Origin: Promethearchaeota archaeon
GTDB taxonomy: Archaea; Asgardarchaeota; Lokiarchaeia; Sigyniarchaeales; SOKP01
Length of the DNA: 64,000 nucleotides
NCBI GenBank assembly: GCA_011364975.1
Contig: RDOE01000002.1
Location: 1 to 64,000 of the forward strand
Direction of reading: 5' to 3'
Positions within the stretch are counted from its first letter, which is position 1. Each line of letters starts with the position of its first letter. The notes beneath the pieces were generated by a model. It was not told the DNA's origin, did no database searches, and saw only the letters and a list, made by a program, of their open reading frames with translations. The translations under genes were made by a program, and so were the position numbers. Positions 1 through 64,000 of this stretch are shown here, piece by piece.

Positions 1-1
1 A

Positions 2-784
2 CCCATCGGTAGCTGGGATGTTTCGAGTGTTAACTCTATGTACTATATGTTCTCTGGAGCTTCTTCATTTAACCAGCCTATTGGTAGTTGGGACGTCTCG
101 AGCGTATCAGATATGAACGGAATGTTTTCTCATGCTTCTTCATTTAACCAGCCTATTGGTAGTTGGGATGTTTCGAGCGTATCAAACATGTGGCTTATGT
201 TTGAGGAAATTACATTATCAACGCCTAATTATGATAATTTATTATTAGGCTGGTCACAATTAACCTTACAAACTGGCGTATTCTTTCACGCAGGTTTTTC
301 TAAATACAGCAGTGCCGCTGCGAATGCTCGACAAGAAATCATTACAAATTTTGCATGGACGATTACAGATGGTGGACTCGCACCAGAACTACCAGGATCA
401 TTCATACTTTCATCAGATGCCAGCACTCCTGATACTGATGGTTCCTTTATTCTCACGTGGACTAGTTCTGTTAGAGCAGATGACTACTCTGTGTATCGTT
501 ATTCTTGTTATATAACAGAAATTAATGGGAGTTTAAACCTTTTAGAAGAAAAGATCACCGATTTAAACTTGGATTTAAATGGTTATTTGGATGGAACATA
601 TTACTTTATTGTAGTTGCTCACAATAATTATGGAGATACTCTTTCAAACTGCATTCAGGTTATAGTAAAAAGGGAAGGACTTCCTGAACGTAATCCTCCC
701 GAAATTCCGGGTTATAATTTAGTGCTGATTGTTGCTGTATTAAGTATTACTATTTTGGTGATTAAAAAAAAATATGATATATAA
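2..784 (+). CDS. BspA-type (DUF285) repeat surface protein, 5'-truncated by window edge, C-terminal TM
   Basis: Frame 2 is open from base 2; [14 protein letters not shown](D/N)M repeats; C-terminal hydrophobic segment [20 protein letters not shown]. Confidence 0.85.
53..190 (+). repeat. 75-bp tandem DNA repeat encoding 25-residue BspA units
   Basis: ttcttcatttaaccagcctattggtagttggga(c/t)gt(c/t)tcgagcgtatca occurs twice at 75-bp spacing and partially at the window edge. Confidence 0.8.
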
Positions 785-1056
785 TAGTAAATCTAAATCC
801 TATTTTTTATTATCTCTTCAATTTTTCTTTCTTGATTTGAAATTCATTAATTTATTAAACCTCTTCCTTTTATCAAATATCAAGAAAAATGAAATACTTA
901 TTATAATTTTGCTCCTATTTGAAAAAGGGAAGATAGGGGAATAGAACTTTTTTTCTTTAATTAAGTAAACGTGTTCAAAAATATTAAAAGACTACCTAAT
1001 CTTTTATGAACATGTTCGAAGTCAAAATTATATGATCCGTTCTATTCTTTTTTATT

Positions 1057-1842
1057 ATGACTGAAGCAAAACAGCAAAAAATAGTTAAAAGAAAGATTAT
1101 CAAAATTGATGAGGAGCTCTGTACTGGATGCGGAAATTGCGTAGTTTCGTGTGCTGAGGGTGCTTTACAAATAATCGATGGAAAAGCGAAAGTGGTAAAT
1201 GAAATATTCTGTGATGGTCTTGGAGCCTGCATTGGAGGATGTCCTGAAGGAGCTCTTGAAATTATTGAACGTGAAGCGTTAGAATTTGACGAAGAAGCCG
1301 TAGAAAAACACCTAGAGACCATGAAACATAATGAAGCAGCAGAAATTGAGGAAATCAAACAAATAGTGAATGAGCATACGCATCAATGTGGTTGTCCTTC
1401 AGCTCAAACAATGGTATTTAGCCAATCCGAAAGTTTGACTGAAAATCCAGGAGATGTTCCTTCTGCTTTACGCCAATGGCCAGTTCAAATGCACTTAATT
1501 AATCCTCTCGCGCCATATTTTCAAGGAGCTGACGTTCTACTAACAGCAGATTGTGTTGCCTATGCTTTAGGCGGATATCATAAAGATTTTCTAAAAAACA
1601 AATCTGTTGCGATAGCATGTCCTAAACTAGACCAGGGAAAAGAAATCTATATCGAAAAAATTAGATCTTGGTTTGATAATGCGAAAATTAATACATTGAC
1701 CGTTATGATGATGGAAGTCCCATGTTGTGGTGGTTTATTAGCGTTAGCTAAAGAAGCCGCAAAAAAGGCGAGTCGAAAGGTTCCTATAAAATATGTTGTT
1801 GTTGGTATAAAAGGAGATATAATAAAAGAAGAATGGCTTTAA
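1057..1842 (+). CDS. 4Fe-4S ferredoxin-domain protein
   Basis: CTGCGNCVVSCAEGAL ... CDGLGACIGGCPEGAL, plus C-terminal CP/CC segments. Confidence 0.8.
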   Translation: MTEAKQQKIVKRKIIKIDEELCTGCGNCVVSCAEGALQIIDGKAKVVNEIFCDGLGACIGGCPEGALEIIEREALEFDEEAVEKHLETMKHNEAAEIEEIKQIVNEHTHQCGCPSAQTMVFSQSESLTENPGDVPSALRQWPVQMHLINPLAPYFQGADVLLTADCVAYALGGYHKDFLKNKSVAIACPKLDQGKEIYIEKIRSWFDNAKINTLTVMMMEVPCCGGLLALAKEAAKKASRKVPIKYVVVGIKGDIIKEEWL

Positions 1843-1860
1843 AAGTTTAAAGTTTCATAT

Positions 1861-2520
1861 TTAATTTTCTTTTTCAAAAACTACTTTTTTCTTAATAATT
1901 TTTCTTAGCATAACGGATAACGCAGATTTAGATTTGCCCAGCCGATTCGCTAAATCTTCCAAAGAGATGTCTCTTGGAATTTCAAAGAACCCTAGCTCTA
2001 TGGCTTTATCCAAAACTTCCGATTCTTCTAATGTTAATTTAGCTTTTTCATCTTCTAATGGATATGGAGAATTTCCAATTCTTAATAATTCGAAATTAAT
2101 ATGTTTTTTTTCAAAAAGGGATAATAATTTATCGATTCGATCCCTACTTGATATTATACGCCAATAAGCATAACCCTCTCTAACATTAACTGGGAAATCG
2201 ACTAACGCTCCACAATTAATCACGGCATATAATAAATAAGGATCTTTGGTTTTTACATTAAACTTAATGCGATTTTCCTCTTGTTCTAAAAGGCTAAATT
2301 CCAAAACTGACCTATGATTTTTAATCTCTTCAATAATAGGATTTAGATTATAATGTATTATTTCAACGATTGCATTTCCTATTGACTTTTCAAGATCATA
2401 AGGAAGAAAGTATTCGATTTCCATTCGAACATCATGGAATTTTTTAAAAATCTCAGAAATCCATATATCATCTGGAAATTTAATTTTTATTCTAGCTAGG
2501 CTTAATCTTTGAGAATCCAT
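1861..2520 (-). CDS. Bacterio-opsin-activator-type HTH transcriptional regulator
   Basis: C-terminal LTLEESEVLDKAIELGFFEIPRDISLEDLANRLGKSKSALSVMLRKIIKK resembles HTH_10. Confidence 0.75.
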   Translation of the reverse strand: MDSQRLSLARIKIKFPDDIWISEIFKKFHDVRMEIEYFLPYDLEKSIGNAIVEIIHYNLNPIIEEIKNHRSVLEFSLLEQEENRIKFNVKTKDPYLLYAVINCGALVDFPVNVREGYAYWRIISSRDRIDKLLSLFEKKHINFELLRIGNSPYPLEDEKAKLTLEESEVLDKAIELGFFEIPRDISLEDLANRLGKSKSALSVMLRKIIKKKVVFEKEN

Positions 2521-2601
2521 CGTAAATACTAGTTAAGAAGAATATAAAACATTTTATGCTAATTTAATAATTAATATATAATCAATGTAATTTGTATTAT
2601 T

Positions 2602-3207
2602 ATGGTAGAAAATAGGAATCTTATCCTAGGTATTTGTGGAAGTCCTCGTAAGCAAGCAACAGAGTTTGCAGTTCAATATGCACTAAAATACGCCGCTGAG
2701 AAATATCATTTTGATACGGATTTTTGGACAGTAAGAGCTAAGGAGATAAAGTTCTGTATTCATTGTGATTATTGTATTCGGGAAAAAAAAGGATGTGTTC
2801 ATAAAGACGATATGCAGGAATTGTATCCTAAACTAGAATCCGCTAAATTCTTACTTCTCGGTACGCCTGTTTTCCAAGGAACTCTATCCGGTCAATTAAA
2901 AACGATTATGGACAGATGTAGAGCAATTATTGCTAAAGATTCTGAAGTATTTAAGAATAAGTTTGGTATGGCTCTCGCAGTTGGCGGAGATAGAAGTGGA
3001 GGCCAAGAAATCGCTATTCGAAGTATATTAGACTTTTTCCAACAAAACCATATTATATCTTTATCTGGAGGCGCTTTCGGAGCGAATATTGGAGCGTCTC
3101 TTTGGACTCATGATAAGGGGAAGGAAGGGGTAGAACAGGATGAAGAAGGGTTACGTTCTATAAGAAAGGTGATTAAAAGATTAGCTGAATTCAGATCTAT
3201 GCCATAA
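2602..3207 (+). CDS. Flavodoxin-fold NAD(P)H-dependent FMN reductase / iron-sulfur flavoprotein family
   Basis: ILGICGSPRKQATE; CIHCDYCIREKKGCVHKDDM; GTPVFQGTLSGQLKTIMDR. Confidence 0.85.
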   Translation: MVENRNLILGICGSPRKQATEFAVQYALKYAAEKYHFDTDFWTVRAKEIKFCIHCDYCIREKKGCVHKDDMQELYPKLESAKFLLLGTPVFQGTLSGQLKTIMDRCRAIIAKDSEVFKNKFGMALAVGGDRSGGQEIAIRSILDFFQQNHIISLSGGAFGANIGASLWTHDKGKEGVEQDEEGLRSIRKVIKRLAEFRSMP

Positions 3208-3298
3208 TTTTTTTATTTTGTATGATAAAATAACAAGACTAAATAAAGAATAGTAACTTTGATTTTTATGGAGAAAAAAGATAAATAAAAAATAATAA

Positions 3299-3592
3299 TT
3301 ATTTAACTTCAAATAATTTTTTAGCTTCTTTTTCTCTTAAACCAATTTGAGAAAATAGTTCCTTAAACCAGTATTTTCCTTTATAGATTACTACGGGTGT
3401 GTTGACAATGCATCCATCCTCATCGCAAAAAGTTGTAAGAAAGTTCCCGTCATGCAAGAGCTGATGAACAAATTCTTCATCATTAATATCTCGTTCTATG
3501 TAATTCACTTCATTTTTATCTAGCCATTCTTTAAGTGCATGACACCTAGGACAGTCTTCTTTTGTGATAATAATTGGTACTTTCGATTCCAT
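3299..3592 (-). CDS. Glutaredoxin-like protein
   Basis: IIITKEDCPRCHALKEWLDKNEVNYIERDIND; CPRC motif. Confidence 0.75.
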   Translation of the reverse strand: MESKVPIIITKEDCPRCHALKEWLDKNEVNYIERDINDEEFVHQLLHDGNFLTTFCDEDGCIVNTPVVIYKGKYWFKELFSQIGLREKEAKKLFEVK

Positions 3593-3773
3593 ATTCTTAA
3601 ATTATCTAATCTGAATAAAAAAGATTTACCTTCTAAGTTATAAATATCGTTCAGACAAATTTATTTTTAAAAAATAAAGATATCTTCCACGAATTACTAA
3701 ATATATCTTTGATAAGTGAAATCCTCATAAAAAAGAACTTTATATTTAAATTAATTCAAATCAAAAATTACAT

Positions 3774-4226
3774 ATGTTAAGTTTAAAAAAAAAGAATATC
3801 ATTAAACAAGTAAAAAGTGCGCGATTTATTGGTAAACAACTTTCTCGAATCAAAATGGGCCAATCCTATTATTCTATTGCGGTATCAACTGTTAGTGCAA
3901 TTTCGCTTATCTCATTGGCATTTAGGATTGAATTTTGGATGCTTATTGTCGCATTTCCAATTCTTCTCTTAATGACGTTCACAATCGGCTACTTTTTGGA
4001 CATTTATAATATTAACACAATGGATACTCTTAAAGCAAATGAAATAACACATAGATATCTTACTACTAGTGATCTTAAAAGTCAAGAATTTCAACTTCTA
4101 CAAACCGAGATAATTCTTGAGGCAATAAAGGCTATACAAGAGCAGAGAAAATTAGAACCAGATAAATTACTAAAAAAGTATCAGGACTATTTTGATCGGT
4201 GGAAATCTCCTCAGAAAGTGCTTTAG
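3774..4226 (+). CDS. Small membrane protein, function unknown
   Basis: Two hydrophobic segments then a charged C-terminal helix. Confidence 0.5.
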   Translation: MLSLKKKNIIKQVKSARFIGKQLSRIKMGQSYYSIAVSTVSAISLISLAFRIEFWMLIVAFPILLLMTFTIGYFLDIYNINTMDTLKANEITHRYLTTSDLKSQEFQLLQTEIILEAIKAIQEQRKLEPDKLLKKYQDYFDRWKSPQKVL

Positions 4227-4387
4227 AAGCTTTGTTTTTCCTGAAAGTAACTATGCTGGATAAAAATGATTACAGATGTATTTTTGATTCATATGATAAT
4301 AATTCTTCTTCAAAGATTTCATCGCTACAATAAAACAATTAAAAAGCATGAATTGGATTAAGGGATTTATTATGGGTGCTTTAAGGG

Positions 4388-5431
4388 TTATAAAAGATTT
4401 TTTGTTAACCACTGAATTGCATAAATGATTTGATCATCATCGCTTAACACATTAAAGCAAAATAATTTAATTGGCAAACCACATTGTTCTAATTCATCCT
4501 TATTATACTTTTCATAAATAAAATCAGGTGAGAGTTCTTCTTTATCATCAAATTTATTTCCAATTACTAATATAGGCATTATTTGATCATTTTCTGTACA
4601 TCTATTCAATACTAATTGAAACATATCAAAAGCCTCTTGTTTCGAATCCATTTTAGAAGCGTCGTACATTAGAATGAAGCCTTGAGAATTATCTATACAT
4701 TCTTGATAAAAATTTTTGTTATCAGATTGGGTTTCCTCTTCAATACATTCATAAGTCAAAATTTCAATATTATCAATTATAAAATCATAGATTTTACTAA
4801 CCAGATCTCGCTTCATTTCATTGTTTTTATAATGGAGAAATTGAATTGCTTCAAGATTTTTTAGAAGGGTATTTCTTCCCGAATTTGGTGGTCCAAAGAT
4901 ATAAATTTTTTTTAGATTTTGTTTAGTAATCAAGGGTGCTGTGATATTAAGTTTGGGTGTAATTTGCTCATAATATTTATTATAAAGACTTAGAAATGCC
5001 TTTTTGAATTTTTCAGGAGCATTACTTAAAAGATCTCTTTTACTACTAGTTCTTTTATTACTGTGAAGTATAATAGTTATGTTTTTTAAGTTTTTTAACT
5101 CAGCAGCGAATTCCTCAAGATCCGGCGTTTTAGATAATAAAAAGTTATAAATATCTGTTATTTCGTCCTTAAAATACGCAGCTCTAATCATATAAGTTAT
5201 CATAAGGATTTCTTTACCTCCTCGCGCGTATTCAGAATTAATATAGAAAATATGATTAATCGTTTGATATTTTCTATATGTGAATATAAAGTTCCCCTCA
5301 GTTTCGCTAAATTCCAGAATTCTCGCCAAATCAGGATGTTCGGCCTTATTTAATGGGTCACTGCAATAAAACAGATTTGGTCCTATGACAGTATCGAAAT
5401 ACGTAACGCATAGAATAGATTCATTTGTCAT
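4388..5431 (-). CDS. N-terminal longin-like(?) domain fused to a divergent small GTPase-like domain
   Basis: GPPNSGRNTLL (P-loop-like, K replaced by R), VIGNKFD (NKxD); N-terminal VTYFDTVIGPNLFYC...ARGGKEILMITYMIR. Confidence 0.6.
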   Translation of the reverse strand: MTNESILCVTYFDTVIGPNLFYCSDPLNKAEHPDLARILEFSETEGNFIFTYRKYQTINHIFYINSEYARGGKEILMITYMIRAAYFKDEITDIYNFLLSKTPDLEEFAAELKNLKNITIILHSNKRTSSKRDLLSNAPEKFKKAFLSLYNKYYEQITPKLNITAPLITKQNLKKIYIFGPPNSGRNTLLKNLEAIQFLHYKNNEMKRDLVSKIYDFIIDNIEILTYECIEEETQSDNKNFYQECIDNSQGFILMYDASKMDSKQEAFDMFQLVLNRCTENDQIMPILVIGNKFDDKEELSPDFIYEKYNKDELEQCGLPIKLFCFNVLSDDDQIIYAIQWLTKNLL

Positions 5432-5597
5432 AGTGATAAAGATTGGAAATTGTTTTTATCTAAAGTATATTAAAGAAATTATCTATTTTATATAAAACGC
5501 TTTTATTTAACAAAATTAAATTTCTCATTTGCTCTGGTTTTTTTAATAATTTATAAAAATCAAATTTTAATGTTTAGCTTTTATTTCTTCATTATAA

Positions 5598-6038
5598 ATG
5601 AATGTTCAAGATGAAGAATTTAATCAAGCAGTGAAGAATTTATTTCGTGGCGAGACCATGGAGCGTGCTTCCGCAGCAAGAAAATTAGGTCATTTTAAGC
5701 AAGGAAGAGCAACAAATTTATTGATAAAAGCAATTAAATCCGAAAAGGATCCAGTAGTTATTAATCGAATTATTGAAGCCATGGGAGAAATTAAGGACGC
5801 AAAAGCAACTCTTTCGATTATTGATTATTTGAAGAATGAAGTTGAAAAGCCGGAGGAAGAACAGGACCAAAACCGATTATTTTTAATCATTGAAAGTCTA
5901 ATGAAAATCGGAGATAAAAGAGCATTAAAACATTTAGGAATTCTTTTAGATACATGTAATAATGAGATAAAGACACTCACTGAAGAAGCACTTGAATGTA
6001 TTGACCCGAATTGGAAAAATAATATTAAAAGTAAATAA
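5598..6038 (+). CDS. HEAT-repeat protein
   Basis: RASAARKLGHFKQGRATNLLIKAIKSEKDPVVINRIIEAMGEIKDAKA helical repeats. Confidence 0.75.
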   Translation: MNVQDEEFNQAVKNLFRGETMERASAARKLGHFKQGRATNLLIKAIKSEKDPVVINRIIEAMGEIKDAKATLSIIDYLKNEVEKPEEEQDQNRLFLIIESLMKIGDKRALKHLGILLDTCNNEIKTLTEEALECIDPNWKNNIKSK

Positions 6039-6079
6039 GATAAAATAAATTATAATATATCAACATAGAGGAGAATAAA

Positions 6080-6397
6080 ATGTTTCCAGAATTTATGATG
6101 GAATTGTTTAATGAAGTTGAAGGGAAAAATAGTAAGCAAGATGTATCCATATTCACTCTTTCAACATGCATGTGGTGCAAGAAATGTAAAACCTATCTTA
6201 AGGATAGAGATATTAAATATAAATATATTGATATAGACAGCATTACACCAGAACAGAAATCAAAAATATTAGCATATCTTAAAGAGAACTATAAACCAGA
6301 TAGAATTGCATATCCTTTTTTAGTATGTGATGATAAGTTTGTTGTGGGTTATGATCCTAATAAATATGAAGAATTAATGAAAAGTGGAGGTAATTAA
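6080..6397 (+). CDS. Glutaredoxin-like protein
   Basis: SIFTLSTCMWCKKCKTYLKDRDIKYKYIDID; directly upstream of FTR-like gene. Confidence 0.75.
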   Translation: MFPEFMMELFNEVEGKNSKQDVSIFTLSTCMWCKKCKTYLKDRDIKYKYIDIDSITPEQKSKILAYLKENYKPDRIAYPFLVCDDKFVVGYDPNKYEELMKSGGN

Positions 6398-6398
6398 A

Positions 6399-6764
6399 GT
6401 GGACATGACAACAAAAGAAGGAATGAAGCAGTATGTAGAACAAGTAAGTAATAAAAATGATTGGATTTTAAACATGGACTCCAATACGTTTAATGATTTA
6501 ATTGATGGTTTAGTGGAAAACAAAAATAAATATGGATATCAATCATGCCCTTGCCGATTGGCTTCAGGTAAGAGAGATTTAGACAGAGATCTAATCTGTC
6601 CATGTGAGTATGCTAAATATGATGTAAAAGAATTTGGTGCTTGTTATTGTAACCTTTACTTACGTGTAAATTTTTATGAGACTGTTAAGAAGGACTATGT
6701 CATTGTACCTGAACGTCGTCCTGCTGAAAAAGAAAAAGCGGTACTAGAATTTTTTAATCAATAA
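6399..6764 (+). CDS. Ferredoxin-thioredoxin reductase catalytic-subunit-like protein
   Basis: CPCR...CPCEYA...CYCNLY signature; ggaggtaatt RBS before GTG 6399 (track start at 6384 is upstream of the RBS). Confidence 0.8.
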   Translation: MDMTTKEGMKQYVEQVSNKNDWILNMDSNTFNDLIDGLVENKNKYGYQSCPCRLASGKRDLDRDLICPCEYAKYDVKEFGACYCNLYLRVNFYETVKKDYVIVPERRPAEKEKAVLEFFNQ

Positions 6765-6874
6765 ACTTTTTTATGTTATTTTTTTCGTAATTTAATTTAT
6801 TAGAGCATCCATAAGCATAATCTCAATTTTTTATAACTAAAAATCTTAAATATATCGGATTCTCTATAACATTT

Positions 6875-7033
6875 ATGACGGATAAAGAAATAACGGACGA
6901 TGAGTTAGAAGAGGAATTAGATAAAGCATTCAAGGCTAATGAAGCAAAAAAAGATCAATGCGGCACGGCCTTACCCATAAATAGAGAAGTAGGAGTTCAA
7001 CGAACTGACGTTAAAGTAAAAAAGAAAGATTAA
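6875..7033 (+). CDS. Short ORF (52 aa), below the length cutoff of the track
   Basis: MTDKEITDDELEEELDKAFKANEAKKDQCGTALPINREVGVQRTDVKVKKKD; good codon composition. Confidence 0.45.
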   Translation: MTDKEITDDELEEELDKAFKANEAKKDQCGTALPINREVGVQRTDVKVKKKD

Positions 7034-7061
7034 ATTTTTTTTTAATTTTTTTTATAATGGA

Positions 7062-8114
7062 TTAATCTAGTAAAGTTAATTTAGTAATAGCTCCAATTTC
7101 ATTAAATTCTGAAGGTTCCATTCTTAATTCTTTTCCAGTTATTTTATTTGCCACAGATGCTGCAAAGATTGCCCAAGGGCAAACAGTATTGGTTAATTCC
7201 TCCTTAGTCATCACACTTCTTACTTGAGCAGTTGAACAATTGATAGATTCAATAGTAAATGCTTTTTCTGATTCCCATTTAATTATAACTTTCTCCGCCA
7301 TGCCAACTTTTTCAGCCATGCTCATAAATTCCTTCAAAGCATCAGGCAAACTCAACTTTTCTAATTTTTTCATATTTAATCCAGACATGGTCATCATTCT
7401 TTCAATAAACTCATAAGTTCTTGGGATTACATATTTAAACAAGGTAGGGGTTCCCAGTAGTTCTTTCGCAGACTTTTCATAACCAAAAGTTACACCATGT
7501 AATAAAAAGGCAATTTGATTAAAAGCAAACCGAGTCTTTTCTTTTATAGAGCTCTTTCTCTTATATAACACCAATAAAAAGAGCCCTGTAGCTCCGATAA
7601 ATGGTATAATTGCAGCCCAAATGAATGATATAGGCACAATAATGACATCAATTCCTATTGAGTTCCAGTATGGTAATACAACAAAATAGAAATTATAGAG
7701 ACTTGTCCAATGTGATAAACTCCAACCTAAAAATCCTACTGGACCGATATATTTCCCATAAATATAGATCTTATCTTTCTTAAACCTTGCCACGAGAAAC
7801 TTAAAGGTGACCAATATTGTTGCAATAAAACCACCAATCCAAGTATGAGTCCAGACGCCAGAAGGTATGAATAATAGAGGATCTGACGTGATTATGTGAG
7901 TATAAAGGCCATACATGCACTGACCAAATAAGATATAGAAAATGGAAATTTCTATCCAACCAAATCGCTTATGATAACGAACTAATACGAAATCTCCTTT
8001 CATTAGATTTAAATCTCTAATGTTATAAATACCTATGAATTCATTAGCTAATACAAAACAATACCCAATTAAAGTTTGGAGAATCATTAATTCAGTCCAT
8101 AATTCCATGAACAT
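7062..8114 (-). CDS. Multi-TM protein with soluble C-terminal domain, function unknown
   Basis: Several hydrophobic segments followed by about 130 hydrophilic residues. Confidence 0.5.
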   Translation of the reverse strand: MFMELWTELMILQTLIGYCFVLANEFIGIYNIRDLNLMKGDFVLVRYHKRFGWIEISIFYILFGQCMYGLYTHIITSDPLLFIPSGVWTHTWIGGFIATILVTFKFLVARFKKDKIYIYGKYIGPVGFLGWSLSHWTSLYNFYFVVLPYWNSIGIDVIIVPISFIWAAIIPFIGATGLFLLVLYKRKSSIKEKTRFAFNQIAFLLHGVTFGYEKSAKELLGTPTLFKYVIPRTYEFIERMMTMSGLNMKKLEKLSLPDALKEFMSMAEKVGMAEKVIIKWESEKAFTIESINCSTAQVRSVMTKEELTNTVCPWAIFAASVANKITGKELRMEPSEFNEIGAITKLTLLD

Positions 8115-8204
8115 TGCTAAGTTTCACATCTAATATTTTAAATATGATCTTTATTTTTAACTTAGAAAAAACCCAACTTTTAATTTAAAATTTATAATTA
8201 TAAT

Positions 8205-9311
8205 TTATTTTAACTGTTTATATATCGCTAAACAAATATTCTGGAGGAAATCAAAATCTTTAAAATCTTTAACATTTCCTATAAGTGTCAAGGCAAAATT
8301 GTTAAAATTAATACATATTGTTAGTATTCTTTCACCTCCAATTGCAGCATAAAATAAAACTCTATTATATATTTCAGTATTCACTTTCTTAGACGAGGTT
8401 AAAAAGCTAATTGTTTCAGGAATATACTCACTGCAATCATAATTCTTATCAAAAATCTTAGAATAAAGAACTTTTCCTACTAAATCAACTAGGTAGAGTT
8501 GTCGTATATTTAAATCCCAATGAATATTCTTAAATTTCTCAATTAATTTGTTAGGCTTTTTAAGATATTTTCCCTCTTCTTTAAAAAACTCCAATGATAA
8601 GAATTCTTTTTCAATATTATTTGATAAATTAAACTGCTTTACGATTACTATATTTTTTCTTGGTTCAACGACTATAGTTTCACTTTGAACACTATTTAAA
8701 AGAAACCAATTTAAAGGTTCATTAAGGTAATTCTGATACAACAATCTAGCTGAATTGAGAACAAGTGGAATTAAAAAACTTAACTTTTCTTTTTCTGTAT
8801 ATTGTTTAGCGTGAATGTAAAATACAGTTCCACTTTTAGGTTCAATATAAATGATAGCTTTTAAAGTGGACTCTTGTTCAATTTCCACTATATTTGATGC
8901 CAACACATCTAAGCCTAGAGCATAATTAATTTGATTTACATTTTCTTTAAATTTTTTATACGCTGTTATTTCTCCATCAAATTCCTTATTCAGGAGGGGT
9001 TCAAATTCAGCTATAAATTGATCCATTATTTGATGAATGAAAGAATGTAATAGCTCTGTTAACTCAGTATTCTTGGTAGTTACTACAAAGGTAAGTTTTT
9101 GATAGAGATCATCACGCTTTTCAAATATAATATAAGTTTCTCGGAGCTTTAATGATTTAATATCTTCTCCTCTTTCATATGTAGCAAAACTGTTTATTGC
9201 TGTTAAAAAACCACTTAATAAATCATCTTTACCATTTTCCTGTGCCCCTTCAGGATGCCAATTAAACAATAAAGAACCAGATTCATTAATTATCAACAAA
9301 TCATCAAGCAT
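8205..9311 (-). CDS. Longin/roadblock-like protein (tandem profilin-like folds suspected)
   Basis: N-term MLDDLLIINESGSLLFNW..LLSGFLTAINSFA..; C-term QLYLVDLVGKVLYSKIFD..RVLFYAAIGGERILTICINFNNFALTLIG. Confidence 0.5.
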   Translation of the reverse strand: MLDDLLIINESGSLLFNWHPEGAQENGKDDLLSGFLTAINSFATYERGEDIKSLKLRETYIIFEKRDDLYQKLTFVVTTKNTELTELLHSFIHQIMDQFIAEFEPLLNKEFDGEITAYKKFKENVNQINYALGLDVLASNIVEIEQESTLKAIIYIEPKSGTVFYIHAKQYTEKEKLSFLIPLVLNSARLLYQNYLNEPLNWFLLNSVQSETIVVEPRKNIVIVKQFNLSNNIEKEFLSLEFFKEEGKYLKKPNKLIEKFKNIHWDLNIRQLYLVDLVGKVLYSKIFDKNYDCSEYIPETISFLTSSKKVNTEIYNRVLFYAAIGGERILTICINFNNFALTLIGNVKDFKDFDFLQNICLAIYKQLK

Positions 9312-9487
9312 TTTGATAAGTCATCTTGGGTTTAATTTTGAAATTAGAGAGGTTCATATTTAAAATGATAAGATTTAACATTTAAAATATTATATTCTGA
9401 AATAAAAATTATATCATATTAAAGGATCTAATAATCACTAAAAAAATTCTTATAAACGATGCCTATTTCGTTTTGTAGGTAAGATGT

Positions 9488-10471
9488 ATGAAGGAAAGAT
9501 TTAAAGGAAGAAAAAATTACCCGACTGAAGAGATCGACCCCAAAAATTTCTATAAAGATGATAAAGTTAGAGAATTAATACAGAAAAAGGAAGACTTTAA
9601 ATTCAATCAAGAAGATTATTTAAAACTTTATAATTGTGTCCATTGTGGAGAATGTGAAACTGAATTAGAGAGGATTGAACTAAAGCAAAAATTTTTAGAA
9701 GATGGAAACCAAGTGGAAGGCCTTACTGAAATGATAAATTGCTTTGAGAAATATAGAACACCATATCCATCAAATAAAATGCGTATAAGAAAACCAGAAG
9801 AAATTCCTAAAGAATCCGATACCCTTTTTTTTATGGGGTGTCTTTCTACTATACGAATTCCCAGATATACGGAACATGCGCTAGAATATTTATTAAAACA
9901 AAAAGTTGACTTTACTATTTTAGATACAGAAATCTGTTGCGGTTGGCCTTGGTTTGCGAGTGGGTCAAAAAGAGAATTCGAGATTTGTAAAAAAGAAAAT
10001 ATTGAAATTTTTCAAAAATATAATAAGGTAATATGCTTATGTCCTGCATGTTATTTTCTTTTCAACGAATATTATAAACCAGAAATGAAGAATCCCCCAA
10101 ATTTTGTATATATTTCTGATTACTTAAGACCCTCAGAAAAGAAAAAAAAGGGGAAAATTGGAATACAGCATCTTTGTCAATTGAAAAATAGAGGCAGGGA
10201 AGGAGTAGATACATTTGTTAACAGTATATTGGAAAAGAGCGGATATGATGTTAAGAATGTACCTCACTGGTGTTGTGGTGGTGGCTTGGGTTATATGCAT
10301 AGAACCGATATAATTGAAGCGATTGCTCAAAAGAGAATGGAAGATTTTGATGATTCGAATGCTGATTTCGTTACAACCTACTGTCCTTCATGTTGGTGGA
10401 TTTTACAAAGATTCAGTAAGATAAATAAGATTAATCCAAAAGCTAAAGATTTATTCGAGCTACTTTTATAG
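9488..10471 (+). CDS. CCG-domain (HdrB/HdrD/GlpC-like) Fe-S oxidoreductase
   Basis: CVHCGEC; EICCGWPWFASGS; HWCCGGGLGYMHR; CPSCWW. Confidence 0.8.
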   Translation: MKERFKGRKNYPTEEIDPKNFYKDDKVRELIQKKEDFKFNQEDYLKLYNCVHCGECETELERIELKQKFLEDGNQVEGLTEMINCFEKYRTPYPSNKMRIRKPEEIPKESDTLFFMGCLSTIRIPRYTEHALEYLLKQKVDFTILDTEICCGWPWFASGSKREFEICKKENIEIFQKYNKVICLCPACYFLFNEYYKPEMKNPPNFVYISDYLRPSEKKKKGKIGIQHLCQLKNRGREGVDTFVNSILEKSGYDVKNVPHWCCGGGLGYMHRTDIIEAIAQKRMEDFDDSNADFVTTYCPSCWWILQRFSKINKINPKAKDLFELLL

Positions 10472-10480
10472 GTAAAACTC

Positions 10481-11479
10481 ATGAAAGAAGAATACGTATG
10501 TCCTTGTCGCGATATTGATCCCAAGAATTTCCTGGAAAATGAGGAAGTCATAAAACTTTTAGAAACTAAAGAGGAATTTAAATTTACTCAAAAAGATTAC
10601 CTCAAATTGTATAATTGTATTCATTGTAATGATTGTGGGATTTCAGAAGAAAGGTTTATGCTAAAGCAAAAATTTCTTGATGATGGGAATAAAATAGAAG
10701 GCTTAAAGGAAATGATTCAAGTTCTCGAGACATATGGAACCCCATTTAAAATTAATAAAAGCAGGATTAAACCTATTCCAGGTGTTTCAAAACATAGCAG
10801 TACTTTATTATACCTTGGTTGTTTTACAACCGTTAAAACACCTCAATACGGAGTGAATGCGATAAAATATCTTTTAAGTCAAAAGATTAAATTTTGTATC
10901 TTAGAGGAAGAAATATGTTGTGGATATCCTATTTTATGTACTGGATCAATAAATATTTATGAGAAGTTAGTGGATAAAAATCTAAAATTATTTAAGGGAA
11001 GAGGATTTAGCGAGATAATCACAGTATGCCCAAGCTGTTTTATGGTTTTTAAAAAACATTATAGTAAAGAGAATATTAGGATAAGATATTTCACAGAATA
11101 TCTTAAACCTTCAGAAAAGAAAAAATCTGGGAATTTAATCATTCAGCATGCATGTCCTTTAAGAAATGGTGAAATGCCTGGAATTGTAGAATATCTTGAA
11201 AAATTATATAAGGAAAGTGGATATAATGTTATAGATAAAATTCCTACACGTTGTTGTGGATTTGGTGTTGGACATCAATTGCGAATTGATATCTCGGAGG
11301 CAATCGCAGTAAAAAGAATGTTAGACTTTAAAGATGAGGGAGGTTTTTTGGAAGATTTGAAAGAAGGAGAAAATTATATTACAAGTTATTGTCCAGATGC
11401 TTATTGGGTTTTAAAAGCATATGGAAGGAAAAAAAAAGTTAAATTTAAAGTTAAGGATATGTGTGATTTGTTGTTATAA
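10481..11479 (+). CDS. CCG-domain Fe-S oxidoreductase, tandem paralog of preceding gene
   Basis: CIHCNDCG; EICCGYPILCTGS; TRCCGFGVGHQLR; colinear similarity to 9488-10471. Confidence 0.8.
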   Translation: MKEEYVCPCRDIDPKNFLENEEVIKLLETKEEFKFTQKDYLKLYNCIHCNDCGISEERFMLKQKFLDDGNKIEGLKEMIQVLETYGTPFKINKSRIKPIPGVSKHSSTLLYLGCFTTVKTPQYGVNAIKYLLSQKIKFCILEEEICCGYPILCTGSINIYEKLVDKNLKLFKGRGFSEIITVCPSCFMVFKKHYSKENIRIRYFTEYLKPSEKKKSGNLIIQHACPLRNGEMPGIVEYLEKLYKESGYNVIDKIPTRCCGFGVGHQLRIDISEAIAVKRMLDFKDEGGFLEDLKEGENYITSYCPDAYWVLKAYGRKKKVKFKVKDMCDLLL

Positions 11480-11498
11480 AGATTAATCCTCCGTTCTA

Positions 11499-12092
11499 TT
11501 ATTCAGGAGTCCACATTAGTTTACAATCTTCCCTCTCAGTATCATCCTCGTACATTTGAAACCACTCAAAAATTTCAAGCGCAAAATCGATGAATGCACT
11601 ACCTTTAGCAGTAATAATATTATTATCTTTAACTATTCGTTTTTCTATATAATTATTTCTAGGAAACGGATCAGTCTCTCGTTTTTCTTTATATTCTTCA
11701 GGTGTCATCGTAGTAGTATACTTTTTTGAGCCTAATATCCCTGATTTTGCGAAAAACTCTGGGCCTGCGCAAATTGCTGCTAATAATTTATTCTCATTAT
11801 TAAGTCTAATAATTAATTGTTTTAATTCAGGTTTAAATGGTCTTTCATGGCCTCCAGGAATAATCAATCCTTCTATATTATCAATCTTGATTGCTTCCTT
11901 AACGGTCATATCAGGATGAACTTTCATTCCCGCTCTACTTGAAACAGGAGTCTTCTCATAAGAAATATATGTAAGTTGAAAATTTTCATCTTCATTTATA
12001 TAATAACATGCGAGCGTTATTTCAAAATCAACATAAGTATCATAGAGAAAACAGAGAACTTTTTTCATAACAGTTTGAATTAATGTCACCAA
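11499..12092 (-). CDS. DJ-1/PfpI family protein
   Basis: GLIIPGGHERPF..LLAAICAGPEFFAKSGIL (nucleophile-elbow Cys). Confidence 0.8.
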   Translation of the reverse strand: MVTLIQTVMKKVLCFLYDTYVDFEITLACYYINEDENFQLTYISYEKTPVSSRAGMKVHPDMTVKEAIKIDNIEGLIIPGGHERPFKPELKQLIIRLNNENKLLAAICAGPEFFAKSGILGSKKYTTTMTPEEYKEKRETDPFPRNNYIEKRIVKDNNIITAKGSAFIDFALEIFEWFQMYEDDTEREDCKLMWTPE

Positions 12093-12263
12093 AAAAGTAT
12101 TATTGAATTATACTTAAATATAAGTGAAGTCCAAAAAAGTGGTTTTTTGTTTTCCAAAATATAACGTAACCTTTAATTATATATTTCTATAAAGCATTAC
12201 CCTCCTTTATGTTACTGATTTGATAAATTAATTACAATTATAAACTAAGAAGGTGATAAAATA

Positions 12264-12602
12264 ATGATTTTGGTTCAATGGTCGTGTGAAGTTCCTCAGG
12301 TAAAGCTGGAAAGCTTCCTTATTTATGTTAAAGATAGACTATTACCATTTTATGAATCTTTTGGTTGTTTACGTTATGAACTCTTTTTCCCCATGATAAC
12401 AGATAAAAAATATTTCCCTTATCACATTTCAGAAGATAATAATCGATACACAGAGCAGTTACTATTTAAAGATTTAAAAGATTTTGATAAGTTCTACGAA
12501 AGAATAGAAAACGAACGGGCTGCTCAAGAGATTGTTGGCATGTATACAAAAGAATTCGGGATTAAAAATTGTAATTTTAAGATATTAATGCAAGTGGGTT
12601 AA
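12264..12602 (+). CDS. Small ABM-like (dimeric alpha/beta barrel) protein
   Basis: 112 aa, overall pattern of ABM domain; weak. Confidence 0.45.
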   Translation: MILVQWSCEVPQVKLESFLIYVKDRLLPFYESFGCLRYELFFPMITDKKYFPYHISEDNNRYTEQLLFKDLKDFDKFYERIENERAAQEIVGMYTKEFGIKNCNFKILMQVG

Positions 12603-12927
12603 TCAGATTTATAAATTTGATTTTTTCCTACTTTTTCTTGAATTTATAAAGGAATTATTTGGAAGCTTTATTGATTTTAATTATAAGAAAAAGAAGTTAA
12701 ATTTATTTCTTAATTACATCTTTAATTAAGCCAGAAAAAATACCATGAATCAATGCCTTTAATATGATTCTTATCCCTTTTTGAGTATTTAAAACAAGAA
12801 TTTGAATCCCTTAAGATTATTTTTTATTGTATTTATGAGTGAACCAAAAACAATTGAGTTTTTTTATAAATTAAACGAATAAATATTTTAAGATTGAACA
12901 TAAATATTCATAATAGAAGGTGATTAG

Positions 12928-13620
12928 ATGTTATTTTCAGAAAATGAGTTAGCAAATGTTAAAAGAGAAATGAGTAAACTGAAGAATGAAGTGACCTTAA
13001 AACTGTTCACTGATTTTAAAACTCAAGCAGGAGGATCGAAATTACGCAATTGTATGGCTTGCGAAGCCTCTTATGAATTATTGAAAACCTTAACTAATTA
13101 TTCTGAAGGAAAATTGAAGATTGAGGAATTTTCTATTATAGAGAATGAAGAAGAAGCAAAAAAATATGGAGTTTCTAGGATTCCCGCAATATTATTCGTA
13201 GATGAAGAAGGCAAGGAAGTTTTACGCTATTCCACTAATCCAACTGGTGCGGAGTTCGTACCTTTTTTAAATAGTATTCAATATTTCTCAGGTGTGCGGC
13301 CATATTATGCTGATCAAATAATAACTCACTTAAAAAAAATACCTAATTCGAAATCTAAGATATTTATCACCCCTACATGCCCTTATTGCCCTGCTACTGT
13401 CCCTGTATTAACATTGTTCGCGATTGTATCAAAAGGAAAGCTAACTGTAGATGTAATTGACGTTGATTTGAATCCAGATATTGCAATGAAATATCAAGTT
13501 CAAAGTGTGCCCCACACAGTTATTAATGAAAAAGAACACATTTTTGGAATGTTTACTCCTCAAGATTTATTAGATAAACTAACAAAGGGGCAAAGAGATT
13601 TTGGAGGAATGTATGCATAA
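12928..13620 (+). CDS. Double thioredoxin-fold protein disulfide oxidoreductase-like
   Basis: CMAC in domain 1 and TPTCPYCPAT in domain 2. Confidence 0.8.
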   Translation: MLFSENELANVKREMSKLKNEVTLKLFTDFKTQAGGSKLRNCMACEASYELLKTLTNYSEGKLKIEEFSIIENEEEAKKYGVSRIPAILFVDEEGKEVLRYSTNPTGAEFVPFLNSIQYFSGVRPYYADQIITHLKKIPNSKSKIFITPTCPYCPATVPVLTLFAIVSKGKLTVDVIDVDLNPDIAMKYQVQSVPHTVINEKEHIFGMFTPQDLLDKLTKGQRDFGGMYA

Positions 13621-13648
13621 CCATATTATATGAGAGGTGATTTAAAAA

Positions 13649-14332
13649 ATGTCTCAAGATGATAGATACCGAGAAATAATAAAACGAGAAATGGCAAAAC
13701 TAACAAAACCAGTTCGGTTAAAAGTTTTTACATCTCAAAGAACAGAAGCAAATGGAAGTAAAATAAAAGCTTGTATGGATTGTGGACAGTTCATGGCATT
13801 GCTTAAAGTTTATGAAGAGAATTCTAATGGAATGTTATTCATCGAAGAATTATCTATCGATAATAACCCCGAATTTGCAAAAACATATGATATTCAACGA
13901 GTTCCAACGATTTTATTCATTGATAATCAAGGTAGGGAATTAATTCGCTATTTAGCAGCACCTCACGGCGGAGAGATTCAACCATTCATTCAAACATTGT
14001 TTACTTTTGCTGGGGCTCCAAATTATTATGAAGCCGCGATTAAGCAGAATCTTAATAGAATCAATAGTGCAACAATTAAAGTAATGATTACCAACTCGTG
14101 TCCTTATTGTCCTCAAGTTGTGACCATTGCCAATCAATTCGCGCTTGCTTCAGGAGGGAAAATAAGAACCATCATTATAGATATTATGGCAAACCCAGAT
14201 ATAGGACAATATTATGATGCTGCAGGTGTTCCTTACACGATTATTAACGATAGAAAACCATTAGTGGGTATGGTAGGTCCGAATGAAATTATGAGGGAAC
14301 TTATAGGGGGAAATATACGGGTTCAGTATTAG
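13649..14332 (+). CDS. Double thioredoxin-fold protein, paralog 2
   Basis: CMDC and NSCPYCPQ; colinear with 12928-13620. Confidence 0.8.
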   Translation: MSQDDRYREIIKREMAKLTKPVRLKVFTSQRTEANGSKIKACMDCGQFMALLKVYEENSNGMLFIEELSIDNNPEFAKTYDIQRVPTILFIDNQGRELIRYLAAPHGGEIQPFIQTLFTFAGAPNYYEAAIKQNLNRINSATIKVMITNSCPYCPQVVTIANQFALASGGKIRTIIIDIMANPDIGQYYDAAGVPYTIINDRKPLVGMVGPNEIMRELIGGNIRVQY

Positions 14333-14535
14333 CTATTTCAAGAAATTTTCTTTCTACAAAAAATTGTGTTTGGCAAATAATAAACCATAATTTTTATATT
14401 TATAAGCTTTGATTCTGCTTTTTTAAATCTATAATTACTAAATTCGAATATACATTTTTTATGGAAAGAAAAATTAAACATCATAGTAATATTTCAAAAA
14501 TTATTACGTAAATTTAGATGTGAGATTATATCTTC

Positions 14536-15177
14536 ATGCCAGCTTCGTATGTTTTTAAGAGAATGATTAAGGATGAGATGAAAAAACTTTCAAAACCGAT
14601 TAAATTACGAGTGTTTATGGATAACAATGGGGAATCGCAAAAATATGCATATACAATGTCAATATTAAAGGCATATGAAGAGAATTCTAATGGGTTGTTA
14701 ACTATTGAAGAATACACCCTCAAGAATAATGCCGAATTAGCTCAAAAATACAAGGTTGATAGAAGCCCTACTATTCTTTTTATTGATGATGAGGAAAATG
14801 AGCTGATTCGATATTTATCAGCACCCCAAGGAAGTGAAATCCAACCGTTTATTCAAGCGTTATTAATATTCGGGGGAGCTCCAAATTACTATGAGTCCAC
14901 AATTAAAGAGAATTTGGACAATTTATCACCCTCAACGATCAAAATAATGGTGACTAACTCTTGCGCTTATTGTCCTCAGATGGTAAGTATAGTTTCCCAG
15001 TTCGCTCTTGCCTCAGAAGGGAAAATAAAGGTTATAATAATAGATATAATGGAAAACCCTGATCTAGGAGAAGCTTATGACACTTCAAGCGTTCCCTTAA
15101 CTATAATAAATAATGAAAAAATAATAACAGGCATGGTAGGAGCGAATGAAATATTTGATTACTTGTTTTGTAAATAA
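14536..15177 (+). CDS. Double thioredoxin-fold protein, paralog 3, domain-1 active site lost
   Basis: MDNNGESQKYAYTMSILKAYEENSNG lacks CxxC; NSCAYCPQ present. Confidence 0.8.
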   Translation: MPASYVFKRMIKDEMKKLSKPIKLRVFMDNNGESQKYAYTMSILKAYEENSNGLLTIEEYTLKNNAELAQKYKVDRSPTILFIDDEENELIRYLSAPQGSEIQPFIQALLIFGGAPNYYESTIKENLDNLSPSTIKIMVTNSCAYCPQMVSIVSQFALASEGKIKVIIIDIMENPDLGEAYDTSSVPLTIINNEKIITGMVGANEIFDYLFCK

Positions 15178-15359
15178 AAACAATTTATTTTTTTATTATT
15201 CAAAGTTTAAGTCTTAGTCTAAGGATGCTTATCTTATTGGTAAGATTATCAATTTATATCTTCTCAGTTTATTTTATATCCATAAATTCTTAATTTTTAT
15301 AAATTTACTAACTTTTTATTACATTATTAAGAATATTACAAATTTAAAGAAGTTGTTAA

Positions 15360-15905
15360 ATGAAAATTGTAATCCTTCATGGGAGTCCAAGAAAAAATAG
15401 AAATTCAGATACTTTAGCAAAGTATTTTATTAAGGGAATAAATGAAAATAAAAATAACCAAATTAAGCATTTCTATTTAAATGATCTAAACATCAGTCCC
15501 TGTCAAGGATGTTTAAGTTGTGCGACATCCTTAAATCATAGCTGTGTCATTAATGATGATATGCAAGAAATTTACAGATCATATACAGATGCAGATATAA
15601 TTGTATTTGTAACACCTATGTACTGGGGCTACATGACTGCTCAATTAAAAACAGTAATGGATCGAATGGAAGCACTTGCATGGGAGCATTTTTATCATAA
15701 GCATTTTGTTATCATTATTACTTATCGTCACCATTATGAATCAACTGTAGCGTTCTTTAAACGAATAGCACCATTTTTTGATATCAAATTAGACTTTATA
15801 ATATGTCAAACTTATGATCCAGTATCGCAGAAAGACATTCCTATTGAAAATATTAAAGAAAAATTAGAAGATGCATACAAGCTTGGAAAGAAATTATTTT
15901 TTTAA
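15360..15905 (+). CDS. Flavodoxin-fold NADPH-dependent FMN reductase family
   Basis: KIVILHGSPRKNRNSDT; PCQGCLSCA; VTPMYWGYMTAQLKTVMDRM. Confidence 0.85.
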   Translation: MKIVILHGSPRKNRNSDTLAKYFIKGINENKNNQIKHFYLNDLNISPCQGCLSCATSLNHSCVINDDMQEIYRSYTDADIIVFVTPMYWGYMTAQLKTVMDRMEALAWEHFYHKHFVIIITYRHHYESTVAFFKRIAPFFDIKLDFIICQTYDPVSQKDIPIENIKEKLEDAYKLGKKLFF

Positions 15906-16087
15906 ACTTTATGTCTTTGTGAATTTAAATTTTTAGAAATTATATTTTTAAGGATTTCTTTAATGTTTTGTTATTTATGAAATAATAAAGAAAGGTTTTT
16001 TATTCCTTATTATTTACTAATAGTTTGAATTAGTTTTAGGAATTAATTATTCAATAAAGAATTAAAGATAAAAAGAAGTTTAGAATC

Positions 16088-17032
16088 ATGTTTAATGTTG
16101 ATATGGAAGGGCTGGATTTAGAGAAGAAATATGATCTAATCATTCTAGGTGGAGGTCCAACCGCTATTGGATGTGCAATCTACGCAGCACGATTTGCAAT
16201 GGAGGTACTAGTAATAGGAAAAACATTTGGTGGCTTAATAGCAACCACACATCTGGTAGAAAATTACCCTGCCATAACAAGTACAAGCGGACAAGGATTA
16301 ATGGACATGTTTAAGGAACATATGGACTCACTCAGTATCCCTTATATCTCAGATGAAATACAGAGTATCGAAAAAGGAGAGGTTGATTTTACTTTACATT
16401 CCTTTTTTCAGAAATTTAACGCACATAGTATTTGTATCGCTACTGGTTCAGAACGTAAAAAATTAGGAATTCCCGGTGAGGACCAGTTTCTTGGGCGAGG
16501 TGTTTCTTATTGTGCTACTTGCGATGGCCCTTTTTATAAAGATAGGATCGTATGTGTGATTGGAGGCAGTGATTCAGCGGCTAAGGAAGCTTTGTTTTTG
16601 GCTCAAAACACCAAGAAAGTTTACATCATTTATCGAGGAGAAGATATTAGAGCTGAACCTATTAATAAACAACGAGTGCTTCAAAACGACAAAATTGAGA
16701 TAATTTATAATACTAATGTAGTTGAGATTAAAGGAGAAAATAATGTAAAATCCGTTGTTTTCGAAAATGGTACTCAACTAACGATCGATGGAGTATTTAT
16801 CGAGATTGGATCTATTCCAAACTCAAAACTAGCCAAAAGGATTGGAGTTAAGGTTAATAATAAGGAAGAGATTCTAATTAATCGAAAATCTGAAACCAAC
16901 ATACCGGGTATTTTTGCTGCAGGAGATGTTGCAGATGCTCCCTTTAAACAAGCTATTACGGGTGTTGCTGAAGGCGTTATAGCAGCATACTCTGCATTTG
17001 ATTATATAAAGGGCATGAATATTGATTATTAA
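16088..17032 (+). CDS. trxB: Thioredoxin reductase-like NAD(P)/FAD disulfide oxidoreductase
   Basis: DLIILGGGPTAIGCAIYAAR; CATCDGPFYKD; IPGIFAAGDVADAPFKQAITGVAEG. Confidence 0.9.
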   Translation: MFNVDMEGLDLEKKYDLIILGGGPTAIGCAIYAARFAMEVLVIGKTFGGLIATTHLVENYPAITSTSGQGLMDMFKEHMDSLSIPYISDEIQSIEKGEVDFTLHSFFQKFNAHSICIATGSERKKLGIPGEDQFLGRGVSYCATCDGPFYKDRIVCVIGGSDSAAKEALFLAQNTKKVYIIYRGEDIRAEPINKQRVLQNDKIEIIYNTNVVEIKGENNVKSVVFENGTQLTIDGVFIEIGSIPNSKLAKRIGVKVNNKEEILINRKSETNIPGIFAAGDVADAPFKQAITGVAEGVIAAYSAFDYIKGMNIDY

Positions 17033-17064
17033 ATAATAAACAATTAAAAGAAAATAGTAATTAA

Positions 17065-17382
17065 TTATTCTATTTTTACATCTATAGCATCTTCCATGGG
17101 ATCTTTGAAAGGTACGTCTATTTTCAAGATACCATTTTTATAACTGGCTTTTGTCTCTTCAGCTTTTACAGGACAACAAATTGCATATGACCCTACATAA
17201 ACTGTATTATCAGTTTCTCCGCTAATAAAGAAAGAATCTTCATGGATTTTTAACTTAATTTTATCTTTCTCAACACCAGGTAAGGTCACTTCAATATGAT
17301 AAGTATCATGCTCATCATCTGCCCATGCGCATGTCTCTGGAGATCTTATAAATTTTTCTTTTGCTTCAGTCATTAATATCAC
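17065..17382 (-). CDS. Hsp20/alpha-crystallin family protein
   Basis: YHIEVTLPGVEKDKIKLKIHEDSFFISGE...ASYKNGILKIDVPF. Confidence 0.8.
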   Translation of the reverse strand: MILMTEAKEKFIRSPETCAWADDEHDTYHIEVTLPGVEKDKIKLKIHEDSFFISGETDNTVYVGSYAICCPVKAEETKASYKNGILKIDVPFKDPMEDAIDVKIE

Positions 17383-17562
17383 CTTCGTTTTTCTTTTTCA
17401 TTAAACTATTCAAAACAAAACAGATGAATAGAAGTATTAAAAATTAGCATAATAAATTAGAACAAAAAACAGGAAATTCCTTTCCTTTATGAATACTTAT
17501 GAGATTTTGTTTTTAATTTATAAATTATTGAAATAAAATCGATTTTTCTCTAAAAGTAAATA

Positions 17563-18231
17563 TTAAAAATCACAGAGTGGAATATTTCCTCTATAATAAA
17601 TTGTTTCTCCATCAAAACTTATTCTTATAGCAAAAATTTTAATATTTTTCTCCTTCGCTTCTGATAATGCTTTAAAAAATTTAGGATCTGTTTCATAATT
17701 CGGTTTTAAACAGCTTGCTTCACGAAATATTAGAAATAGAAGCATTCCATTGTACTTAATTATTTCTCTTACATGTCTAGTTCCTCTTTCAGTTGGAGCA
17801 TCTGGGAACAAAGCTAACCCATCTTCAACTAAAGTGACTCCTTTAACTTCAAGATATCTACCATCTAACATGAAATCAATTCTACTTTTTCCTAATGGAA
17901 CCTCCCTCCTAATATCTTGCACCTTAGAAAATTCTGTTAGATATTGAAAAACTAAAGAAGCAATTTTAGAATGGAGGGATGTATCGATAATTACCCATTC
18001 ATTTTTGGCTTTTACAGCTTTAACATAATAATCTAATTTTCCCTTAGATTCAGCAAATAAAATTTCACTTCCTTTAATCAATAATTCTGTCAATCGTCCC
18101 GGATCATGTATGTGAGCAAGTTTCACAACCTTGTTATATTCAATTTCACTTACAAAGCGATTCGGTCTAGATAAAAATTTTCCTTTTCTTAAGTTCTCTA
18201 ATTTAAAGAGTGTAATTTTTAGATCTGCCAT
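17563..18231 (-). CDS. sfsA: SfsA family DNA/RNA nuclease
   Basis: AHIHDPGRLTELL; RREVPLGKSRIDFMLDGRYLEVKGVTLVEDGLALFPDAPTERGTRH. Confidence 0.9.
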   Translation of the reverse strand: MADLKITLFKLENLRKGKFLSRPNRFVSEIEYNKVVKLAHIHDPGRLTELLIKGSEILFAESKGKLDYYVKAVKAKNEWVIIDTSLHSKIASLVFQYLTEFSKVQDIRREVPLGKSRIDFMLDGRYLEVKGVTLVEDGLALFPDAPTERGTRHVREIIKYNGMLLFLIFREASCLKPNYETDPKFFKALSEAKEKNIKIFAIRISFDGETIYYRGNIPLCDF

Positions 18232-18344
18232 TTTTAGCTTTCAATAATTAATCTATTTAATAAGCATTATTAGGATACGATTTAATAATATTTTGTTATA
18301 TATTATAAACTAAAGAGATAAAATTTACTCTAAATATAGTTATA

Positions 18345-18587
18345 TTGATGAGCAACGCCGAGGAACAAAAAAATATCGCGAATTATAAGTTCCATCATAT
18401 TGATCTTGATAAGTGCAAAATTTGTAAGGACTTTTCTTGTGAAAATGCATGTTTTAGGGGCATATATGAGGTTATTGATAAGGAAAGTATGCCAAAATGC
18501 ACTGTTATAGAAGATCGAGAAGATAGATGTGTAAAATGCCATATTTGCACGACTTTATGTAAATTACGTGCAATTTTAATCGATTAG
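18345..18587 (+). CDS. Ferredoxin-like 4Fe-4S protein
   Basis: CKICKDFSCENAC ... CVKCHICTTLC; ATG at 18348 may be the start. Confidence 0.7.
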   Translation: MMSNAEEQKNIANYKFHHIDLDKCKICKDFSCENACFRGIYEVIDKESMPKCTVIEDREDRCVKCHICTTLCKLRAILID

Positions 18588-18741
18588 TTTAAATATTTCT
18601 CCTTAAGTGACTTAATTGTTGACATATTTTATAAATCAGACTTTTTGATAAAAAGTAACGCTTTTCTATCTGAACTTATAAAATATAAATTATTTACATT
18701 ATTAATCATATATAGACTAATTACATAATTTGTGAACTTTT

Positions 18742-19281
18742 ATGATATCAGAAAAGTTAAAGCTAGATGATATTGATCGTCAGATAATTTCTTTAGTACA
18801 AGAGGACCCTAGTTTAACCCATACTCAGATTGCTGAAAAAATAAATCGCTCGCAACCTACTGTTGGAATGAGAATAAAAAAGTTGGAAAAAGAGGGAATT
18901 CTGCAATTTCAACCAGGCATTAATTTTAAAAAAGTTGAGTTGAATTTAGCTACTGTTGAAGTGAAATGCACTAATCCCGATGAAATTATGGAAATGGCCT
19001 CTTGTTGCCCTTTCATGCTTAATGCATTCCGATTAAGCGGAGAACATAATATATGTATTCTTCTTGCAAGTTCAAAATTGAATAAACTGGATGCTATAGT
19101 AAATTATCATTTCCGCAAAAATCCAGAAGTATCTTCTGTTTCTATGGAGATCGTCACTGATATTGCCAGGGATTTTATTTTACCTATCGATTTTGACAGC
19201 GAAAATCATGAACCTAATGAAGAAGAAGGATGCGGAGAGAAGTGTAAGTTTAAGATTGCTAAAAAGAAAGGAGAAATTTAG
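18742..19281 (+). CDS. Lrp/AsnC family transcriptional regulator
   Basis: LDDIDRQIISLVQEDPSLTHTQIAEKINRSQPTVGMRIKKLEKEGIL. Confidence 0.85.
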   Translation: MISEKLKLDDIDRQIISLVQEDPSLTHTQIAEKINRSQPTVGMRIKKLEKEGILQFQPGINFKKVELNLATVEVKCTNPDEIMEMASCCPFMLNAFRLSGEHNICILLASSKLNKLDAIVNYHFRKNPEVSSVSMEIVTDIARDFILPIDFDSENHEPNEEEGCGEKCKFKIAKKKGEI

Positions 19282-19285
19282 ATTT

Positions 19286-19861
19286 TTACTCTGCTTCCTC
19301 TTCTTTTTCTTTCTCAAATTTATATTTTGGTAGATTTACATTGAGATTGCAATCTGCACCACAACTATTTGAGTGATAATCAAACTTTTCAATTTCAAAA
19401 TCGATTGGTACAACAAAATCATGCACAGATTCAATCAAAATATTAGTTTTAACATTAATTACGTTAGGATCTTTTCTAAAACATAAATCTACCAATTTTT
19501 CAATAGTTTGGAGATCTGAAGCAGCAATAAAACAAAGTAAATTAAATTCACCGGAAATCTTAAAAGCATGATTTATAAAGGGACAATGAATTATTTTCTC
19601 AACAATACTTTCCACATCCTTGGTTGATATAAAGACAATCGCAACCTTAATATCTACTTTTTTAATATTAAATCCTACTTGTTTCGTAAGAAGGCTCTTT
19701 CGTTCAAGTTTAATGATTCGTGCCCCTACTGCGGGTTGAGATTTCTCTATTTCGTGTGCTATGTCTGAATGCGTTATATTTGGATTTTTTTCAATCATTT
19801 CTATTATTTTGTAATCATCATCGTCAATACCTAAAATTTCCTTAAAAGTTTTTTTAATCAT
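19286..19861 (-). CDS. Lrp/AsnC family transcriptional regulator, convergent paralog
   Basis: IDDDDYKIIEMIEKNPNITHSDIAHEIEKSQPAVGARIIKLERKSLL. Confidence 0.85.
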   Translation of the reverse strand: MIKKTFKEILGIDDDDYKIIEMIEKNPNITHSDIAHEIEKSQPAVGARIIKLERKSLLTKQVGFNIKKVDIKVAIVFISTKDVESIVEKIIHCPFINHAFKISGEFNLLCFIAASDLQTIEKLVDLCFRKDPNVINVKTNILIESVHDFVVPIDFEIEKFDYHSNSCGADCNLNVNLPKYKFEKEKEEEAE

Positions 19862-20081
19862 AGTCTTGTTCCTAGAGATGCAATATTAATTTAAATTTTG
19901 TTTTAATGGATTTAAAATTTACTTATAAAATTACTTTAAGAATTTGGTTAGATTGCATAAAGATATTTTATTTTATAAATCATTTTATAAAAAGCATTAA
20001 TAACTAAAAAGAATGATTTTGTTCTTACTTAATAGAATTAAGTTCCTAATTTTAAAGCATGAATATCTTGAAAATAAAAAA

Positions 20082-21044
20082 CTAAGTTAGACTCGTAAAT
20101 AGGTTAATGATAAATATAATTATGGTGTATCCAATAAATCCGATTAAGAAATATAATGGTTTTCCCTTTTCTTTCTCAGGAATAACTTCTCTTACCACAG
20201 TATACAGGATTACTCCCGAAATAAATGAATAGAGAATATAAAATAATTCGGTATACTCAAAATAGAATAATTCCAATAATAAACCTATTATTACCCCCAT
20301 TAATGTAGCAAAAGATAGGAGAAATTTTTTAACCTGGTTCTGTTCAATATCATATGTTTCATATATTTCTAAATCCGTAAATATAATATGAGCTTCAGAT
20401 CTTTTTGTAATGATTGCCCTAAACCAAGCAAAAATGAAGAAAAGGATGCCAGGAATGAGATTAATAGTTAAAAGTCCCACTACAATTATTCCAACTAGTA
20501 AATGATAGGTAAAATTGGTAAAAAATCGTAAATTTCCAAGATCTTCATTAATACGGTTTTGAATTTTGGTTTTATACTTATCAATTTCTTTCTTTATGTC
20601 CACTTCTTGTTCATTTAATGTAGTTATAGTTCGTGCAAGATCTTTTAATGCAGACGGCTCTAAATCTTCATTATTAATTTCTCTTGTAAGAGTTTGTTCC
20701 ATATTTTTTTCAACTTCTTCTAAGGTCTTTTCTTTTATCAATAATTTTCTCATCCTCTTCTGAGATCTTAATTCAACTTTTTGCAGAATAAGCTTTTCAG
20801 TAATGTGAACAAAGGCAAATCCAATAACTACATATAAAAATTCAAAGAGTTTTAGATTTAATGGATAATCTGGTTGATTTTCAGAGATTTCTGGGAGTAA
20901 TACCAAAAAAAAGTAAGCAATTGAGATACCTGCGATAAACGAAACATGTAATTGAGGGTGTTTATGTTCAAAAAAATCAACAATAAAAAATAAACTAGCA
21001 AAAATAAGAGATAAGCAAATTATTAAGAAGTAATTTGTACTCAT
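20082..21044 (-). CDS. Polytopic membrane protein, possibly ZIP-like
   Basis: Multiple TM segments; FEHKHPQLHVSFIAGISIAYFFLVLLPEIS; central coiled coil. Confidence 0.5.
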   Translation of the reverse strand: MSTNYFLIICLSLIFASLFFIVDFFEHKHPQLHVSFIAGISIAYFFLVLLPEISENQPDYPLNLKLFEFLYVVIGFAFVHITEKLILQKVELRSQKRMRKLLIKEKTLEEVEKNMEQTLTREINNEDLEPSALKDLARTITTLNEQEVDIKKEIDKYKTKIQNRINEDLGNLRFFTNFTYHLLVGIIVVGLLTINLIPGILFFIFAWFRAIITKRSEAHIIFTDLEIYETYDIEQNQVKKFLLSFATLMGVIIGLLLELFYFEYTELFYILYSFISGVILYTVVREVIPEKEKGKPLYFLIGFIGYTIIIFIINLFTSLT

Positions 21045-21160
21045 TAGATAAAGGTATAGAGCTTTAACTTTTTAAATTTTTCAAAAAGCGTCTAAAAAAT
21101 TAATAATTCTTTATGTCTTTTTAAAATACAACGAAAAAATATATTTTAAGGTTAGAGTTT

Positions 21161-22057
21161 ATGGATTTTTTAATTTTACATTCATCAGAAGATAACGCTT
21201 CAATGAATATACGAGAAAGATTTTTAAATTCGATGCAATATCAGTTCCAAGAGACACATTTGACTATTAATAATCAACAGTTAATTGAATTAAAAGGGAA
21301 AAGGTTTGACCTAGATATGGAGAATCGTATTTATTTAGGATTAGTCGATGTTCCACTAATTTTTTTAGAAGATTTAAGTTTTAGCAATAATAAATTTCTA
21401 CCCGACTTGCTAATCTTTGCTAGTAGACATCGATCAGAAACTGCTCGTCCTGCATTCTTAGTGCATTCTACTGGTAATTGGACCGCAGATACGGAGTTTG
21501 GAGGAAAACCTTTTCAATTATCTAAAACAAGTGCTTTATTGCTTAAGGCGGGTTTTATTGCATTAGCACAACAATTCAAAGTTTCAAATTTAAATAAATT
21601 TGTAATTGATCTTGAGGTAACTCACCATGGTCCAACAGCTTTAAAAATCCCGTTAATATTTATGGAATTAGGGAGTAGTGATAGTGAGTGGGTAATTAAG
21701 GAAGCGGGAGAGTTAGTCTCAAAAGCTATAGTTAATGCAATTGAGAAATATATTGAATTAAGAGAAAGAAAAACCCAATTAGTCGGTTTAGGATTTGGAG
21801 GGACTCATTATGCGCCCAACTTTAGTCGAATACTATCGAATAACGATATCGCATTGTCTTTTATTTGTCCAAAATATTTTATATTGAATCTAAATTACGA
21901 TATGATAAAAAACATGATTAATAACACTTTAGAACCTGTTGATTATTTCATTATTGATTGGAAAGGAACTAGTTCGGATGATAAGAAACATCTAATTCCA
22001 CTACTAGAAGAATTTGATAAACCAATAGTAAAAACTAAGGATTTTAAATCAGATTAA
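21161..22057 (+). CDS. dtdA: Archaeal D-aminoacyl-tRNA deacylase
   Basis: FASRHRSETARPAFLVHSTGNW; GLGFGGTHYAPNF; EVTHHGPTALKIP. Confidence 0.85.
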   Translation: MDFLILHSSEDNASMNIRERFLNSMQYQFQETHLTINNQQLIELKGKRFDLDMENRIYLGLVDVPLIFLEDLSFSNNKFLPDLLIFASRHRSETARPAFLVHSTGNWTADTEFGGKPFQLSKTSALLLKAGFIALAQQFKVSNLNKFVIDLEVTHHGPTALKIPLIFMELGSSDSEWVIKEAGELVSKAIVNAIEKYIELRERKTQLVGLGFGGTHYAPNFSRILSNNDIALSFICPKYFILNLNYDMIKNMINNTLEPVDYFIIDWKGTSSDDKKHLIPLLEEFDKPIVKTKDFKSD

Positions 22058-22080
22058 GGATTAAAATTTCTAATTAAATA

Positions 22081-22947
22081 TTATGACGCTTCTTTTATTT
22101 TTTGATAATAATTAACTAAGTTCTTAAAAACATAATGAGATGCAACATAGCCTTGTGTTGCTGCTTTTAATAATATATCATTCAAATAATCACTTTCTTT
22201 AATATCTTTATCAACAGTAACATTCAATTCTCTTATATTATAATAACTTCTCCAAAAAAGAGTTGGCCATTCAACCAATGGACGAATAGTTTGATTATAC
22301 ACTAACATAGCATCTGCAGAAAGAGCTAATTCGAGATTAAGATCATAATAAAAATATCTACCTCGTCTAGTTTTGTTTAGGAATCCATCATTAACAATAT
22401 CATCTAATATATTTTTAAGTTCAGCAAGTTCTATTTCAATTTTTACTTTCTTCATATTTTCAAGTATATCAATATCTTTCTGACCCTTTAATTTAATCAT
22501 CGTATAATTTCTTGCTAGGATATTAAATTTTAATGGCACTGTTTCATGATCGAGTTGATTATATTGAATTAAATTTCCAAGAATTTCTTTGGCTACTAGA
22601 TACTTTAAGATTAATTGATCATGATCATTAAAGTCTCTTTTAAACTCTGTAGAATCCTTAAAGTAGTGGTTATATAGCGTATTAAGAAGGCTTCTAATTG
22701 AATTGAAACCATCTTCGAAAGAAAGTCTAACAGTATCAAGAATGTTAATTCTATAGTCAATTTCATTTAAAAATTTATCTTTAAGCACAGGAATTTGACG
22801 AACTAAATGTGGAGTTTGGTTTAGAGAAGTTAAATTCTCATCCCATTCTTTCTTGAAGCGGTAAGATTGCGTTTTTGCAATGCCTGAAAGTTTATATACT
22901 ACTTCATATAATTTTTGTAAAAATATCTCACCACTGACATTGGTCAT
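22081..22947 (-). CDS. Conserved-looking protein of unknown function
   Basis: 288-aa ORF, largely helical, no family recognised. Confidence 0.45.
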   Translation of the reverse strand: MTNVSGEIFLQKLYEVVYKLSGIAKTQSYRFKKEWDENLTSLNQTPHLVRQIPVLKDKFLNEIDYRINILDTVRLSFEDGFNSIRSLLNTLYNHYFKDSTEFKRDFNDHDQLILKYLVAKEILGNLIQYNQLDHETVPLKFNILARNYTMIKLKGQKDIDILENMKKVKIEIELAELKNILDDIVNDGFLNKTRRGRYFYYDLNLELALSADAMLVYNQTIRPLVEWPTLFWRSYYNIRELNVTVDKDIKESDYLNDILLKAATQGYVASHYVFKNLVNYYQKIKEAS

Positions 22948-23141
22948 ATGATAATATCCTACCTTAAAGTATCAAATAATACTCAATTAATAATTATTAA
23001 ACTCTAAAGGCTTTTAAACTTTCATTTAGACTATTTAAAATTATCAAAATTCAAGGAAGTATTGTAGATTAGATCAATTATTAATATAAAAAAATCCTTT
23101 TCTGTAAATAATGCTCATAATATTTTATTGAACAACTCAAG

Positions 23142-23525
23142 ATGCGAATTGAACATATTGCGATTGCTTCTAAATCAGAAGAGGAAAGTGAAGAATTCTT
23201 TTCTAAATTATTAGGTCTTAAGAAGATTAGAGAATTTGTAATATCAGCAGATTTAACGGAACAGTTTTTTAATGTGCATAAAGATCAGAAGATTATTAGA
23301 TATAGTAATAATGAAATGGAAGTAGAAGTCTTCATAACAGATGATGAAAGTAGAAAAAAAGATATTTATACCCATACATGCATAATTGTGAAGGATAAAA
23401 TGAAGTTGATAGAAAAAGCGGATTTAATGGGGTATAATGTAATCAAAGTAGCTCGAAAAGGTAATGATGATTTTTACTTATTTCTTAAAGATAAATTTGG
23501 AAATTTATATGAGATAAAATCATAG
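23142..23525 (+). CDS. Glyoxalase/VOC superfamily protein
   Basis: MRIEHIAIASKSEEESEEFFSKLLGLKKIREF...LKDKFGNLYEI. Confidence 0.7.
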   Translation: MRIEHIAIASKSEEESEEFFSKLLGLKKIREFVISADLTEQFFNVHKDQKIIRYSNNEMEVEVFITDDESRKKDIYTHTCIIVKDKMKLIEKADLMGYNVIKVARKGNDDFYLFLKDKFGNLYEIKS

Positions 23526-23575
23526 TAAAACTTATTAGATTAGTTTAGTATTTTTAGCATTGATATTAATTTTTC

Positions 23576-24409
23576 ATGCTCACTATTGTATGGAGTGGAT
23601 GTCAATTGCCTAAACAATTTAAACTTAAGCTTGTATTAGGTGGAGCTAAAGGATCAGGTAAGACTTCATTCATTAGTGGAAATTATAAAGAAGATACACC
23701 AATCGGTGTTTCATTCGAATCAATTGAATGTTATGCAAATCAGGGAGATTTGTATAAATTTGTAATATGGGATCTGAAAGATAAACCAAGATTTGAATTT
23801 CTATTTCCTCTTTTTTGTCGTGGTGCATGTGCTGGGCTTCTATGTTTTGATATTAATGATCAACAATCATTTTATGATTTAAAAAGATGGATAAAGTTAT
23901 TGAGAGATGTAGTTGTTGACATTCCGATAATAATAATAGGTACTAAATTAGATTTAGGTAAAGAAAAAGTTAGTGATGAAGAAATTGATGAATTATTAGT
24001 AAGTGAAAATCTTGAAGATGTTTTTTTTGTCTCTCGTTTCAACCTCCCCGAAAAAAGAGAAGAAATTTTTAAACGAATTGTACAAATCATCGATAAGGAT
24101 TATTATATACGTGAATTTTATATTCCAAATTATATAGATGATCAAGAATTTAAAAATTTAGAACATTTATTCGATCACTGTCCTATATGTAAAAAGAAGA
24201 ACCATGGAAGTGGAGAATTGAGAAATATATTCTTTAATAGAAATAATCCTTTTACAATGAGATTTAGAGAGAGTTTATTAAGACTAATAGATAACATTGA
24301 TATTCTGAACATTGCCTATCCTAATAAAATATCATTAGGAATTCCTTGTTGTGATTGCTATAAAAAGATCTTTAATGAAAATCCAAGATCTTTAATCAAT
24401 AATCCCTGA
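23576..24409 (+). CDS. Rab/Ras-like small GTPase with C-terminal Cys-rich (putative zinc) domain
   Basis: KLVLGGAKGSGKTSFI; TPIGVSFES; WDLKDKPRF; GTKLD; C-terminal CPIC...CCDC. Confidence 0.8.
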   Translation: MLTIVWSGCQLPKQFKLKLVLGGAKGSGKTSFISGNYKEDTPIGVSFESIECYANQGDLYKFVIWDLKDKPRFEFLFPLFCRGACAGLLCFDINDQQSFYDLKRWIKLLRDVVVDIPIIIIGTKLDLGKEKVSDEEIDELLVSENLEDVFFVSRFNLPEKREEIFKRIVQIIDKDYYIREFYIPNYIDDQEFKNLEHLFDHCPICKKKNHGSGELRNIFFNRNNPFTMRFRESLLRLIDNIDILNIAYPNKISLGIPCCDCYKKIFNENPRSLINNP

Positions 24410-24808
24410 AGCCTTTATAATATGGTAATGATCAAATGCTAATGTTAAGGAAGAAAGCTTTTTTAATGGAATAATTTCAATACTTTTAGCATCATCTTTT
24501 GCTTTTGGATTTTCATCCATACTCGAAGGTTTGCATAAAAATGCAATGGAGATATTATGCCCCCGTGGATCACGTTTAGGATCAGAAAATACACCGATTA
24601 GATTAATTATTTTAATATGAATGTTTGTCTCTTCATATGTTTCTCTAATACACGCTTCTTCAACAGTTTCTCCAATATCGACAAATCCTCCAGGTAATGC
24701 TAATACTCCTTTAAACGGATCATTTTTTCTATGAATTAAAACAATTGAATTATTCTCATATATGATTACAGCATCAACTGTGACTAATGGAGTTTTAGGC
24801 ATTGGCAT
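24392..24808 (-). CDS. NUDIX hydrolase
   Basis: ALPGGFVDIGETVEEACIRETYEETNI Nudix box. Confidence 0.9.
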   Translation of the reverse strand: MPMPKTPLVTVDAVIIYENNSIVLIHRKNDPFKGVLALPGGFVDIGETVEEACIRETYEETNIHIKIINLIGVFSDPKRDPRGHNISIAFLCKPSSMDENPKAKDDAKSIEIIPLKKLSSLTLAFDHYHIIKASGIID

Positions 24809-24834
24809 GATAGTTTTACTGGTTTGGTATTAGT

Positions 24835-25656
24835 TTATTCATCCCATACTTCTGAAGTTAATAAATGTTCTATTCGTGTTCTTCGAGGTCTTACAAATTT
24901 TGTTAAGCCTTCTCTACGTTCTAGTAGTAAATTTTTTTCAAGATTAGTAGAGTTTACCATATATACTTCCAAATCTCCCTTTTCAAGAAATATATGATTG
25001 AAACATGGAGAATCATTTGCTCTTACTTTATTCGAAGTAGAGGTGCCACAGTATAAGAATATTGTATCAGTTCTATTATTATCAAAAATATAAGCATGCG
25101 GTACATGACGATGACCCATTAATACTAAGTCCACTTCAAATAATTGGGTTAATTCAAGTATTTCACCTGCATCTCTTACAGTTGTAAACTTCTGACCGGA
25201 TAAAGGAGGAGGAATTAAATGGTGATGCAATGCAAGTATTCTATTTTCTAGGTTTTTATTAAAACATCTTCCTGTGAAATCTAGTTGTTCATCACCAATC
25301 ATACCTTCACTCATATCATCCCTTGCAGAGCAGATTCCTACTAATATGGTATCTTTATCATCTAATAACATTCTCGAACGGCGTGGCCCTATAATTTTTT
25401 CATAATAAACCAAACCTGAGTTTTTTGCGTCGTGATTTCCAGGAACAGCTACAAATCTAGTAATCTCTCTTATTTTCTGAATGTAGGGAAGAATTGCCTT
25501 AAATTCTTTTATTCTTCCTTTATGAACAAGATCTCCAGTACAAATGACAACATCTGGTTTTGCATCCTCTATATATTTAATGATATTATCAAAATATTCT
25601 CCTACAAATTCACTTCCATAATGTAAATCACTTATATGAATAATTTCAACCATCAT
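24835..25656 (-). CDS. Calcineurin-like metallophosphoesterase
   Basis: HISDLHYGSEF; VVICTGDLVHKG; VPGNHDAKNSG; ALHHHLIPP; LMGHRHVPHAY. Confidence 0.9.
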   Translation of the reverse strand: MMVEIIHISDLHYGSEFVGEYFDNIIKYIEDAKPDVVICTGDLVHKGRIKEFKAILPYIQKIREITRFVAVPGNHDAKNSGLVYYEKIIGPRRSRMLLDDKDTILVGICSARDDMSEGMIGDEQLDFTGRCFNKNLENRILALHHHLIPPPLSGQKFTTVRDAGEILELTQLFEVDLVLMGHRHVPHAYIFDNNRTDTIFLYCGTSTSNKVRANDSPCFNHIFLEKGDLEVYMVNSTNLEKNLLLERREGLTKFVRPRRTRIEHLLTSEVWDE

Positions 25657-25922
25657 ATACCATCTCTAAAATAAAATTCACTTAAATTTAATCTTAATTT
25701 AATTTACAAACTTTTTTTTTGTTATTCTTATTGTTAAATCTTGTTCTTCTATGAACGATTATCTAAATAAATAATAATAAGTTCTATATTTAAAATATTT
25801 TTAATTTTCGAAAGAACCAAGTATAAATTATTAAAGTGGTCCCAATAGAAGAAAAATTAAATAGTTTTTATAAAATAATATAGAATGTTCTACTAAATAA
25901 AAATTTCTTAAAAAGAGTTCAA

Positions 25923-26090
25923 TTAATTCTCAATATATATCTCTTTATTCAAAAAAATGTTGGTTTTTCGGATTTGCGAGATTTTTAGGAGATTCCTCCT
26001 ATCTTGACAATCTACACATATATCTTCGAGTTTCAACCATTTAAATTGCTTACATTCTGGGCAGTAAAATTCTTTAAATATTAATTTCAT
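25923..26090 (-). CDS. 55-aa zinc-ribbon-like small protein, not in the track
   Basis: Reverse-strand translation MKLIFKEFYCPECKQFKWLKLEDICVDCQDRRNLLKISQIRKTNIFLNKEIYIEN; CPEC/CVDC. Confidence 0.6.
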   Translation of the reverse strand: MKLIFKEFYCPECKQFKWLKLEDICVDCQDRRNLLKISQIRKTNIFLNKEIYIEN

Positions 26091-26308
26091 TTAATTTTTT
26101 CACCTAAATTTGTAATAAATTAATTATTTTGTTAATATCTTGATTAATGTGATTTAAAAAATAGTCAATTGAAGCTTCAGGCCGTGTAGAATATATTTCT
26201 TCTTAAAGAACTAAATACTCTAGTTTCTGCTTTATTAAGGTATTTAATATTACTTCAAACAATATATAGACGTTATCATTAGTTTAATCTTATGTTAAAT
26301 TAGGAGAT

Positions 26309-26369
26309 AAGTAAATAAAAAAACTTACTTTATACTATATATTATCTATATTGAAATATATATAGTATA
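26309..26369. repeat. Two adjacent inverted repeats downstream of alaS
   Basis: aagtaa-n-ttactt, followed by tatactatatat (26331-26342) / atatatagtata (26358-26369). Confidence 0.5.
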
Positions 26370-26380
26370 TACTAAGAACT

Positions 26381-29335
26381 CTAGATCTTTAATTCATCTT
26401 GGATTGATTTTATAACTCGATTTAAGGAAATTTTTTTGTTTTCAATAAAACCTTGGCCGTAATCCTTACGACCTCCGCCCTTGCCATCAAATTTTTCTGA
26501 AACATTCTTAATTAAATCACCAATATCCAGAGTAAGGTTTTCAGCAACTTTTTTACCTAACATACCCATTATAAGTATTCCGCTCTTGGTTTTATCAATA
26601 AATATGGTGATTAATTCATTAGAATTTTTATGTAATTTTTTGCCTAAATTTTGAAGCTCTTTCTGGGATATATCCTCAAAATGCTGAATTATCAATTTAA
26701 ATCCCTTATAATCTTTTGAATTTTCAATTAGTTCATTAAGGAAATCATCACTAAGAAGATCCTTCATATATTTTAATTTTTCTTTTGCCTGACTCCATTC
26801 ATAATGAAAGTTTTGTATTCGATTATAAATATCATCTTCTTTAACCCCTAAAATTGTGGTTAATTCTTTTATAATTTCTCCCCTAAATGTCTCTTTCGAA
26901 TTTAAAATTAAATCCTGCTTAGATATAGTGCCAGTTTCTAAAGCTTTATTGAGATTTTTCCACTTTTCAATAAGTTCTTTTACTCTACCAACTACTTGAT
27001 CTTTTGGAACTTGTAATAATGCTATTAATCGTCCTAAAAGTTCAGTTTGTTGGTCTACAATTTCATCAGTAGCTTTACCTGCAGTGAACGTTAATCTAAC
27101 TACTCCATCAGAAATTTTCTGTGATTTAATTATTTTTATTGTTCCCGCTTCTGACGTATTATTTAAATGAGTTCCACCACATGCCTCTACATCTAATCCA
27201 GGGATTTCAACGATCCGAAGATACTTACCGGGTACAGCACCGCCTTGATAGATTGACATACCATATCTCTGTTCAGCTTCAGCACGTGGTATAAAATCTA
27301 AGTGTAAGTCAATCTTTTTATTTACTATCTCATTTGCTCGGTTTTCTATTTCTTTCAATTTATCATATGGGATCTGCTCATAATGAGTAATATCCAGATT
27401 AGAATTATCCAAGGTTTTTTTTGCTCCTGCTTGGTTTATATGAGACCCTAATATTTCTCTTGCTGCTGCATTGACAATATGAGTAGCTGTATGATGTTGA
27501 GAAAGTTGGGTTCTCCATTCCTTGTCCACTTGAATTTCTACTGTATCTCCTTCATTAAATTTAGGTTTCTCATCCAAAACATGGATGACATGATTACCTT
27601 GTTTAAATACATCACTGAACTTTTGATTGTTGATAGTTCCGATGTCATGTAATTGTCCTCCAGAGGTAGGATAAGCCACAGACTGATCCAGAACTACAAA
27701 ATTATTGATAATCTTTAAAACTCGAGCTTTATTATTCGTTTCGTTATAATTGTAATAATAAAGCGATTTTGTCTCTGGGATGTTTTTTAAATCTAAATTG
27801 ATTAGTTTTTCAGTTGCATATATCCGTTCTCCTTGTTCATGTCGCTCCACAACTAAACTATAAAAATTGTCCGGTATTCTTACTTTTTTTCCATACTTCG
27901 TTGCAACTTCTTTAACCATCTCAGGATTGATCCCTTTTGAATCATATAATTCGATTAATTTATCTTCATTAATCATCCCTTCAGAAAGTAATTTTTCGAG
28001 AAGTGTACTTGCCTTTTTCTTTGTCTTATAATACTTACTTTTTTCAACATCTAAAATACTCCGAACTTCATCTAAATGCTCTGAAACTTCAGGAAAAAGG
28101 TCTTGTAACTCTTCCGCATGCCATTCACACACGTTAGCTATATCTATATTCCACTTAAATTCGTCAATGAAACCAATTGCCCGTCTAAAAATCACCCTTA
28201 AATTATATCCGCCCCCAACGTTGGAAGGTAATTTACCATCATTTATCGCAAACAAAAGACTCCTAGCATGCTCTGCAATTGAATATAATGCAGTCATAGG
28301 CAACATTTTCGCTTTTAAGATATCTACTTCCATGTTTAACTTTTTTCCTACCTTTGCCCAAGCTTCATCAAGGTTATCCACCTCATCTATATTCAAATAA
28401 GCAGAATATTTTGAAAATTCACTATACAAATTATAATCTAACTTTATGTTTGTAATGGATTTTAATTTGGATAAAACGCCTGGAAACGTCGCTTCATAGA
28501 TGTTGGGGGTACCTTGAGAGAACCATGCAACCCGTTCTTGACCTAACCCCATATCTAATACTTTTAATCCCAACTCTTTTGGGCCTTGAGGTGTTTGCTC
28601 GAACATAGTATATACTTGATTGAAAAGTTCAACGCCTCTGCTAAAGAACTCAAGACTGCACCCAAAAGATCCTCCCCCAGCCCAGGAATCTTCATGGATA
28701 GTTATTTCTTCTTTGGGTAATCCTACTCCTTTATGAATGAAATCATGAATATCTAGAAAAAACTGGTCTTGATCCCATTCTTCTGGAGTGCCGAAAAAAT
28801 GCTGTCCGATCATTACGAATCCGGTATTATGTGAAAATGTCACACCTACGTTTTCGATATCATTAAAACGCAAACAAAATTGAGGAATTATTAATTTTTT
28901 TGCAGGGGGCTCGATTTCACCGGTAATTACATAGGGTTGAAAGGCAGATATGGATGCAATTGTAAATTCTGAGGTAGGATTCCATCGAGCTACACAAGGA
29001 TAGCGTTTTATAGGCATATATCCCCTTGGTTCAAGAATTTCAACAATTTTTTTCCAAACTTCTACATAACTTAATTTAATAGGAGAAGGATTGTTAATAA
29101 CTACTTGAAATCCACCCGAACACACTGGATCTCCACAAACATCTCTTTCCTTTAAAGTAGTCCAGAAAAAAACTCCACATATTTTACACTGTTTCCTCAT
29201 ATAACCTAGTTTTTTTAGTTCTTGCGTAGGAAAGTATTCATCAGGATTTTTTGAAGCAATAGATTTAAAAACTTTTTTTAGTTCTTTATCAGTTCGAGCT
29301 CCTTTGAGCTTATCCTTGTCTTTATTAGTTAGCAT
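26381..29335 (-). CDS. alaS: Alanyl-tRNA synthetase, archaeal type
   Basis: Full-length 984 aa; SQHHTATHIVNAAAR; ACGGTHLNNTSEAG; GGRKDYGQG. Confidence 0.95.
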   Translation of the reverse strand: MLTNKDKDKLKGARTDKELKKVFKSIASKNPDEYFPTQELKKLGYMRKQCKICGVFFWTTLKERDVCGDPVCSGGFQVVINNPSPIKLSYVEVWKKIVEILEPRGYMPIKRYPCVARWNPTSEFTIASISAFQPYVITGEIEPPAKKLIIPQFCLRFNDIENVGVTFSHNTGFVMIGQHFFGTPEEWDQDQFFLDIHDFIHKGVGLPKEEITIHEDSWAGGGSFGCSLEFFSRGVELFNQVYTMFEQTPQGPKELGLKVLDMGLGQERVAWFSQGTPNIYEATFPGVLSKLKSITNIKLDYNLYSEFSKYSAYLNIDEVDNLDEAWAKVGKKLNMEVDILKAKMLPMTALYSIAEHARSLLFAINDGKLPSNVGGGYNLRVIFRRAIGFIDEFKWNIDIANVCEWHAEELQDLFPEVSEHLDEVRSILDVEKSKYYKTKKKASTLLEKLLSEGMINEDKLIELYDSKGINPEMVKEVATKYGKKVRIPDNFYSLVVERHEQGERIYATEKLINLDLKNIPETKSLYYYNYNETNNKARVLKIINNFVVLDQSVAYPTSGGQLHDIGTINNQKFSDVFKQGNHVIHVLDEKPKFNEGDTVEIQVDKEWRTQLSQHHTATHIVNAAAREILGSHINQAGAKKTLDNSNLDITHYEQIPYDKLKEIENRANEIVNKKIDLHLDFIPRAEAEQRYGMSIYQGGAVPGKYLRIVEIPGLDVEACGGTHLNNTSEAGTIKIIKSQKISDGVVRLTFTAGKATDEIVDQQTELLGRLIALLQVPKDQVVGRVKELIEKWKNLNKALETGTISKQDLILNSKETFRGEIIKELTTILGVKEDDIYNRIQNFHYEWSQAKEKLKYMKDLLSDDFLNELIENSKDYKGFKLIIQHFEDISQKELQNLGKKLHKNSNELITIFIDKTKSGILIMGMLGKKVAENLTLDIGDLIKNVSEKFDGKGGGRKDYGQGFIENKKISLNRVIKSIQDELKI

Positions 29336-29574
29336 TTTATTTCAAGAGGATGTATTATATCTAACCATTTACTATTGAATGATAAAATCAATATTCTCCT
29401 ATAATTTTTTCTTTAAATTTTAAAAATTTCACTTAAGCATGAAATGTATGGGTTTTATTTCATATGAAATATCTGACTAAAACGTAAAAGAATTTAAAAG
29501 AATTTATCATATCTTGCTTTACCCATTAATATTTTAAAATTTAAAACAAAATAAATAGATAGGTGAAATTCCAA

Positions 29575-29871
29575 ATGGTTTACGTAATGAGTATTGTTAA
29601 ATATCCTCCTCATATCGCTAAAGAATTAATTAAGTTTTATGTTTCAGGTAAAGCTCCAAAATACCCTGATTTCGTAAAGAGAACTCATCAATGGGTCGTT
29701 TCGGATTACCATTATAAGACTTACAACATATATGAAATACCGAAGGATAAATTATATGAGGGAATTAAGGGTATAGCTAAGCGTCTTTCTGCTTTCACTG
29801 AATTTGAAGGATACGTTTATAAAGTTATCCCATTAATGGAAGGTCCAGAAGCTATGGAAATGATAAAATAA
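29575..29871 (+). CDS. Small protein of unknown function
   Basis: ORF in track from 29563; gaggtgaaat-like RBS region favours ATG at 29575. Confidence 0.5.
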   Translation: MVYVMSIVKYPPHIAKELIKFYVSGKAPKYPDFVKRTHQWVVSDYHYKTYNIYEIPKDKLYEGIKGIAKRLSAFTEFEGYVYKVIPLMEGPEAMEMIK

Positions 29872-29887
29872 TTTTTTTCTTTTTTTT

Positions 29888-30325
29888 TTATAATTCTAAT
29901 ATTTGAAAGCGTGAAAATCCTCTTTGAGCCATACTATAATCAAGAAATTCAATCTTTTCAGGTATTATTTTTAAAATAAGTTGTCTTTTTCCAAAGACTA
30001 TTTTTTGTGCATGTTCAAATTCGGAATCTCCTTCTTTTAAAAAAATTAATCTATTTTTTCCCGTTGCAGTAATTTGCATTCCCTGAATCTTACCTGTATC
30101 CATTGGTGTGTAAATTCCTATACTTACAATTGGATTTTCTTCGATATTTTTTACTTTCCTTCCGGGAGTGGGTCCTACATAAATATTAAAATTATTATCC
30201 CCTTCTTCCATGTAAAAATCCATTGGTGTAGCTCTTGGAATATTATTTGAGGAAGTACATAGCACCAATACTTTTCGTTGGTTTAAAAATTGGCGAATTT
30301 CTTTTTTTAATTGCTCTTCTGGCAT
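29888..30325 (-). CDS. Pyridoxamine 5'-phosphate oxidase-family FMN-binding protein
   Basis: LVLCTSSNNIPRATPMDFYME..NFNIYVGPTPGRKVKNIEENPIVSIGIY. Confidence 0.75.
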   Translation of the reverse strand: MPEEQLKKEIRQFLNQRKVLVLCTSSNNIPRATPMDFYMEEGDNNFNIYVGPTPGRKVKNIEENPIVSIGIYTPMDTGKIQGMQITATGKNRLIFLKEGDSEFEHAQKIVFGKRQLILKIIPEKIEFLDYSMAQRGFSRFQILEL

Positions 30326-30441
30326 CTTTTTAGCTATATTAATTCACCCATATTAATTATATGATTAAAAATAAGGTAACCTAGTTAAAAAATTAATCCT
30401 ATTAAAAAATGATGGTGAAGAATGTTAATTGATTGAAAATT

Positions 30442-31596
30442 TTAAAATGAAGTTAAATTTGATTGAGGAAATTGAGATTCTTCCCCTGCAGCTTGAACAT
30501 AGGGGGAGATTGGTCCTCGTCCTAGAGCCATAATTCGAATTTTTGATCCTAACATCGGATTTAGAGCAGTCCCAAATTTTAGGGTTGCATCTTCAGGGAT
30601 TTCATTTGAAATCGCAGATACAATCTTATCGATCTTTGATAAAGAAAGTTGATGATCTCCTGTAACAGAAATAATGCATCGATCTACGTTATCGGTATTT
30701 AATTCTAAAAGGGGATTATGGAGAGCCAGTCTAGCCTTTCTGATTAAATCCTTCTCTTCTCCCAAGGATTCCGTAATCCCTATCAATCCTGAGGGATATT
30801 CTCCCTTTTTTTCAAGAACTTTTCTAACATCAGCATAATCGATATTGATTAAACCACAGTTATTGATAAGATTGATAATTTCATTGATACTTCTAATGAG
30901 AACTTCATCCATTATTTTAAAACCAGTTAAAATTGGCATCTTTTGATTAAATCGAAGTAAATTATCATTGGGTATTGGTATTAAAGTATCGGTATAGTTT
31001 AAAAGATCTTTTAAGCCTCTCTGGGCTCTTAAAATTCGCTCTTTACCCTCAGAAGTGAACGGGATTGAGCAGAAGCTTACTACTGTTGCATCGTTTTTCT
31101 TAGCTTCTCTTGCTACTATTGGAGCGGCCCCTGTTCCCGTACCTCCACCTAAACCAAATGTTAAAAATACAACATCAGCATTCAGAACTTGAGCTAATCT
31201 TTCCACATCCTCTTCTGCTGCATTTTTACCCACATCAGGATCATTTCCAGACCCTAATCCGCTGCAAGTTTCCTTTCCAATTAATACTTTCTGTTTTGCG
31301 TTTGAGTAATATAAATCATGAGCATCTGTATTAATATTGAGAGTTTCAATGAATTTAGAACCTAAATCTTGCATTCTTGAGATGGTATTATTACCCGCCC
31401 CTCCAATACCTACCACTAGGGACTTAATCTTTAAGACTTTAAGTAAGTCAGCTAAGTATTTATCACTATCCAAATTTGTAGATCCTTTATCATTTAAATT
31501 TTGACGGGCAATTTCTTGAAATCTTGACCTCACAGACATTCTTGATTTGGCTATTTCGGTTAAATTAAGCTCATCCTCAGTCATAATTTTATCCAT
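30442..31596 (-). CDS. ftsZ: FtsZ-family tubulin-like GTPase
   Basis: VGIGGAGNNTISRM; GLGGGTGTGAAPIVAREAK; TFGTALNP-like region. Start set at internal MDKIMTEDE rather than 31662. Confidence 0.9.
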   Translation of the reverse strand: MDKIMTEDELNLTEIAKSRMSVRSRFQEIARQNLNDKGSTNLDSDKYLADLLKVLKIKSLVVGIGGAGNNTISRMQDLGSKFIETLNINTDAHDLYYSNAKQKVLIGKETCSGLGSGNDPDVGKNAAEEDVERLAQVLNADVVFLTFGLGGGTGTGAAPIVAREAKKNDATVVSFCSIPFTSEGKERILRAQRGLKDLLNYTDTLIPIPNDNLLRFNQKMPILTGFKIMDEVLIRSINEIINLINNCGLINIDYADVRKVLEKKGEYPSGLIGITESLGEEKDLIRKARLALHNPLLELNTDNVDRCIISVTGDHQLSLSKIDKIVSAISNEIPEDATLKFGTALNPMLGSKIRIMALGRGPISPYVQAAGEESQFPQSNLTSF

Positions 31597-31614
31597 AAAG
31601 TAGAAGTAATTCTT

Positions 31615-31634
31615 ATATAATACGAGTATTATAT
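31615..31634. promoter_or_regulatory. Perfect 9+2+9 dyad just upstream of ftsZ start
   Basis: atataatac-ga-gtattatat, ends 19 bp upstream of the proposed ATG at 31596. Confidence 0.5.
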
Positions 31635-31936
31635 CCAAATAATATAGGATAGTAATATGCATGTAATATCGCTCTTAAAATTAAATGCAACTAGTGCTAT
31701 GGAGATAACATATTTTTTCAAATATTATAAGGAAAATATCTCATTAGTATTATAATAACATATATGTCAATTTGAGAGCTATTAGCAATAGTAGATAAAT
31801 CCCATTTAGGTTATTAGATACTTCGAACCCCATGATATTTAGCTCTAATTATTCGTGGGAAAAAAATGATTGGTTCTAAAGTGAATAAATTTATAAGATT
31901 ATATTTTCACTTGTATTATGTTAGGGGTTTAAAGAA

Positions 31937-32176
31937 ATGGAAATTGATTTGAATAGGAACTCTACAGGTAAAACGTTGGAAGAATCTGAACAGGCTGATT
32001 TAATAAAAGTTAGAGCCTTAATTTCTTGCCCTAATGGAGATTATAGTAAGAAATTTCGTAATCAGTTTCCGAGGAATCAACTAGAATTGTTTATAGTAGC
32101 AGCAAAAGTGTTTGATTTCATGACTTGCCCTAAGTGTGGAGAGATTCTAAAGTTAGATTTAGAATTTAATATATAA
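31937..32176 (+). CDS. Small Cys-containing protein (79 aa)
   Basis: C-terminal CPKCGEILKLDLEF; TATA-like atatttt upstream. Confidence 0.5.
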   Translation: MEIDLNRNSTGKTLEESEQADLIKVRALISCPNGDYSKKFRNQFPRNQLELFIVAAKVFDFMTCPKCGEILKLDLEFNI

Positions 32177-32216
32177 ATTATATTTCCTTTATTTTTCGAG
32201 TAGTAGCTACTACTTA

Positions 32217-33533
32217 TCATTCTAATATATCAAGCTTAATTTCTCCATATGTACCTCCGCCACCAGGGGTATAATCAATATTGTTTGATCGAAAAGCATC
32301 GATTACAGAGGCTATTTTTTCATCAAACTGCGAAATTTTTTGAATTGGAATATCAATTAAAATTTCATATTCAGTTCCTAATTGTTCAGTAATTTTTTGA
32401 TAGATGCTTAATACGGTTTTGCTAGTTGCACTTTTGATATGCTTTACAGATCTAATGATGTTGACTAATTGTATTGCATTTATATAAGTTGGTCTGTGAT
32501 TTGGATGATTTGGTTCTTTGTATGAAGATATAACGTTGATTCTTTCGCTTACTCCGAGTTTAATTTTAACATTTTTTTTATTTTGTTCCTTGCAAGAGGG
32601 ACAAATTGCTTTTTCTTTTGAAACCATATTAATATATACATTCTTAGCTTTTTTTGGGTCAGCAGAGAAATAGATTATGAAATTGTCTGATATTGAATAT
32701 TGATTAAAAATATTTGAAGTTCTAGTGTTAGTCTTCTTAAATATTACGCGTCTTCTGCATTTATTACAGAACATATTATAATATTTCCCTAATTTTGGAT
32801 GAAGTCCAACATTTAAAGTAATTTTTCGATTACTTTTTCTATTAATAGCAAGATTTATTTCCTCAAAAGAGGGATTATCGATTTCAAATCTATTAAATTC
32901 TCTACCCAAAGAAAGAGGACTTTCTGAATGTGCATCACTATTACTAAGGAAAGTAACATGTTTTAAACAATCAAGACGATCTGCTAAATCAGTATTAGCA
33001 GATAAACCTAATTCAATGAATTTTACATGTTTTATTGCATCTTGATAACACTGCTCCAAAGAGTCGAATTTATTTTGGCGAAATATTGCTTTAAAAGGAG
33101 TAAAAGCATGAGCTGGCCCAATTAATGCCCCCGATTCTGAAACTAATTCTACTAATTCTGCAGGGGATAAATTAACCCTGGGACGACCACCCCATTCATC
33201 AAGTAGATTTTTGGAATATGGAAGCATCTTGTTCTGAAGTTCTTTTACTGTTTTAAAATCTGGAAATAGAATTATTTCATGTATACTTTCCTTATCTTCA
33301 ATTTCAGTTTGTAAAATAAAGGAAATATCCTTATAAGTAAAAGCTCCTTCTTTATCTTTTTTAAGGTTAGTTTCTAAATATTTTAACCAATCTGGCTGTA
33401 GCACATCACCAGTTCCCAAAATTTGAAGCCCTTTCTTTTTACACGTTTCAACCATCGTGTCTAAATTTAACGATTTAGATACTGCTATGGAGTGAGGAGA
33501 ATGAATATGTAAATCAGCATTGAAGATATCCAT
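32217..33533 (-). CDS. PHP-domain endonuclease Q-like protein
   Basis: NADLHIHSPHSIAVSKSLNLDTM; LGTGDVLQPDWL; GPAHAFTPF; FLSNSDAHSESPLSLGREFNRF; CNKCRRR...CPSC zinc motif. Confidence 0.8.
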   Translation of the reverse strand: MDIFNADLHIHSPHSIAVSKSLNLDTMVETCKKKGLQILGTGDVLQPDWLKYLETNLKKDKEGAFTYKDISFILQTEIEDKESIHEIILFPDFKTVKELQNKMLPYSKNLLDEWGGRPRVNLSPAELVELVSESGALIGPAHAFTPFKAIFRQNKFDSLEQCYQDAIKHVKFIELGLSANTDLADRLDCLKHVTFLSNSDAHSESPLSLGREFNRFEIDNPSFEEINLAINRKSNRKITLNVGLHPKLGKYYNMFCNKCRRRVIFKKTNTRTSNIFNQYSISDNFIIYFSADPKKAKNVYINMVSKEKAICPSCKEQNKKNVKIKLGVSERINVISSYKEPNHPNHRPTYINAIQLVNIIRSVKHIKSATSKTVLSIYQKITEQLGTEYEILIDIPIQKISQFDEKIASVIDAFRSNNIDYTPGGGGTYGEIKLDILE

Positions 33534-33636
33534 TTGATATAAGAAAGGGTTAATACAATAAAAAGTTTAATTCAATAGTTATTAATAATATAATAGGGTC
33601 TAATTTTACCCAGCTTCATCTTAAAAATAATAAAGT

Positions 33637-34659
33637 TTACAGAGATTCGCCCAATTTTTTATTACATGAAACTAATAACACTTTAATCTCATCATCATTG
33701 GGATCCAATGATAATACTTGTTTATAATAAACAATTGCTTGAGTATAATCCTTCTTTATAGTTAAATAGATATTCCCAAGCTTTTTTAAATTAGATATAT
33801 TTTCAGGTTCAAGTCGAAGAGCTTCTTTATAATAAAATATTGCGTTGTCAAAATCTTCTATATTACAATAACTGAAAGCAATATTTTCAAATAATATTGT
33901 ATCTTGTGAACTTAAAGTGAGTGCTTTTTCATAACACTCAATTGATTTTTGATAATTATTTAGTAAGGTATAAGAAAGACCTAAATTATTCCATGCCTCA
34001 ATGAAGTAAGGATTGATATCAGTTGCTTTGGAATAAGATTTTACTGCTAAATCATAATCATTTTTCTCATAAGCAACATCACCCAAATCAAACCATATAT
34101 CCTCATTGTCCGGATCTAATTCTAAGGCTTTATTATAGAATTTTATAGCATTTTCAAAATCTTCAATATCAAAATAGATATTTGCTAAATTATTATAGAG
34201 AATAGGCTCATCAGGGTTAATTCTAATAGATTTTTCATAACATTCAATTGCTTTATCAAAATCTTCCATATCACGGTAAAGTAATGCAATATTGTTCCAC
34301 ACATCGGTATAACTTGGTTCATATTCCAAAGCGATCTTATAATATTTTAAAGCATTATCCAGATCTCCAAGATCTTCATAAGCGAACCCAAGATTATAGT
34401 AAGTTACTGCATCTTCGGGATCAAGCTCTAAAGCTTTTTCATAGCACAGAATAGCGTTCTTATAATCCCTTATCATCCCGTATGATAATCCTAGGTTGTT
34501 CCATACCTCTGAAAAGTAAGGGTTAATTTCTATAGCTCTTTTATAAGATTCGATTGCCTCCTCATAACTATTCGTATCATAATAGGCATCTCCTAAATTG
34601 ATCCAAGCATCGGCGTCATTAGGATCAAGTTCCACTGATTTTTTATATCTTTCAATCAT
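33637..34659 (-). CDS. TPR-repeat protein
   Basis: About nine regular 34-residue TPRs (AWINLGDAYYDTNSYEEAIESYKRAIEINP). Confidence 0.95.
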   Translation of the reverse strand: MIERYKKSVELDPNDADAWINLGDAYYDTNSYEEAIESYKRAIEINPYFSEVWNNLGLSYGMIRDYKNAILCYEKALELDPEDAVTYYNLGFAYEDLGDLDNALKYYKIALEYEPSYTDVWNNIALLYRDMEDFDKAIECYEKSIRINPDEPILYNNLANIYFDIEDFENAIKFYNKALELDPDNEDIWFDLGDVAYEKNDYDLAVKSYSKATDINPYFIEAWNNLGLSYTLLNNYQKSIECYEKALTLSSQDTILFENIAFSYCNIEDFDNAIFYYKEALRLEPENISNLKKLGNIYLTIKKDYTQAIVYYKQVLSLDPNDDEIKVLLVSCNKKLGESL

Positions 34660-34736
34660 AATTTAAGGTTAGAACTATTGAAGATTAAAATGATATCTCT
34701 CTATTATTTTTTTATATTTTTGAAAATCATGAAAAC

Positions 34737-35777
34737 TTAAACCATTAGGAGCATTTTATCAATCTTTTGATCAGTTAAGAGTATTCTATAATATGGTTCA
34801 TTATTTTTATAAATAACCTCCTCTAATTTACCTAATACGAAAACTTTCTCCCCTTTAACTGCCTGTTCACAATATCTTCCTCGGTATGAAGTAATCTTAG
34901 TTATTTTATTCATATCGAGATGAGATATTTTTAGATGTTGTTCAATAATCTGGAAACATTTTATTGAATAGGAGCAGGGTGTAAAAATTGATTCAGAAGA
35001 ATCGATTATTTCACCTTTTACTGCGATGGTACCTAGATTCTTGAATTGATAATCATAATATGTTCCTTCCCAATCTTCAGGACTTTTAATATAACGAATA
35101 AAGAAATCAATATTAAGATATTTTCCTTGATGTTGTTTTCTTTGTTCACTTCTTAAGAAATCTTGAAATGAAACATCAGAGCCCCCAAATCTCCAATTGT
35201 AGTGAGATTTAAACTCATCAAGTTTATATTTTCTGCAGGAATTTGGTTTTTCATATATTTCTTTTAATTTATTTTGAAATTCTAAAGAATTTTGAGTACC
35301 ATAAATGATGATATCTATATCCGAATCTAAGTTACTTAATCCGATCATAGAAGATCCGGATATCCCAATAGAATTCTCTGAAAGAGAAGAGTTTTGTATA
35401 AATAGATCGCATAAATCAAAAGACATTAACTCTAATTTTGAAAGGTTTTCTTTATGATGTAAAAATTTGAAATAGTTTTTTGGAGTATAAATTTTTTTAA
35501 TATCTTCACATTTAACTCCTTGAAGTGGAATGTCAAGTTCTTTAGAATAGAATAAATATTGGGGAAATTTCTCTTTTAGTATCAAAAATCTATCATCAAA
35601 AGCATAGACTTTTTTGAATTTAATACCATTTTTTACACGATCTCCATTTTGATCTGGAAAAAATCGTAAAAAACAAATTTTTCGATCTTTTGGGTGATGA
35701 ATACCTTTTATATCAAAAAAAAGATTATCTTTTTTCGTTTCAAGGTAATCTCCTTCAATTCCTTTTGGAACTTCCAT
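34737..35777 (-). CDS. Nucleotidyltransferase-fold protein
   Basis: IGISGSSMIGLSNLDSDIDIIIYG (GS-x-DxD pattern). Confidence 0.75.
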   Translation of the reverse strand: MEVPKGIEGDYLETKKDNLFFDIKGIHHPKDRKICFLRFFPDQNGDRVKNGIKFKKVYAFDDRFLILKEKFPQYLFYSKELDIPLQGVKCEDIKKIYTPKNYFKFLHHKENLSKLELMSFDLCDLFIQNSSLSENSIGISGSSMIGLSNLDSDIDIIIYGTQNSLEFQNKLKEIYEKPNSCRKYKLDEFKSHYNWRFGGSDVSFQDFLRSEQRKQHQGKYLNIDFFIRYIKSPEDWEGTYYDYQFKNLGTIAVKGEIIDSSESIFTPCSYSIKCFQIIEQHLKISHLDMNKITKITSYRGRYCEQAVKGEKVFVLGKLEEVIYKNNEPYYRILLTDQKIDKMLLMV

Positions 35778-35798
35778 ATCTTTTTTTAAAGATTTTAA

Positions 35799-36902
35799 TT
35801 AATAATTTGAAGGAGTCTTTGTTTTAATTTTATATTTTGGGATTTCTCTTACTTTTCTTAATTCTCTTTCAAAATCCTTCTTTTCTTGTAAAAATCTCTC
35901 TTTGTCTCGATCTAATTTCTCTCTTTCTCGTTTAATTATATTTTTTTCACTTTCAATTCGAGATTTTTCATTTTCTAATCGCTTAAATTGATTATTTAAT
36001 TCTTTTAATTTATTTTCTGAATTACGAATTTTATGTTCTAATGAAAAGTAAGTATCTTCAGCTTTAGGAACCTTGTAATTTAATTCCTTTAATTTTGCTT
36101 CTTGTTCTTTTCTCTTTCTTTCGAGGTTCTTTAATTCATCTTCTAGCTTGTCTTTAAATTTCTCTAATTCCGTTTTTTTCTTTTCTACTTCTCGGTTTTT
36201 AAGGTTTAAGTCTTTCTTTTTATATTTTACTCCTCGCTTTTCTTCTTGTAATTTTCTTTTCTCATCTTCAATTCGATTTCTTTCATCAATAATTTCTCTT
36301 TTCAAATCATTAATCTCTTTGTCTAAATTGTCTCTTTCTCTAGTTAGACTTTTTATTTCATTTCTTAACCGCATTAAATCGTTTTCTAGCTTTTCAATAG
36401 TTCGTTCTAATGCTTCCTCTCGTCTCTCCATTCCAGGTATTTTAGTTTTAATTTCCTTTATACGGTTTTGTGCTCCTTCTTTTTCTCTTTCTAATAGTCT
36501 TTTTTCCTCGGTTAAGTTTTCTTTTAATCGCTCTAATTGTTCTTGATATGCTCTTAAGTCTGACTTTTTTTGATTTAACTCTCTTTCTTTTTGATCAATC
36601 TTATTTCTACTCTCATATATTACATTTTTCATCGCATCCATTTCTTGCTTTAACTTCTCGCGCTGATCGAGTAGATCTCTGACTTCAAGTTCTTTTTCTT
36701 TTCTTTTATGTTCTAAATTTTTAATGTTTACTTGATAGTCTTCAAATTTCTTTATAACTCTTTCCCATTCGGTTTTTTCTCTGTTTAATTTAATTCTTTC
36801 TTCCTTAATTTTTTTCAATAATTTCGAATCTGGAATGCTTTCTATACTTTCTTCCGGTGTTTTCTCTCGAATTTGAAACTTTGGAATATTATTATCAGTC
36901 AT
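35799..36902 (-). CDS. Long coiled-coil protein
   Basis: Near-continuous charged heptads over about 300 aa. Confidence 0.85.
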   Translation of the reverse strand: MTDNNIPKFQIREKTPEESIESIPDSKLLKKIKEERIKLNREKTEWERVIKKFEDYQVNIKNLEHKRKEKELEVRDLLDQREKLKQEMDAMKNVIYESRNKIDQKERELNQKKSDLRAYQEQLERLKENLTEEKRLLEREKEGAQNRIKEIKTKIPGMERREEALERTIEKLENDLMRLRNEIKSLTRERDNLDKEINDLKREIIDERNRIEDEKRKLQEEKRGVKYKKKDLNLKNREVEKKKTELEKFKDKLEDELKNLERKRKEQEAKLKELNYKVPKAEDTYFSLEHKIRNSENKLKELNNQFKRLENEKSRIESEKNIIKREREKLDRDKERFLQEKKDFERELRKVREIPKYKIKTKTPSNY

Positions 36903-37003
36903 ACTAACTTAATAACTCAATTTTTCGTTTAATTAAACTATATTAATACAGGCTCTAAAGTGTTTGCACTTTCAATTTTAGATAAATTTCTACTTGTTAA
37001 TTA

Positions 37004-37012
37004 TTTATATAT
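37004..37012 (+). promoter_or_regulatory. Possible archaeal TATA element upstream of ubiquitin-like gene
   Basis: tttatatat about 66 bp before the ATG at 37078, in otherwise noncoding sequence. Confidence 0.35.
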
Positions 37013-37077
37013 CTTAATTTCCATAACTTACTAGAAGTATAATAAAAAGATCATTCAAAAATTATGGTGTTTCTATA

Positions 37078-37500
37078 ATGGAATTTGATGAGGAGTTTGA
37101 TGAAGAGTTTGATGAAGAGTTTGATGAGGAGTTTGATGAGGATTTAGATGAAGATCTAGATGAGCAATCATCAGAACCTCCTGGAAAAATTCCAGATGAT
37201 GATGTTAAAACCAAAACCCCTGAACCTAAAGTAATTCAGGAAGGGAAAAAGATTTCAGTCTACTTCATGTCAACTATAGGTCCAGGTGAAAAAAAGCAAA
37301 AACTGTTAATTAACACGGGAAATAAGGTTGGTGATGTAAAAGAAACCGCTGCAAATTTGTTTGGTTTAGATCCTGCTGACTTTCATTTATCCTCGAGTGG
37401 GGTTACGATGGATGAAAATTCAAGCTTAAACGATTATAATATAGCTGATGGAGATGATATTCTTTTGATTCCGGCAAGCACCGCGGGATTAAAATGTTAA
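37078..37500 (+). CDS. Ubiquitin-like protein 1 with acidic repeat N-terminus; tail STAG-LKC
   Basis: Beta-grasp-like KISVYFMSTIGPGEKK...LNDYNIADGDDILLIPASTAGLKC; DYNI matches ubiquitin LSDYNI. Confidence 0.85.
   Translation: MEFDEEFDEEFDEEFDEEFDEDLDEDLDEQSSEPPGKIPDDDVKTKTPEPKVIQEGKKISVYFMSTIGPGEKKQKLLINTGNKVGDVKETAANLFGLDPADFHLSSSGVTMDENSSLNDYNIADGDDILLIPASTAGLKC
37081..37152 (+). repeat. 12-bp microsatellite-like repeat encoding (EFDE)n / acidic tract
   Basis: gagtttgatga(a/g) iterated, degenerating to gatttagatga. Confidence 0.9.
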
Positions 37501-37517
37501 TTAAATTTATAAAATAA

Positions 37518-38339
37518 TTAGCTTTTTCCATTAATTTTTTTTCTGGTAGGAATTAGAGCTAATTCATCATCATCTTCAATATTGTAGTCAATAATTTTTA
37601 AATCATCATCTAACAAGATTCCTCCAGAGGAAATTAGAAAACCATCTGGATTATAATCAAATAAAACACCTATTTTCTGTTTGATTATATTTATCAATTC
37701 CGATGTATCAATTATCATTATTTTCGTTTTCTCACCAGGTTCAATTAATGATCGAACATAAACACGTATTTTCTCATCAATTTCAACAATTCTTTTTGGT
37801 GGGGTATAATTTATAGGATCGTCTGTGACACTTCTGTTTTTTATCATAGTTTCAATTAGTTGAATTCTCTCATCAGGATCGAAGTATAATAATTCTCTAA
37901 TGAAAAAAATTTTATCCATTTTTGAAAGTCCCAATAGGTTTATTTTCTCTAAATCTTCTTTTTTAAATACAGAAAAGATATAGTCATTAATTTTTGGAAT
38001 ATCTTCAAATGATTCATTTGAATCAGCATAACTATCAATTAAAGGATTTGCCTCAAAGTAGTCTTCAATAAATTGATTAGCTAGATTTTTTAATGATTTC
38101 TTTTGAGGTTGATATTTTTGTTGAGGTAGCGCTTTTTTCTTTCCTAAAAACTTATATGAGCTCTCTTTTGACTGAATAATGGTATAAGCAGTACTAGTAG
38201 ATAATACAGCTACACTACTAATAGTTAAAAAGAGATATAAAGGAATACTCTCTACCCTCGAAAGGAACAATATTATATAAATACAAGTTACAACAATGTA
38301 GAGAGTTATTAAACCAAATGCTCTATTTTTATTTCTCAT
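37518..38339 (-). CDS. Two-TM membrane protein with C-terminal ubiquitin-like domain
   Basis: N-terminal TM pair; C-terminal KIRVYVRSLIEPGEKTKIMIID...SSGGILLDDDLKIIDYNIEDDDELALIPTRKK aligns with the two Ubls. Confidence 0.75.
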   Translation of the reverse strand: MRNKNRAFGLITLYIVVTCIYIILFLSRVESIPLYLFLTISSVAVLSTSTAYTIIQSKESSYKFLGKKKALPQQKYQPQKKSLKNLANQFIEDYFEANPLIDSYADSNESFEDIPKINDYIFSVFKKEDLEKINLLGLSKMDKIFFIRELLYFDPDERIQLIETMIKNRSVTDDPINYTPPKRIVEIDEKIRVYVRSLIEPGEKTKIMIIDTSELINIIKQKIGVLFDYNPDGFLISSGGILLDDDLKIIDYNIEDDDELALIPTRKKINGKS

Positions 38340-38420
38340 AATTTTTATACTATTATTCTAAATTTCTAATGTATTATTCAAAATTTAAATTCCATTGGTA
38401 TAAATCTGAAATTTTATAAC

Positions 38421-39092
38421 CTACTCACCCACAATAGAGTTCATTATTTTTGTATATTTCTCAGTATCTAATCTAAATAATATTCTTTTATTATCTTTTT
38501 CAACCTTTATAATCCTTAATTTATGAAGAATTTTAAGATACTTTTTAATTGTATTGTAATTCTTCTTTAAATTCTTCGCTAATTGGGTAGCTTTTAAGCT
38601 ATTTTCTTCTTTTAACATAAATTCGATTATTTCTTGGATAATTACTTGTTTTAAATAATAAGATAACTCGTCGTATTCGGGATTTGACTCATAGTGAAAG
38701 ATTATTCTTTGATTATCAATTTTTTTTGATCTAGTAAATCCAAATTTTTCTAAGCAAGATAAATGCCATAATACTTGATTGCTACCAATATTTATCGCTT
38801 TCATAATTTCATTGATATTGGCAGGTTGTTTCTTGATATAATTATAAATTTCATTTCTGATTGGATGTTCGATAATATTATTTTTCATTAATTTAGTTCC
38901 TGGTATTAGGATTCTTTTTTTAATTAGTTTTTTTATAATTTTTTCAATACTATTTTTATTCAAATTTGGGTTAAATTTCACCCTATTATTTATATAAACA
39001 ACAATATCCTCAATTGAAAAAAATGGCTTCTTTTTTAAATACTCCTTTATTAGATCACAAACAATAGCTTGAAGGGTATCAGAAGAGCTCAT
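38421..39092 (-). CDS. winged-HTH transcriptional regulator (tandem wHTH)
   Basis: RNEIYNYIKKQPANINEIMKAINIGSNQVLWHLSCLEKFGF; second wHTH ATQLAKNLKKNYNTIKKYLKILHKLRII. Confidence 0.75.
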   Translation of the reverse strand: MSSSDTLQAIVCDLIKEYLKKKPFFSIEDIVVYINNRVKFNPNLNKNSIEKIIKKLIKKRILIPGTKLMKNNIIEHPIRNEIYNYIKKQPANINEIMKAINIGSNQVLWHLSCLEKFGFTRSKKIDNQRIIFHYESNPEYDELSYYLKQVIIQEIIEFMLKEENSLKATQLAKNLKKNYNTIKKYLKILHKLRIIKVEKDNKRILFRLDTEKYTKIMNSIVGE

Positions 39093-39357
39093 AAACTTTA
39101 ATTTTTTTTTGTTAAAATACCTTGATTTTTAAACTAAATCTTCTTTCTAAACAGTATTTCCAATAATTATATATTAATAAGCCTACACTCAATTTATAAA
39201 TATATTTTCCTAAGAATGCTTTTGAAACTTTAGTACTTATTTGAGAAATTTTTAATATTTCAAATTCATTCCAAATGGTTTTTTAATATCAGATTTGCGT
39301 GTTATTATTAAAAAATAAAATAAAATTAATATTTAAAAATATAAGAATGTGATTTGA

Positions 39358-39690
39358 ATGAGTTTTGACAACGATTTTGATGAAGAATTAGAGCCTGTTA
39401 AATCTAAAACTCCATCAAGTAAAACACCCACAACAGGTAAAAAGTTGACTTTATACTTTATGTCAACTATTGGTCCTGGTGAAAAGAAAGAGAAATTAAC
39501 AGTGAATGACGCTAACCGTGTAAGTGATATCAAACAAACATTAGGAAATTTATTTGGACTCGATCCTGATGAATTTCACCTTTCATCTGGTGGAGTAACT
39601 ATGGATGAAAGTAATCAACTAAAAGATTATAATGTTAATGATGGCGATGATATCCTTCTGATCCCAGCGAGTACTGCGGGATACTTTTAA
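39358..39690 (+). CDS. Ubiquitin-like protein 2; tail STAG-YF
   Basis: LTLYFMSTIGPGEKKEKLTVND...HLSSGGVTMDESNQLKDYNVNDGDDILLIPASTAGYF. Confidence 0.9.
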   Translation: MSFDNDFDEELEPVKSKTPSSKTPTTGKKLTLYFMSTIGPGEKKEKLTVNDANRVSDIKQTLGNLFGLDPDEFHLSSGGVTMDESNQLKDYNVNDGDDILLIPASTAGYF

Positions 39691-39774
39691 ATAATTCTTT
39701 TCATAAAATCTAATATAAGGGCATTAAGCCCTTTAATTTTTTTATTTTTTTGATTAACATTTAAGGTGATAATA

Positions 39775-40998
39775 TTGGATAAGGATTCAGATTTTTTTGC
39801 AAAAGGAATGTCAGCGGAAGAGAGAGATCTGTATGATCGCCAATTTCGTTTAGAAGGATGGTCTCAGAAATTGGTAAAAAACTCGAGAGTCTTAATAGCA
39901 GGTGTTGGTGGATTAGGTTGTGAAATTGCAAAAAATCTAGCGATGTTAGGAGTAGGTCATTTAGATCTTGTTGATTTAGACATTATTGAGCATTCTAATT
40001 TAAATCGTCAAATTTTATTTACAGGCGCTAAGTTAGGGGCACCAAAAGCAATTGTCGCGGCTCAAAAATTAACCGAGATTAATCCAAATATTGTTGTGAA
40101 AGGATATCATTCTTCTTTAGAACGGTTAGACCCTGCTTTATACTATGCTGCTGATGTTATTATTGGAGGCCTTGATTCAATGAATGCCCGCTTGAATTTA
40201 AATGCTCAGTGTATACGCTTTAGAAAGCCGTTTGTAGATGGTGGAGTATCTGGTTATCATGGGCATATGTATTCGATCTTTCCTTATCAAAATGCTTGTT
40301 ATGAATGTAATCCACTTCCAGTATCGGAAAGTGATGAAATGGCGGCCTGTACTGTAGTAGGGGTTCCTCGAAAACGTATTCATTGTCTTTTTAAAGGAGA
40401 TATGGCCTTTAAAGAAAAATTTGATAGAGATCCAAATCCAAAAAATATAACAGATATTGAATTTATTCAAAAAGTTGCAAATGAATTAGTAAATAAACAT
40501 AATTTCTTACCAGAATATACAATAGATGATATTGTTAAAATCATTAATCGCCACGATCCTGGGATCATCACGATTAATGCGGTAATATCTGCTTTAGAAT
40601 CTCATGAGGCTGTTAAAATATTGCATTGGAAAAAAGGTCATAAGGGTTTAGGACACCCTATTGCGAGTTATGTAATATTTAATGCAATGACAATGAAACT
40701 TTATCACATAGAAAAGAAGAGAAATCCAGAATGTTCTCAATGTGGTAAAAATACAAGGCGTGTGGTCATAAAGATGAGAGCTCAATCACCATGTTTGAAT
40801 ATAATTCGAACATTAAAAAAGAATGGGTTTGAATTAGAGCCTGAATTTGAACCAGTTCTAACCCTGCAAGATTATAATGATATCTTGGTTTTAGATTTAG
40901 AGCAGAGTTTGATTGAGAATGGTTTGAGGAATTACGAATTTTTAACTGTTGCAGGGTTTAAGGGTGGAGAAATTTATGTTACCTTAAAATTAATTTAA
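39775..40998 (+). CDS. Ubiquitin-activating E1-like enzyme (UBA3/UBA2-like)
   Basis: DRQFRLEGWSQ; GVGGLGCEIAKNL; LNRQILF; GLDSMNAR; catalytic AACTVVGVPRKRIHC; Zn CYEC/CSQC; C-terminal UFD-like region. TTG start after aaggtgata; GTG 39766 is alternative. Confidence 0.9.
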   Translation: MDKDSDFFAKGMSAEERDLYDRQFRLEGWSQKLVKNSRVLIAGVGGLGCEIAKNLAMLGVGHLDLVDLDIIEHSNLNRQILFTGAKLGAPKAIVAAQKLTEINPNIVVKGYHSSLERLDPALYYAADVIIGGLDSMNARLNLNAQCIRFRKPFVDGGVSGYHGHMYSIFPYQNACYECNPLPVSESDEMAACTVVGVPRKRIHCLFKGDMAFKEKFDRDPNPKNITDIEFIQKVANELVNKHNFLPEYTIDDIVKIINRHDPGIITINAVISALESHEAVKILHWKKGHKGLGHPIASYVIFNAMTMKLYHIEKKRNPECSQCGKNTRRVVIKMRAQSPCLNIIRTLKKNGFELEPEFEPVLTLQDYNDILVLDLEQSLIENGLRNYEFLTVAGFKGGEIYVTLKLI

Positions 40999-41090
40999 AG
41001 TTTAATTTAAAAATGATTGGTATCTAAAATTTATCAATAAAAGAAAAGTATGATAAAAAAATTATAATTATAATAAAAAAGGTTAAGAAA

Positions 41091-41618
41091 ATGAGTATAA
41101 GAAGTAGTCGGATTTCTCAAGATTTTGCAGGATTAAAAAAGTTACTCAAGGATGGTACTATTATTCAATTAAAACCTTTTAATCCAAAAAAGAAAAGCAT
41201 TGATCATTTAGCAATTACGCTCAAAGGACCTAAAAATACAGCATATGCAGGAGGCTTGTTTAAATTGGAGATGAGTTTCCCTGCTCAATATCCTAAGCAA
41301 CCACCATTTGTAAGAATGCACACTCCGATATGGCATCCAAATTTTTGGCCAAAACCAAATGAATATAAGGGACAGAGAAATATTTGTTTAGCATTAGTGG
41401 ATCCTTCTTTAGCAGGTAAAAAAGGAGGATGGAGTCCTTCAAAAACTGCTGTCACCATTGTTCAAGCCATAATTGCTATGTTAAATACCAGTGGTAAATA
41501 TGTAAATCCTACTGATGTGTTTAATAAGAAAGCTGCAATGGAAATGATGAAAGATCCAAAGTTTTTCGATAAAAAGGTTAAAAATTTAGTAAAGAAGTAT
41601 GCAAAGGATAAATGGTGA
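41091..41618 (+). CDS. E2 ubiquitin-conjugating (UBC-fold) enzyme
   Basis: FPAQYPKQPPFVRMHTPIWHPN...RNICLALV...GWSPSKT. Confidence 0.92.
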   Translation: MSIRSSRISQDFAGLKKLLKDGTIIQLKPFNPKKKSIDHLAITLKGPKNTAYAGGLFKLEMSFPAQYPKQPPFVRMHTPIWHPNFWPKPNEYKGQRNICLALVDPSLAGKKGGWSPSKTAVTIVQAIIAMLNTSGKYVNPTDVFNKKAAMEMMKDPKFFDKKVKNLVKKYAKDKW

Positions 41619-41624
41619 ATCTAA

Positions 41625-42446
41625 ATGAATGAAGATGATAAGATTAGTATCTCGATTAAGGAAGCAGTTAAGCAAAAAATTAAAGAGAAAATTAAAAAAG
41701 AATTACTTGAAGAGATATATAATGAACTAAAGTTAGAAGAAGAATTAGAGGAAGAAATAACATTTGAGTTAATAGATACCAAACCGTTAGAACACTCAGA
41801 AAGTATTAAGGAAAAACTCGAACCCATTCCTATGGTGCCAGTAAAAACTACCGCTAATAGTGATAAAATTAAAGCACAAATTGTGATAACTGTTAAAGCT
41901 GTTCTAAAGATCGCAAGTCATTCTTTAAAGTACGCTCACTCTAAAATTCCACGAGAAGATTGGGTTGAAGTGATCGGCTTGTTGGCAGGAAAATACGATA
42001 ACGCAAAGGGAGTGTTATATGTTGAAGATGCTTATCCTATGGGTCATGGCACAGCTGTCTACGCAGAGATTAATGTTGAAAGGAATCGAAAGTCTGGTCA
42101 TGAACGAGCGTATGAAGAAATTATCAAAAAGGGGTTATTCATTTGTGGATGGTATCATTCTCATCCTTCCTATGGTTGTTTTATGTCTAGAGAAGATTTA
42201 GGAACTCAAGCACGGTATCAAAAGTTATGGGATAAAGCTATAGCTTTAGTTATAGATCCATATCAAATTAATGGATTATCATTAGGATTTGAAATATATC
42301 GTGCAAATTTTAAAACTAAAAAATGGTTTTCGGTACCTTTTGACATCAAGGGGTACTTAGACGTAAAAATGTTACCTGAGATATTAGACTTTATGAATCC
42401 AATAATTGAGGGAAGAGCAGCCTATTTAGAATATGATGAAGAATAA
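41625..42446 (+). CDS. JAMM/MPN+ metalloprotease, Rpn11-like
   Basis: WVEVIGLLAGKYD; GWYHSHPSYGCFMSREDLGTQARYQ = HxHx7Sx2D; AIALVIDPYQ. Confidence 0.92.
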   Translation: MNEDDKISISIKEAVKQKIKEKIKKELLEEIYNELKLEEELEEEITFELIDTKPLEHSESIKEKLEPIPMVPVKTTANSDKIKAQIVITVKAVLKIASHSLKYAHSKIPREDWVEVIGLLAGKYDNAKGVLYVEDAYPMGHGTAVYAEINVERNRKSGHERAYEEIIKKGLFICGWYHSHPSYGCFMSREDLGTQARYQKLWDKAIALVIDPYQINGLSLGFEIYRANFKTKKWFSVPFDIKGYLDVKMLPEILDFMNPIIEGRAAYLEYDEE

Positions 42447-42475
42447 TTTTTGAGTTGAAAGGGGTTAATTAAATC

Positions 42476-43672
42476 ATGGTAAAAAAGAAGGGAATAGCAA
42501 TAATATTTATTCTATTTCTCCTAATAGGACTTATCCATGGTTTAATTTCAATTTCACTAAATATTTCTTTAACCTGGATATTAATTGGATTGTGGATAAT
42601 AGTTTCCTTAAAAATTATAGAAAATATAAGAAGACATCGCGAGTTTAATTCTCCTCATAATACTGCCTTTTTTGTTGTAATCCCTTTATTCATGGGGATT
42701 TTTTATTCCATTTGGGGGTATTTTACGGGTATTTTTGGAGAAAATCTTATCGAAGGTTCGAATCTTTATTTTAGTGGTTGGAGTCTTATTTTTGGATTTC
42801 CTTATGTAACATATGGTTCCTACTCATTATATCGTTGCTTTAAGAAATATAATGTTATTTATTTTGGGGCAAAATCTATAAAAGCTAAGACTTTTGGATT
42901 TATTTTAGCTTTTGTGGTACTTAGCTTTATTATAACTTATTGGATAATATTTTATTCAATATTTGATTATTTTGAGACAATATTAATACCACTTCATTTG
43001 TCGTTAAATCTTAATCTTTTAATATTATTTATTAGTTCTATTTTAATATTAACTATATTTGGATTTTTTGCTTCACAGAGAACCCTACCTGCATTAACTA
43101 ATGATTATATAGAACAACGAACGAGAAAAATAAATTCTTTAGCGAATGCTTCACCGTCATCTTTGCCCAGAACTCAGAGACGACAAGTAACAAATAGACA
43201 CTCAATCCAAACGCCCTCCAGTAAAACTGAAACTATTGCTTCAAGAACTCGAACTAATTCATCAAGAACTACTCCAACCTCTCAAAGAAAGACTCAAAGG
43301 ACCAAGATAACTTATAAAACGAATTCAACAAGAAAAACCTCTGGAACATCACAAAATCGAGGAAAAAAAATGCGAAATTTAGATATATACAAACCTATAG
43401 CAGCATTACTTTCACCAGAAGATTTTAAATGTATTTTCTGCTTTAAATTACCAAAACTCCCCGAAGATAGAAGTAGAGGTATCATTTTATGCCCAAATTG
43501 TAAATATCCTGCACATGCAGATGAGTTCAAAGATTGGGTAAGAACTTCGAATCTCTGTTCAAGATGCAGTACACCAATTTCCTCTAGCTTCAGAAACAAT
43601 CCTAAAATTATTAGCGTAAAAAATTATATGGTAATTTATAAATACTTTTTAAACAAGAAAAATAAAAAATAG
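42476..43672 (+). CDS. Multi-TM membrane protein with C-terminal RING-like zinc domain, candidate E3
   Basis: Several TM helices, Ser/Thr/Arg-rich linker, CIFC-x16-CPNCKYPAHADEFKDWVRTSNLCSRC. Confidence 0.8.
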   Translation: MVKKKGIAIIFILFLLIGLIHGLISISLNISLTWILIGLWIIVSLKIIENIRRHREFNSPHNTAFFVVIPLFMGIFYSIWGYFTGIFGENLIEGSNLYFSGWSLIFGFPYVTYGSYSLYRCFKKYNVIYFGAKSIKAKTFGFILAFVVLSFIITYWIIFYSIFDYFETILIPLHLSLNLNLLILFISSILILTIFGFFASQRTLPALTNDYIEQRTRKINSLANASPSSLPRTQRRQVTNRHSIQTPSSKTETIASRTRTNSSRTTPTSQRKTQRTKITYKTNSTRKTSGTSQNRGKKMRNLDIYKPIAALLSPEDFKCIFCFKLPKLPEDRSRGIILCPNCKYPAHADEFKDWVRTSNLCSRCSTPISSSFRNNPKIISVKNYMVIYKYFLNKKNKK

Positions 43673-43691
43673 ATGTATGTCCTACTAAAAT

Positions 43692-44588
43692 TTAGTGGGG
43701 CAATTTTACGCTTTTGGTTAATTCTCCTATTGTAGTTTCTAATTCAGAGTATACGTTATGGGGGTGAATCGACTCATAACTTTCAATTTTAAAAATTATT
43801 TTAAAATTGTCTTCTAAATTGGGAAAATTGCGTAAAATGAAATTTTTTGCCATTTCTCTTATAACATCCTCAGCAAATAGAGGCTTTAAATGAGCAGTTC
43901 TCACTAATTTTGCCTCTTCAGGTCGCTTTAAGACTGATTGCATTTTCCCACTCATTGATTCTTCGATTACATCAATTATATCTAAAACATCAATTTTATG
44001 GTGGTTTAAATCTTTGATTTGCACAATAATTGTTCCCAATGATCTCTGATTATGAGAACTAAAAGGTAAAATATTTAGCAATTTTTTGACGATCTCAGGT
44101 GACAAGTCGATATCTTTTCTATTTTTAATGATTTCCTCAGCATATTCCTGGCTCATTTCCTTTGCACAAGGGCATACAGTCATTCCTAAAGCGCTCGCTC
44201 CGATATAATAATTGAAATCAACACTCTGATCTTCTTTCTTTATTGCTTTAACAGATGAACTTATATCATATGCCTTTTGAATAGTTCGTTGTTGGTCATC
44301 CTTAGCTAACACAATTATCTTTCCTTCAAGATTTACATGCACTTTTTCTGTATAAGGATGTTTTTCAAGCAATTTCCTAGCTATTCTATCTCCAACCGCC
44401 TCAACTGAAGGTGTTGATTTAAAAATTACCTCATTAATTATCTCTTCAATTGTTTCTGAAGTTCTCGACATATGAATTCCTCTTTGTTGAGCAGGAAGGG
44501 AAATTAAAGCAGAAATTTTAGGATAAAAAGAATATTTTTTATTCTGTTGAACGATATCAACCTTTTTTTCAACACCTACAATACCCAC
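43692..44588 (-). CDS. mptA: GTP cyclohydrolase MptA/FolE2 family
   Basis: QRGIHMSRTSETIEEIINE; ASALGMTVCPCAKEMS; SHNQRSLGTIIVQ; RPEEAKLVRTAHLKPLFAEDVIREM. Confidence 0.9.
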   Translation of the reverse strand: MGIVGVEKKVDIVQQNKKYSFYPKISALISLPAQQRGIHMSRTSETIEEIINEVIFKSTPSVEAVGDRIARKLLEKHPYTEKVHVNLEGKIIVLAKDDQQRTIQKAYDISSSVKAIKKEDQSVDFNYYIGASALGMTVCPCAKEMSQEYAEEIIKNRKDIDLSPEIVKKLLNILPFSSHNQRSLGTIIVQIKDLNHHKIDVLDIIDVIEESMSGKMQSVLKRPEEAKLVRTAHLKPLFAEDVIREMAKNFILRNFPNLEDNFKIIFKIESYESIHPHNVYSELETTIGELTKSVKLPH

Positions 44589-44757
44589 TTTATCAATTGA
44601 TATATCAATAATGGACCCTGAATCTTGTAAATCTTTTTTAAATTGATGAATTCATAACCACCGATTTTTTCTCTATTTATAAAGATATCTCAATTTTTAT
44701 AATATATATTCGATTATATTATTTTTTGAAATAATAGAAAAAGAATTGTAGTAACTC

Positions 44758-45930
44758 ATGTCTAATTTAATAATTAAGAGTGATTTTGGGTTTATAGGTG
44801 AGGATTTAGAGCTAAAAGCAGAGATATCCATCACCATCAACGAAAAAGGAAGGATTAAAGATATAGATTGTAAAGATATAGGGGATTCAAACAACATAAA
44901 GTATAATGAAAATTCCTCGTTAATCATTCCTGGATTAATTAACTCTCACATTCATATTGGTGATAGCTTTGCGAGAGAATTAGGATATAATAAACATTTA
45001 ATTGATGTTGTTGCGCCACCAAATGGATTAAAACATAAACTTTTGAATATAGTTGACAGAAATCTTATGATAAAAGGTATAAAAACAGCTATAGCTGAAA
45101 TGTTATCATATGGAATTACATTTTTCATTGATTATCGGGAAAATGGTTTGGATGGTATTAAGATACTTCAAGAAGCTCTTAAAGACACTTCCATTAGAAG
45201 GATGATACTAGGAAGACCGAATTATGATAAAGAGTTAGAAACGATATATAAGGAAGCCGATGGAGTAGGGTTTGCAAGTTATAATCATGTGTCAAATAAA
45301 ATCAGAGAGAAACTTAAACTAATAAAAAAGACAATTCCTGGAAAAATTATATCTTGTCATGATGGTGAATTAGAAAGAAATGAGGAATTATTCGATAAAT
45401 TAGTTAACGATAGGTTAATTAATGTTATAATCCATGGTACTCATTATAATGAGCAAGATTTAGAGGCAATAAAACAAAGAGCCATTTCATTGGTATTATG
45501 CCCTAGAAGTAATGGATATTTTGGATTGGGATTTCCTCCGATTTCCCAAATTATTAGGCTGCGTATTCCAATAAGCATAGGAACTGATAATGTGATGGTA
45601 AACAACCTTGATTTATTCGAAGAATTACGTTATTTATATCGGATATACAGGGTATTAGATAAGGATAAAAAAAATCCACTCTTACCATCCAGAGAACTAC
45701 TAAAAATGATTACTATTAATGCCGCGAGAAATTTCAAAATAGAGGAAGATCATGGTTCCATATCCAAAGGTAAGTTTGCAGATTTTTTTAAGGTAAATCT
45801 AGCTGCAACTAACTTTTACAGCATTTATACAAATACAGCGCATTTCTGTGACTTATTAGTTCAAAGATTAAAGTCAAATAACATTAGCAAAGTATATATT
45901 GGAGGTAAGACGGTTTATGAAAGAGATTGA
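44758..45930 (+). CDS. Amidohydrolase-superfamily deaminase/hydrolase
   Basis: GLINSHIHIGDS; SCHDGE; IHGTHYN; CPRSNGYFGLG; IGTDNVMVN. Confidence 0.8.
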   Translation: MSNLIIKSDFGFIGEDLELKAEISITINEKGRIKDIDCKDIGDSNNIKYNENSSLIIPGLINSHIHIGDSFARELGYNKHLIDVVAPPNGLKHKLLNIVDRNLMIKGIKTAIAEMLSYGITFFIDYRENGLDGIKILQEALKDTSIRRMILGRPNYDKELETIYKEADGVGFASYNHVSNKIREKLKLIKKTIPGKIISCHDGELERNEELFDKLVNDRLINVIIHGTHYNEQDLEAIKQRAISLVLCPRSNGYFGLGFPPISQIIRLRIPISIGTDNVMVNNLDLFEELRYLYRIYRVLDKDKKNPLLPSRELLKMITINAARNFKIEEDHGSISKGKFADFFKVNLAATNFYSIYTNTAHFCDLLVQRLKSNNISKVYIGGKTVYERD

Positions 45931-46588
45931 ACGACCATATATAATTTTAAGTTGTGCAATGACTATAGATGGAAAAATAGCATCTAAAATAGGTGATACC
46001 GAGTTATCTGATGAGATAGATTGGAGAGAGGTACATAAGCTTAGAAGCAAAGTAGACGCAATCCTTGTGGGAAAAGGGACAATTATAAAAGACAATCCGA
46101 AACTTCATATTAAATTTGTAGATCATCAAGGATATTACAGACTGGTTGTTGATAGTAACCTTTCAATACCTATTGATGCACAAGTTATTAAGTATAAACC
46201 AGATCTCTATCCTACAATAATAATTACTACTGAAAATATAAAGTTGAATAAAGTTGCTCAATATGAAAAAGCGGGAGTTAAAATTATAAAATCAGGCAAA
46301 CAAGAAAGGGTAGATATTATTAAATTAATGCCTTTACTTTATCAAAAAGGAATTCATAAAATATTATTAGAAGGAGGCGGTAATCTAAATTGGAGTTTTA
46401 TTAAGGCGAAATTAGTAGATGAATTGCGAATAACTATAGCTCCTTGGATTATTGGTGGTGAAAATGCTGTAAGTATAGTTGAAGGAGATGGCTTTTTAAA
46501 GATGATTGAATGTCCTAGGTTTAGATTAATAGAAACAAAACAATGGAATAATTATATTACCTTATTTTATGAAAAGGATTATGAATGA
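45917..46588 (+). CDS. RibD C-terminal/ArfC-like diaminopyrimidine reductase
   Basis: PYIILSCAMTIDGKIAS; AILVGKGTIIKDNP; LLEGGGNLNWSFI; start moved from 45899 to ATG after ggagg. Confidence 0.85.
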   Translation: MKEIERPYIILSCAMTIDGKIASKIGDTELSDEIDWREVHKLRSKVDAILVGKGTIIKDNPKLHIKFVDHQGYYRLVVDSNLSIPIDAQVIKYKPDLYPTIIITTENIKLNKVAQYEKAGVKIIKSGKQERVDIIKLMPLLYQKGIHKILLEGGGNLNWSFIKAKLVDELRITIAPWIIGGENAVSIVEGDGFLKMIECPRFRLIETKQWNNYITLFYEKDYE

Positions 46589-47693
46589 AGAGAAGAATCA
46601 GATCGAGAAATTAAAGACTTTAAGTTTAAAGAAACTAAAAACTTTAGTAAAAGAGATTAAATCACAATTACCAGAAAAGGATCAGAATATTATTACCTAT
46701 TCTAAAAATTTTACTTTAGTTCTTTCAACGTATTGTTCAAATAGATGTAGTTATTGTTATTTTAATCATAGAATTCAGAAAGAACAAGAAGATGATAATG
46801 TAACTCTATTAGAAAAAGAAAAAGTAGTATCTACTTTATTGATCGCAAAACAATATGATTGTAAAGAAGCTCTTTTAATGTCAGGAGAGTGTTCTGATCA
46901 TTTTAAAGAAGTAAGAGAGGAATTATTAAAAAGTAATTATCAAAGTTTTATTGAATATGTAAGTAGTTTATGTGAAAGGTTATTACAACAAAATTTCTTA
47001 CCCCATACAAATATAGGTACTCTTAATTATCAAGATTTAAAGGAGTTGAAAAAATACAATGCAAGTATGGGATTGATGTTAGAAAGTACAAATAATAAAT
47101 TATGTAAACCAGGAGGAGTACATCAATATTCACCTGATAAAGCACCTGAAAGAAGGATAAAACATATTGAAGATGCAGGTGAACTGAAAATACCATTTAC
47201 TACTGGATTATTACTTGGAATTGGAGAAACAATTGAAGATAGAATTAATGATTTATTTCTCATTAAGCAACTCAATGAAAGATATGGCCATATCCAAGAA
47301 ATTATTATTCAGAATTTTATTCCACATCAAGGGATTTCATATGAACCAAAGCATTTAATCACAATAAAAGAAACTTTAAGAACCGCTGCTTTAGCAAAAA
47401 TCATATGTGGAAATGATATTTCTATTCAAGTACCTCCAAATTTAATCAGAGAATATGAAAGCTTTGCTATTGATCTTGGGATAGATGATTTTGGTGGTAT
47501 ATCTCCATTTACTAAGGATTATATAAATCCCAAACATCCATGGCCTCAAATTACATACTTAAAGGAAATATGTGAATCCAAAGGGGTAATTTTTAAAGAA
47601 AGATATCCTATTTATGACAAATTTATAGAAAAATCTGAATTTTGTCCAGAAAATATTAAAAATACAATAAATAATATTAAGCAAAATGAATAG
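46569..47693 (+). CDS. cofG: FO synthase subunit CofG-like radical SAM enzyme
   Basis: IITYSKNFTLVLSTYCSNRCSYCYF; TNIGTLNYQDLKELKKYNASMGLMLEST. Confidence 0.85.
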   Translation: MKRIMNEEKNQIEKLKTLSLKKLKTLVKEIKSQLPEKDQNIITYSKNFTLVLSTYCSNRCSYCYFNHRIQKEQEDDNVTLLEKEKVVSTLLIAKQYDCKEALLMSGECSDHFKEVREELLKSNYQSFIEYVSSLCERLLQQNFLPHTNIGTLNYQDLKELKKYNASMGLMLESTNNKLCKPGGVHQYSPDKAPERRIKHIEDAGELKIPFTTGLLLGIGETIEDRINDLFLIKQLNERYGHIQEIIIQNFIPHQGISYEPKHLITIKETLRTAALAKIICGNDISIQVPPNLIREYESFAIDLGIDDFGGISPFTKDYINPKHPWPQITYLKEICESKGVIFKERYPIYDKFIEKSEFCPENIKNTINNIKQNE

Positions 47694-48810
47694 CAGAGAA
47701 ATTATAATTGATCCTAAAATTAGGTCTATTTTAAAGAAAGCGGAAGATTCAGAGGAAATTTCTCCTCAAGAGGGTTTAGTTTTGTTAAAAGTTACGGGGA
47801 AGGAGTTTTTCGCTTTACAACAGACCGCAGATCGTTTATGTTTTGAAAAAAAAGAAAATGTTGTTACTTTTGTGATCAACCGGAATATAAATTTTACTAA
47901 TATATGTTATCAAGGTTGTAAATTTTGTTCATTTAGCGTTCATAATAAGCATGAAGATGGGTACCTTTTAACAATTGAACAAGTAAGAAACAAAACAGAA
48001 CAAGCTAAAGATGTTGGTTGTACTGAGGTATGTATTCAAGGAGGAATTAATCCAAATTTAGATATTGATTATTACTTAAATATTCTTAAAACGGTTAAAC
48101 AAGTTGATTCTAAGATCCATACGCACGCTTTTTCACCTCAGGAAGTATATTCCATGTCAAATTTATATCAAACTTCAATAGAAGAGACATTAAAAGAATT
48201 AAAAAGTGCAGGGTTGGATTCTATGCCGGGAACTGCTGCTGAGATATTAGTAGATAAAATTAGACACATAATCTGTCCAAATAAAATTACAAGCTCACAA
48301 TGGATTGAAATCATTAAACAAGCTCATATCTTAGGGATTCCCACAACTTCTACAATTATGTATGGTCATATTGAAGAACTAAAAGATCGTATTAGTCATC
48401 TTGAAATTATAAGAGAGCTACAAAGAGAAACAGGTGGGTTTACAGAATTTGTGCCACTTCCATTTGTAAGAGAAAACCCCGCATTATCAAAATTACCTGA
48501 ATTTCCTTTAAGGCCCAGTTATGGAATGGCGGACCTAAAATTATTTTGTGTAGCACGCTTATTTTTTAATAATTATATTGATAATATTCAGTGTTCATGG
48601 GTTAAATTAGGTCCAAAATTTGCCCAAGTTTCTCTTAATTATGGAGTAAATGATTTTTCTGGAACTCTAATGGAAGAGAATATTTCTAAAAGCGCAGGAG
48701 CAGAATTTGGAGAATATTTAAAACCTCAAGAAATAATAAATATCATTAAAGATGCCGCAAAAAAACCAGCGCAGAGGGATACTCTTTATAAAATTTTAAA
48801 ATATTTTTAA
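47686..48810 (+). CDS. cofH: FO synthase subunit CofH-like radical SAM enzyme
   Basis: VTFVINRNINFTNICYQGCKFCSF; CIQGGINPNLDIDYY; DSMPGTAAEIL. Confidence 0.9.
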   Translation: MNSREIIIDPKIRSILKKAEDSEEISPQEGLVLLKVTGKEFFALQQTADRLCFEKKENVVTFVINRNINFTNICYQGCKFCSFSVHNKHEDGYLLTIEQVRNKTEQAKDVGCTEVCIQGGINPNLDIDYYLNILKTVKQVDSKIHTHAFSPQEVYSMSNLYQTSIEETLKELKSAGLDSMPGTAAEILVDKIRHIICPNKITSSQWIEIIKQAHILGIPTTSTIMYGHIEELKDRISHLEIIRELQRETGGFTEFVPLPFVRENPALSKLPEFPLRPSYGMADLKLFCVARLFFNNYIDNIQCSWVKLGPKFAQVSLNYGVNDFSGTLMEENISKSAGAEFGEYLKPQEIINIIKDAAKKPAQRDTLYKILKYF

Positions 48811-48845
48811 AACTTAAAAGATAAATAAACAATTAATTTTTTAAT

Positions 48846-50699
48846 TTAATCTTGTAGGAAATTTAAAATATATCGTTGAGCAATAAGATCTGAGCTGATT
48901 TTTCCAAGAACTTTTCCTTCTAATACTATAGGCATGGCAGAAATTTGGTATTGTTCAAACTCTCTAACAATATCTAGTATAGAAAGATTTGGAGATGCTG
49001 AAATAACATCTTTTGTCATAATTTCATTTACACTTGCATCACAAACACCTTCAGCAGATGCTTTAGTGATATCCCAGTCCGTTACTACGCCTACAAGTTT
49101 TTCATTTGATATTACTGCTATAATTCCGCTATTATTATCAATCATGGACTTAGCGGCTTCCTGGATTGTAGAATCGACTTCAATTATGGGAATAGAGATC
49201 ATAATATCTTTAGCAGTCAATTCATTCTCTTTAACTTTTAATCGTTGCAAACTTATCTGCTCAGCAGCCTGAGAAGGTAAGGTATCAGGCGATTTTGTTA
49301 AAATATCAACTAATTCAATCATATTATGATGAATTACATTTTTTCGATATTCTTCTCCTGCTCTTAAACGTTTTTGAGAAAGTTGAACAAATTCATCGGA
49401 ATGATCTTTAAGCCATTTATTTACCGCATCTTTTTTACCTAACAATTTTTCAGGAATTTGAATATGTTCTGGAGTTTTTACAATATGTTCTTGAGCAGCA
49501 AAAATTACTCCGCCTGAATTTACTAAATAATCATTTGCTATCATAACACCCTTCTCACGATATACTATTTGTTCCATGCGTGTTCTTGCTGCTTTTCTAT
49601 TTGGATCTGGGGAGTAAGTATTTGCGCCCTCAATGATTATATTCCATTTTCCCATGTGATCAACAATCATTGATGCATTATCGGAAGGTCTAACTCCAAG
49701 ATAATTAAATATTGGGGCTGCAGGGATAAAGCAAAAAGCATCTTCACGTAATAGATCATTCGAATTAGTTGAAAATTTAACGGGATGTTTATATCCCTGT
49801 GATAGCATTTTTTGTTTAAAATAGATGTTTGTAACAAGGCCTTTTTCATGCCATAAATCAAATAGATCTTCTATTGGGAGCCCAAATTCATTATATAGAT
49901 ATCCCTCTAAATCACTTATCCCTATCACTTTCACTTCTGGAATCGAACTTCTTAATATTCTTGCTACGTGAGCACCAACAGCTCCAAATCCTTGAATTAG
50001 TATTGTAAGATCTTTACTTTCAGGTATTTCTATATTTTCAAATTGAGATAAAACTCTCATTCTTGGAAGAATTTCTAAAAGTGTCTGAAGTGCGGTCACA
50101 ACACCTCCCGCAGCAGCACCTAACTCGTCTATTCTATTTCCACCCATATCTGCAGTCTTAGAAACAGCACTATCAAGCCCATTTTCAATCGCAATTAATT
50201 TCATATCCGCATCATTAGTACCTACATCAGGACCGGGGACATAAATCTCTTTATATCTTCTAATTAATCGTGCAAATCCTCGTACAATTTCTTCATGAAT
50301 TTCTAGGGGTAAATCCCTTTCAGCTACAATTCCAGATTTGCCTCCCCCATAAGGAAGGTTCGCCGCAGCATTTTTTAAAGTCATACCGCGAGCTAAATTA
50401 TGGATATCAGATGGAGTAATGTTAGGTAACATTCTTATTCCTCCCATAGAGGGCTTTCCCATTGAAAGATTATCTACGACTACAAAACCTCCGATCTCCA
50501 ATTTTGAGGTCTCATCCCATATGCATGCGACTAACTGTGGCCCCAGAGAGTCTCTAATAATTCCTAATCTTGATAATAATTGCTCATCAATATTACTAAA
50601 CTCTAAGTAGCATTTTCCGTCCTCTTTTTTAAGACGATTTTTTAATGTAATTTCTGGAAGTCGTTCTTTAAGAAATCTATCCATTGCTTTTGGTATCAT
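48846..50699 (-). CDS. Glu/Leu/Phe/Val dehydrogenase fused to C-terminal CBS-domain pair
   Basis: GGKSGIVAERDL; VPGPDVGTNDADM; IQGFGAVGAHVARIL; tail with VVTDWDITKA and EIMTKDVISASPNLSILDIV. Confidence 0.85.
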   Translation of the reverse strand: MIPKAMDRFLKERLPEITLKNRLKKEDGKCYLEFSNIDEQLLSRLGIIRDSLGPQLVACIWDETSKLEIGGFVVVDNLSMGKPSMGGIRMLPNITPSDIHNLARGMTLKNAAANLPYGGGKSGIVAERDLPLEIHEEIVRGFARLIRRYKEIYVPGPDVGTNDADMKLIAIENGLDSAVSKTADMGGNRIDELGAAAGGVVTALQTLLEILPRMRVLSQFENIEIPESKDLTILIQGFGAVGAHVARILRSSIPEVKVIGISDLEGYLYNEFGLPIEDLFDLWHEKGLVTNIYFKQKMLSQGYKHPVKFSTNSNDLLREDAFCFIPAAPIFNYLGVRPSDNASMIVDHMGKWNIIIEGANTYSPDPNRKAARTRMEQIVYREKGVMIANDYLVNSGGVIFAAQEHIVKTPEHIQIPEKLLGKKDAVNKWLKDHSDEFVQLSQKRLRAGEEYRKNVIHHNMIELVDILTKSPDTLPSQAAEQISLQRLKVKENELTAKDIMISIPIIEVDSTIQEAAKSMIDNNSGIIAVISNEKLVGVVTDWDITKASAEGVCDASVNEIMTKDVISASPNLSILDIVREFEQYQISAMPIVLEGKVLGKISSDLIAQRYILNFLQD

Positions 50700-50838
50700 A
50701 ATTATTCAATAAAATCTGAATTTCATTTTTTAAATCTAATTATATTTTCATATATGAATCTCTTAAATTTAAAATTGTTCTCTATTAAAAAATGTCAAGT
50801 TAAATTAGAAATGTTAAATGTTAAATAATAGAGAGTAG

Positions 50839-52686
50839 ATGATGAAGGGATCAAAAAAATTATTACTAATAGGTATTGATCAAGCTATTCCTTGTTTGCT
50901 TAATAAGTTCCTTGATACTAATATCTTACCTAATATAGCTAAACTCCGGGAAAATGGAGTAATGACTGAAGCGTTTTCTTGTCCTCCGTGTGATACACCA
51001 ACTAATTGGACTACAATCGCAACAGGAGCTACAACTGCTATTCATGGAGCAACCAGTTTTTATATGCATAATTCCGGAGATTCTTTTGAAGAAGGATTAA
51101 AATTTCGATCTAGAACGCAATTATCTCGATATTGTAAAGCGGAATATATATGGAACGTTGTGGATAAGAGTTCATTAATTCCATTTGTATTTAATTACCC
51201 TTCAGGATGGCCAAATAATTTTAAAAAAGGAGTTATGAGTTTATTCACTTGGGAGATACCTGAATCATATCCTATATTGATGTCTACATCAAAAACATAT
51301 AAATTTGATATAGAAGATAACAAAAAGTCAATCCAACTAAATATCAGTATTAAAAATAAGAATTTTAAATGCAATTACAATAAAGAGGTATTCTTGATCA
51401 ATTTAAAGGGGAATAAATTTGATGCTTTGAAACTATTAATAAGTGAGAAGTTAGGATGGCAAACTATTAGGGAAAAAGAATGGAGCAATTGGATAGAAGC
51501 AATCATAAATACAAACATTGGTCAATTACCTTGCTTATTTAAAATAAAGTTACAAGAGATAGATTATGAGGAAAAATATGTTAAAATTAAACGCTCTACT
51601 GTATATAATATTAAAGGTTGGGCATATCCTGAGACTTTTGGTGATAAATTAATCAAAAATGTTTTTGAATATGATTTACCCGAAAAACATGATGTTGAGT
51701 TTATGATGTATGAGGGGATAAAAAAGTACTTAATATCTGCAAGGGAAGAAAGTTTAACTTTGGCTAAAACTATAAATTTTGCTAAAACGGACTTTAACTG
51801 GGATGTATGCTTTTTTCATTATCATCCTTTAGACACTATTAATCATAATTCTCTCGCATTTTTATTTAATAAATCACCATTTTATGAGGAGGATAAAGCC
51901 AAGAAAACACTCAAGAATGTTGAAACTGCTTATAAAATCGTTGATGAGCTTATTGGTAATTTATTCAAAACTTGTGTTGATCAAAATACTATTGTTTGTT
52001 TTGTTTCAGACCATGGGGCAATCCCTATATGGAAAATAGTAAATCTTCCTCATTTTTTTATAAAATCTGGGTTACTTAAATATAAATGGAGTTCTAAAGA
52101 AAATTGCTATATTATAGATTGGAAAAAAACAAAAGTATTCCCTTATATAGAGCCACCCTTTATTTGGATTAATTTAGAAGGACGAGATCCAAAGGGAATA
52201 GTAAAACATTCTGAATATGACGATTTAAAAGATGAAGTTATCAAGATACTTTATGATATAAGAGATCCTTACACTAACGAAAAATTGATTGATTTGGCAA
52301 TAAAGAAGGAAGATGCTGATTATCTTGGTCTAAATGGTGAAAGAATTGGTGATATAATATATTTTTTAAAACCCCCCTATAGTTTATTCGATGGGAATCT
52401 AGAGATGCTTAATGCCTCTCGCCTTTCAAAAAACCTTTTTAATAAACCAGAGGTTTATAATTCCCAATCATTTTTTGGAGCACATGCTTATTTCCTTCCG
52501 AAAACTAAATTTGGAGAATATTCAATCAGCGTCCCATTGATTTTATCTGGACCAGGAATTAAAAAAGGGGAGATGTTGAAAAAACCAGTAAATCTTGTCA
52601 ATTTGGCACCCACATTTTCTCATTTACTGCAAATTCCGAAACCTAAAGATTCTCAAGCTAGGGTCCTTTATGAAATAATGGAATAA
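50839..52686 (+). CDS. Alkaline phosphatase superfamily (type I phosphodiesterase/nucleotide pyrophosphatase-like)
   Basis: CPPCDTPTNWTTIATG; FHYHPLDTINH; CFVSDHGAIP; FFGAHAY. Confidence 0.8.
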   Translation: MMKGSKKLLLIGIDQAIPCLLNKFLDTNILPNIAKLRENGVMTEAFSCPPCDTPTNWTTIATGATTAIHGATSFYMHNSGDSFEEGLKFRSRTQLSRYCKAEYIWNVVDKSSLIPFVFNYPSGWPNNFKKGVMSLFTWEIPESYPILMSTSKTYKFDIEDNKKSIQLNISIKNKNFKCNYNKEVFLINLKGNKFDALKLLISEKLGWQTIREKEWSNWIEAIINTNIGQLPCLFKIKLQEIDYEEKYVKIKRSTVYNIKGWAYPETFGDKLIKNVFEYDLPEKHDVEFMMYEGIKKYLISAREESLTLAKTINFAKTDFNWDVCFFHYHPLDTINHNSLAFLFNKSPFYEEDKAKKTLKNVETAYKIVDELIGNLFKTCVDQNTIVCFVSDHGAIPIWKIVNLPHFFIKSGLLKYKWSSKENCYIIDWKKTKVFPYIEPPFIWINLEGRDPKGIVKHSEYDDLKDEVIKILYDIRDPYTNEKLIDLAIKKEDADYLGLNGERIGDIIYFLKPPYSLFDGNLEMLNASRLSKNLFNKPEVYNSQSFFGAHAYFLPKTKFGEYSISVPLILSGPGIKKGEMLKKPVNLVNLAPTFSHLLQIPKPKDSQARVLYEIME

Positions 52687-52787
52687 TAATAACGAGAAAC
52701 TTGGTTTTTTGAATTCTAAATATTATTATAATTTAAGTAAAGTGTATAATTTAATAATATTAAATCAATTTTGGAGATCTTATAAAA

Positions 52788-53078
52788 ATGGTTACTTTAA
52801 TAGCAACTCTCAAAATAAAAGAAGGCAAAATGCCTGAAGCCATTCAAGTACTTAAAGAGATGGCAGCAAACATAAAATCATCTGAACCTGGGACTTTGGA
52901 ATATATCCCTCATACGGTAAAAGGAGAAGGATTAGAAAATACAATAATTTTCTATGAAAAATATGAAACTGAAGAAGCAATGAAATTCCATAGTAAAAAT
53001 TTAGTTAAAACAGCAATTAGGTTGGCTCCACTTTTAGATCCAGGAAGGGATATAAAAGTCTGTAAAGAGATTATTTAA
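52788..53078 (+). CDS. Antibiotic biosynthesis monooxygenase (ABM)-like protein
   Basis: MVTLIATLKIKEGKMPEAIQVLKEMAANIKSSEPGTLEY. Confidence 0.75.
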   Translation: MVTLIATLKIKEGKMPEAIQVLKEMAANIKSSEPGTLEYIPHTVKGEGLENTIIFYEKYETEEAMKFHSKNLVKTAIRLAPLLDPGRDIKVCKEII

Positions 53079-53096
53079 GTTTAGTTAATCTAAATT

Positions 53097-54692
53097 TTAT
53101 TTATTTTTTTTAAATAATAACTCATCTTGAATATATGGTCTTCCGGTATATAAACAAAGCTCTGCTTTACTTAATTCTCTCCCTAAGTAATTTAAATGAT
53201 AAATATCATCGGTTATGCGTAATTCCATAACCTTTTTACTTAAAGTTTCTGCATTCTTTCCTATTATAAGATTGAGTAGCTCATCGTTATTAGAATAAAA
53301 TAATATATAAATTTGTTTTGAATAGTGATCCACAAAAAACCTAAAATAACCTTTTTTATCAGAAATGTAATCTGGGTTTTCAGGATCGACGAAAATGGCT
53401 TTTGTCTCATCAATTTGAGGGAAATCCTGACTAACTTTTCCCTTTGCTTTAAATATTGAAATGCCATGATTAATAGGAGGTGTTTTTTTACATTTTGCTA
53501 AATAATTAAGTTTAATAGATTCTTTTAATTCACGAACTCCGCCCATAAGTTTTATACTATGTTCTACGGTAAATAAAACGCCCATCTCTAATTCTATTGC
53601 TATACAAGCTAATAATCCATTAATACCGATGGAATCAATGTCCATTAATTCAACAACGTTTGAAATTCCAAAAAATAATGGTAATTCAATGCTTTTATCT
53701 CTTATTTGAGAGACTTTCTTTTTATATAAAAAATAAGCTTCCAAAGAATTTGTAAACCCAGGACTTATTGGAGTCTCAAGCAGAGGATCAGCTATCAGTT
53801 TTTGAAATCCCAGATTTTGCAATTCCTCTGTAAAGTAAAGTAAATTTTCAACTCTTAATGCAGGTTCTTTTGGAAAATACGCTGCTTTAATATTCGTGGG
53901 AAGAATTACAATCGGTATATCTTTTGGAATATTTAGTAGCTGTTTGTAATTTCCTTTATCAAAACTTAGAATCATATCAATCCCTTCATCTATTGCGGAC
54001 CTTATTTCTTCTTTTTCCATTGAATCTATACTTATTAAAGTATTAAATTTAGATTGAATGAGATTAATAACTTCACGAACCCTTTCAGGATTAGGTTTAT
54101 TAGCTATACATCCTATATCAATAATATCTGCTCCTGAGTCTAAATAATGCTTCACTTTTCTAAGTATTGACTCATTAGGCTTCTCTGGACAATTTACTAT
54201 CTCAGCGATTATGGGAGGGGGTAAATCGCGACCAATTATTAAATCGGATTTTTGTCTATTAATATAAAAAGTATGAGTCCCAATATTTTCTTTAGCTAAT
54301 TTAATTTTTTCAGATAGGATATCATTATATTCTCGAATTCCAGATAATTGGATTAACTTATTAGCTGCAATATTGGTAGATAATTGAATTGAGTCTAAAT
54401 TATTTAATATAAAAGGCAAATCAGACGCAAATTCTGGGCCTTTTTTAATTTCAATTGAAAATTCTTTTTCTAGATTAAAAGTATCCCATTGAACAAATCC
54501 AGGCAATAATATAATATCATAATTAGATTTGGAGATTTTTTTCAAAATCTCTTTAGTTAAATCTTCCGATAGAAAGGCTGAAATTGTTATAGGTGCTTTG
54601 TATACTTCGATTTCATTCTTATGTATATCTTTTATAAGGTTATTAATTATGGGATAACTATTAAGACCGGTTATAATTAATATTCTTTTAAT
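53097..54692 (-). CDS. Dihydropteroate synthase-related protein (DUF6513/MJ0107-like); N-terminus probably at an ATT codon
   Basis: GADIDIGCIA-like TIM-barrel segment (HYLDSGADIIDIGCIANKPNPERV). Open frame extends 147 nt upstream of the track's TTG start as (I)KRILIITGLNSYPIINNLIKDIHKNEIEVYKAPITISAFLSEDLTKE. Confidence 0.75.
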   Translation of the reverse strand: MKRILIITGLNSYPIINNLIKDIHKNEIEVYKAPITISAFLSEDLTKEILKKISKSNYDIILLPGFVQWDTFNLEKEFSIEIKKGPEFASDLPFILNNLDSIQLSTNIAANKLIQLSGIREYNDILSEKIKLAKENIGTHTFYINRQKSDLIIGRDLPPPIIAEIVNCPEKPNESILRKVKHYLDSGADIIDIGCIANKPNPERVREVINLIQSKFNTLISIDSMEKEEIRSAIDEGIDMILSFDKGNYKQLLNIPKDIPIVILPTNIKAAYFPKEPALRVENLLYFTEELQNLGFQKLIADPLLETPISPGFTNSLEAYFLYKKKVSQIRDKSIELPLFFGISNVVELMDIDSIGINGLLACIAIELEMGVLFTVEHSIKLMGGVRELKESIKLNYLAKCKKTPPINHGISIFKAKGKVSQDFPQIDETKAIFVDPENPDYISDKKGYFRFFVDHYSKQIYILFYSNNDELLNLIIGKNAETLSKKVMELRITDDIYHLNYLGRELSKAELCLYTGRPYIQDELLFKKNK

Positions 54693-55779
54693 CTAAATCA
54701 CTTAATAATCTCTCTTTATTGAATGGAATATAAATATCGTCTAATATTGAGCCCTTAGCTTCTCTAACTCGTAGATTATTTACAATGGATTCAAATTTGC
54801 CTCCCAGCAAACCGTTAGCTATAAAGGCTGCTCCTTGGGCAGCATGTTTTGATAAATGGCTATATGATTTCATTAGTCTTACTGGAGCAATTTCACTTAA
54901 ATTATTAATCATTTTCTGATCTAAATATTTTAGTTCTGCTCCTCTCCCTGCTATTAAAATTTCACATATCTTTTTTCGGTTAGTAAATGAAGCAGAGATA
55001 CCATAAACTGCTTTTTTGACATCTGATAAATACGCATCAAGAGCCATCTTAGTTTGGTCATCCTTTTGTGCTAGTAATATTATCTCATCTAAGCTCAAAT
55101 CTTGATAACCTGCAATAAAAGACACTCCGCCTTTATAAATATTCTTCTTTTTTATGTCTTTAATTAAATAAGCTAACTCTCCATCAAGACTACCGCATGC
55201 TCGAAATCCCATTATATTTGATCCTCCAATACCGTCGATGATTTGACCATTTTCAATTGCAAGTACAGCAGTAAATCCGTAACCTATTTCTACCATGATA
55301 AAATTTACGTCTTCAGGGCGGTTATTTTTTCGTTCCATCTGATCCCTTATACCTGTAACAGCAGTACATAATTTATCTGCCGTCCCCATGTCAATTTTGT
55401 TAATTTTTCGATAATTTGGAACAGTTGGTAAATGTTTAACACCTGGAACAATAACTCCTGGAATATTTTCAGCTTTAATAAGCCTAAGAACATTACCAAG
55501 ACCAATTAATTTATCCTTTTCTTTTTTCTCGAATTTGAGTACTGTAAAAAATATATCTTTCTCTGTTAAATCTTTTACACTCTTTAATGGTAACCCAAAA
55601 CCGCTTGGCGCTACCATTAAATCAATATTTTCCATTGATTTGATAACTGCAATAGCTTTTTTTGGATCTTCAATTAACTCTTTTGATGGTAATGAGGTGT
55701 CTAATATTATTTCATCCTCATCTAAGCCACAAAAATCCCACGAAAGTGACCCCGGATCAATTCCAAGTACCCTATACAC
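54688..55779 (-). CDS. DUF1464 family archaeal protein (BadF/ASKHA-like)
   Basis: MYRVLGIDPGSLSWDFCGL...MVEIGYGFTAVLAIENGQIIDGIGG. Confidence 0.8.
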   Translation of the reverse strand: MYRVLGIDPGSLSWDFCGLDEDEIILDTSLPSKELIEDPKKAIAVIKSMENIDLMVAPSGFGLPLKSVKDLTEKDIFFTVLKFEKKEKDKLIGLGNVLRLIKAENIPGVIVPGVKHLPTVPNYRKINKIDMGTADKLCTAVTGIRDQMERKNNRPEDVNFIMVEIGYGFTAVLAIENGQIIDGIGGSNIMGFRACGSLDGELAYLIKDIKKKNIYKGGVSFIAGYQDLSLDEIILLAQKDDQTKMALDAYLSDVKKAVYGISASFTNRKKICEILIAGRGAELKYLDQKMINNLSEIAPVRLMKSYSHLSKHAAQGAAFIANGLLGGKFESIVNNLRVREAKGSILDDIYIPFNKERLLSDLD

Positions 55780-55960
55780 TAATAATCAGATCTTATATAA
55801 TGCTCAATTTATAAAAGTTCAATAATTCATTTTATATTTATTAATTTTTAATAGTTCTTCTTAAAATCTAAAGAATAAATTTTAACTAGAAAAAATTAAT
55901 ACTCATATAATTTGATTAATAATTTTTTCCATTGGAGTAAGAATTCTTTTATATATCATT

Positions 55961-56701
55961 ATGAATATGGATTATAAATCTATAGGACTAGAAGAGAATT
56001 CATTGTATGAAGTCTTAGCGACAACTTTTTCAATTGAAAGTGAAAATCAATTTGTTCCTAATACGGCATCTATGGGAATTAGAATATTGAATAATGGTTT
56101 AATTAGTATGAGCCCTTATCCTTCAACAAAAACTTTTCAAAATTTGAATCAAATACCCCTTGTAACGCTTAATTTTGTAGATAATATCTTTTTATACGCT
56201 TTAACTTCATTAAAAGGTTCAAATATGCTTAATAATATTAAAGGAGAAAAGGAAAATTTTTATGATTATTATCAATTAAAATCATTGACTCATTTTAAGG
56301 ATCAACTTAAAGCTAAAAAACTCCAAGAAAGTTTCTCAATTCCTTTTATAAAAGATTCTTGGGCAATAATTATTAGTGAAGTAAAAATGAGAAATAATAG
56401 ACATAAAGAAGATGAGTTTGGAATGCTGAAATTAACGGAATTTTTACTAAGCCCAATTTTAATTAAAAAATTTAGAGAATCATACAAACTTTTTAATAGA
56501 GCAGAAAATATTACTTTAGAAACTATAATTTTAGCAACAAGATTAAAGGTTGCCTTTGAAGTAAAAGATAAAAGCTCTTTAGATCAAATCAACTATAAAA
56601 TCGCAGAAAATGTAAAAACAATAAACAGATTTAGTAAAAATGAAAGGGTGTTGAGATCCTTAGAATATATTCAGCAATATATTGAGAAATTTAAAGATTA
56701 A
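55961..56701 (+). CDS. DUF447-like flavoprotein-family protein
   Basis: LEENSLYEVLATTFSIESENQFVPNTASMGIRI. Confidence 0.75.
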   Translation: MNMDYKSIGLEENSLYEVLATTFSIESENQFVPNTASMGIRILNNGLISMSPYPSTKTFQNLNQIPLVTLNFVDNIFLYALTSLKGSNMLNNIKGEKENFYDYYQLKSLTHFKDQLKAKKLQESFSIPFIKDSWAIIISEVKMRNNRHKEDEFGMLKLTEFLLSPILIKKFRESYKLFNRAENITLETIILATRLKVAFEVKDKSSLDQINYKIAENVKTINRFSKNERVLRSLEYIQQYIEKFKD

Positions 56702-57093
56702 TCCTTTACTTTAATGGTTTCAATATACATTAAGGGATACTTTAGGGTATCAATCCACTTAATAAAGGCAGTTACTTCAACAGATTCAAATTCAATAATT
56801 ACTTTAGCATTTATGATTTTTCCAGTTACTTCATCATAGTCAAACTCGGTAGATTTATCACCAGAGATTTTAGTTTTATCAATATCGATTTTCACAAATT
56901 TGACATATGGTTGGCATGATATTGCAGCTTCTATTCCTTTTTCAATAGATTCAATAACTGCTGAATCTGAACGTATTGGTATACCACATAAAATGTGATA
57001 AAGTGCTCCTAATTTTATTCCAACTTCAAAGCAAGCTCTTTCTCTAATACTCAGGTTAGGATCAAAGAAAGACCGTTCATCAGTAAGAGGCAT
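56698..57093 (-). CDS. mptD: Archaeal dihydroneopterin aldolase (MptD)
   Basis: ERACFEVGIKLGALYHILCGIPI; adjacent to RFAP synthase. Confidence 0.8.
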   Translation of the reverse strand: MPLTDERSFFDPNLSIRERACFEVGIKLGALYHILCGIPIRSDSAVIESIEKGIEAAISCQPYVKFVKIDIDKTKISGDKSTEFDYDEVTGKIINAKVIIEFESVEVTAFIKWIDTLKYPLMYIETIKVKD

Positions 57094-58106
57094 TAAATAT
57101 CATCCAAATACTCAATTTTTGCTCCATCATTATTTGGTTTACAGATGTAAATATGACCACCTATAGGTTTCAGACGCATTTGCACTTCTTTTAATAAGGC
57201 ATTTGCTTCTTCATCTGATTCGACAATTCCAACTATACTTGGACCAAATGAAGACATAGCATATGCTTTTAATCCAAATTCCTCAAAAAATTTAAGAATC
57301 CCCTTAACAATGTCGTGTTGTAGAGAAATCTCGATTTTCTTGAATCCAATTTTTTGAATACTTTTTAACCCTTCTCCGAAACATTTTAAATCGTTTTTAA
57401 TAATTCCTGGAATAACTTTCATTAAAATTTGATGAGAAACTTCTGTGACTTCTGATTTAGGTATTGGGGCATTAGATTGAAAAATACTCACTTCTTCATC
57501 CCCATAAGCACCTTTTTTTACATTTGGTATAACTAAAACAAATCTCCAATTTTCAGGGATGGGATATCTTAAAATTGTAATTGCAGGATCTACTTCGGTT
57601 GATGCTGAAGATGGCAAAAAGGTTTCTTTTTCTTTTCCTATTCCAAAATCATGCCCTGCATCTAATATGAAACCCCCGTTTTCAAAACCTCTCCAGCCTA
57701 TTCCAGAAGTTCCTCCTCTTCCAACGAGTTTGGTTAATTCATTCGTATTTAAATTATTTATATTCTTTAGTTTGGTTATAGCTCGAGCAATAGCTAAGGA
57801 TAATTGGGTTTTTGAGCCTAACCCTACGTGGCTGGGGTAATATCTTATAAGATTAAAATGAAAATTTTTATTACTTATATTAAACGCTTTAAATACCCTT
57901 GATGCAATTTCGTTTATTACCTCGATTGATTCTCGATAATATTTATTTGCTTTAATTTTGAATTCTTCAGCATTGTTTGAAGCTTCGAAAACAACATTTG
58001 GACGGTCTAACATAAGACCTATCCCTCCATCTACCCTTCCCGTGAAACCATTCTCATCAATTAAGGAAAGATGAATACGACAGGGCGTAATTATTCTAAT
58101 TTTCAT
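57093..58106 (-). CDS. Beta-ribofuranosylaminobenzene 5'-phosphate synthase family (GHMP fold)
   Basis: PCRIHLSLIDENGFTGRVDGGIGLML; SHVGLGSKTQLSLAIARAI; GRGGTSGIGWRGFENGGFILDAGHDFG. Confidence 0.9.
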   Translation of the reverse strand: MKIRIITPCRIHLSLIDENGFTGRVDGGIGLMLDRPNVVFEASNNAEEFKIKANKYYRESIEVINEIASRVFKAFNISNKNFHFNLIRYYPSHVGLGSKTQLSLAIARAITKLKNINNLNTNELTKLVGRGGTSGIGWRGFENGGFILDAGHDFGIGKEKETFLPSSASTEVDPAITILRYPIPENWRFVLVIPNVKKGAYGDEEVSIFQSNAPIPKSEVTEVSHQILMKVIPGIIKNDLKCFGEGLKSIQKIGFKKIEISLQHDIVKGILKFFEEFGLKAYAMSSFGPSIVGIVESDEEANALLKEVQMRLKPIGGHIYICKPNNDGAKIEYLDDI

Positions 58107-58447
58107 TTTATCTTAAATAAGAAAAGTTTCAAACTAAATGTAAGAATCTTTAAAATAATTTAAATTTAATATAAATTCATGGTTTTTTTAATATTATGGA
58201 ATATAATAGATTTTATTAATGATTAAACTTTGATGAAAATTCGACCAAAACAAACAGTTATAAAAGAAACATTCTATATTATAACTTAAAGACTTCTAAA
58301 TGACTATCTATTAACAAAACTGTCAGGTAGTATATGCCATCTTGATAGTACTTGATGGATTAATGTGTTATTTGTTTAAATAATATGATTAAAAGGGTAA
58401 TGCAAAGTTTAAGTAATTTAGATATAATTTTTGGGGGTTAATTAAAG

Positions 58448-58840
58448 ATTATCACTATTTTCGTAGTTGAGGATGACCATTCGTTAAGGATGCTTTACGA
58501 GAAAGCCCTAGAACTAAATGGATATACTGTTATAGGCGCCGCAAAGGATGGAGACGAAGCAGTAAAAATGTTTGTAGGTTTCACTTCTAAACCAAAGGTT
58601 ATTATAATGGATCATAGAATGCCTATAAAAAATGGAATTGAAGCAACGAAAGAAATTTTAGCAATATCTGATAATCCAAAACCCAAAATTATATTTGCGA
58701 GCGCTGATCTTTCAATTAAAGAAGAGGCTTTAGCGATTGGTGTTTCATGTTTTAAGGATAAACCATTTACACTAGAAAGATTATTTAGTAATATTGAAAA
58801 GGTAATAGCCAAGGATCAAATACTAAAAATTCAAAGTTGA
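58448..58840 (+). CDS. CheY-like response-regulator receiver protein, apparent non-canonical (ATT) start
   Basis: Upstream in-frame extension IITIFVVEDDHSLRM supplies the acidic pocket; MDHRMPIKNGIEA; DKPFTLERLF. Confidence 0.75.
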   Translation: MITIFVVEDDHSLRMLYEKALELNGYTVIGAAKDGDEAVKMFVGFTSKPKVIIMDHRMPIKNGIEATKEILAISDNPKPKIIFASADLSIKEEALAIGVSCFKDKPFTLERLFSNIEKVIAKDQILKIQS

Positions 58841-58990
58841 AAAAAACTATGCTTATTTTTTTTTAGTTTTATAGCAATAATTTAACAATAGGATCCTAAA
58901 TTCTATATATTTTCTATTCTTTATTTTTATGATATTTAGAAAGAATAAATTTGATTAAAAAGGATAAATCAACGTAAAAGGCGTATTTTT

Positions 58991-60385
58991 TTGAGTGATT
59001 TGGAAGGATTAACTAGAAGATTATTAAAACGAGGAAAAAATGATGAAGAAATTATTAGTAGAATTATCCAAGAGTACCTCGATTTTAAAGATATTAACGA
59101 AGATGAAGCTAAAAAATATTCTAAAGCTATTTTAGATGAATGCAAAAGGAGTGATCTTAGTTATATTTCTAATCGATTTATTAAAGAGCTTTTAGAAGTT
59201 GAAATTGCTGATGTTACTATTGGAAGGCAGGGTGTGGGGTGTAGAGGAGCAGGCGACTTTTTTGTGCATAAATTAATTGCAGAATTATCTGAAACCACAC
59301 AAAAGCCATTCTTAGCCCCAAATTCCCTCGATGATGCAGGAGCAGTAAAACTATCTGAAATAAAAGGTTTTGAAAAATACGAAGATATTATTGTTGTTTC
59401 AAAGATGGAGGGCATTCATAGTCGTTTAAGCGACTTTCCATTTATTTGTGGATTCCATGTTACAAGAGCATGCTTACGAGATTTATATGTCAAAGGTGCG
59501 AAACCAATCTCCATTATGGTTGATGTTCATTTAGGAGATGATGCTGATGTGGGTAAATTATTTGATTTTATGGCGGGAATATCTAGTATATCAGAATTAA
59601 CAAATGTACCAATCACCGCAGGTTCTACACTAAGAATAGGAGGTGATATGGTAATCGGAGATCGCTTAGTAGGAGGTTTAAGTGCCGTTGGCGTTCTTAC
59701 TGATAATATATTAGCTCGACGAAACATTCAAATAGGGGATAAAATTCTGATGACCGAAGGGGCAGGGGGTGGGACAATTGCTACTACAGCTATTTATTCT
59801 GGAAATCATGAAGTCGTAAAAGAAACCTTGAACATAAAATTCCTTGAAGCATGCGAATTAATTCTTGAAAGTGATTATCGTAAGCATATTCGAGCAATGT
59901 GTGATGTTACAAACGGTGGATTACGTGGAGATTTATATGAGATCAATTACGAGGCAAATTGTGGTGTATTAATCTATGAAGATAAAGTAAGGAAGTTGGT
60001 TAATCCCAATGTTCTAAACTTATTAGAAAAAGTGGGTGTAGATTATTTAGGTGTTTCTTTAGATGCATTATTAATTTATTGTTCTGAAAGTGCTGTAAGT
60101 AAGATTATATCAGATTTAAGTAAAATTGATATTAAATGTTTCGAAATTGGTTATGTAGATAACTCAAAAGAAGTGAAAATGATACATATTGATGGAAAAG
60201 AGAAGACCATACTCCCTCGTTTTAGAGAATCTGCTTATACTAAAATAAAGCAAGTAATAGGAGAAGATACGCCTGAAAAAAAAGATATTATGGAAAAGAA
60301 GATTGAAATTGCAGCTGAAAAATCTTTAGAAAAACGCAAAAATATAATTAATTATATTAAAACTAATTCAAAAATAAAAAATTAA
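58991..60385 (+). CDS. AIR synthase-related protein (methanogenesis-marker-2-like)
   Basis: GVGCRGAGDFFVHKL; DDAGAVKL; ITAGSTLRIGGDMVIGD; MCDVTNGGLRGDLYE; TTG start. Confidence 0.8.
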   Translation: MSDLEGLTRRLLKRGKNDEEIISRIIQEYLDFKDINEDEAKKYSKAILDECKRSDLSYISNRFIKELLEVEIADVTIGRQGVGCRGAGDFFVHKLIAELSETTQKPFLAPNSLDDAGAVKLSEIKGFEKYEDIIVVSKMEGIHSRLSDFPFICGFHVTRACLRDLYVKGAKPISIMVDVHLGDDADVGKLFDFMAGISSISELTNVPITAGSTLRIGGDMVIGDRLVGGLSAVGVLTDNILARRNIQIGDKILMTEGAGGGTIATTAIYSGNHEVVKETLNIKFLEACELILESDYRKHIRAMCDVTNGGLRGDLYEINYEANCGVLIYEDKVRKLVNPNVLNLLEKVGVDYLGVSLDALLIYCSESAVSKIISDLSKIDIKCFEIGYVDNSKEVKMIHIDGKEKTILPRFRESAYTKIKQVIGEDTPEKKDIMEKKIEIAAEKSLEKRKNIINYIKTNSKIKN

Positions 60386-60406
60386 AAAAAAATTTATTTG
60401 ATAAAT

Positions 60407-61435
60407 TTAGACTTTATATTTCTGTAATTTGAAGATTTTATAGAAATCCTCGATTGTTGTAAGACATACTATGACAATTAAAGCAACAAAACCTAACTGA
60501 TATTCATCATAGAATTCTACAGGAATTCCAACATGAACCCAAGGCTCTGAGAAGTAAGGAAATATAGCTGGATTAAACATTAAATATAGAAACAGTGGTA
60601 TCCATAAGAATTTTATAATTATTATAAAAACATGGAGTACCTGGTGGGTTTCTGGTTTTCTATTACCGATAATTCCACGGGAAACATCTAAAATGCCTTC
60701 AATGATCAATAGCAAACCCGCAAATCTGAGAACCACTAAGAAATCAGGGATAAACATAAATGTCGGGAATGGCTGAAATAGTAATAAAACTCCAAATATT
60801 AAACCAATGCTAGCAGCAATAACTTCACCAATTGGTTTAATGAAGGGTTTTAGAGGTTTAGCTAGTACTTCTGACACAGGTGTACCTGCTTCAGCAGCTT
60901 TTTCTAATTCCAGTTTTCTTAACTTCTGTTCTTTTTTGGATTTAAAATCTTCTGGGAAATATCCTTCCATGGATAAAACTACAAATATGATTGATATTAT
61001 AACAAATGATGCAAGTAAACCCATTTGGATTCCCGTTACAAATCCATCAATTAATTGTTCTAAAGAAACAACCTCAGTTAAGATGCTAGCAATCATCCCT
61101 ACTAAATTTAGAATGATAATTACTGCAAATACAATTCCTAATACTCGAGTATAAAGAGGCCACATTTCTTTGGTAATGTAGACTTTTGGTTCACCACGGC
61201 GTTTGTACTCTTTAGCTATACTTTTAGGTGTTCCCATCTGAACAATTGCTTTTCTAACTGATTGTTCGGTAGGTTGTCCAGTTTCAGATATTTCTGTTGC
61301 TTTCTGCCATATATGCTCTTCTAGTTCAGTCAAAACGTCTTTATGTTCCTTTTTATCTTTTAGCCAATCAGGAAGAGCTTTCTTCACTTTCTTCATAAAG
61401 TCTTTAACTAAATCTTCTTTACTTTGTTGGTTCAT
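60407..61435 (-). CDS. HAAS-like/DUF1700-type membrane protein, PadR partner
   Basis: N-terminal helical FMKKVKKALPDWLKD..EELEEHIWQKATE-like domain plus TM helices; 17-nt overlap with PadR gene. Confidence 0.7.
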   Translation of the reverse strand: MNQQSKEDLVKDFMKKVKKALPDWLKDKKEHKDVLTELEEHIWQKATEISETGQPTEQSVRKAIVQMGTPKSIAKEYKRRGEPKVYITKEMWPLYTRVLGIVFAVIIILNLVGMIASILTEVVSLEQLIDGFVTGIQMGLLASFVIISIIFVVLSMEGYFPEDFKSKKEQKLRKLELEKAAEAGTPVSEVLAKPLKPFIKPIGEVIAASIGLIFGVLLLFQPFPTFMFIPDFLVVLRFAGLLLIIEGILDVSRGIIGNRKPETHQVLHVFIIIIKFLWIPLFLYLMFNPAIFPYFSEPWVHVGIPVEFYDEYQLGFVALIVIVCLTTIEDFYKIFKLQKYKV

Positions 61436-61958
61436 TCTTATAACCTCGTGATATTAATTCATTTTCAATATTATGCCCACAAACATCGCAAAATCGAAGC
61501 TCAACATTAGAGAGATCTATTCTGTTAGCACACATCGGACAGAAGAGATAGCGATCTTGCTTTAAATTTACATTAACGTCAAATAGTGGTGCGATAGCTT
61601 CTGTTAATTTAGAAAAAAATCCCTCTAAATAGTTGAATACTTTTGTTCCATAATTTGTCATCGAATAAAACTTTTTTCTTCTTCCCGTCTTCTCTCGTTC
61701 GGACTTTATAATCCCGTCCTCTTCAAGCTTCCTCAATATAGGATATAAAGTTCCTTCCTCAATTACAAGAATTTTGTTCGTAAATTCTAATAAATCTTTT
61801 GAAATTTGATATCCATGTACACCTTCATAACTATAACGTTTTATAATCGCCAAAATACACAACGTAGAAATCCCTCTATTGAGCTCTGACTCTAGTTTAG
61901 AGGCATATTCTTGAAATTCTGGATCTAATCCTTTAAGACTTTTTATCATTTCATTCAA
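61419..61958 (-). CDS. PadR-family transcriptional regulator with C-terminal zinc-ribbon-like tail
   Basis: GVHGYQISKDLLEFTNKILVIEEGTLYPILRKLEEDGIIKSE; tail FCPMCANRIDLSNVELRFCDVCGHNI. Confidence 0.9.
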   Translation of the reverse strand: MNEMIKSLKGLDPEFQEYASKLESELNRGISTLCILAIIKRYSYEGVHGYQISKDLLEFTNKILVIEEGTLYPILRKLEEDGIIKSEREKTGRRKKFYSMTNYGTKVFNYLEGFFSKLTEAIAPLFDVNVNLKQDRYLFCPMCANRIDLSNVELRFCDVCGHNIENELISRGYKNEPTK

Positions 61959-61973
61959 CTCCTTAATTTATTT

Positions 61974-62822
61974 TCATTTTTTATTTGGTTGGAATGAAAT
62001 CTCATCCCTTATTGAAATTATTTCTAAATTTAATTTATTCCTTTTCCATTCGAAAGTTCTCAAAACTATTATTGCAATCAAGAAGATCAATAACACATAA
62101 ATATTTTGTGATTGGTATATGTAATTATAGGTTATAATAGCAGAGCTATGGGCAAACATGGCACTTAATAGATTTTTGCTTGATAGGTTATAGATCGAAT
62201 CGAATAGAAAAGAATGACTTAACATAATCAGATAAGAATAGAAGTTTACTTCTAATCCATTTGCGATATTAATTGGTTGATGCCAAAGCCACCAAAATGA
62301 GCCCAGAATTAAGCTTCCAATGTGTTTACCGAATTTATTTTGTAAGTGCCCCAATGCGAACCCTCTCCAACAAGGTTCTTCTAAAATAGGACTTGATAAT
62401 AATCCCGCAAAAAAAGTTAAAGGAATTATAGCAATTAACCAAAAACCTAAGGTATTCAGAGGGGCAATAGCAAGAATTCTTAATTCTCCTTCATTAATTA
62501 CCCAATAATTTAATAAGCTTCCACTGATTGTTGTTAAAGGTAGAATTAATGCCGCAGGAATTAACCATATTATATTTTTTCCTTTTATTCGAATACTGTC
62601 AAATATTTGTTTTATTCCATAACCTCCTTTTGTTATTTTGTCAAGCAAGATTAAAACGATTAAAGGAGCGATACCTCCAATACTTTGTCCAATAATTATG
62701 GGAACATTGAACTCAATTATTCCTAATCGTCCTAAAGCCATAGGTATCCATATTGACCAACTTGAGATGAGTGCGATAACTAAGAATAACAGCACTTTAT
62801 ATCTACTGATGAAGTTTTTCAT
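61974..62822 (-). CDS. CPBP-family intramembrane metalloprotease
   Basis: LEEPCWRGFAL (EExxxR); FWWLWHQP; MFAHSSAI. Confidence 0.85.
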   Translation of the reverse strand: MKNFISRYKVLLFLVIALISSWSIWIPMALGRLGIIEFNVPIIIGQSIGGIAPLIVLILLDKITKGGYGIKQIFDSIRIKGKNIIWLIPAALILPLTTISGSLLNYWVINEGELRILAIAPLNTLGFWLIAIIPLTFFAGLLSSPILEEPCWRGFALGHLQNKFGKHIGSLILGSFWWLWHQPINIANGLEVNFYSYLIMLSHSFLFDSIYNLSSKNLLSAMFAHSSAIITYNYIYQSQNIYVLLIFLIAIIVLRTFEWKRNKLNLEIISIRDEISFQPNKK

Positions 62823-62984
62823 ATTTCCAACCTTTTTTTTATAACTTTATAGTTTTTTATAGTATTTTTTCAATACTGTTCTACGCATAGTATGTGATCG
62901 ATACTATTTAAATCTTTGGATAACTTATATTTTCACAAAATAAGTTTTTTAAAATTAATGAGATTCAAAATTATAAGGAATATT

Positions 62985-63815
62985 ATGTCCCTTAATGAAA
63001 ATATTAAGAACAAACTTAACGCTCTAATAACTTTTTTAGAGGAGCATAAAGTTATTTTAGCTTTTTCTGGAGGAGTAGACAGTAGTTTATTAGCATATTT
63101 GGCGAAAAAATATTCTAAAGATATGATAGCAATAACCGTAGAGTCAATACTTAATCCAGGTGATGATGTTTCTGAAGCAAAAAAATTTGCTGAACTATTT
63201 AAAATTCCGCAAATCGTTATTAGAAAAGAAGCATTAAAAAATGAGAAATTTATTCAAAATCCAAAGAATAGATGTTATATTTGTAAAAAAGATATTTTTA
63301 CAAGTATCTTGAAAATTAGGGATGAAAAAGGTTTTGATATCATAATAGATGGCTCGAATGTAGATGATCTTGGGGATTATCGTCCCGGAATACAGGCATT
63401 AAATGAATTGAATATAATTTCACCCTATATTAAATATGATGTTAATAAACAAGAAATTAGAGAGATCAGTAATTATTTTAATTTACCAACCCACAATAAA
63501 CCTTCTGGTGCTTGTTTAGCTTCCCGAATTCCATATGAAGAGGAAATTACAGAGAAGAAACTGTTAATGATAAAACAGGCGGAACATTTTTTAAGAGAAA
63601 GGTTTAATTTAGAACAGGTTCGGGTAAGACTGCATAAGGGATATCTTGCCAGAATAGAATTAATACCTCAAGATATAATTAATATCACAAATAAGGAGAA
63701 TTTAAATATTATTAATCAAAAATTTAAGAGTTTAGGCTTTTGCTATATTACTATTGATTTACAAGGGTTTCGCTCGGGGTCATTAAATGAAGTAATAGAT
63801 GCTAAAAGTGACTAG
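62985..63815 (+). CDS. larE: ATP-dependent sacrificial sulfur transferase LarE-like
   Basis: ILAFSGGVDSSLLAYLA PP-loop; NRCYICKKDIF; KPSGACLASRIPYEEEIT. Confidence 0.9.
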   Translation: MSLNENIKNKLNALITFLEEHKVILAFSGGVDSSLLAYLAKKYSKDMIAITVESILNPGDDVSEAKKFAELFKIPQIVIRKEALKNEKFIQNPKNRCYICKKDIFTSILKIRDEKGFDIIIDGSNVDDLGDYRPGIQALNELNIISPYIKYDVNKQEIREISNYFNLPTHNKPSGACLASRIPYEEEITEKKLLMIKQAEHFLRERFNLEQVRVRLHKGYLARIELIPQDIINITNKENLNIINQKFKSLGFCYITIDLQGFRSGSLNEVIDAKSD

Positions 63816-63890
63816 ATCTTCTAAATTATTATTAGAATATTTAAAACTTTTCTATAGTAGAACAATTAATCTAAAAAAGAGAGATGTGAA

Positions 63891-64000
63891 TTGGAAGATA
63901 TAATAAAATATGCAATTATCGCAGATATTCATGCAAATAAATATGCCTTAGAGAGTTTTCTTAATTTCATTGAAGAAGAAATTCCTGTGGATAAAATCTT
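63891..64000 (+). CDS. Metallophosphoesterase, 3'-truncated by window edge
   Basis: TTG start then LEDIIKYAIIADIHANKYALESFLNFIEEE; DxH motif. Confidence 0.7.
   Translation, partial: MEDIIKYAIIADIHANKYALESFLNFIEEEIPVDKI

Follow-up and report, generated by a model that had tools for sequence, protein, structure and literature searches.

A membrane-anchored ubiquitin-like protein in a ubiquitin cluster

The window analysed here is a stretch of 64,000 nucleotides from a Lokiarchaeon, an archaeon related to the ancestors of eukaryotes. Like the Asgard and Caldiarchaeum ubiquitin clusters, which hold genes for ubiquitin and for E1-like, E2-like, Rpn11/JAMM and RING proteins, it contains a ubiquitin cluster, with the ubiquitin-like (Ubl), E1, E2, JAMM and RING genes in that order (Table 1). 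To our knowledge, little has been established about what the Asgard ubiquitin system acts on in the cell. The cluster of the window also includes a second Ubl modifier gene, a gene for a winged helix-turn-helix (wHTH) protein, and P0001, the gene that is the subject of this analysis.

Table 1. Positions in the window of the cluster genes and of the parts of P0001 (residue numbers are those of P0001)
Feature	Position	Strand	Remarks
Coiled-coil protein, cluster border	35799..36902	-	conserved neighbour in relatives
Ubl modifier A	37078..37500	+	ends STAGLKC
P0001, 2TM-tail-Ubl protein	37518..38339	-	273 aa, ATG start; full-length relatives in at least 26 genomes
C-terminal TRKKINGKS, without glycine end	37521..37547	-	most orthologues IPSRKK-type
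Ubiquitin-like beta-grasp domain, residues 188-264	37548..37778	-	PF00240; AlphaFold/Foldseek/VIA; monophyletic clade, local support 0.993
Middle 'receptor-tail' domain, residues 83-171	37827..38093	-	helical, acidic; profile matches at surface-protein C-termini
Basic linker, residues 57-82	38094..38171	-	charge +6.5, positive-inside
TM2, residues ~34-55	38175..38240	-	hydropathy 1.64; helix 33-44, low pLDDT
TM1, residues 8-26	38262..38318	-	Kyte-Doolittle 19-mer hydropathy 2.62; helix 2-26 in AlphaFold model
wHTH (ArsR-like) protein	38421..39092	-	223 aa, charge +18; upstream of P0001, same strand, 81 bp gap; HTH_5 E 2.7e-11
Divergent intergenic region shared by wHTH-P0001 and Ubl-E1-E2-JAMM-RING	39093..39357	.	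265 bp; conserved blocks, 19-locus alignment
Ubl modifier B	39358..39690	+	ends STAGYF
E1-like (ThiF)	39766..40998	+	PF00899 E 6e-57
E2-like	41091..41618	+	PF00179 E 3e-25
JAMM protease	41625..42446	+	PF01398 E 6e-14
Multi-TM protein, C-terminal RING-like zinc domain	42476..43672	+	Cys/His pattern by eye; sub-cutoff Zn_ribbon_15, zf-RING_16; conserved in clusters

An earlier note on this DNA had described P0001 as a membrane-anchored protein with two N-terminal transmembrane (TM) segments. The exact bounds of the open reading frame agree with the position given there, and the strand, which was left unstated, is minus. Kyte-Doolittle hydropathy bore out the anchor, with a strong and clear TM1 and a weaker, moderate TM2 (1.64, compared with 1.5–2.5 in 21 orthologues); C-terminal to TM2 the 19-mer profile had no peak above 1.4. 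An AlphaFold model built with the 21 orthologues consisted of two N-terminal helices, five helices at residues 83–171 and a beta-grasp at residues 190–264. The N-terminus and the linker following TM2 are both basic, which implies an N-in/C-in topology, with the C-terminal part of the protein, and therefore the Ubl, predicted to face the cytosol. The ectodomain is a short loop between the two TMs, a large extracellular domain being absent. We found no family for P0001 in an NCBIfam search and no match in a plasmid search. Absent from the earlier note were the conserved helical domain between the TMs and the Ubl (residues ~83–171) and the linked wHTH gene, both of which are described below.

Counting the window's own, 21 genomes had a full-length relative of P0001, as did five more genomes of genus g8, giving at least 26 genomes that span four genera of one Lokiarchaeia family. 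Pairwise dN/dS, taken from comparisons with usable dS, was mostly 0.1–0.4 across the TM, tail and Ubl regions, indicating that P0001 is under purifying selection and is therefore not debris. P0001 was missing from three genomes (G003, G005 and G009); because the contigs of these genomes break at its expected place, the absence is probably an assembly effect.

The Ubl domain and its C-terminal end

The C-terminal ~85 aa of P0001 had been likened in the earlier note to the Ubls of the cluster, and domain and fold searches upheld the likeness. Residues 195–262 matched PF00240 (E 4.4e-6; 26.8 bits, against a curated Pfam cutoff of 25.4), and the domain is 37% identical to Ubl B over 86 aa. Fold prediction, which the same note had proposed as a check, returned a b-b-a-b-(a)-b grasp (AlphaFold, residues 190–264, block pLDDT 67–86). 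The top Foldseek matches of this model include Caldiarchaeum ubiquitin and human ubiquitin, and VIA-align against the ubiquitin family gave Z scores of 13–14.4 over 74–82 residues, with ISG15 as the top match (6xa9; Z 14.4, 79 aa, rmsd 1.3 Å). With a PF00240 match above the cutoff and a beta-grasp fold, the P0001 Ubl is a ubiquitin superfamily domain.

The divergence of this Ubl from the modifiers, and the lack of a STAG tail that had led to P0001 being read as non-conjugated (it ends IPTRKKINGKS), extend to the orthologues. An -AG end, the equivalent of ubiquitin G75-G76, was found in 0/21 full-length P0001 orthologues, as against 63/63 aligned modifiers, a figure that is partly due to selection since these 63 were chosen by the motif IP[AE]S[TVI]AG. 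Basic residues, usually SRKK, stand in place of the -AG end in all 21 orthologues. P0001 is thus a non-conjugated Ubl-domain protein, with its Ubl set in a larger chain, conserved, and without the glycine end that characterises a conjugable ubiquitin-like modifier. The P0001 Ubls form one clade in a tree (Table 1), and have fixed residues that are specific to them, such as L198, E200, Y229, L235, D257 and A261. Loss of the glycine end would also be expected if P0001 had arisen by accidental fusion of a second copy of a cluster Ubl, which had recently decayed and had no function. However, the retention of P0001 in at least 26 genomes of four genera, its own set of invariant residues and the omega values contradict that reading, which we regard as extremely improbable.

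Membrane proteins with Ubl domains of this kind occur in other lineages. HERP and TMUB1/2 are eukaryotic TM proteins with a non-conjugated Ubl domain and, like P0001, have a Ubl without a usable glycine end; unlike P0001, they have another architecture, and are not known to carry a receptor-tail domain or to be paired with a DNA-binding partner. EccD, from bacterial type VII secretion, is likewise a membrane protein of prokaryotes whose ubiquitin-like domain is cytosolic and non-conjugated, but its Ubl is N-terminal, it has many TMs, it belongs to a secretion pore, and it is not known to be accompanied by ubiquitin cascade genes.

The receptor-tail domain and its wHTH partner

A profile of P0001 residues 83–175 matched the extreme, cytosolic C-termini of large Lokiarchaeial surface proteins. 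These have a hydrophobic segment at the N-terminus and an ectodomain, and a single TM lies a short way ahead of the tail. The ectodomain is a beta-propeller in L104 and a NosD/right-handed beta-helix in four others (L080, L081, L086 and L095), and that of L091 has an Ig-like match. P0001 fits this class of tail-domain membrane proteins, as defined here, in that its TMs are followed by a helical tail and a homologous wHTH gene adjoins it. Among 148 sampled genomes of the phylum, tail domains at E<=1e-6 were confined to the window's own family. A model of the tail from 44 diverse rows had six helices and a moderate mean pLDDT of 74; at that confidence, no match was found in the PDB with either Foldseek (best E 3.1) or VIA (best Z 3.1). 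The near-invariant columns of the tail are a K, an F and an E-R pair. One surface protein, L099 (4082-6202), has two tandem tail domains and adjoins its wHTH gene.

The wHTH protein encoded upstream of P0001 matched HTH_5 with 43.6 bits, against a curated cutoff of 22. Its NCBIfam matches were of ArsR type and below cutoff, and a search against PDB sequences gave no match. Based on the domain match above the curated cutoff, we class it as an ArsR-like wHTH protein and a predicted regulator. Winged helices are also building blocks of Asgard ESCRT proteins, according to PMC10936438, and in this setting of membrane and ubiquitin the protein could be an ESCRT-II-like winged-helix scaffold instead of a transcription regulator, forming with the tail a structural membrane coat tied to ubiquitin. 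Yet its matches in the list were to the ArsR/SmtB, TrmB and Lrs14-type DNA-binding families, none of them to ESCRT-II families, and its positive charge is strong, so that a scaffold role appears very unlikely. In one genome, the wHTH partner (L020, G020:C58:99128-99779) is split by an in-frame stop or a frameshift, reflecting either assembly error or loss.

Tail and wHTH genes also occur together outside ubiquitin clusters. In the window's own genome, a tail search returned contigs C153 and C105 besides the ubiquitin cluster, and an independent wHTH search returned both among its five matches; the tail and wHTH genes are neighbours on each, with gaps of 17 and 30 bp. Among 50 wHTH homologues (E<=1e-20) from relatives, all outside the ubiquitin cluster, at least 32 have a same-strand tail domain no more than 5 kb away, compared with ~0.5 expected by chance. 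This count is a lower bound because a broader tail profile found further tails adjoining wHTHs, on G035:C174 and G033:C124. Genome G035 also encodes four single polypeptides of 985–1547 aa (L100–L103) in which ectodomain and tail are followed directly by a wHTH, at the position held by the Ubl in P0001. A TM before the tail was called in three of these four fusions, and TM and DNA-binding domain are united in one chain in L100, L101 and L103, as they are in transmembrane transcription regulators (TTRs). From their domain order, L100–L103 are candidate TTRs with a C-terminal wHTH in a Lokiarchaeon. P0001 itself had no match to a DNA-binding domain in the domain search and does not have this one-chain arrangement. 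TTRs such as ToxR, CadC and archaeal ArnR are membrane proteins with a DNA-binding wHTH output, a description that the single-chain proteins of G035 fit. By contrast, the regulator in the window is a separate gene linked by the tail domain, and the membrane half bears a Ubl. The main text of a TTR survey (PMC10269533) makes no mention of Asgard archaea or ubiquitin.

We also compared the divergence of the two partners. Tail and wHTH distances were correlated across 22 pairs (r 0.80; permutation maximum 0.41), and the correlation was 0.67 without the ubiquitin-cluster pairs. The nearest outside relative of both the tail and the wHTH is the same locus, G022:C164 (that of L104), which has the same order, wHTH and then tail protein. 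Tails are acidic (-1 to -15) and most wHTHs are basic (+3 to +25, with one near 0). The tail-Ubl and wHTH genes were together at every locus examined, and inside the ubiquitin cluster in genera g1, g5 and g8. Co-inheritance alone could yield both the adjacency of tail and wHTH genes and the correlation of their distances; the tail-wHTH fusions are stronger evidence of a functional link than is the correlation. In view of the conserved adjacency and of the homologous pairs at other loci, the tightest predicted partner of P0001 is the wHTH gene, through the middle domain.

Cluster layouts and a possible link from membrane to transcription

In genera g1 and g8 and in G035, UblA, P0001 and the wHTH gene are set between the coiled-coil gene and UblB. 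Eight ubiquitin clusters (in G024, G025, G026, G027, G029, G031, G033 and G054) have no tail-Ubl/wHTH pair; their core is the coiled-coil protein and Ubl-E1-E2-JAMM-RING with a single Ubl, the coiled-coil side being out of view in G024 and G027. Since several clusters of the same family (the first seven of these) do without it, the pair is not core machinery. In G034, the pair is accompanied by a Ubl gene and by a RING-domain gene that has no TM part, and E1, E2, JAMM and another Ubl are on a different contig, an arrangement consistent with the pair being tied to Ubl/E3 and not to E1 or JAMM. We rejected a mobile module as an explanation of this P0001-wHTH-Ubl-RING locus. By eye, its TPR, PHP, FtsZ-like and AlaRS-like neighbours are those found to the left of the cluster in the window, and the more likely event is therefore that E1/E2/JAMM were split off or relocated.

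These layouts bear on the role suggested for P0001 in the earlier note, in which the Ubl could recruit E1, E2 or RING to the membrane. Ubiquitylation would then be concentrated there, and the wHTH would be merely an operon regulator. P0001 does combine a Ubl fold with a membrane anchor and cluster with E1/E2/JAMM/RING, and its Ubl has the PGEK loop, SSGG and DY in common with the modifiers, which could preserve a shared binding surface. However, the equivalents of ubiquitin R72 and L73 are altered, and the pair in G034 stands apart from E1/E2/JAMM. Moreover, the RING-like protein of the cluster has its own N-terminal TM region and, being already membrane-bound, has no obvious need of a recruiter, and recruitment does not account for the middle domain being of the receptor-tail type, which accompanies wHTH genes. 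The strongest of the new evidence leads in another direction, and we consider recruitment possible but unlikely.

A Ubl that resembles the cluster modifiers and has no glycine end for conjugation could also act as a permanent, non-removable 'ubiquitin'. Recognised by the proteasome or by UEV/Vps23-like receptors of ESCRT-I, it would serve to sort receptors that bear a tail or to have them degraded, or would act in this way on the wHTH protein in trans. In yeast two-hybrid assays, ubiquitin is bound by Loki UEV proteins, according to PMC9192718 (Hatano 2022), and a tail common to the receptors could permit tail-tail assembly. But no ESCRT gene was noticed in the examined part of the cluster, and many positions of the Ubl differ from the modifiers; such mimicry seems quite unlikely.

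The reading we favour, with a probability of about 0.5, is that the ubiquitin cluster acquired a receptor-tail/wHTH pair whose anchor gained a non-conjugable Ubl, and that the two genes are a signalling pair. Of the two partners, tail protein and wHTH, P0001 would then be the one at the membrane, in a signalling pair of a kind common in one Lokiarchaeia family. In the cluster pair, loss of the ectodomain would have left a short anchor of two TMs; a copy of the Ubl of the cluster would have been added after the tail, in the place of the wHTH in the single-chain relatives, and would then have lost its conjugation end. The acidic tail at the membrane may bind the basic wHTH and hold, release or present it. 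The Ubl may be a docking site for the membrane RING protein, E2, JAMM, or ubiquitin-binding ESCRT or proteasome proteins, and would tie both the regulator and the membrane to the ubiquitin machinery; the RING-like protein, too, sits at the membrane. The state of the ubiquitin system at the membrane would thereby set the activity of the wHTH, whose target is plausibly the promoter region shared with the Ubl-E1-E2-JAMM-RING operon. More tentatively, and at somewhat less than even odds, the ubiquitin system would have a membrane-to-gene branch in which a tail protein with a non-conjugable Ubl controls a dedicated wHTH of the cluster, as part of a wider, undescribed Lokiarchaeial receptor/regulator family with a new helical tail domain.

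A conserved membrane protein of the cluster with a fixed Ubl, in a receptor-like family paired with regulators, is a concrete and testable lead, and hints at a connection between membrane ubiquitin machinery and transcription that predates eukaryotes. Apart from this, the tail/wHTH pairs seem to make up a Lokiarchaeia signalling family that is so far unreported. For the Asgard and Caldiarchaeum clusters, neither a membrane-anchored non-conjugable Ubl nor a paired wHTH is mentioned in the available part of PMC9192718 or in the PMC searches. Likewise, no description of a P0001-type protein or of tail/wHTH pairs was found in the parts of PMC9192718, PMC10936438 and PMC10269533 available to us or in open-licence PMC full-text searches.

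Within the divergent intergenic region, a 24-bp element at 39259-39282, TTCAAATTCATTCCAAATGGTTTT, precedes the Ubl-E1 operon in conserved form at most of the 19 loci and is a candidate regulatory element. It has only one match elsewhere in the genome, with 3 mismatches, and no recurrence was found at the UblA promoter. We therefore dropped the idea of a common operator for the UblA and UblB promoters, and autoregulation is unsupported beyond position because the conserved element is not repeated at UblA. A scan with a sigma-70-type promoter model, which is not apt for archaea, was at chance level.

Other Ubl proteins of these genomes have several features of their own. The modifiers (both of those in the window and L001–L032) end in -STAG, -SVAG or -SIAG, with Ala-Gly instead of Gly-Gly and Pro/Ala at ubiquitin positions 71/72, and often carry an extension of 1–6 aa, which suggests processing, presumably by the JAMM protease. 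Five larger proteins of 226–579 aa also have a C-terminal Ubl that bears a STAG tail (L119 8270-9160, L120 11119-12849, L121 726-2465, L122 1924-3621 and L123 3557-4237). One has a vWA-like region (by eye) and one a zinc-ribbon/coiled-coil region, and most lie near the cluster, in other genera; these are possibly natural Ubl-ended, perhaps conjugable, proteins. A 260-aa zinc-ribbon/coiled-coil protein, L025 (1492-2274; the same as L124, 2619-3401), has a Ubl that ends IPSRVAG and is the branch nearest to the P0001 Ubl clade in the tree. Finally, a K(S/T)KTP motif occurs across relatives both at the C-terminus of the coiled-coil protein (IKTKTPSNY in the window) and in N-terminal linkers of the Ubls (KTKTP, KSKTP), including those of Ubl modifiers A and B, and is a possible shared linear motif.

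Follow-up and report, generated by a model that had tools for sequence, protein, structure and literature searches.

The window, a 64,000-nucleotide stretch of DNA from a Promethearchaeota archaeon genome (3.74 Mb in 200 contigs), harbors two ubiquitin-like (Ubl) modifiers, a membrane-anchored Ubl paralog and a series of genes for conjugation-type enzymes (Table 1). Translation of the open reading frames gives C-termini of ...IPASTAG-YF for modifier 1 and ...IPASTAG-LKC for modifier 2; both reading frames are real, and the ends are those given in an earlier, sequence-only reading of this DNA.

Table 1. Coordinates of the Ubl genes, the adjoining enzyme genes and selected residues in the window.
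Feature	Position	Strand	Description
Ubl modifier 2 (paralog), 140 aa	37078..37500	+	longer acidic N-tail; end DGDDILLIPASTAGLKC*
Membrane-anchored Ubl paralog	37518..38339	-	hydrophobic N-terminal segments, C-terminal Ubl domain; AG lost, ends IPTRKKINGKS
Ubl modifier 1, 110 aa	39358..39690	+	acidic N-tail with two KTP motifs; residues 29-103 form the beta-grasp core; end DGDDILLIPASTAGYF*
Codons Ala107-Gly108	39676..39681	+	correspond to ubiquitin Gly75-Gly76; no exception among the 142 AG-bearing homologs
Dispensable C-terminal tail Tyr-Phe	39682..39687	+	homolog tails vary, 0-7 aa
UBA3-type E1, 410 aa	39766..40998	+	adenylation domain, Zn Cys4, C-terminal ubiquitin-fold-like domain; PF00899 E 6e-57
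E1 Tyr169	40270..40272	+	gate position by alignment; Arg190 in UBA3, Gln in UBA1
E2 conjugating enzyme, 175 aa	41091..41618	+	HPN motif at 82, single cysteine Cys99; PF00179 E 3e-25
Rpn11-type JAMM metalloprotease, 273 aa	41625..42446	+	Glu115, HSH-x7-SxxD at 178-191; PF01398 E 6e-14
Membrane protein, C-terminal CxxC-CxxC-H-CxxC RING-like zinc domain	42476..43672	+	adjoins JAMM, conserved; weak RING_16 match

Modifier 1 matches the ubiquitin family PF00240 (E 9e-7, 29.1 bits against a cut-off of 25.4), and hhalign relates its profile to that of ubiquitin with a probability of 94.8%. Its structure model (pLDDT 80 on average and above 90 in the core) finds Caldiarchaeum ubiquitin as its best Foldseek match, with ISG15 and ubiquitin also among the best. 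The beta-grasp fold and the sequence similarity are those of ubiquitin/NEDD8-type Ubls, but where that family ends in a C-terminal Gly-Gly, the AG-bearing copies end in Ala-Gly. The tripeptide KTP, which occurs 11 times in the open reading frames of the window (2.9 expected), is found in the N-tails of both modifiers and at either end of an adjacent coiled-coil protein (35799-36902, minus strand), and is a possible modification or recognition motif.

The Ubl gene is followed by genes for the E1, the E2, the JAMM and the membrane RING-like protein, an order that is conserved across families. Of the 106 Ubl copies with room for an E1, 66 have one immediately downstream, the other copies being extra paralogs. 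The E1 carries the adenylation motifs, the catalytic cysteine in a CT motif and the C-terminal ubiquitin-fold-like domain of canonical E1s. Its catalytic Cys195, within ACTVVGVPRKRIHC, aligns to the catalytic cysteines of SAE2 and UBA3, the four predicted zinc cysteines are Cys 178, 181, 323 and 326, and Cys195, the zinc cysteines and the adenylation residues are invariant. The sequence-only reading had called this enzyme UBA3-like, an assignment supported both by the family profile, whose best solved relative is UBA3 (E 7e-51), followed by UBA1 and SAE2, with UBA5 far weaker (2e-23), and by the structure model, whose best fold match is again UBA3 (E 3e-29). No gene for a partner subunit, as in a heterodimeric E1, is present in the operon. 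The JAMM combines Glu115 with the zinc-site motif HSHPSYGCFMSRED and Rpn11 similarity, its best solved relative being Caldiarchaeum Rpn11 (CsRpn11), and is proposed here as a putative Ubl-processing and deconjugating enzyme; the RING-like membrane protein is a candidate E3.

In order to compare C-terminal ends, homologs were gathered from related genomes (178 distinct proteins) and searched for a proline, three free residues, any residue, a glycine and at most nine more residues, the penultimate position being left open. The terminus P-x3-A-G followed by 0-7 residues was matched by 142 of these proteins; the residue preceding the glycine is alanine in every one of the 142, and none has Gly-Gly. 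At positions equivalent to ubiquitin 71-76 the family has P (142), A/V/S/H/T/E/I/F, S (141), T/I/V, A (142) and G (142). What follows is variable: 75 of the 142 copies stop exactly at the glycine, and tails, of 0-7 residues, take 48 different forms. Orthologs more than 90% identical differ only in the position of the stop codon after the glycine codon (GGA|TAC TTT TAA vs GGA|TAA); in the DNA of close orthologs, tails resemble small displacements of the stop codon just past this glycine. The predicted functional end is Gly108 preceded by Ala107, matching ubiquitin Gly76 and Gly75. The single-Gly end proposed earlier from two sequences is thus conserved on alignment of C-termini from related genomes; the removable tail fares less well, being variable and dispensable as supposed, yet missing from over half of the AG copies and so not universal. 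A frameshift in this copy among homologs ending in Gly-Gly had been raised as the case against a single-Gly end: Gly-Gly proteins do exist, but as a separate ubiquitin family rather than as orthologs, and a frameshifted or mis-assembled Gly-Gly terminus is ruled out by the 142 independent AG copies.

The AG family is found in Loki-, Hel-, Sif-, Borr-, Sigyn- and further Asgard classes, and the Ubl family was matched in 87 of 197 sampled genomes (in two of these weakly); it is Asgard-wide, though patchy. Among named genomes, close relatives of the E1 occur in Lokiarchaeota, among them the cultured Lokiarchaeum ossiferum (L211; Ubl tail PASTAG-I), and in Sifarchaeum, Borrarchaeum, Sigynarchaeum, Prometheoarchaeum and Helarchaeota. 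The literature searched, which was thin in subscription journals, contained no previous account of the single-Gly end.

The Ubl domain also occurs at the C-terminus of long proteins. An STAG-ending domain is fused to a ∼590-amino acid protein (L105:241-2019), the rest of which is a HerA/DUF87-type ATPase; two further long Ubl ORFs (L107, L121) likewise carry it C-terminally on ∼590-amino acid proteins, a 577-amino acid protein with a weak VWA match has it as well (L049:11122-12852, minus strand), and L065 encodes a comparable long Ubl fusion of 644 amino acids.

A PF00240 search showed that the same genomes encode a second ubiquitin family, which ends in Gly-Gly (e.g. TRTTGG, ARTKGG, ATQAGGK); its representative in the window's own genome lies at L123:8409-8663 and ends ATQAGGK. 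ThiF proteins number six in this genome and E2s two; a 530-residue E1 lies on the same contig as the second E2. Because a Gly-Gly ubiquitin and a second E1/E2 are present in the same genome, the window operon represents a second pathway, and not a degenerate copy of a sole one. The second own-genome E1 (L147; contig C132:20638-21384, plus strand) has a ∼70-residue insertion immediately following its gate motif (GHVQIVIPEG) and close to the zinc cysteines.

The two kinds of E1 differ at the gate. In eukaryotes, a pocket containing UBA3 Arg190 or the corresponding UBA1 glutamine reads Ubl residue 72 (alanine in NEDD8, arginine in ubiquitin) and separates both pathways (PMC3731359). In the alignment to UBA3 the gate position falls on Tyr169 of the window's E1, and the 3dbr chain, whose title names the Arg190Gln mutant, carries its change at exactly that column. 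The gate residue is tyrosine in 78 E1s of the window type and glutamine in 11 of 11 E1s adjacent to Gly-Gly ubiquitins. Wherever a Gln-gate E1 has an adjacent ubiquitin, that ubiquitin has Arg72, while the AG Ubls paired with Tyr-gate E1s have A/V/S/H/T/E/I/F at position 72 and never arginine. The highest-scoring PF00240 ubiquitin of the survey (L132:6078-6365, minus strand) ends in VRSIAG plus eight residues, combining Arg72 with Ala75, and has its own E1 (Gln gate), E2 and JAMM alongside. Glutamine pairs with Arg72 even at this AG-ending locus. Over all these pairs the gate therefore tracks residue 72, as it does in eukaryotes. Because the pattern runs along E1 lineages, it reflects few independent evolutionary events; a single clade of AG-linked E1s is not rejected (p-AU 0.32), though long branches keep the tree from establishing it. 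As judged from these residues, the pairing of a tyrosine gate with non-Arg72 and of a glutamine gate with Arg72 indicates two pathways that would be insulated from one another.

These observations bear on the simplest alternative, namely that the Ubl is the published Asgard ubiquitin with a neutral Gly75-to-Ala replacement, involving neither a separate pathway nor any functional meaning. Its match to PF00240 agrees with this, as does the fact that operons of this type have already been described as archaeal ubiquitin operons in Asgard archaea (PMC9192718, PMC5654768). However, these genomes also contain a distinct Gly-Gly ubiquitin that has an E1 lineage of its own, the alanine is invariant across classes, and the E1 gate differs; we regard a neutral replacement as improbable.

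We give distinctly less credence to the idea that the Ubl is a non-conjugated docking or scaffold domain with a chemically idle tail. Some Ubls, such as Hub1, do act without conjugation, and the AG end is missing from a related class of paralogs that keeps the Ubl domain: the 36 homologs without AG are all long paralogs, mostly membrane-anchored. As these proteins retain the Ubl fold, AG is dispensable for folding; free-standing copies always keep it, and the long membrane-anchored class often loses it. Moreover, tail conservation is strongest exactly at Ala-Gly and ends at that glycine, and active sites are intact in the adjoining E1, E2 and JAMM. Within the membrane-anchored class, AG has been lost in the window's genus and is retained by longer homologs in some related genera (one copy, L053, ends SSTAGFF).

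A sulfur carrier of the ThiS/MoaD/Urm1 kind, forming a C-terminal thiocarboxylate, is less probable again: MoeB and ThiF belong to the same superfamily as the E1, but the nearest relatives of the Ubl and the E1 are ubiquitin and UBA3, respectively, and four further ThiF proteins in the genome are available for that role. To our knowledge, sulfur carriers end in Gly-Gly and need neither an E2 nor a RING protein. A search with the ThiS-like family PF14453 gave no match but is uninformative, as its controls were silent too.

The sequence-only reading had likened the terminus to the UFM1 precursor. The layout is indeed alike: the end of UFM1, IIPRDRVG-SC (in letter-for-letter agreement with a solved chain), shares with the STAG Ubl the IP-x4-G spacing, the single glycine and, in the human precursor, a two-residue tail. 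A relationship to UFM1 is unsupported by profile, E1 or protease. In hhalign, UFM1 reaches 1.9% where ubiquitin reaches 94.8%; fold searches return ubiquitins as the best matches of the Ubl model; and the UFM1 family PF03671 was above its cut-off in none of 149 Asgard genomes, in a search that had no true positive control. Nor is the machinery of the UFM1 type, the E1 being related to UBA3 rather than UBA5, the E2 ubiquitin-type, and the operon protease a JAMM; UFSPs are cysteine proteases. The window's genome does encode a UFL1-like protein (contig C162:8603-9337, plus strand; 794-amino acid open frame, E 5e-15), and a published survey finds UFM1, UFC1 and UFSP2 to be restricted to eukaryotes and UFL1 and DDRGK1 to be of Asgard origin (PMC10183829). 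UFL1-like proteins are, however, common in the same order and are also present in genus g6, where no intact STAG Ubl occurs; their co-occurrence is therefore uninformative, and we claim no link to a UFM1-like E3. That the Ubl is a genuine archaeal ancestor of UFM1, of one family with it beyond the layout, is the least probable of these alternatives and largely refuted.

We consider it probable that the operon encodes a dedicated Ubl conjugation pathway, running in parallel with the cell's ordinary Gly-Gly ubiquitin pathway. The Ubl would be synthesized either with ...S-T-A-G already at its end or with a short extension, such as YF or LKC, which the Rpn11-type JAMM would trim, by analogy with Caldiarchaeum Rpn11, which removes the pro-ubiquitin tail after Gly-Gly in a system whose E1 refuses untrimmed ubiquitin (PMC5654768, PMC6043591). 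As a Giardia ubiquitin-eS31 fusion with alanine at 75 is reported to be uncleaved (PMC11354881), trimming after Ala-Gly cannot be assumed. The conserved active sites suggest that the UBA3-type E1 would adenylate the terminal glycine following the invariant alanine and that its Cys195 would hand the Ubl to Cys99 of the E2, which, probably with the help of the membrane RING-like protein, would attach it to target amines; the JAMM may later remove the Ubl from these targets as a deconjugase. For tail-less copies, deconjugation alone of the two JAMM roles is needed. Fidelity would reside in the E1 pocket that reads residue 72, with Tyr169 facing a non-arginine residue here and glutamine facing Arg72 in E1s of Gly-Gly ubiquitins, and the Ala-Gly end may provide a second difference between the pathways.

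With somewhat less assurance, though on balance in favor, we propose that Asgard cells had two insulated ubiquitin pathways before eukaryotes arose, kept apart by a tail code (Arg72 with Gly-Gly versus non-Arg72 with Ala-Gly), by the E1 gate (glutamine versus tyrosine) and by matching JAMMs, and that a canonical cascade for a single-Gly modifier would be old and stable. What appears to be new is not the E1/E2/JAMM cascade, a canonical type already known, but its putative use on a single-Gly Ubl.

Gly-Gly has been taken as a near-defining mark of modifiers for canonical E1s. Human E1s select Gly75 strongly, and in human enzymes other residues at this position are strongly selected against and interfere with transfer by E2 or E3 (PMC3731359); a cascade working with Ala75 therefore has to recognize the tail in another way. 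An Asgard family with invariant Ala75 would mean that the Gly-Gly rule is not a chemical necessity, and offers a natural system for finding what reads residue 75 in E1, E2 and JAMM. The pairing of a Gln/Tyr gate with residue 72 suggests that insulation of the ubiquitin/NEDD8 kind was already present in the archaeal relatives of eukaryotes. Genome surveys, DUB assays or proteomics methods that require Gly-Gly would miss such a system, the trypsin remnant on lysine not being Gly-Gly. Because the cultured L. ossiferum carries it, the system is testable.

Among known systems, the Caldiarchaeum subterraneum operon (Ub, E1, E2, RING, Rpn11) shares with the Asgard locus a set of parts encoded in one operon and a pro-Ubl tail, but CsUb matures to Gly-Gly, whereas the Asgard Ubl ends in an invariant Ala-Gly, is often tail-less, and coexists with a separate Gly-Gly ubiquitin in the cell. 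The NEDD8/UBA3 (NAE) pair is similar in that the E1 is closest to UBA3 by profile and fold and the Ubl has a small residue (alanine) at 72; in contrast, NEDD8 ends in Gly-Gly and UBA3 is a heterodimer with APPBP1 whose gate is Arg190, where the Asgard enzyme has Tyr169. The known single-Gly modifiers UFM1, ATG8 and ATG12 use non-canonical E1s, whereas the Asgard E1 is of the canonical type. The E1 of ATG8 and ATG12 is the non-canonical ATG7, and both rely on special E2s and on the cysteine protease ATG4; the UFM1/UBA5/UFC1/UFSP system differs in its unrelated sequence, in an E1 without a separate Cys domain and in processing by cysteine proteases. In type II CBASS, Cap2 and Cap3 provide E1/E2 and JAMM-type protease activities that act on a single C-terminal glycine or alanine of a CD-NTase, with a variable penultimate residue (PMC10097602). 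There, however, the modifier is an enzyme rather than a ubiquitin fold, and a single polypeptide combines E1 and E2.
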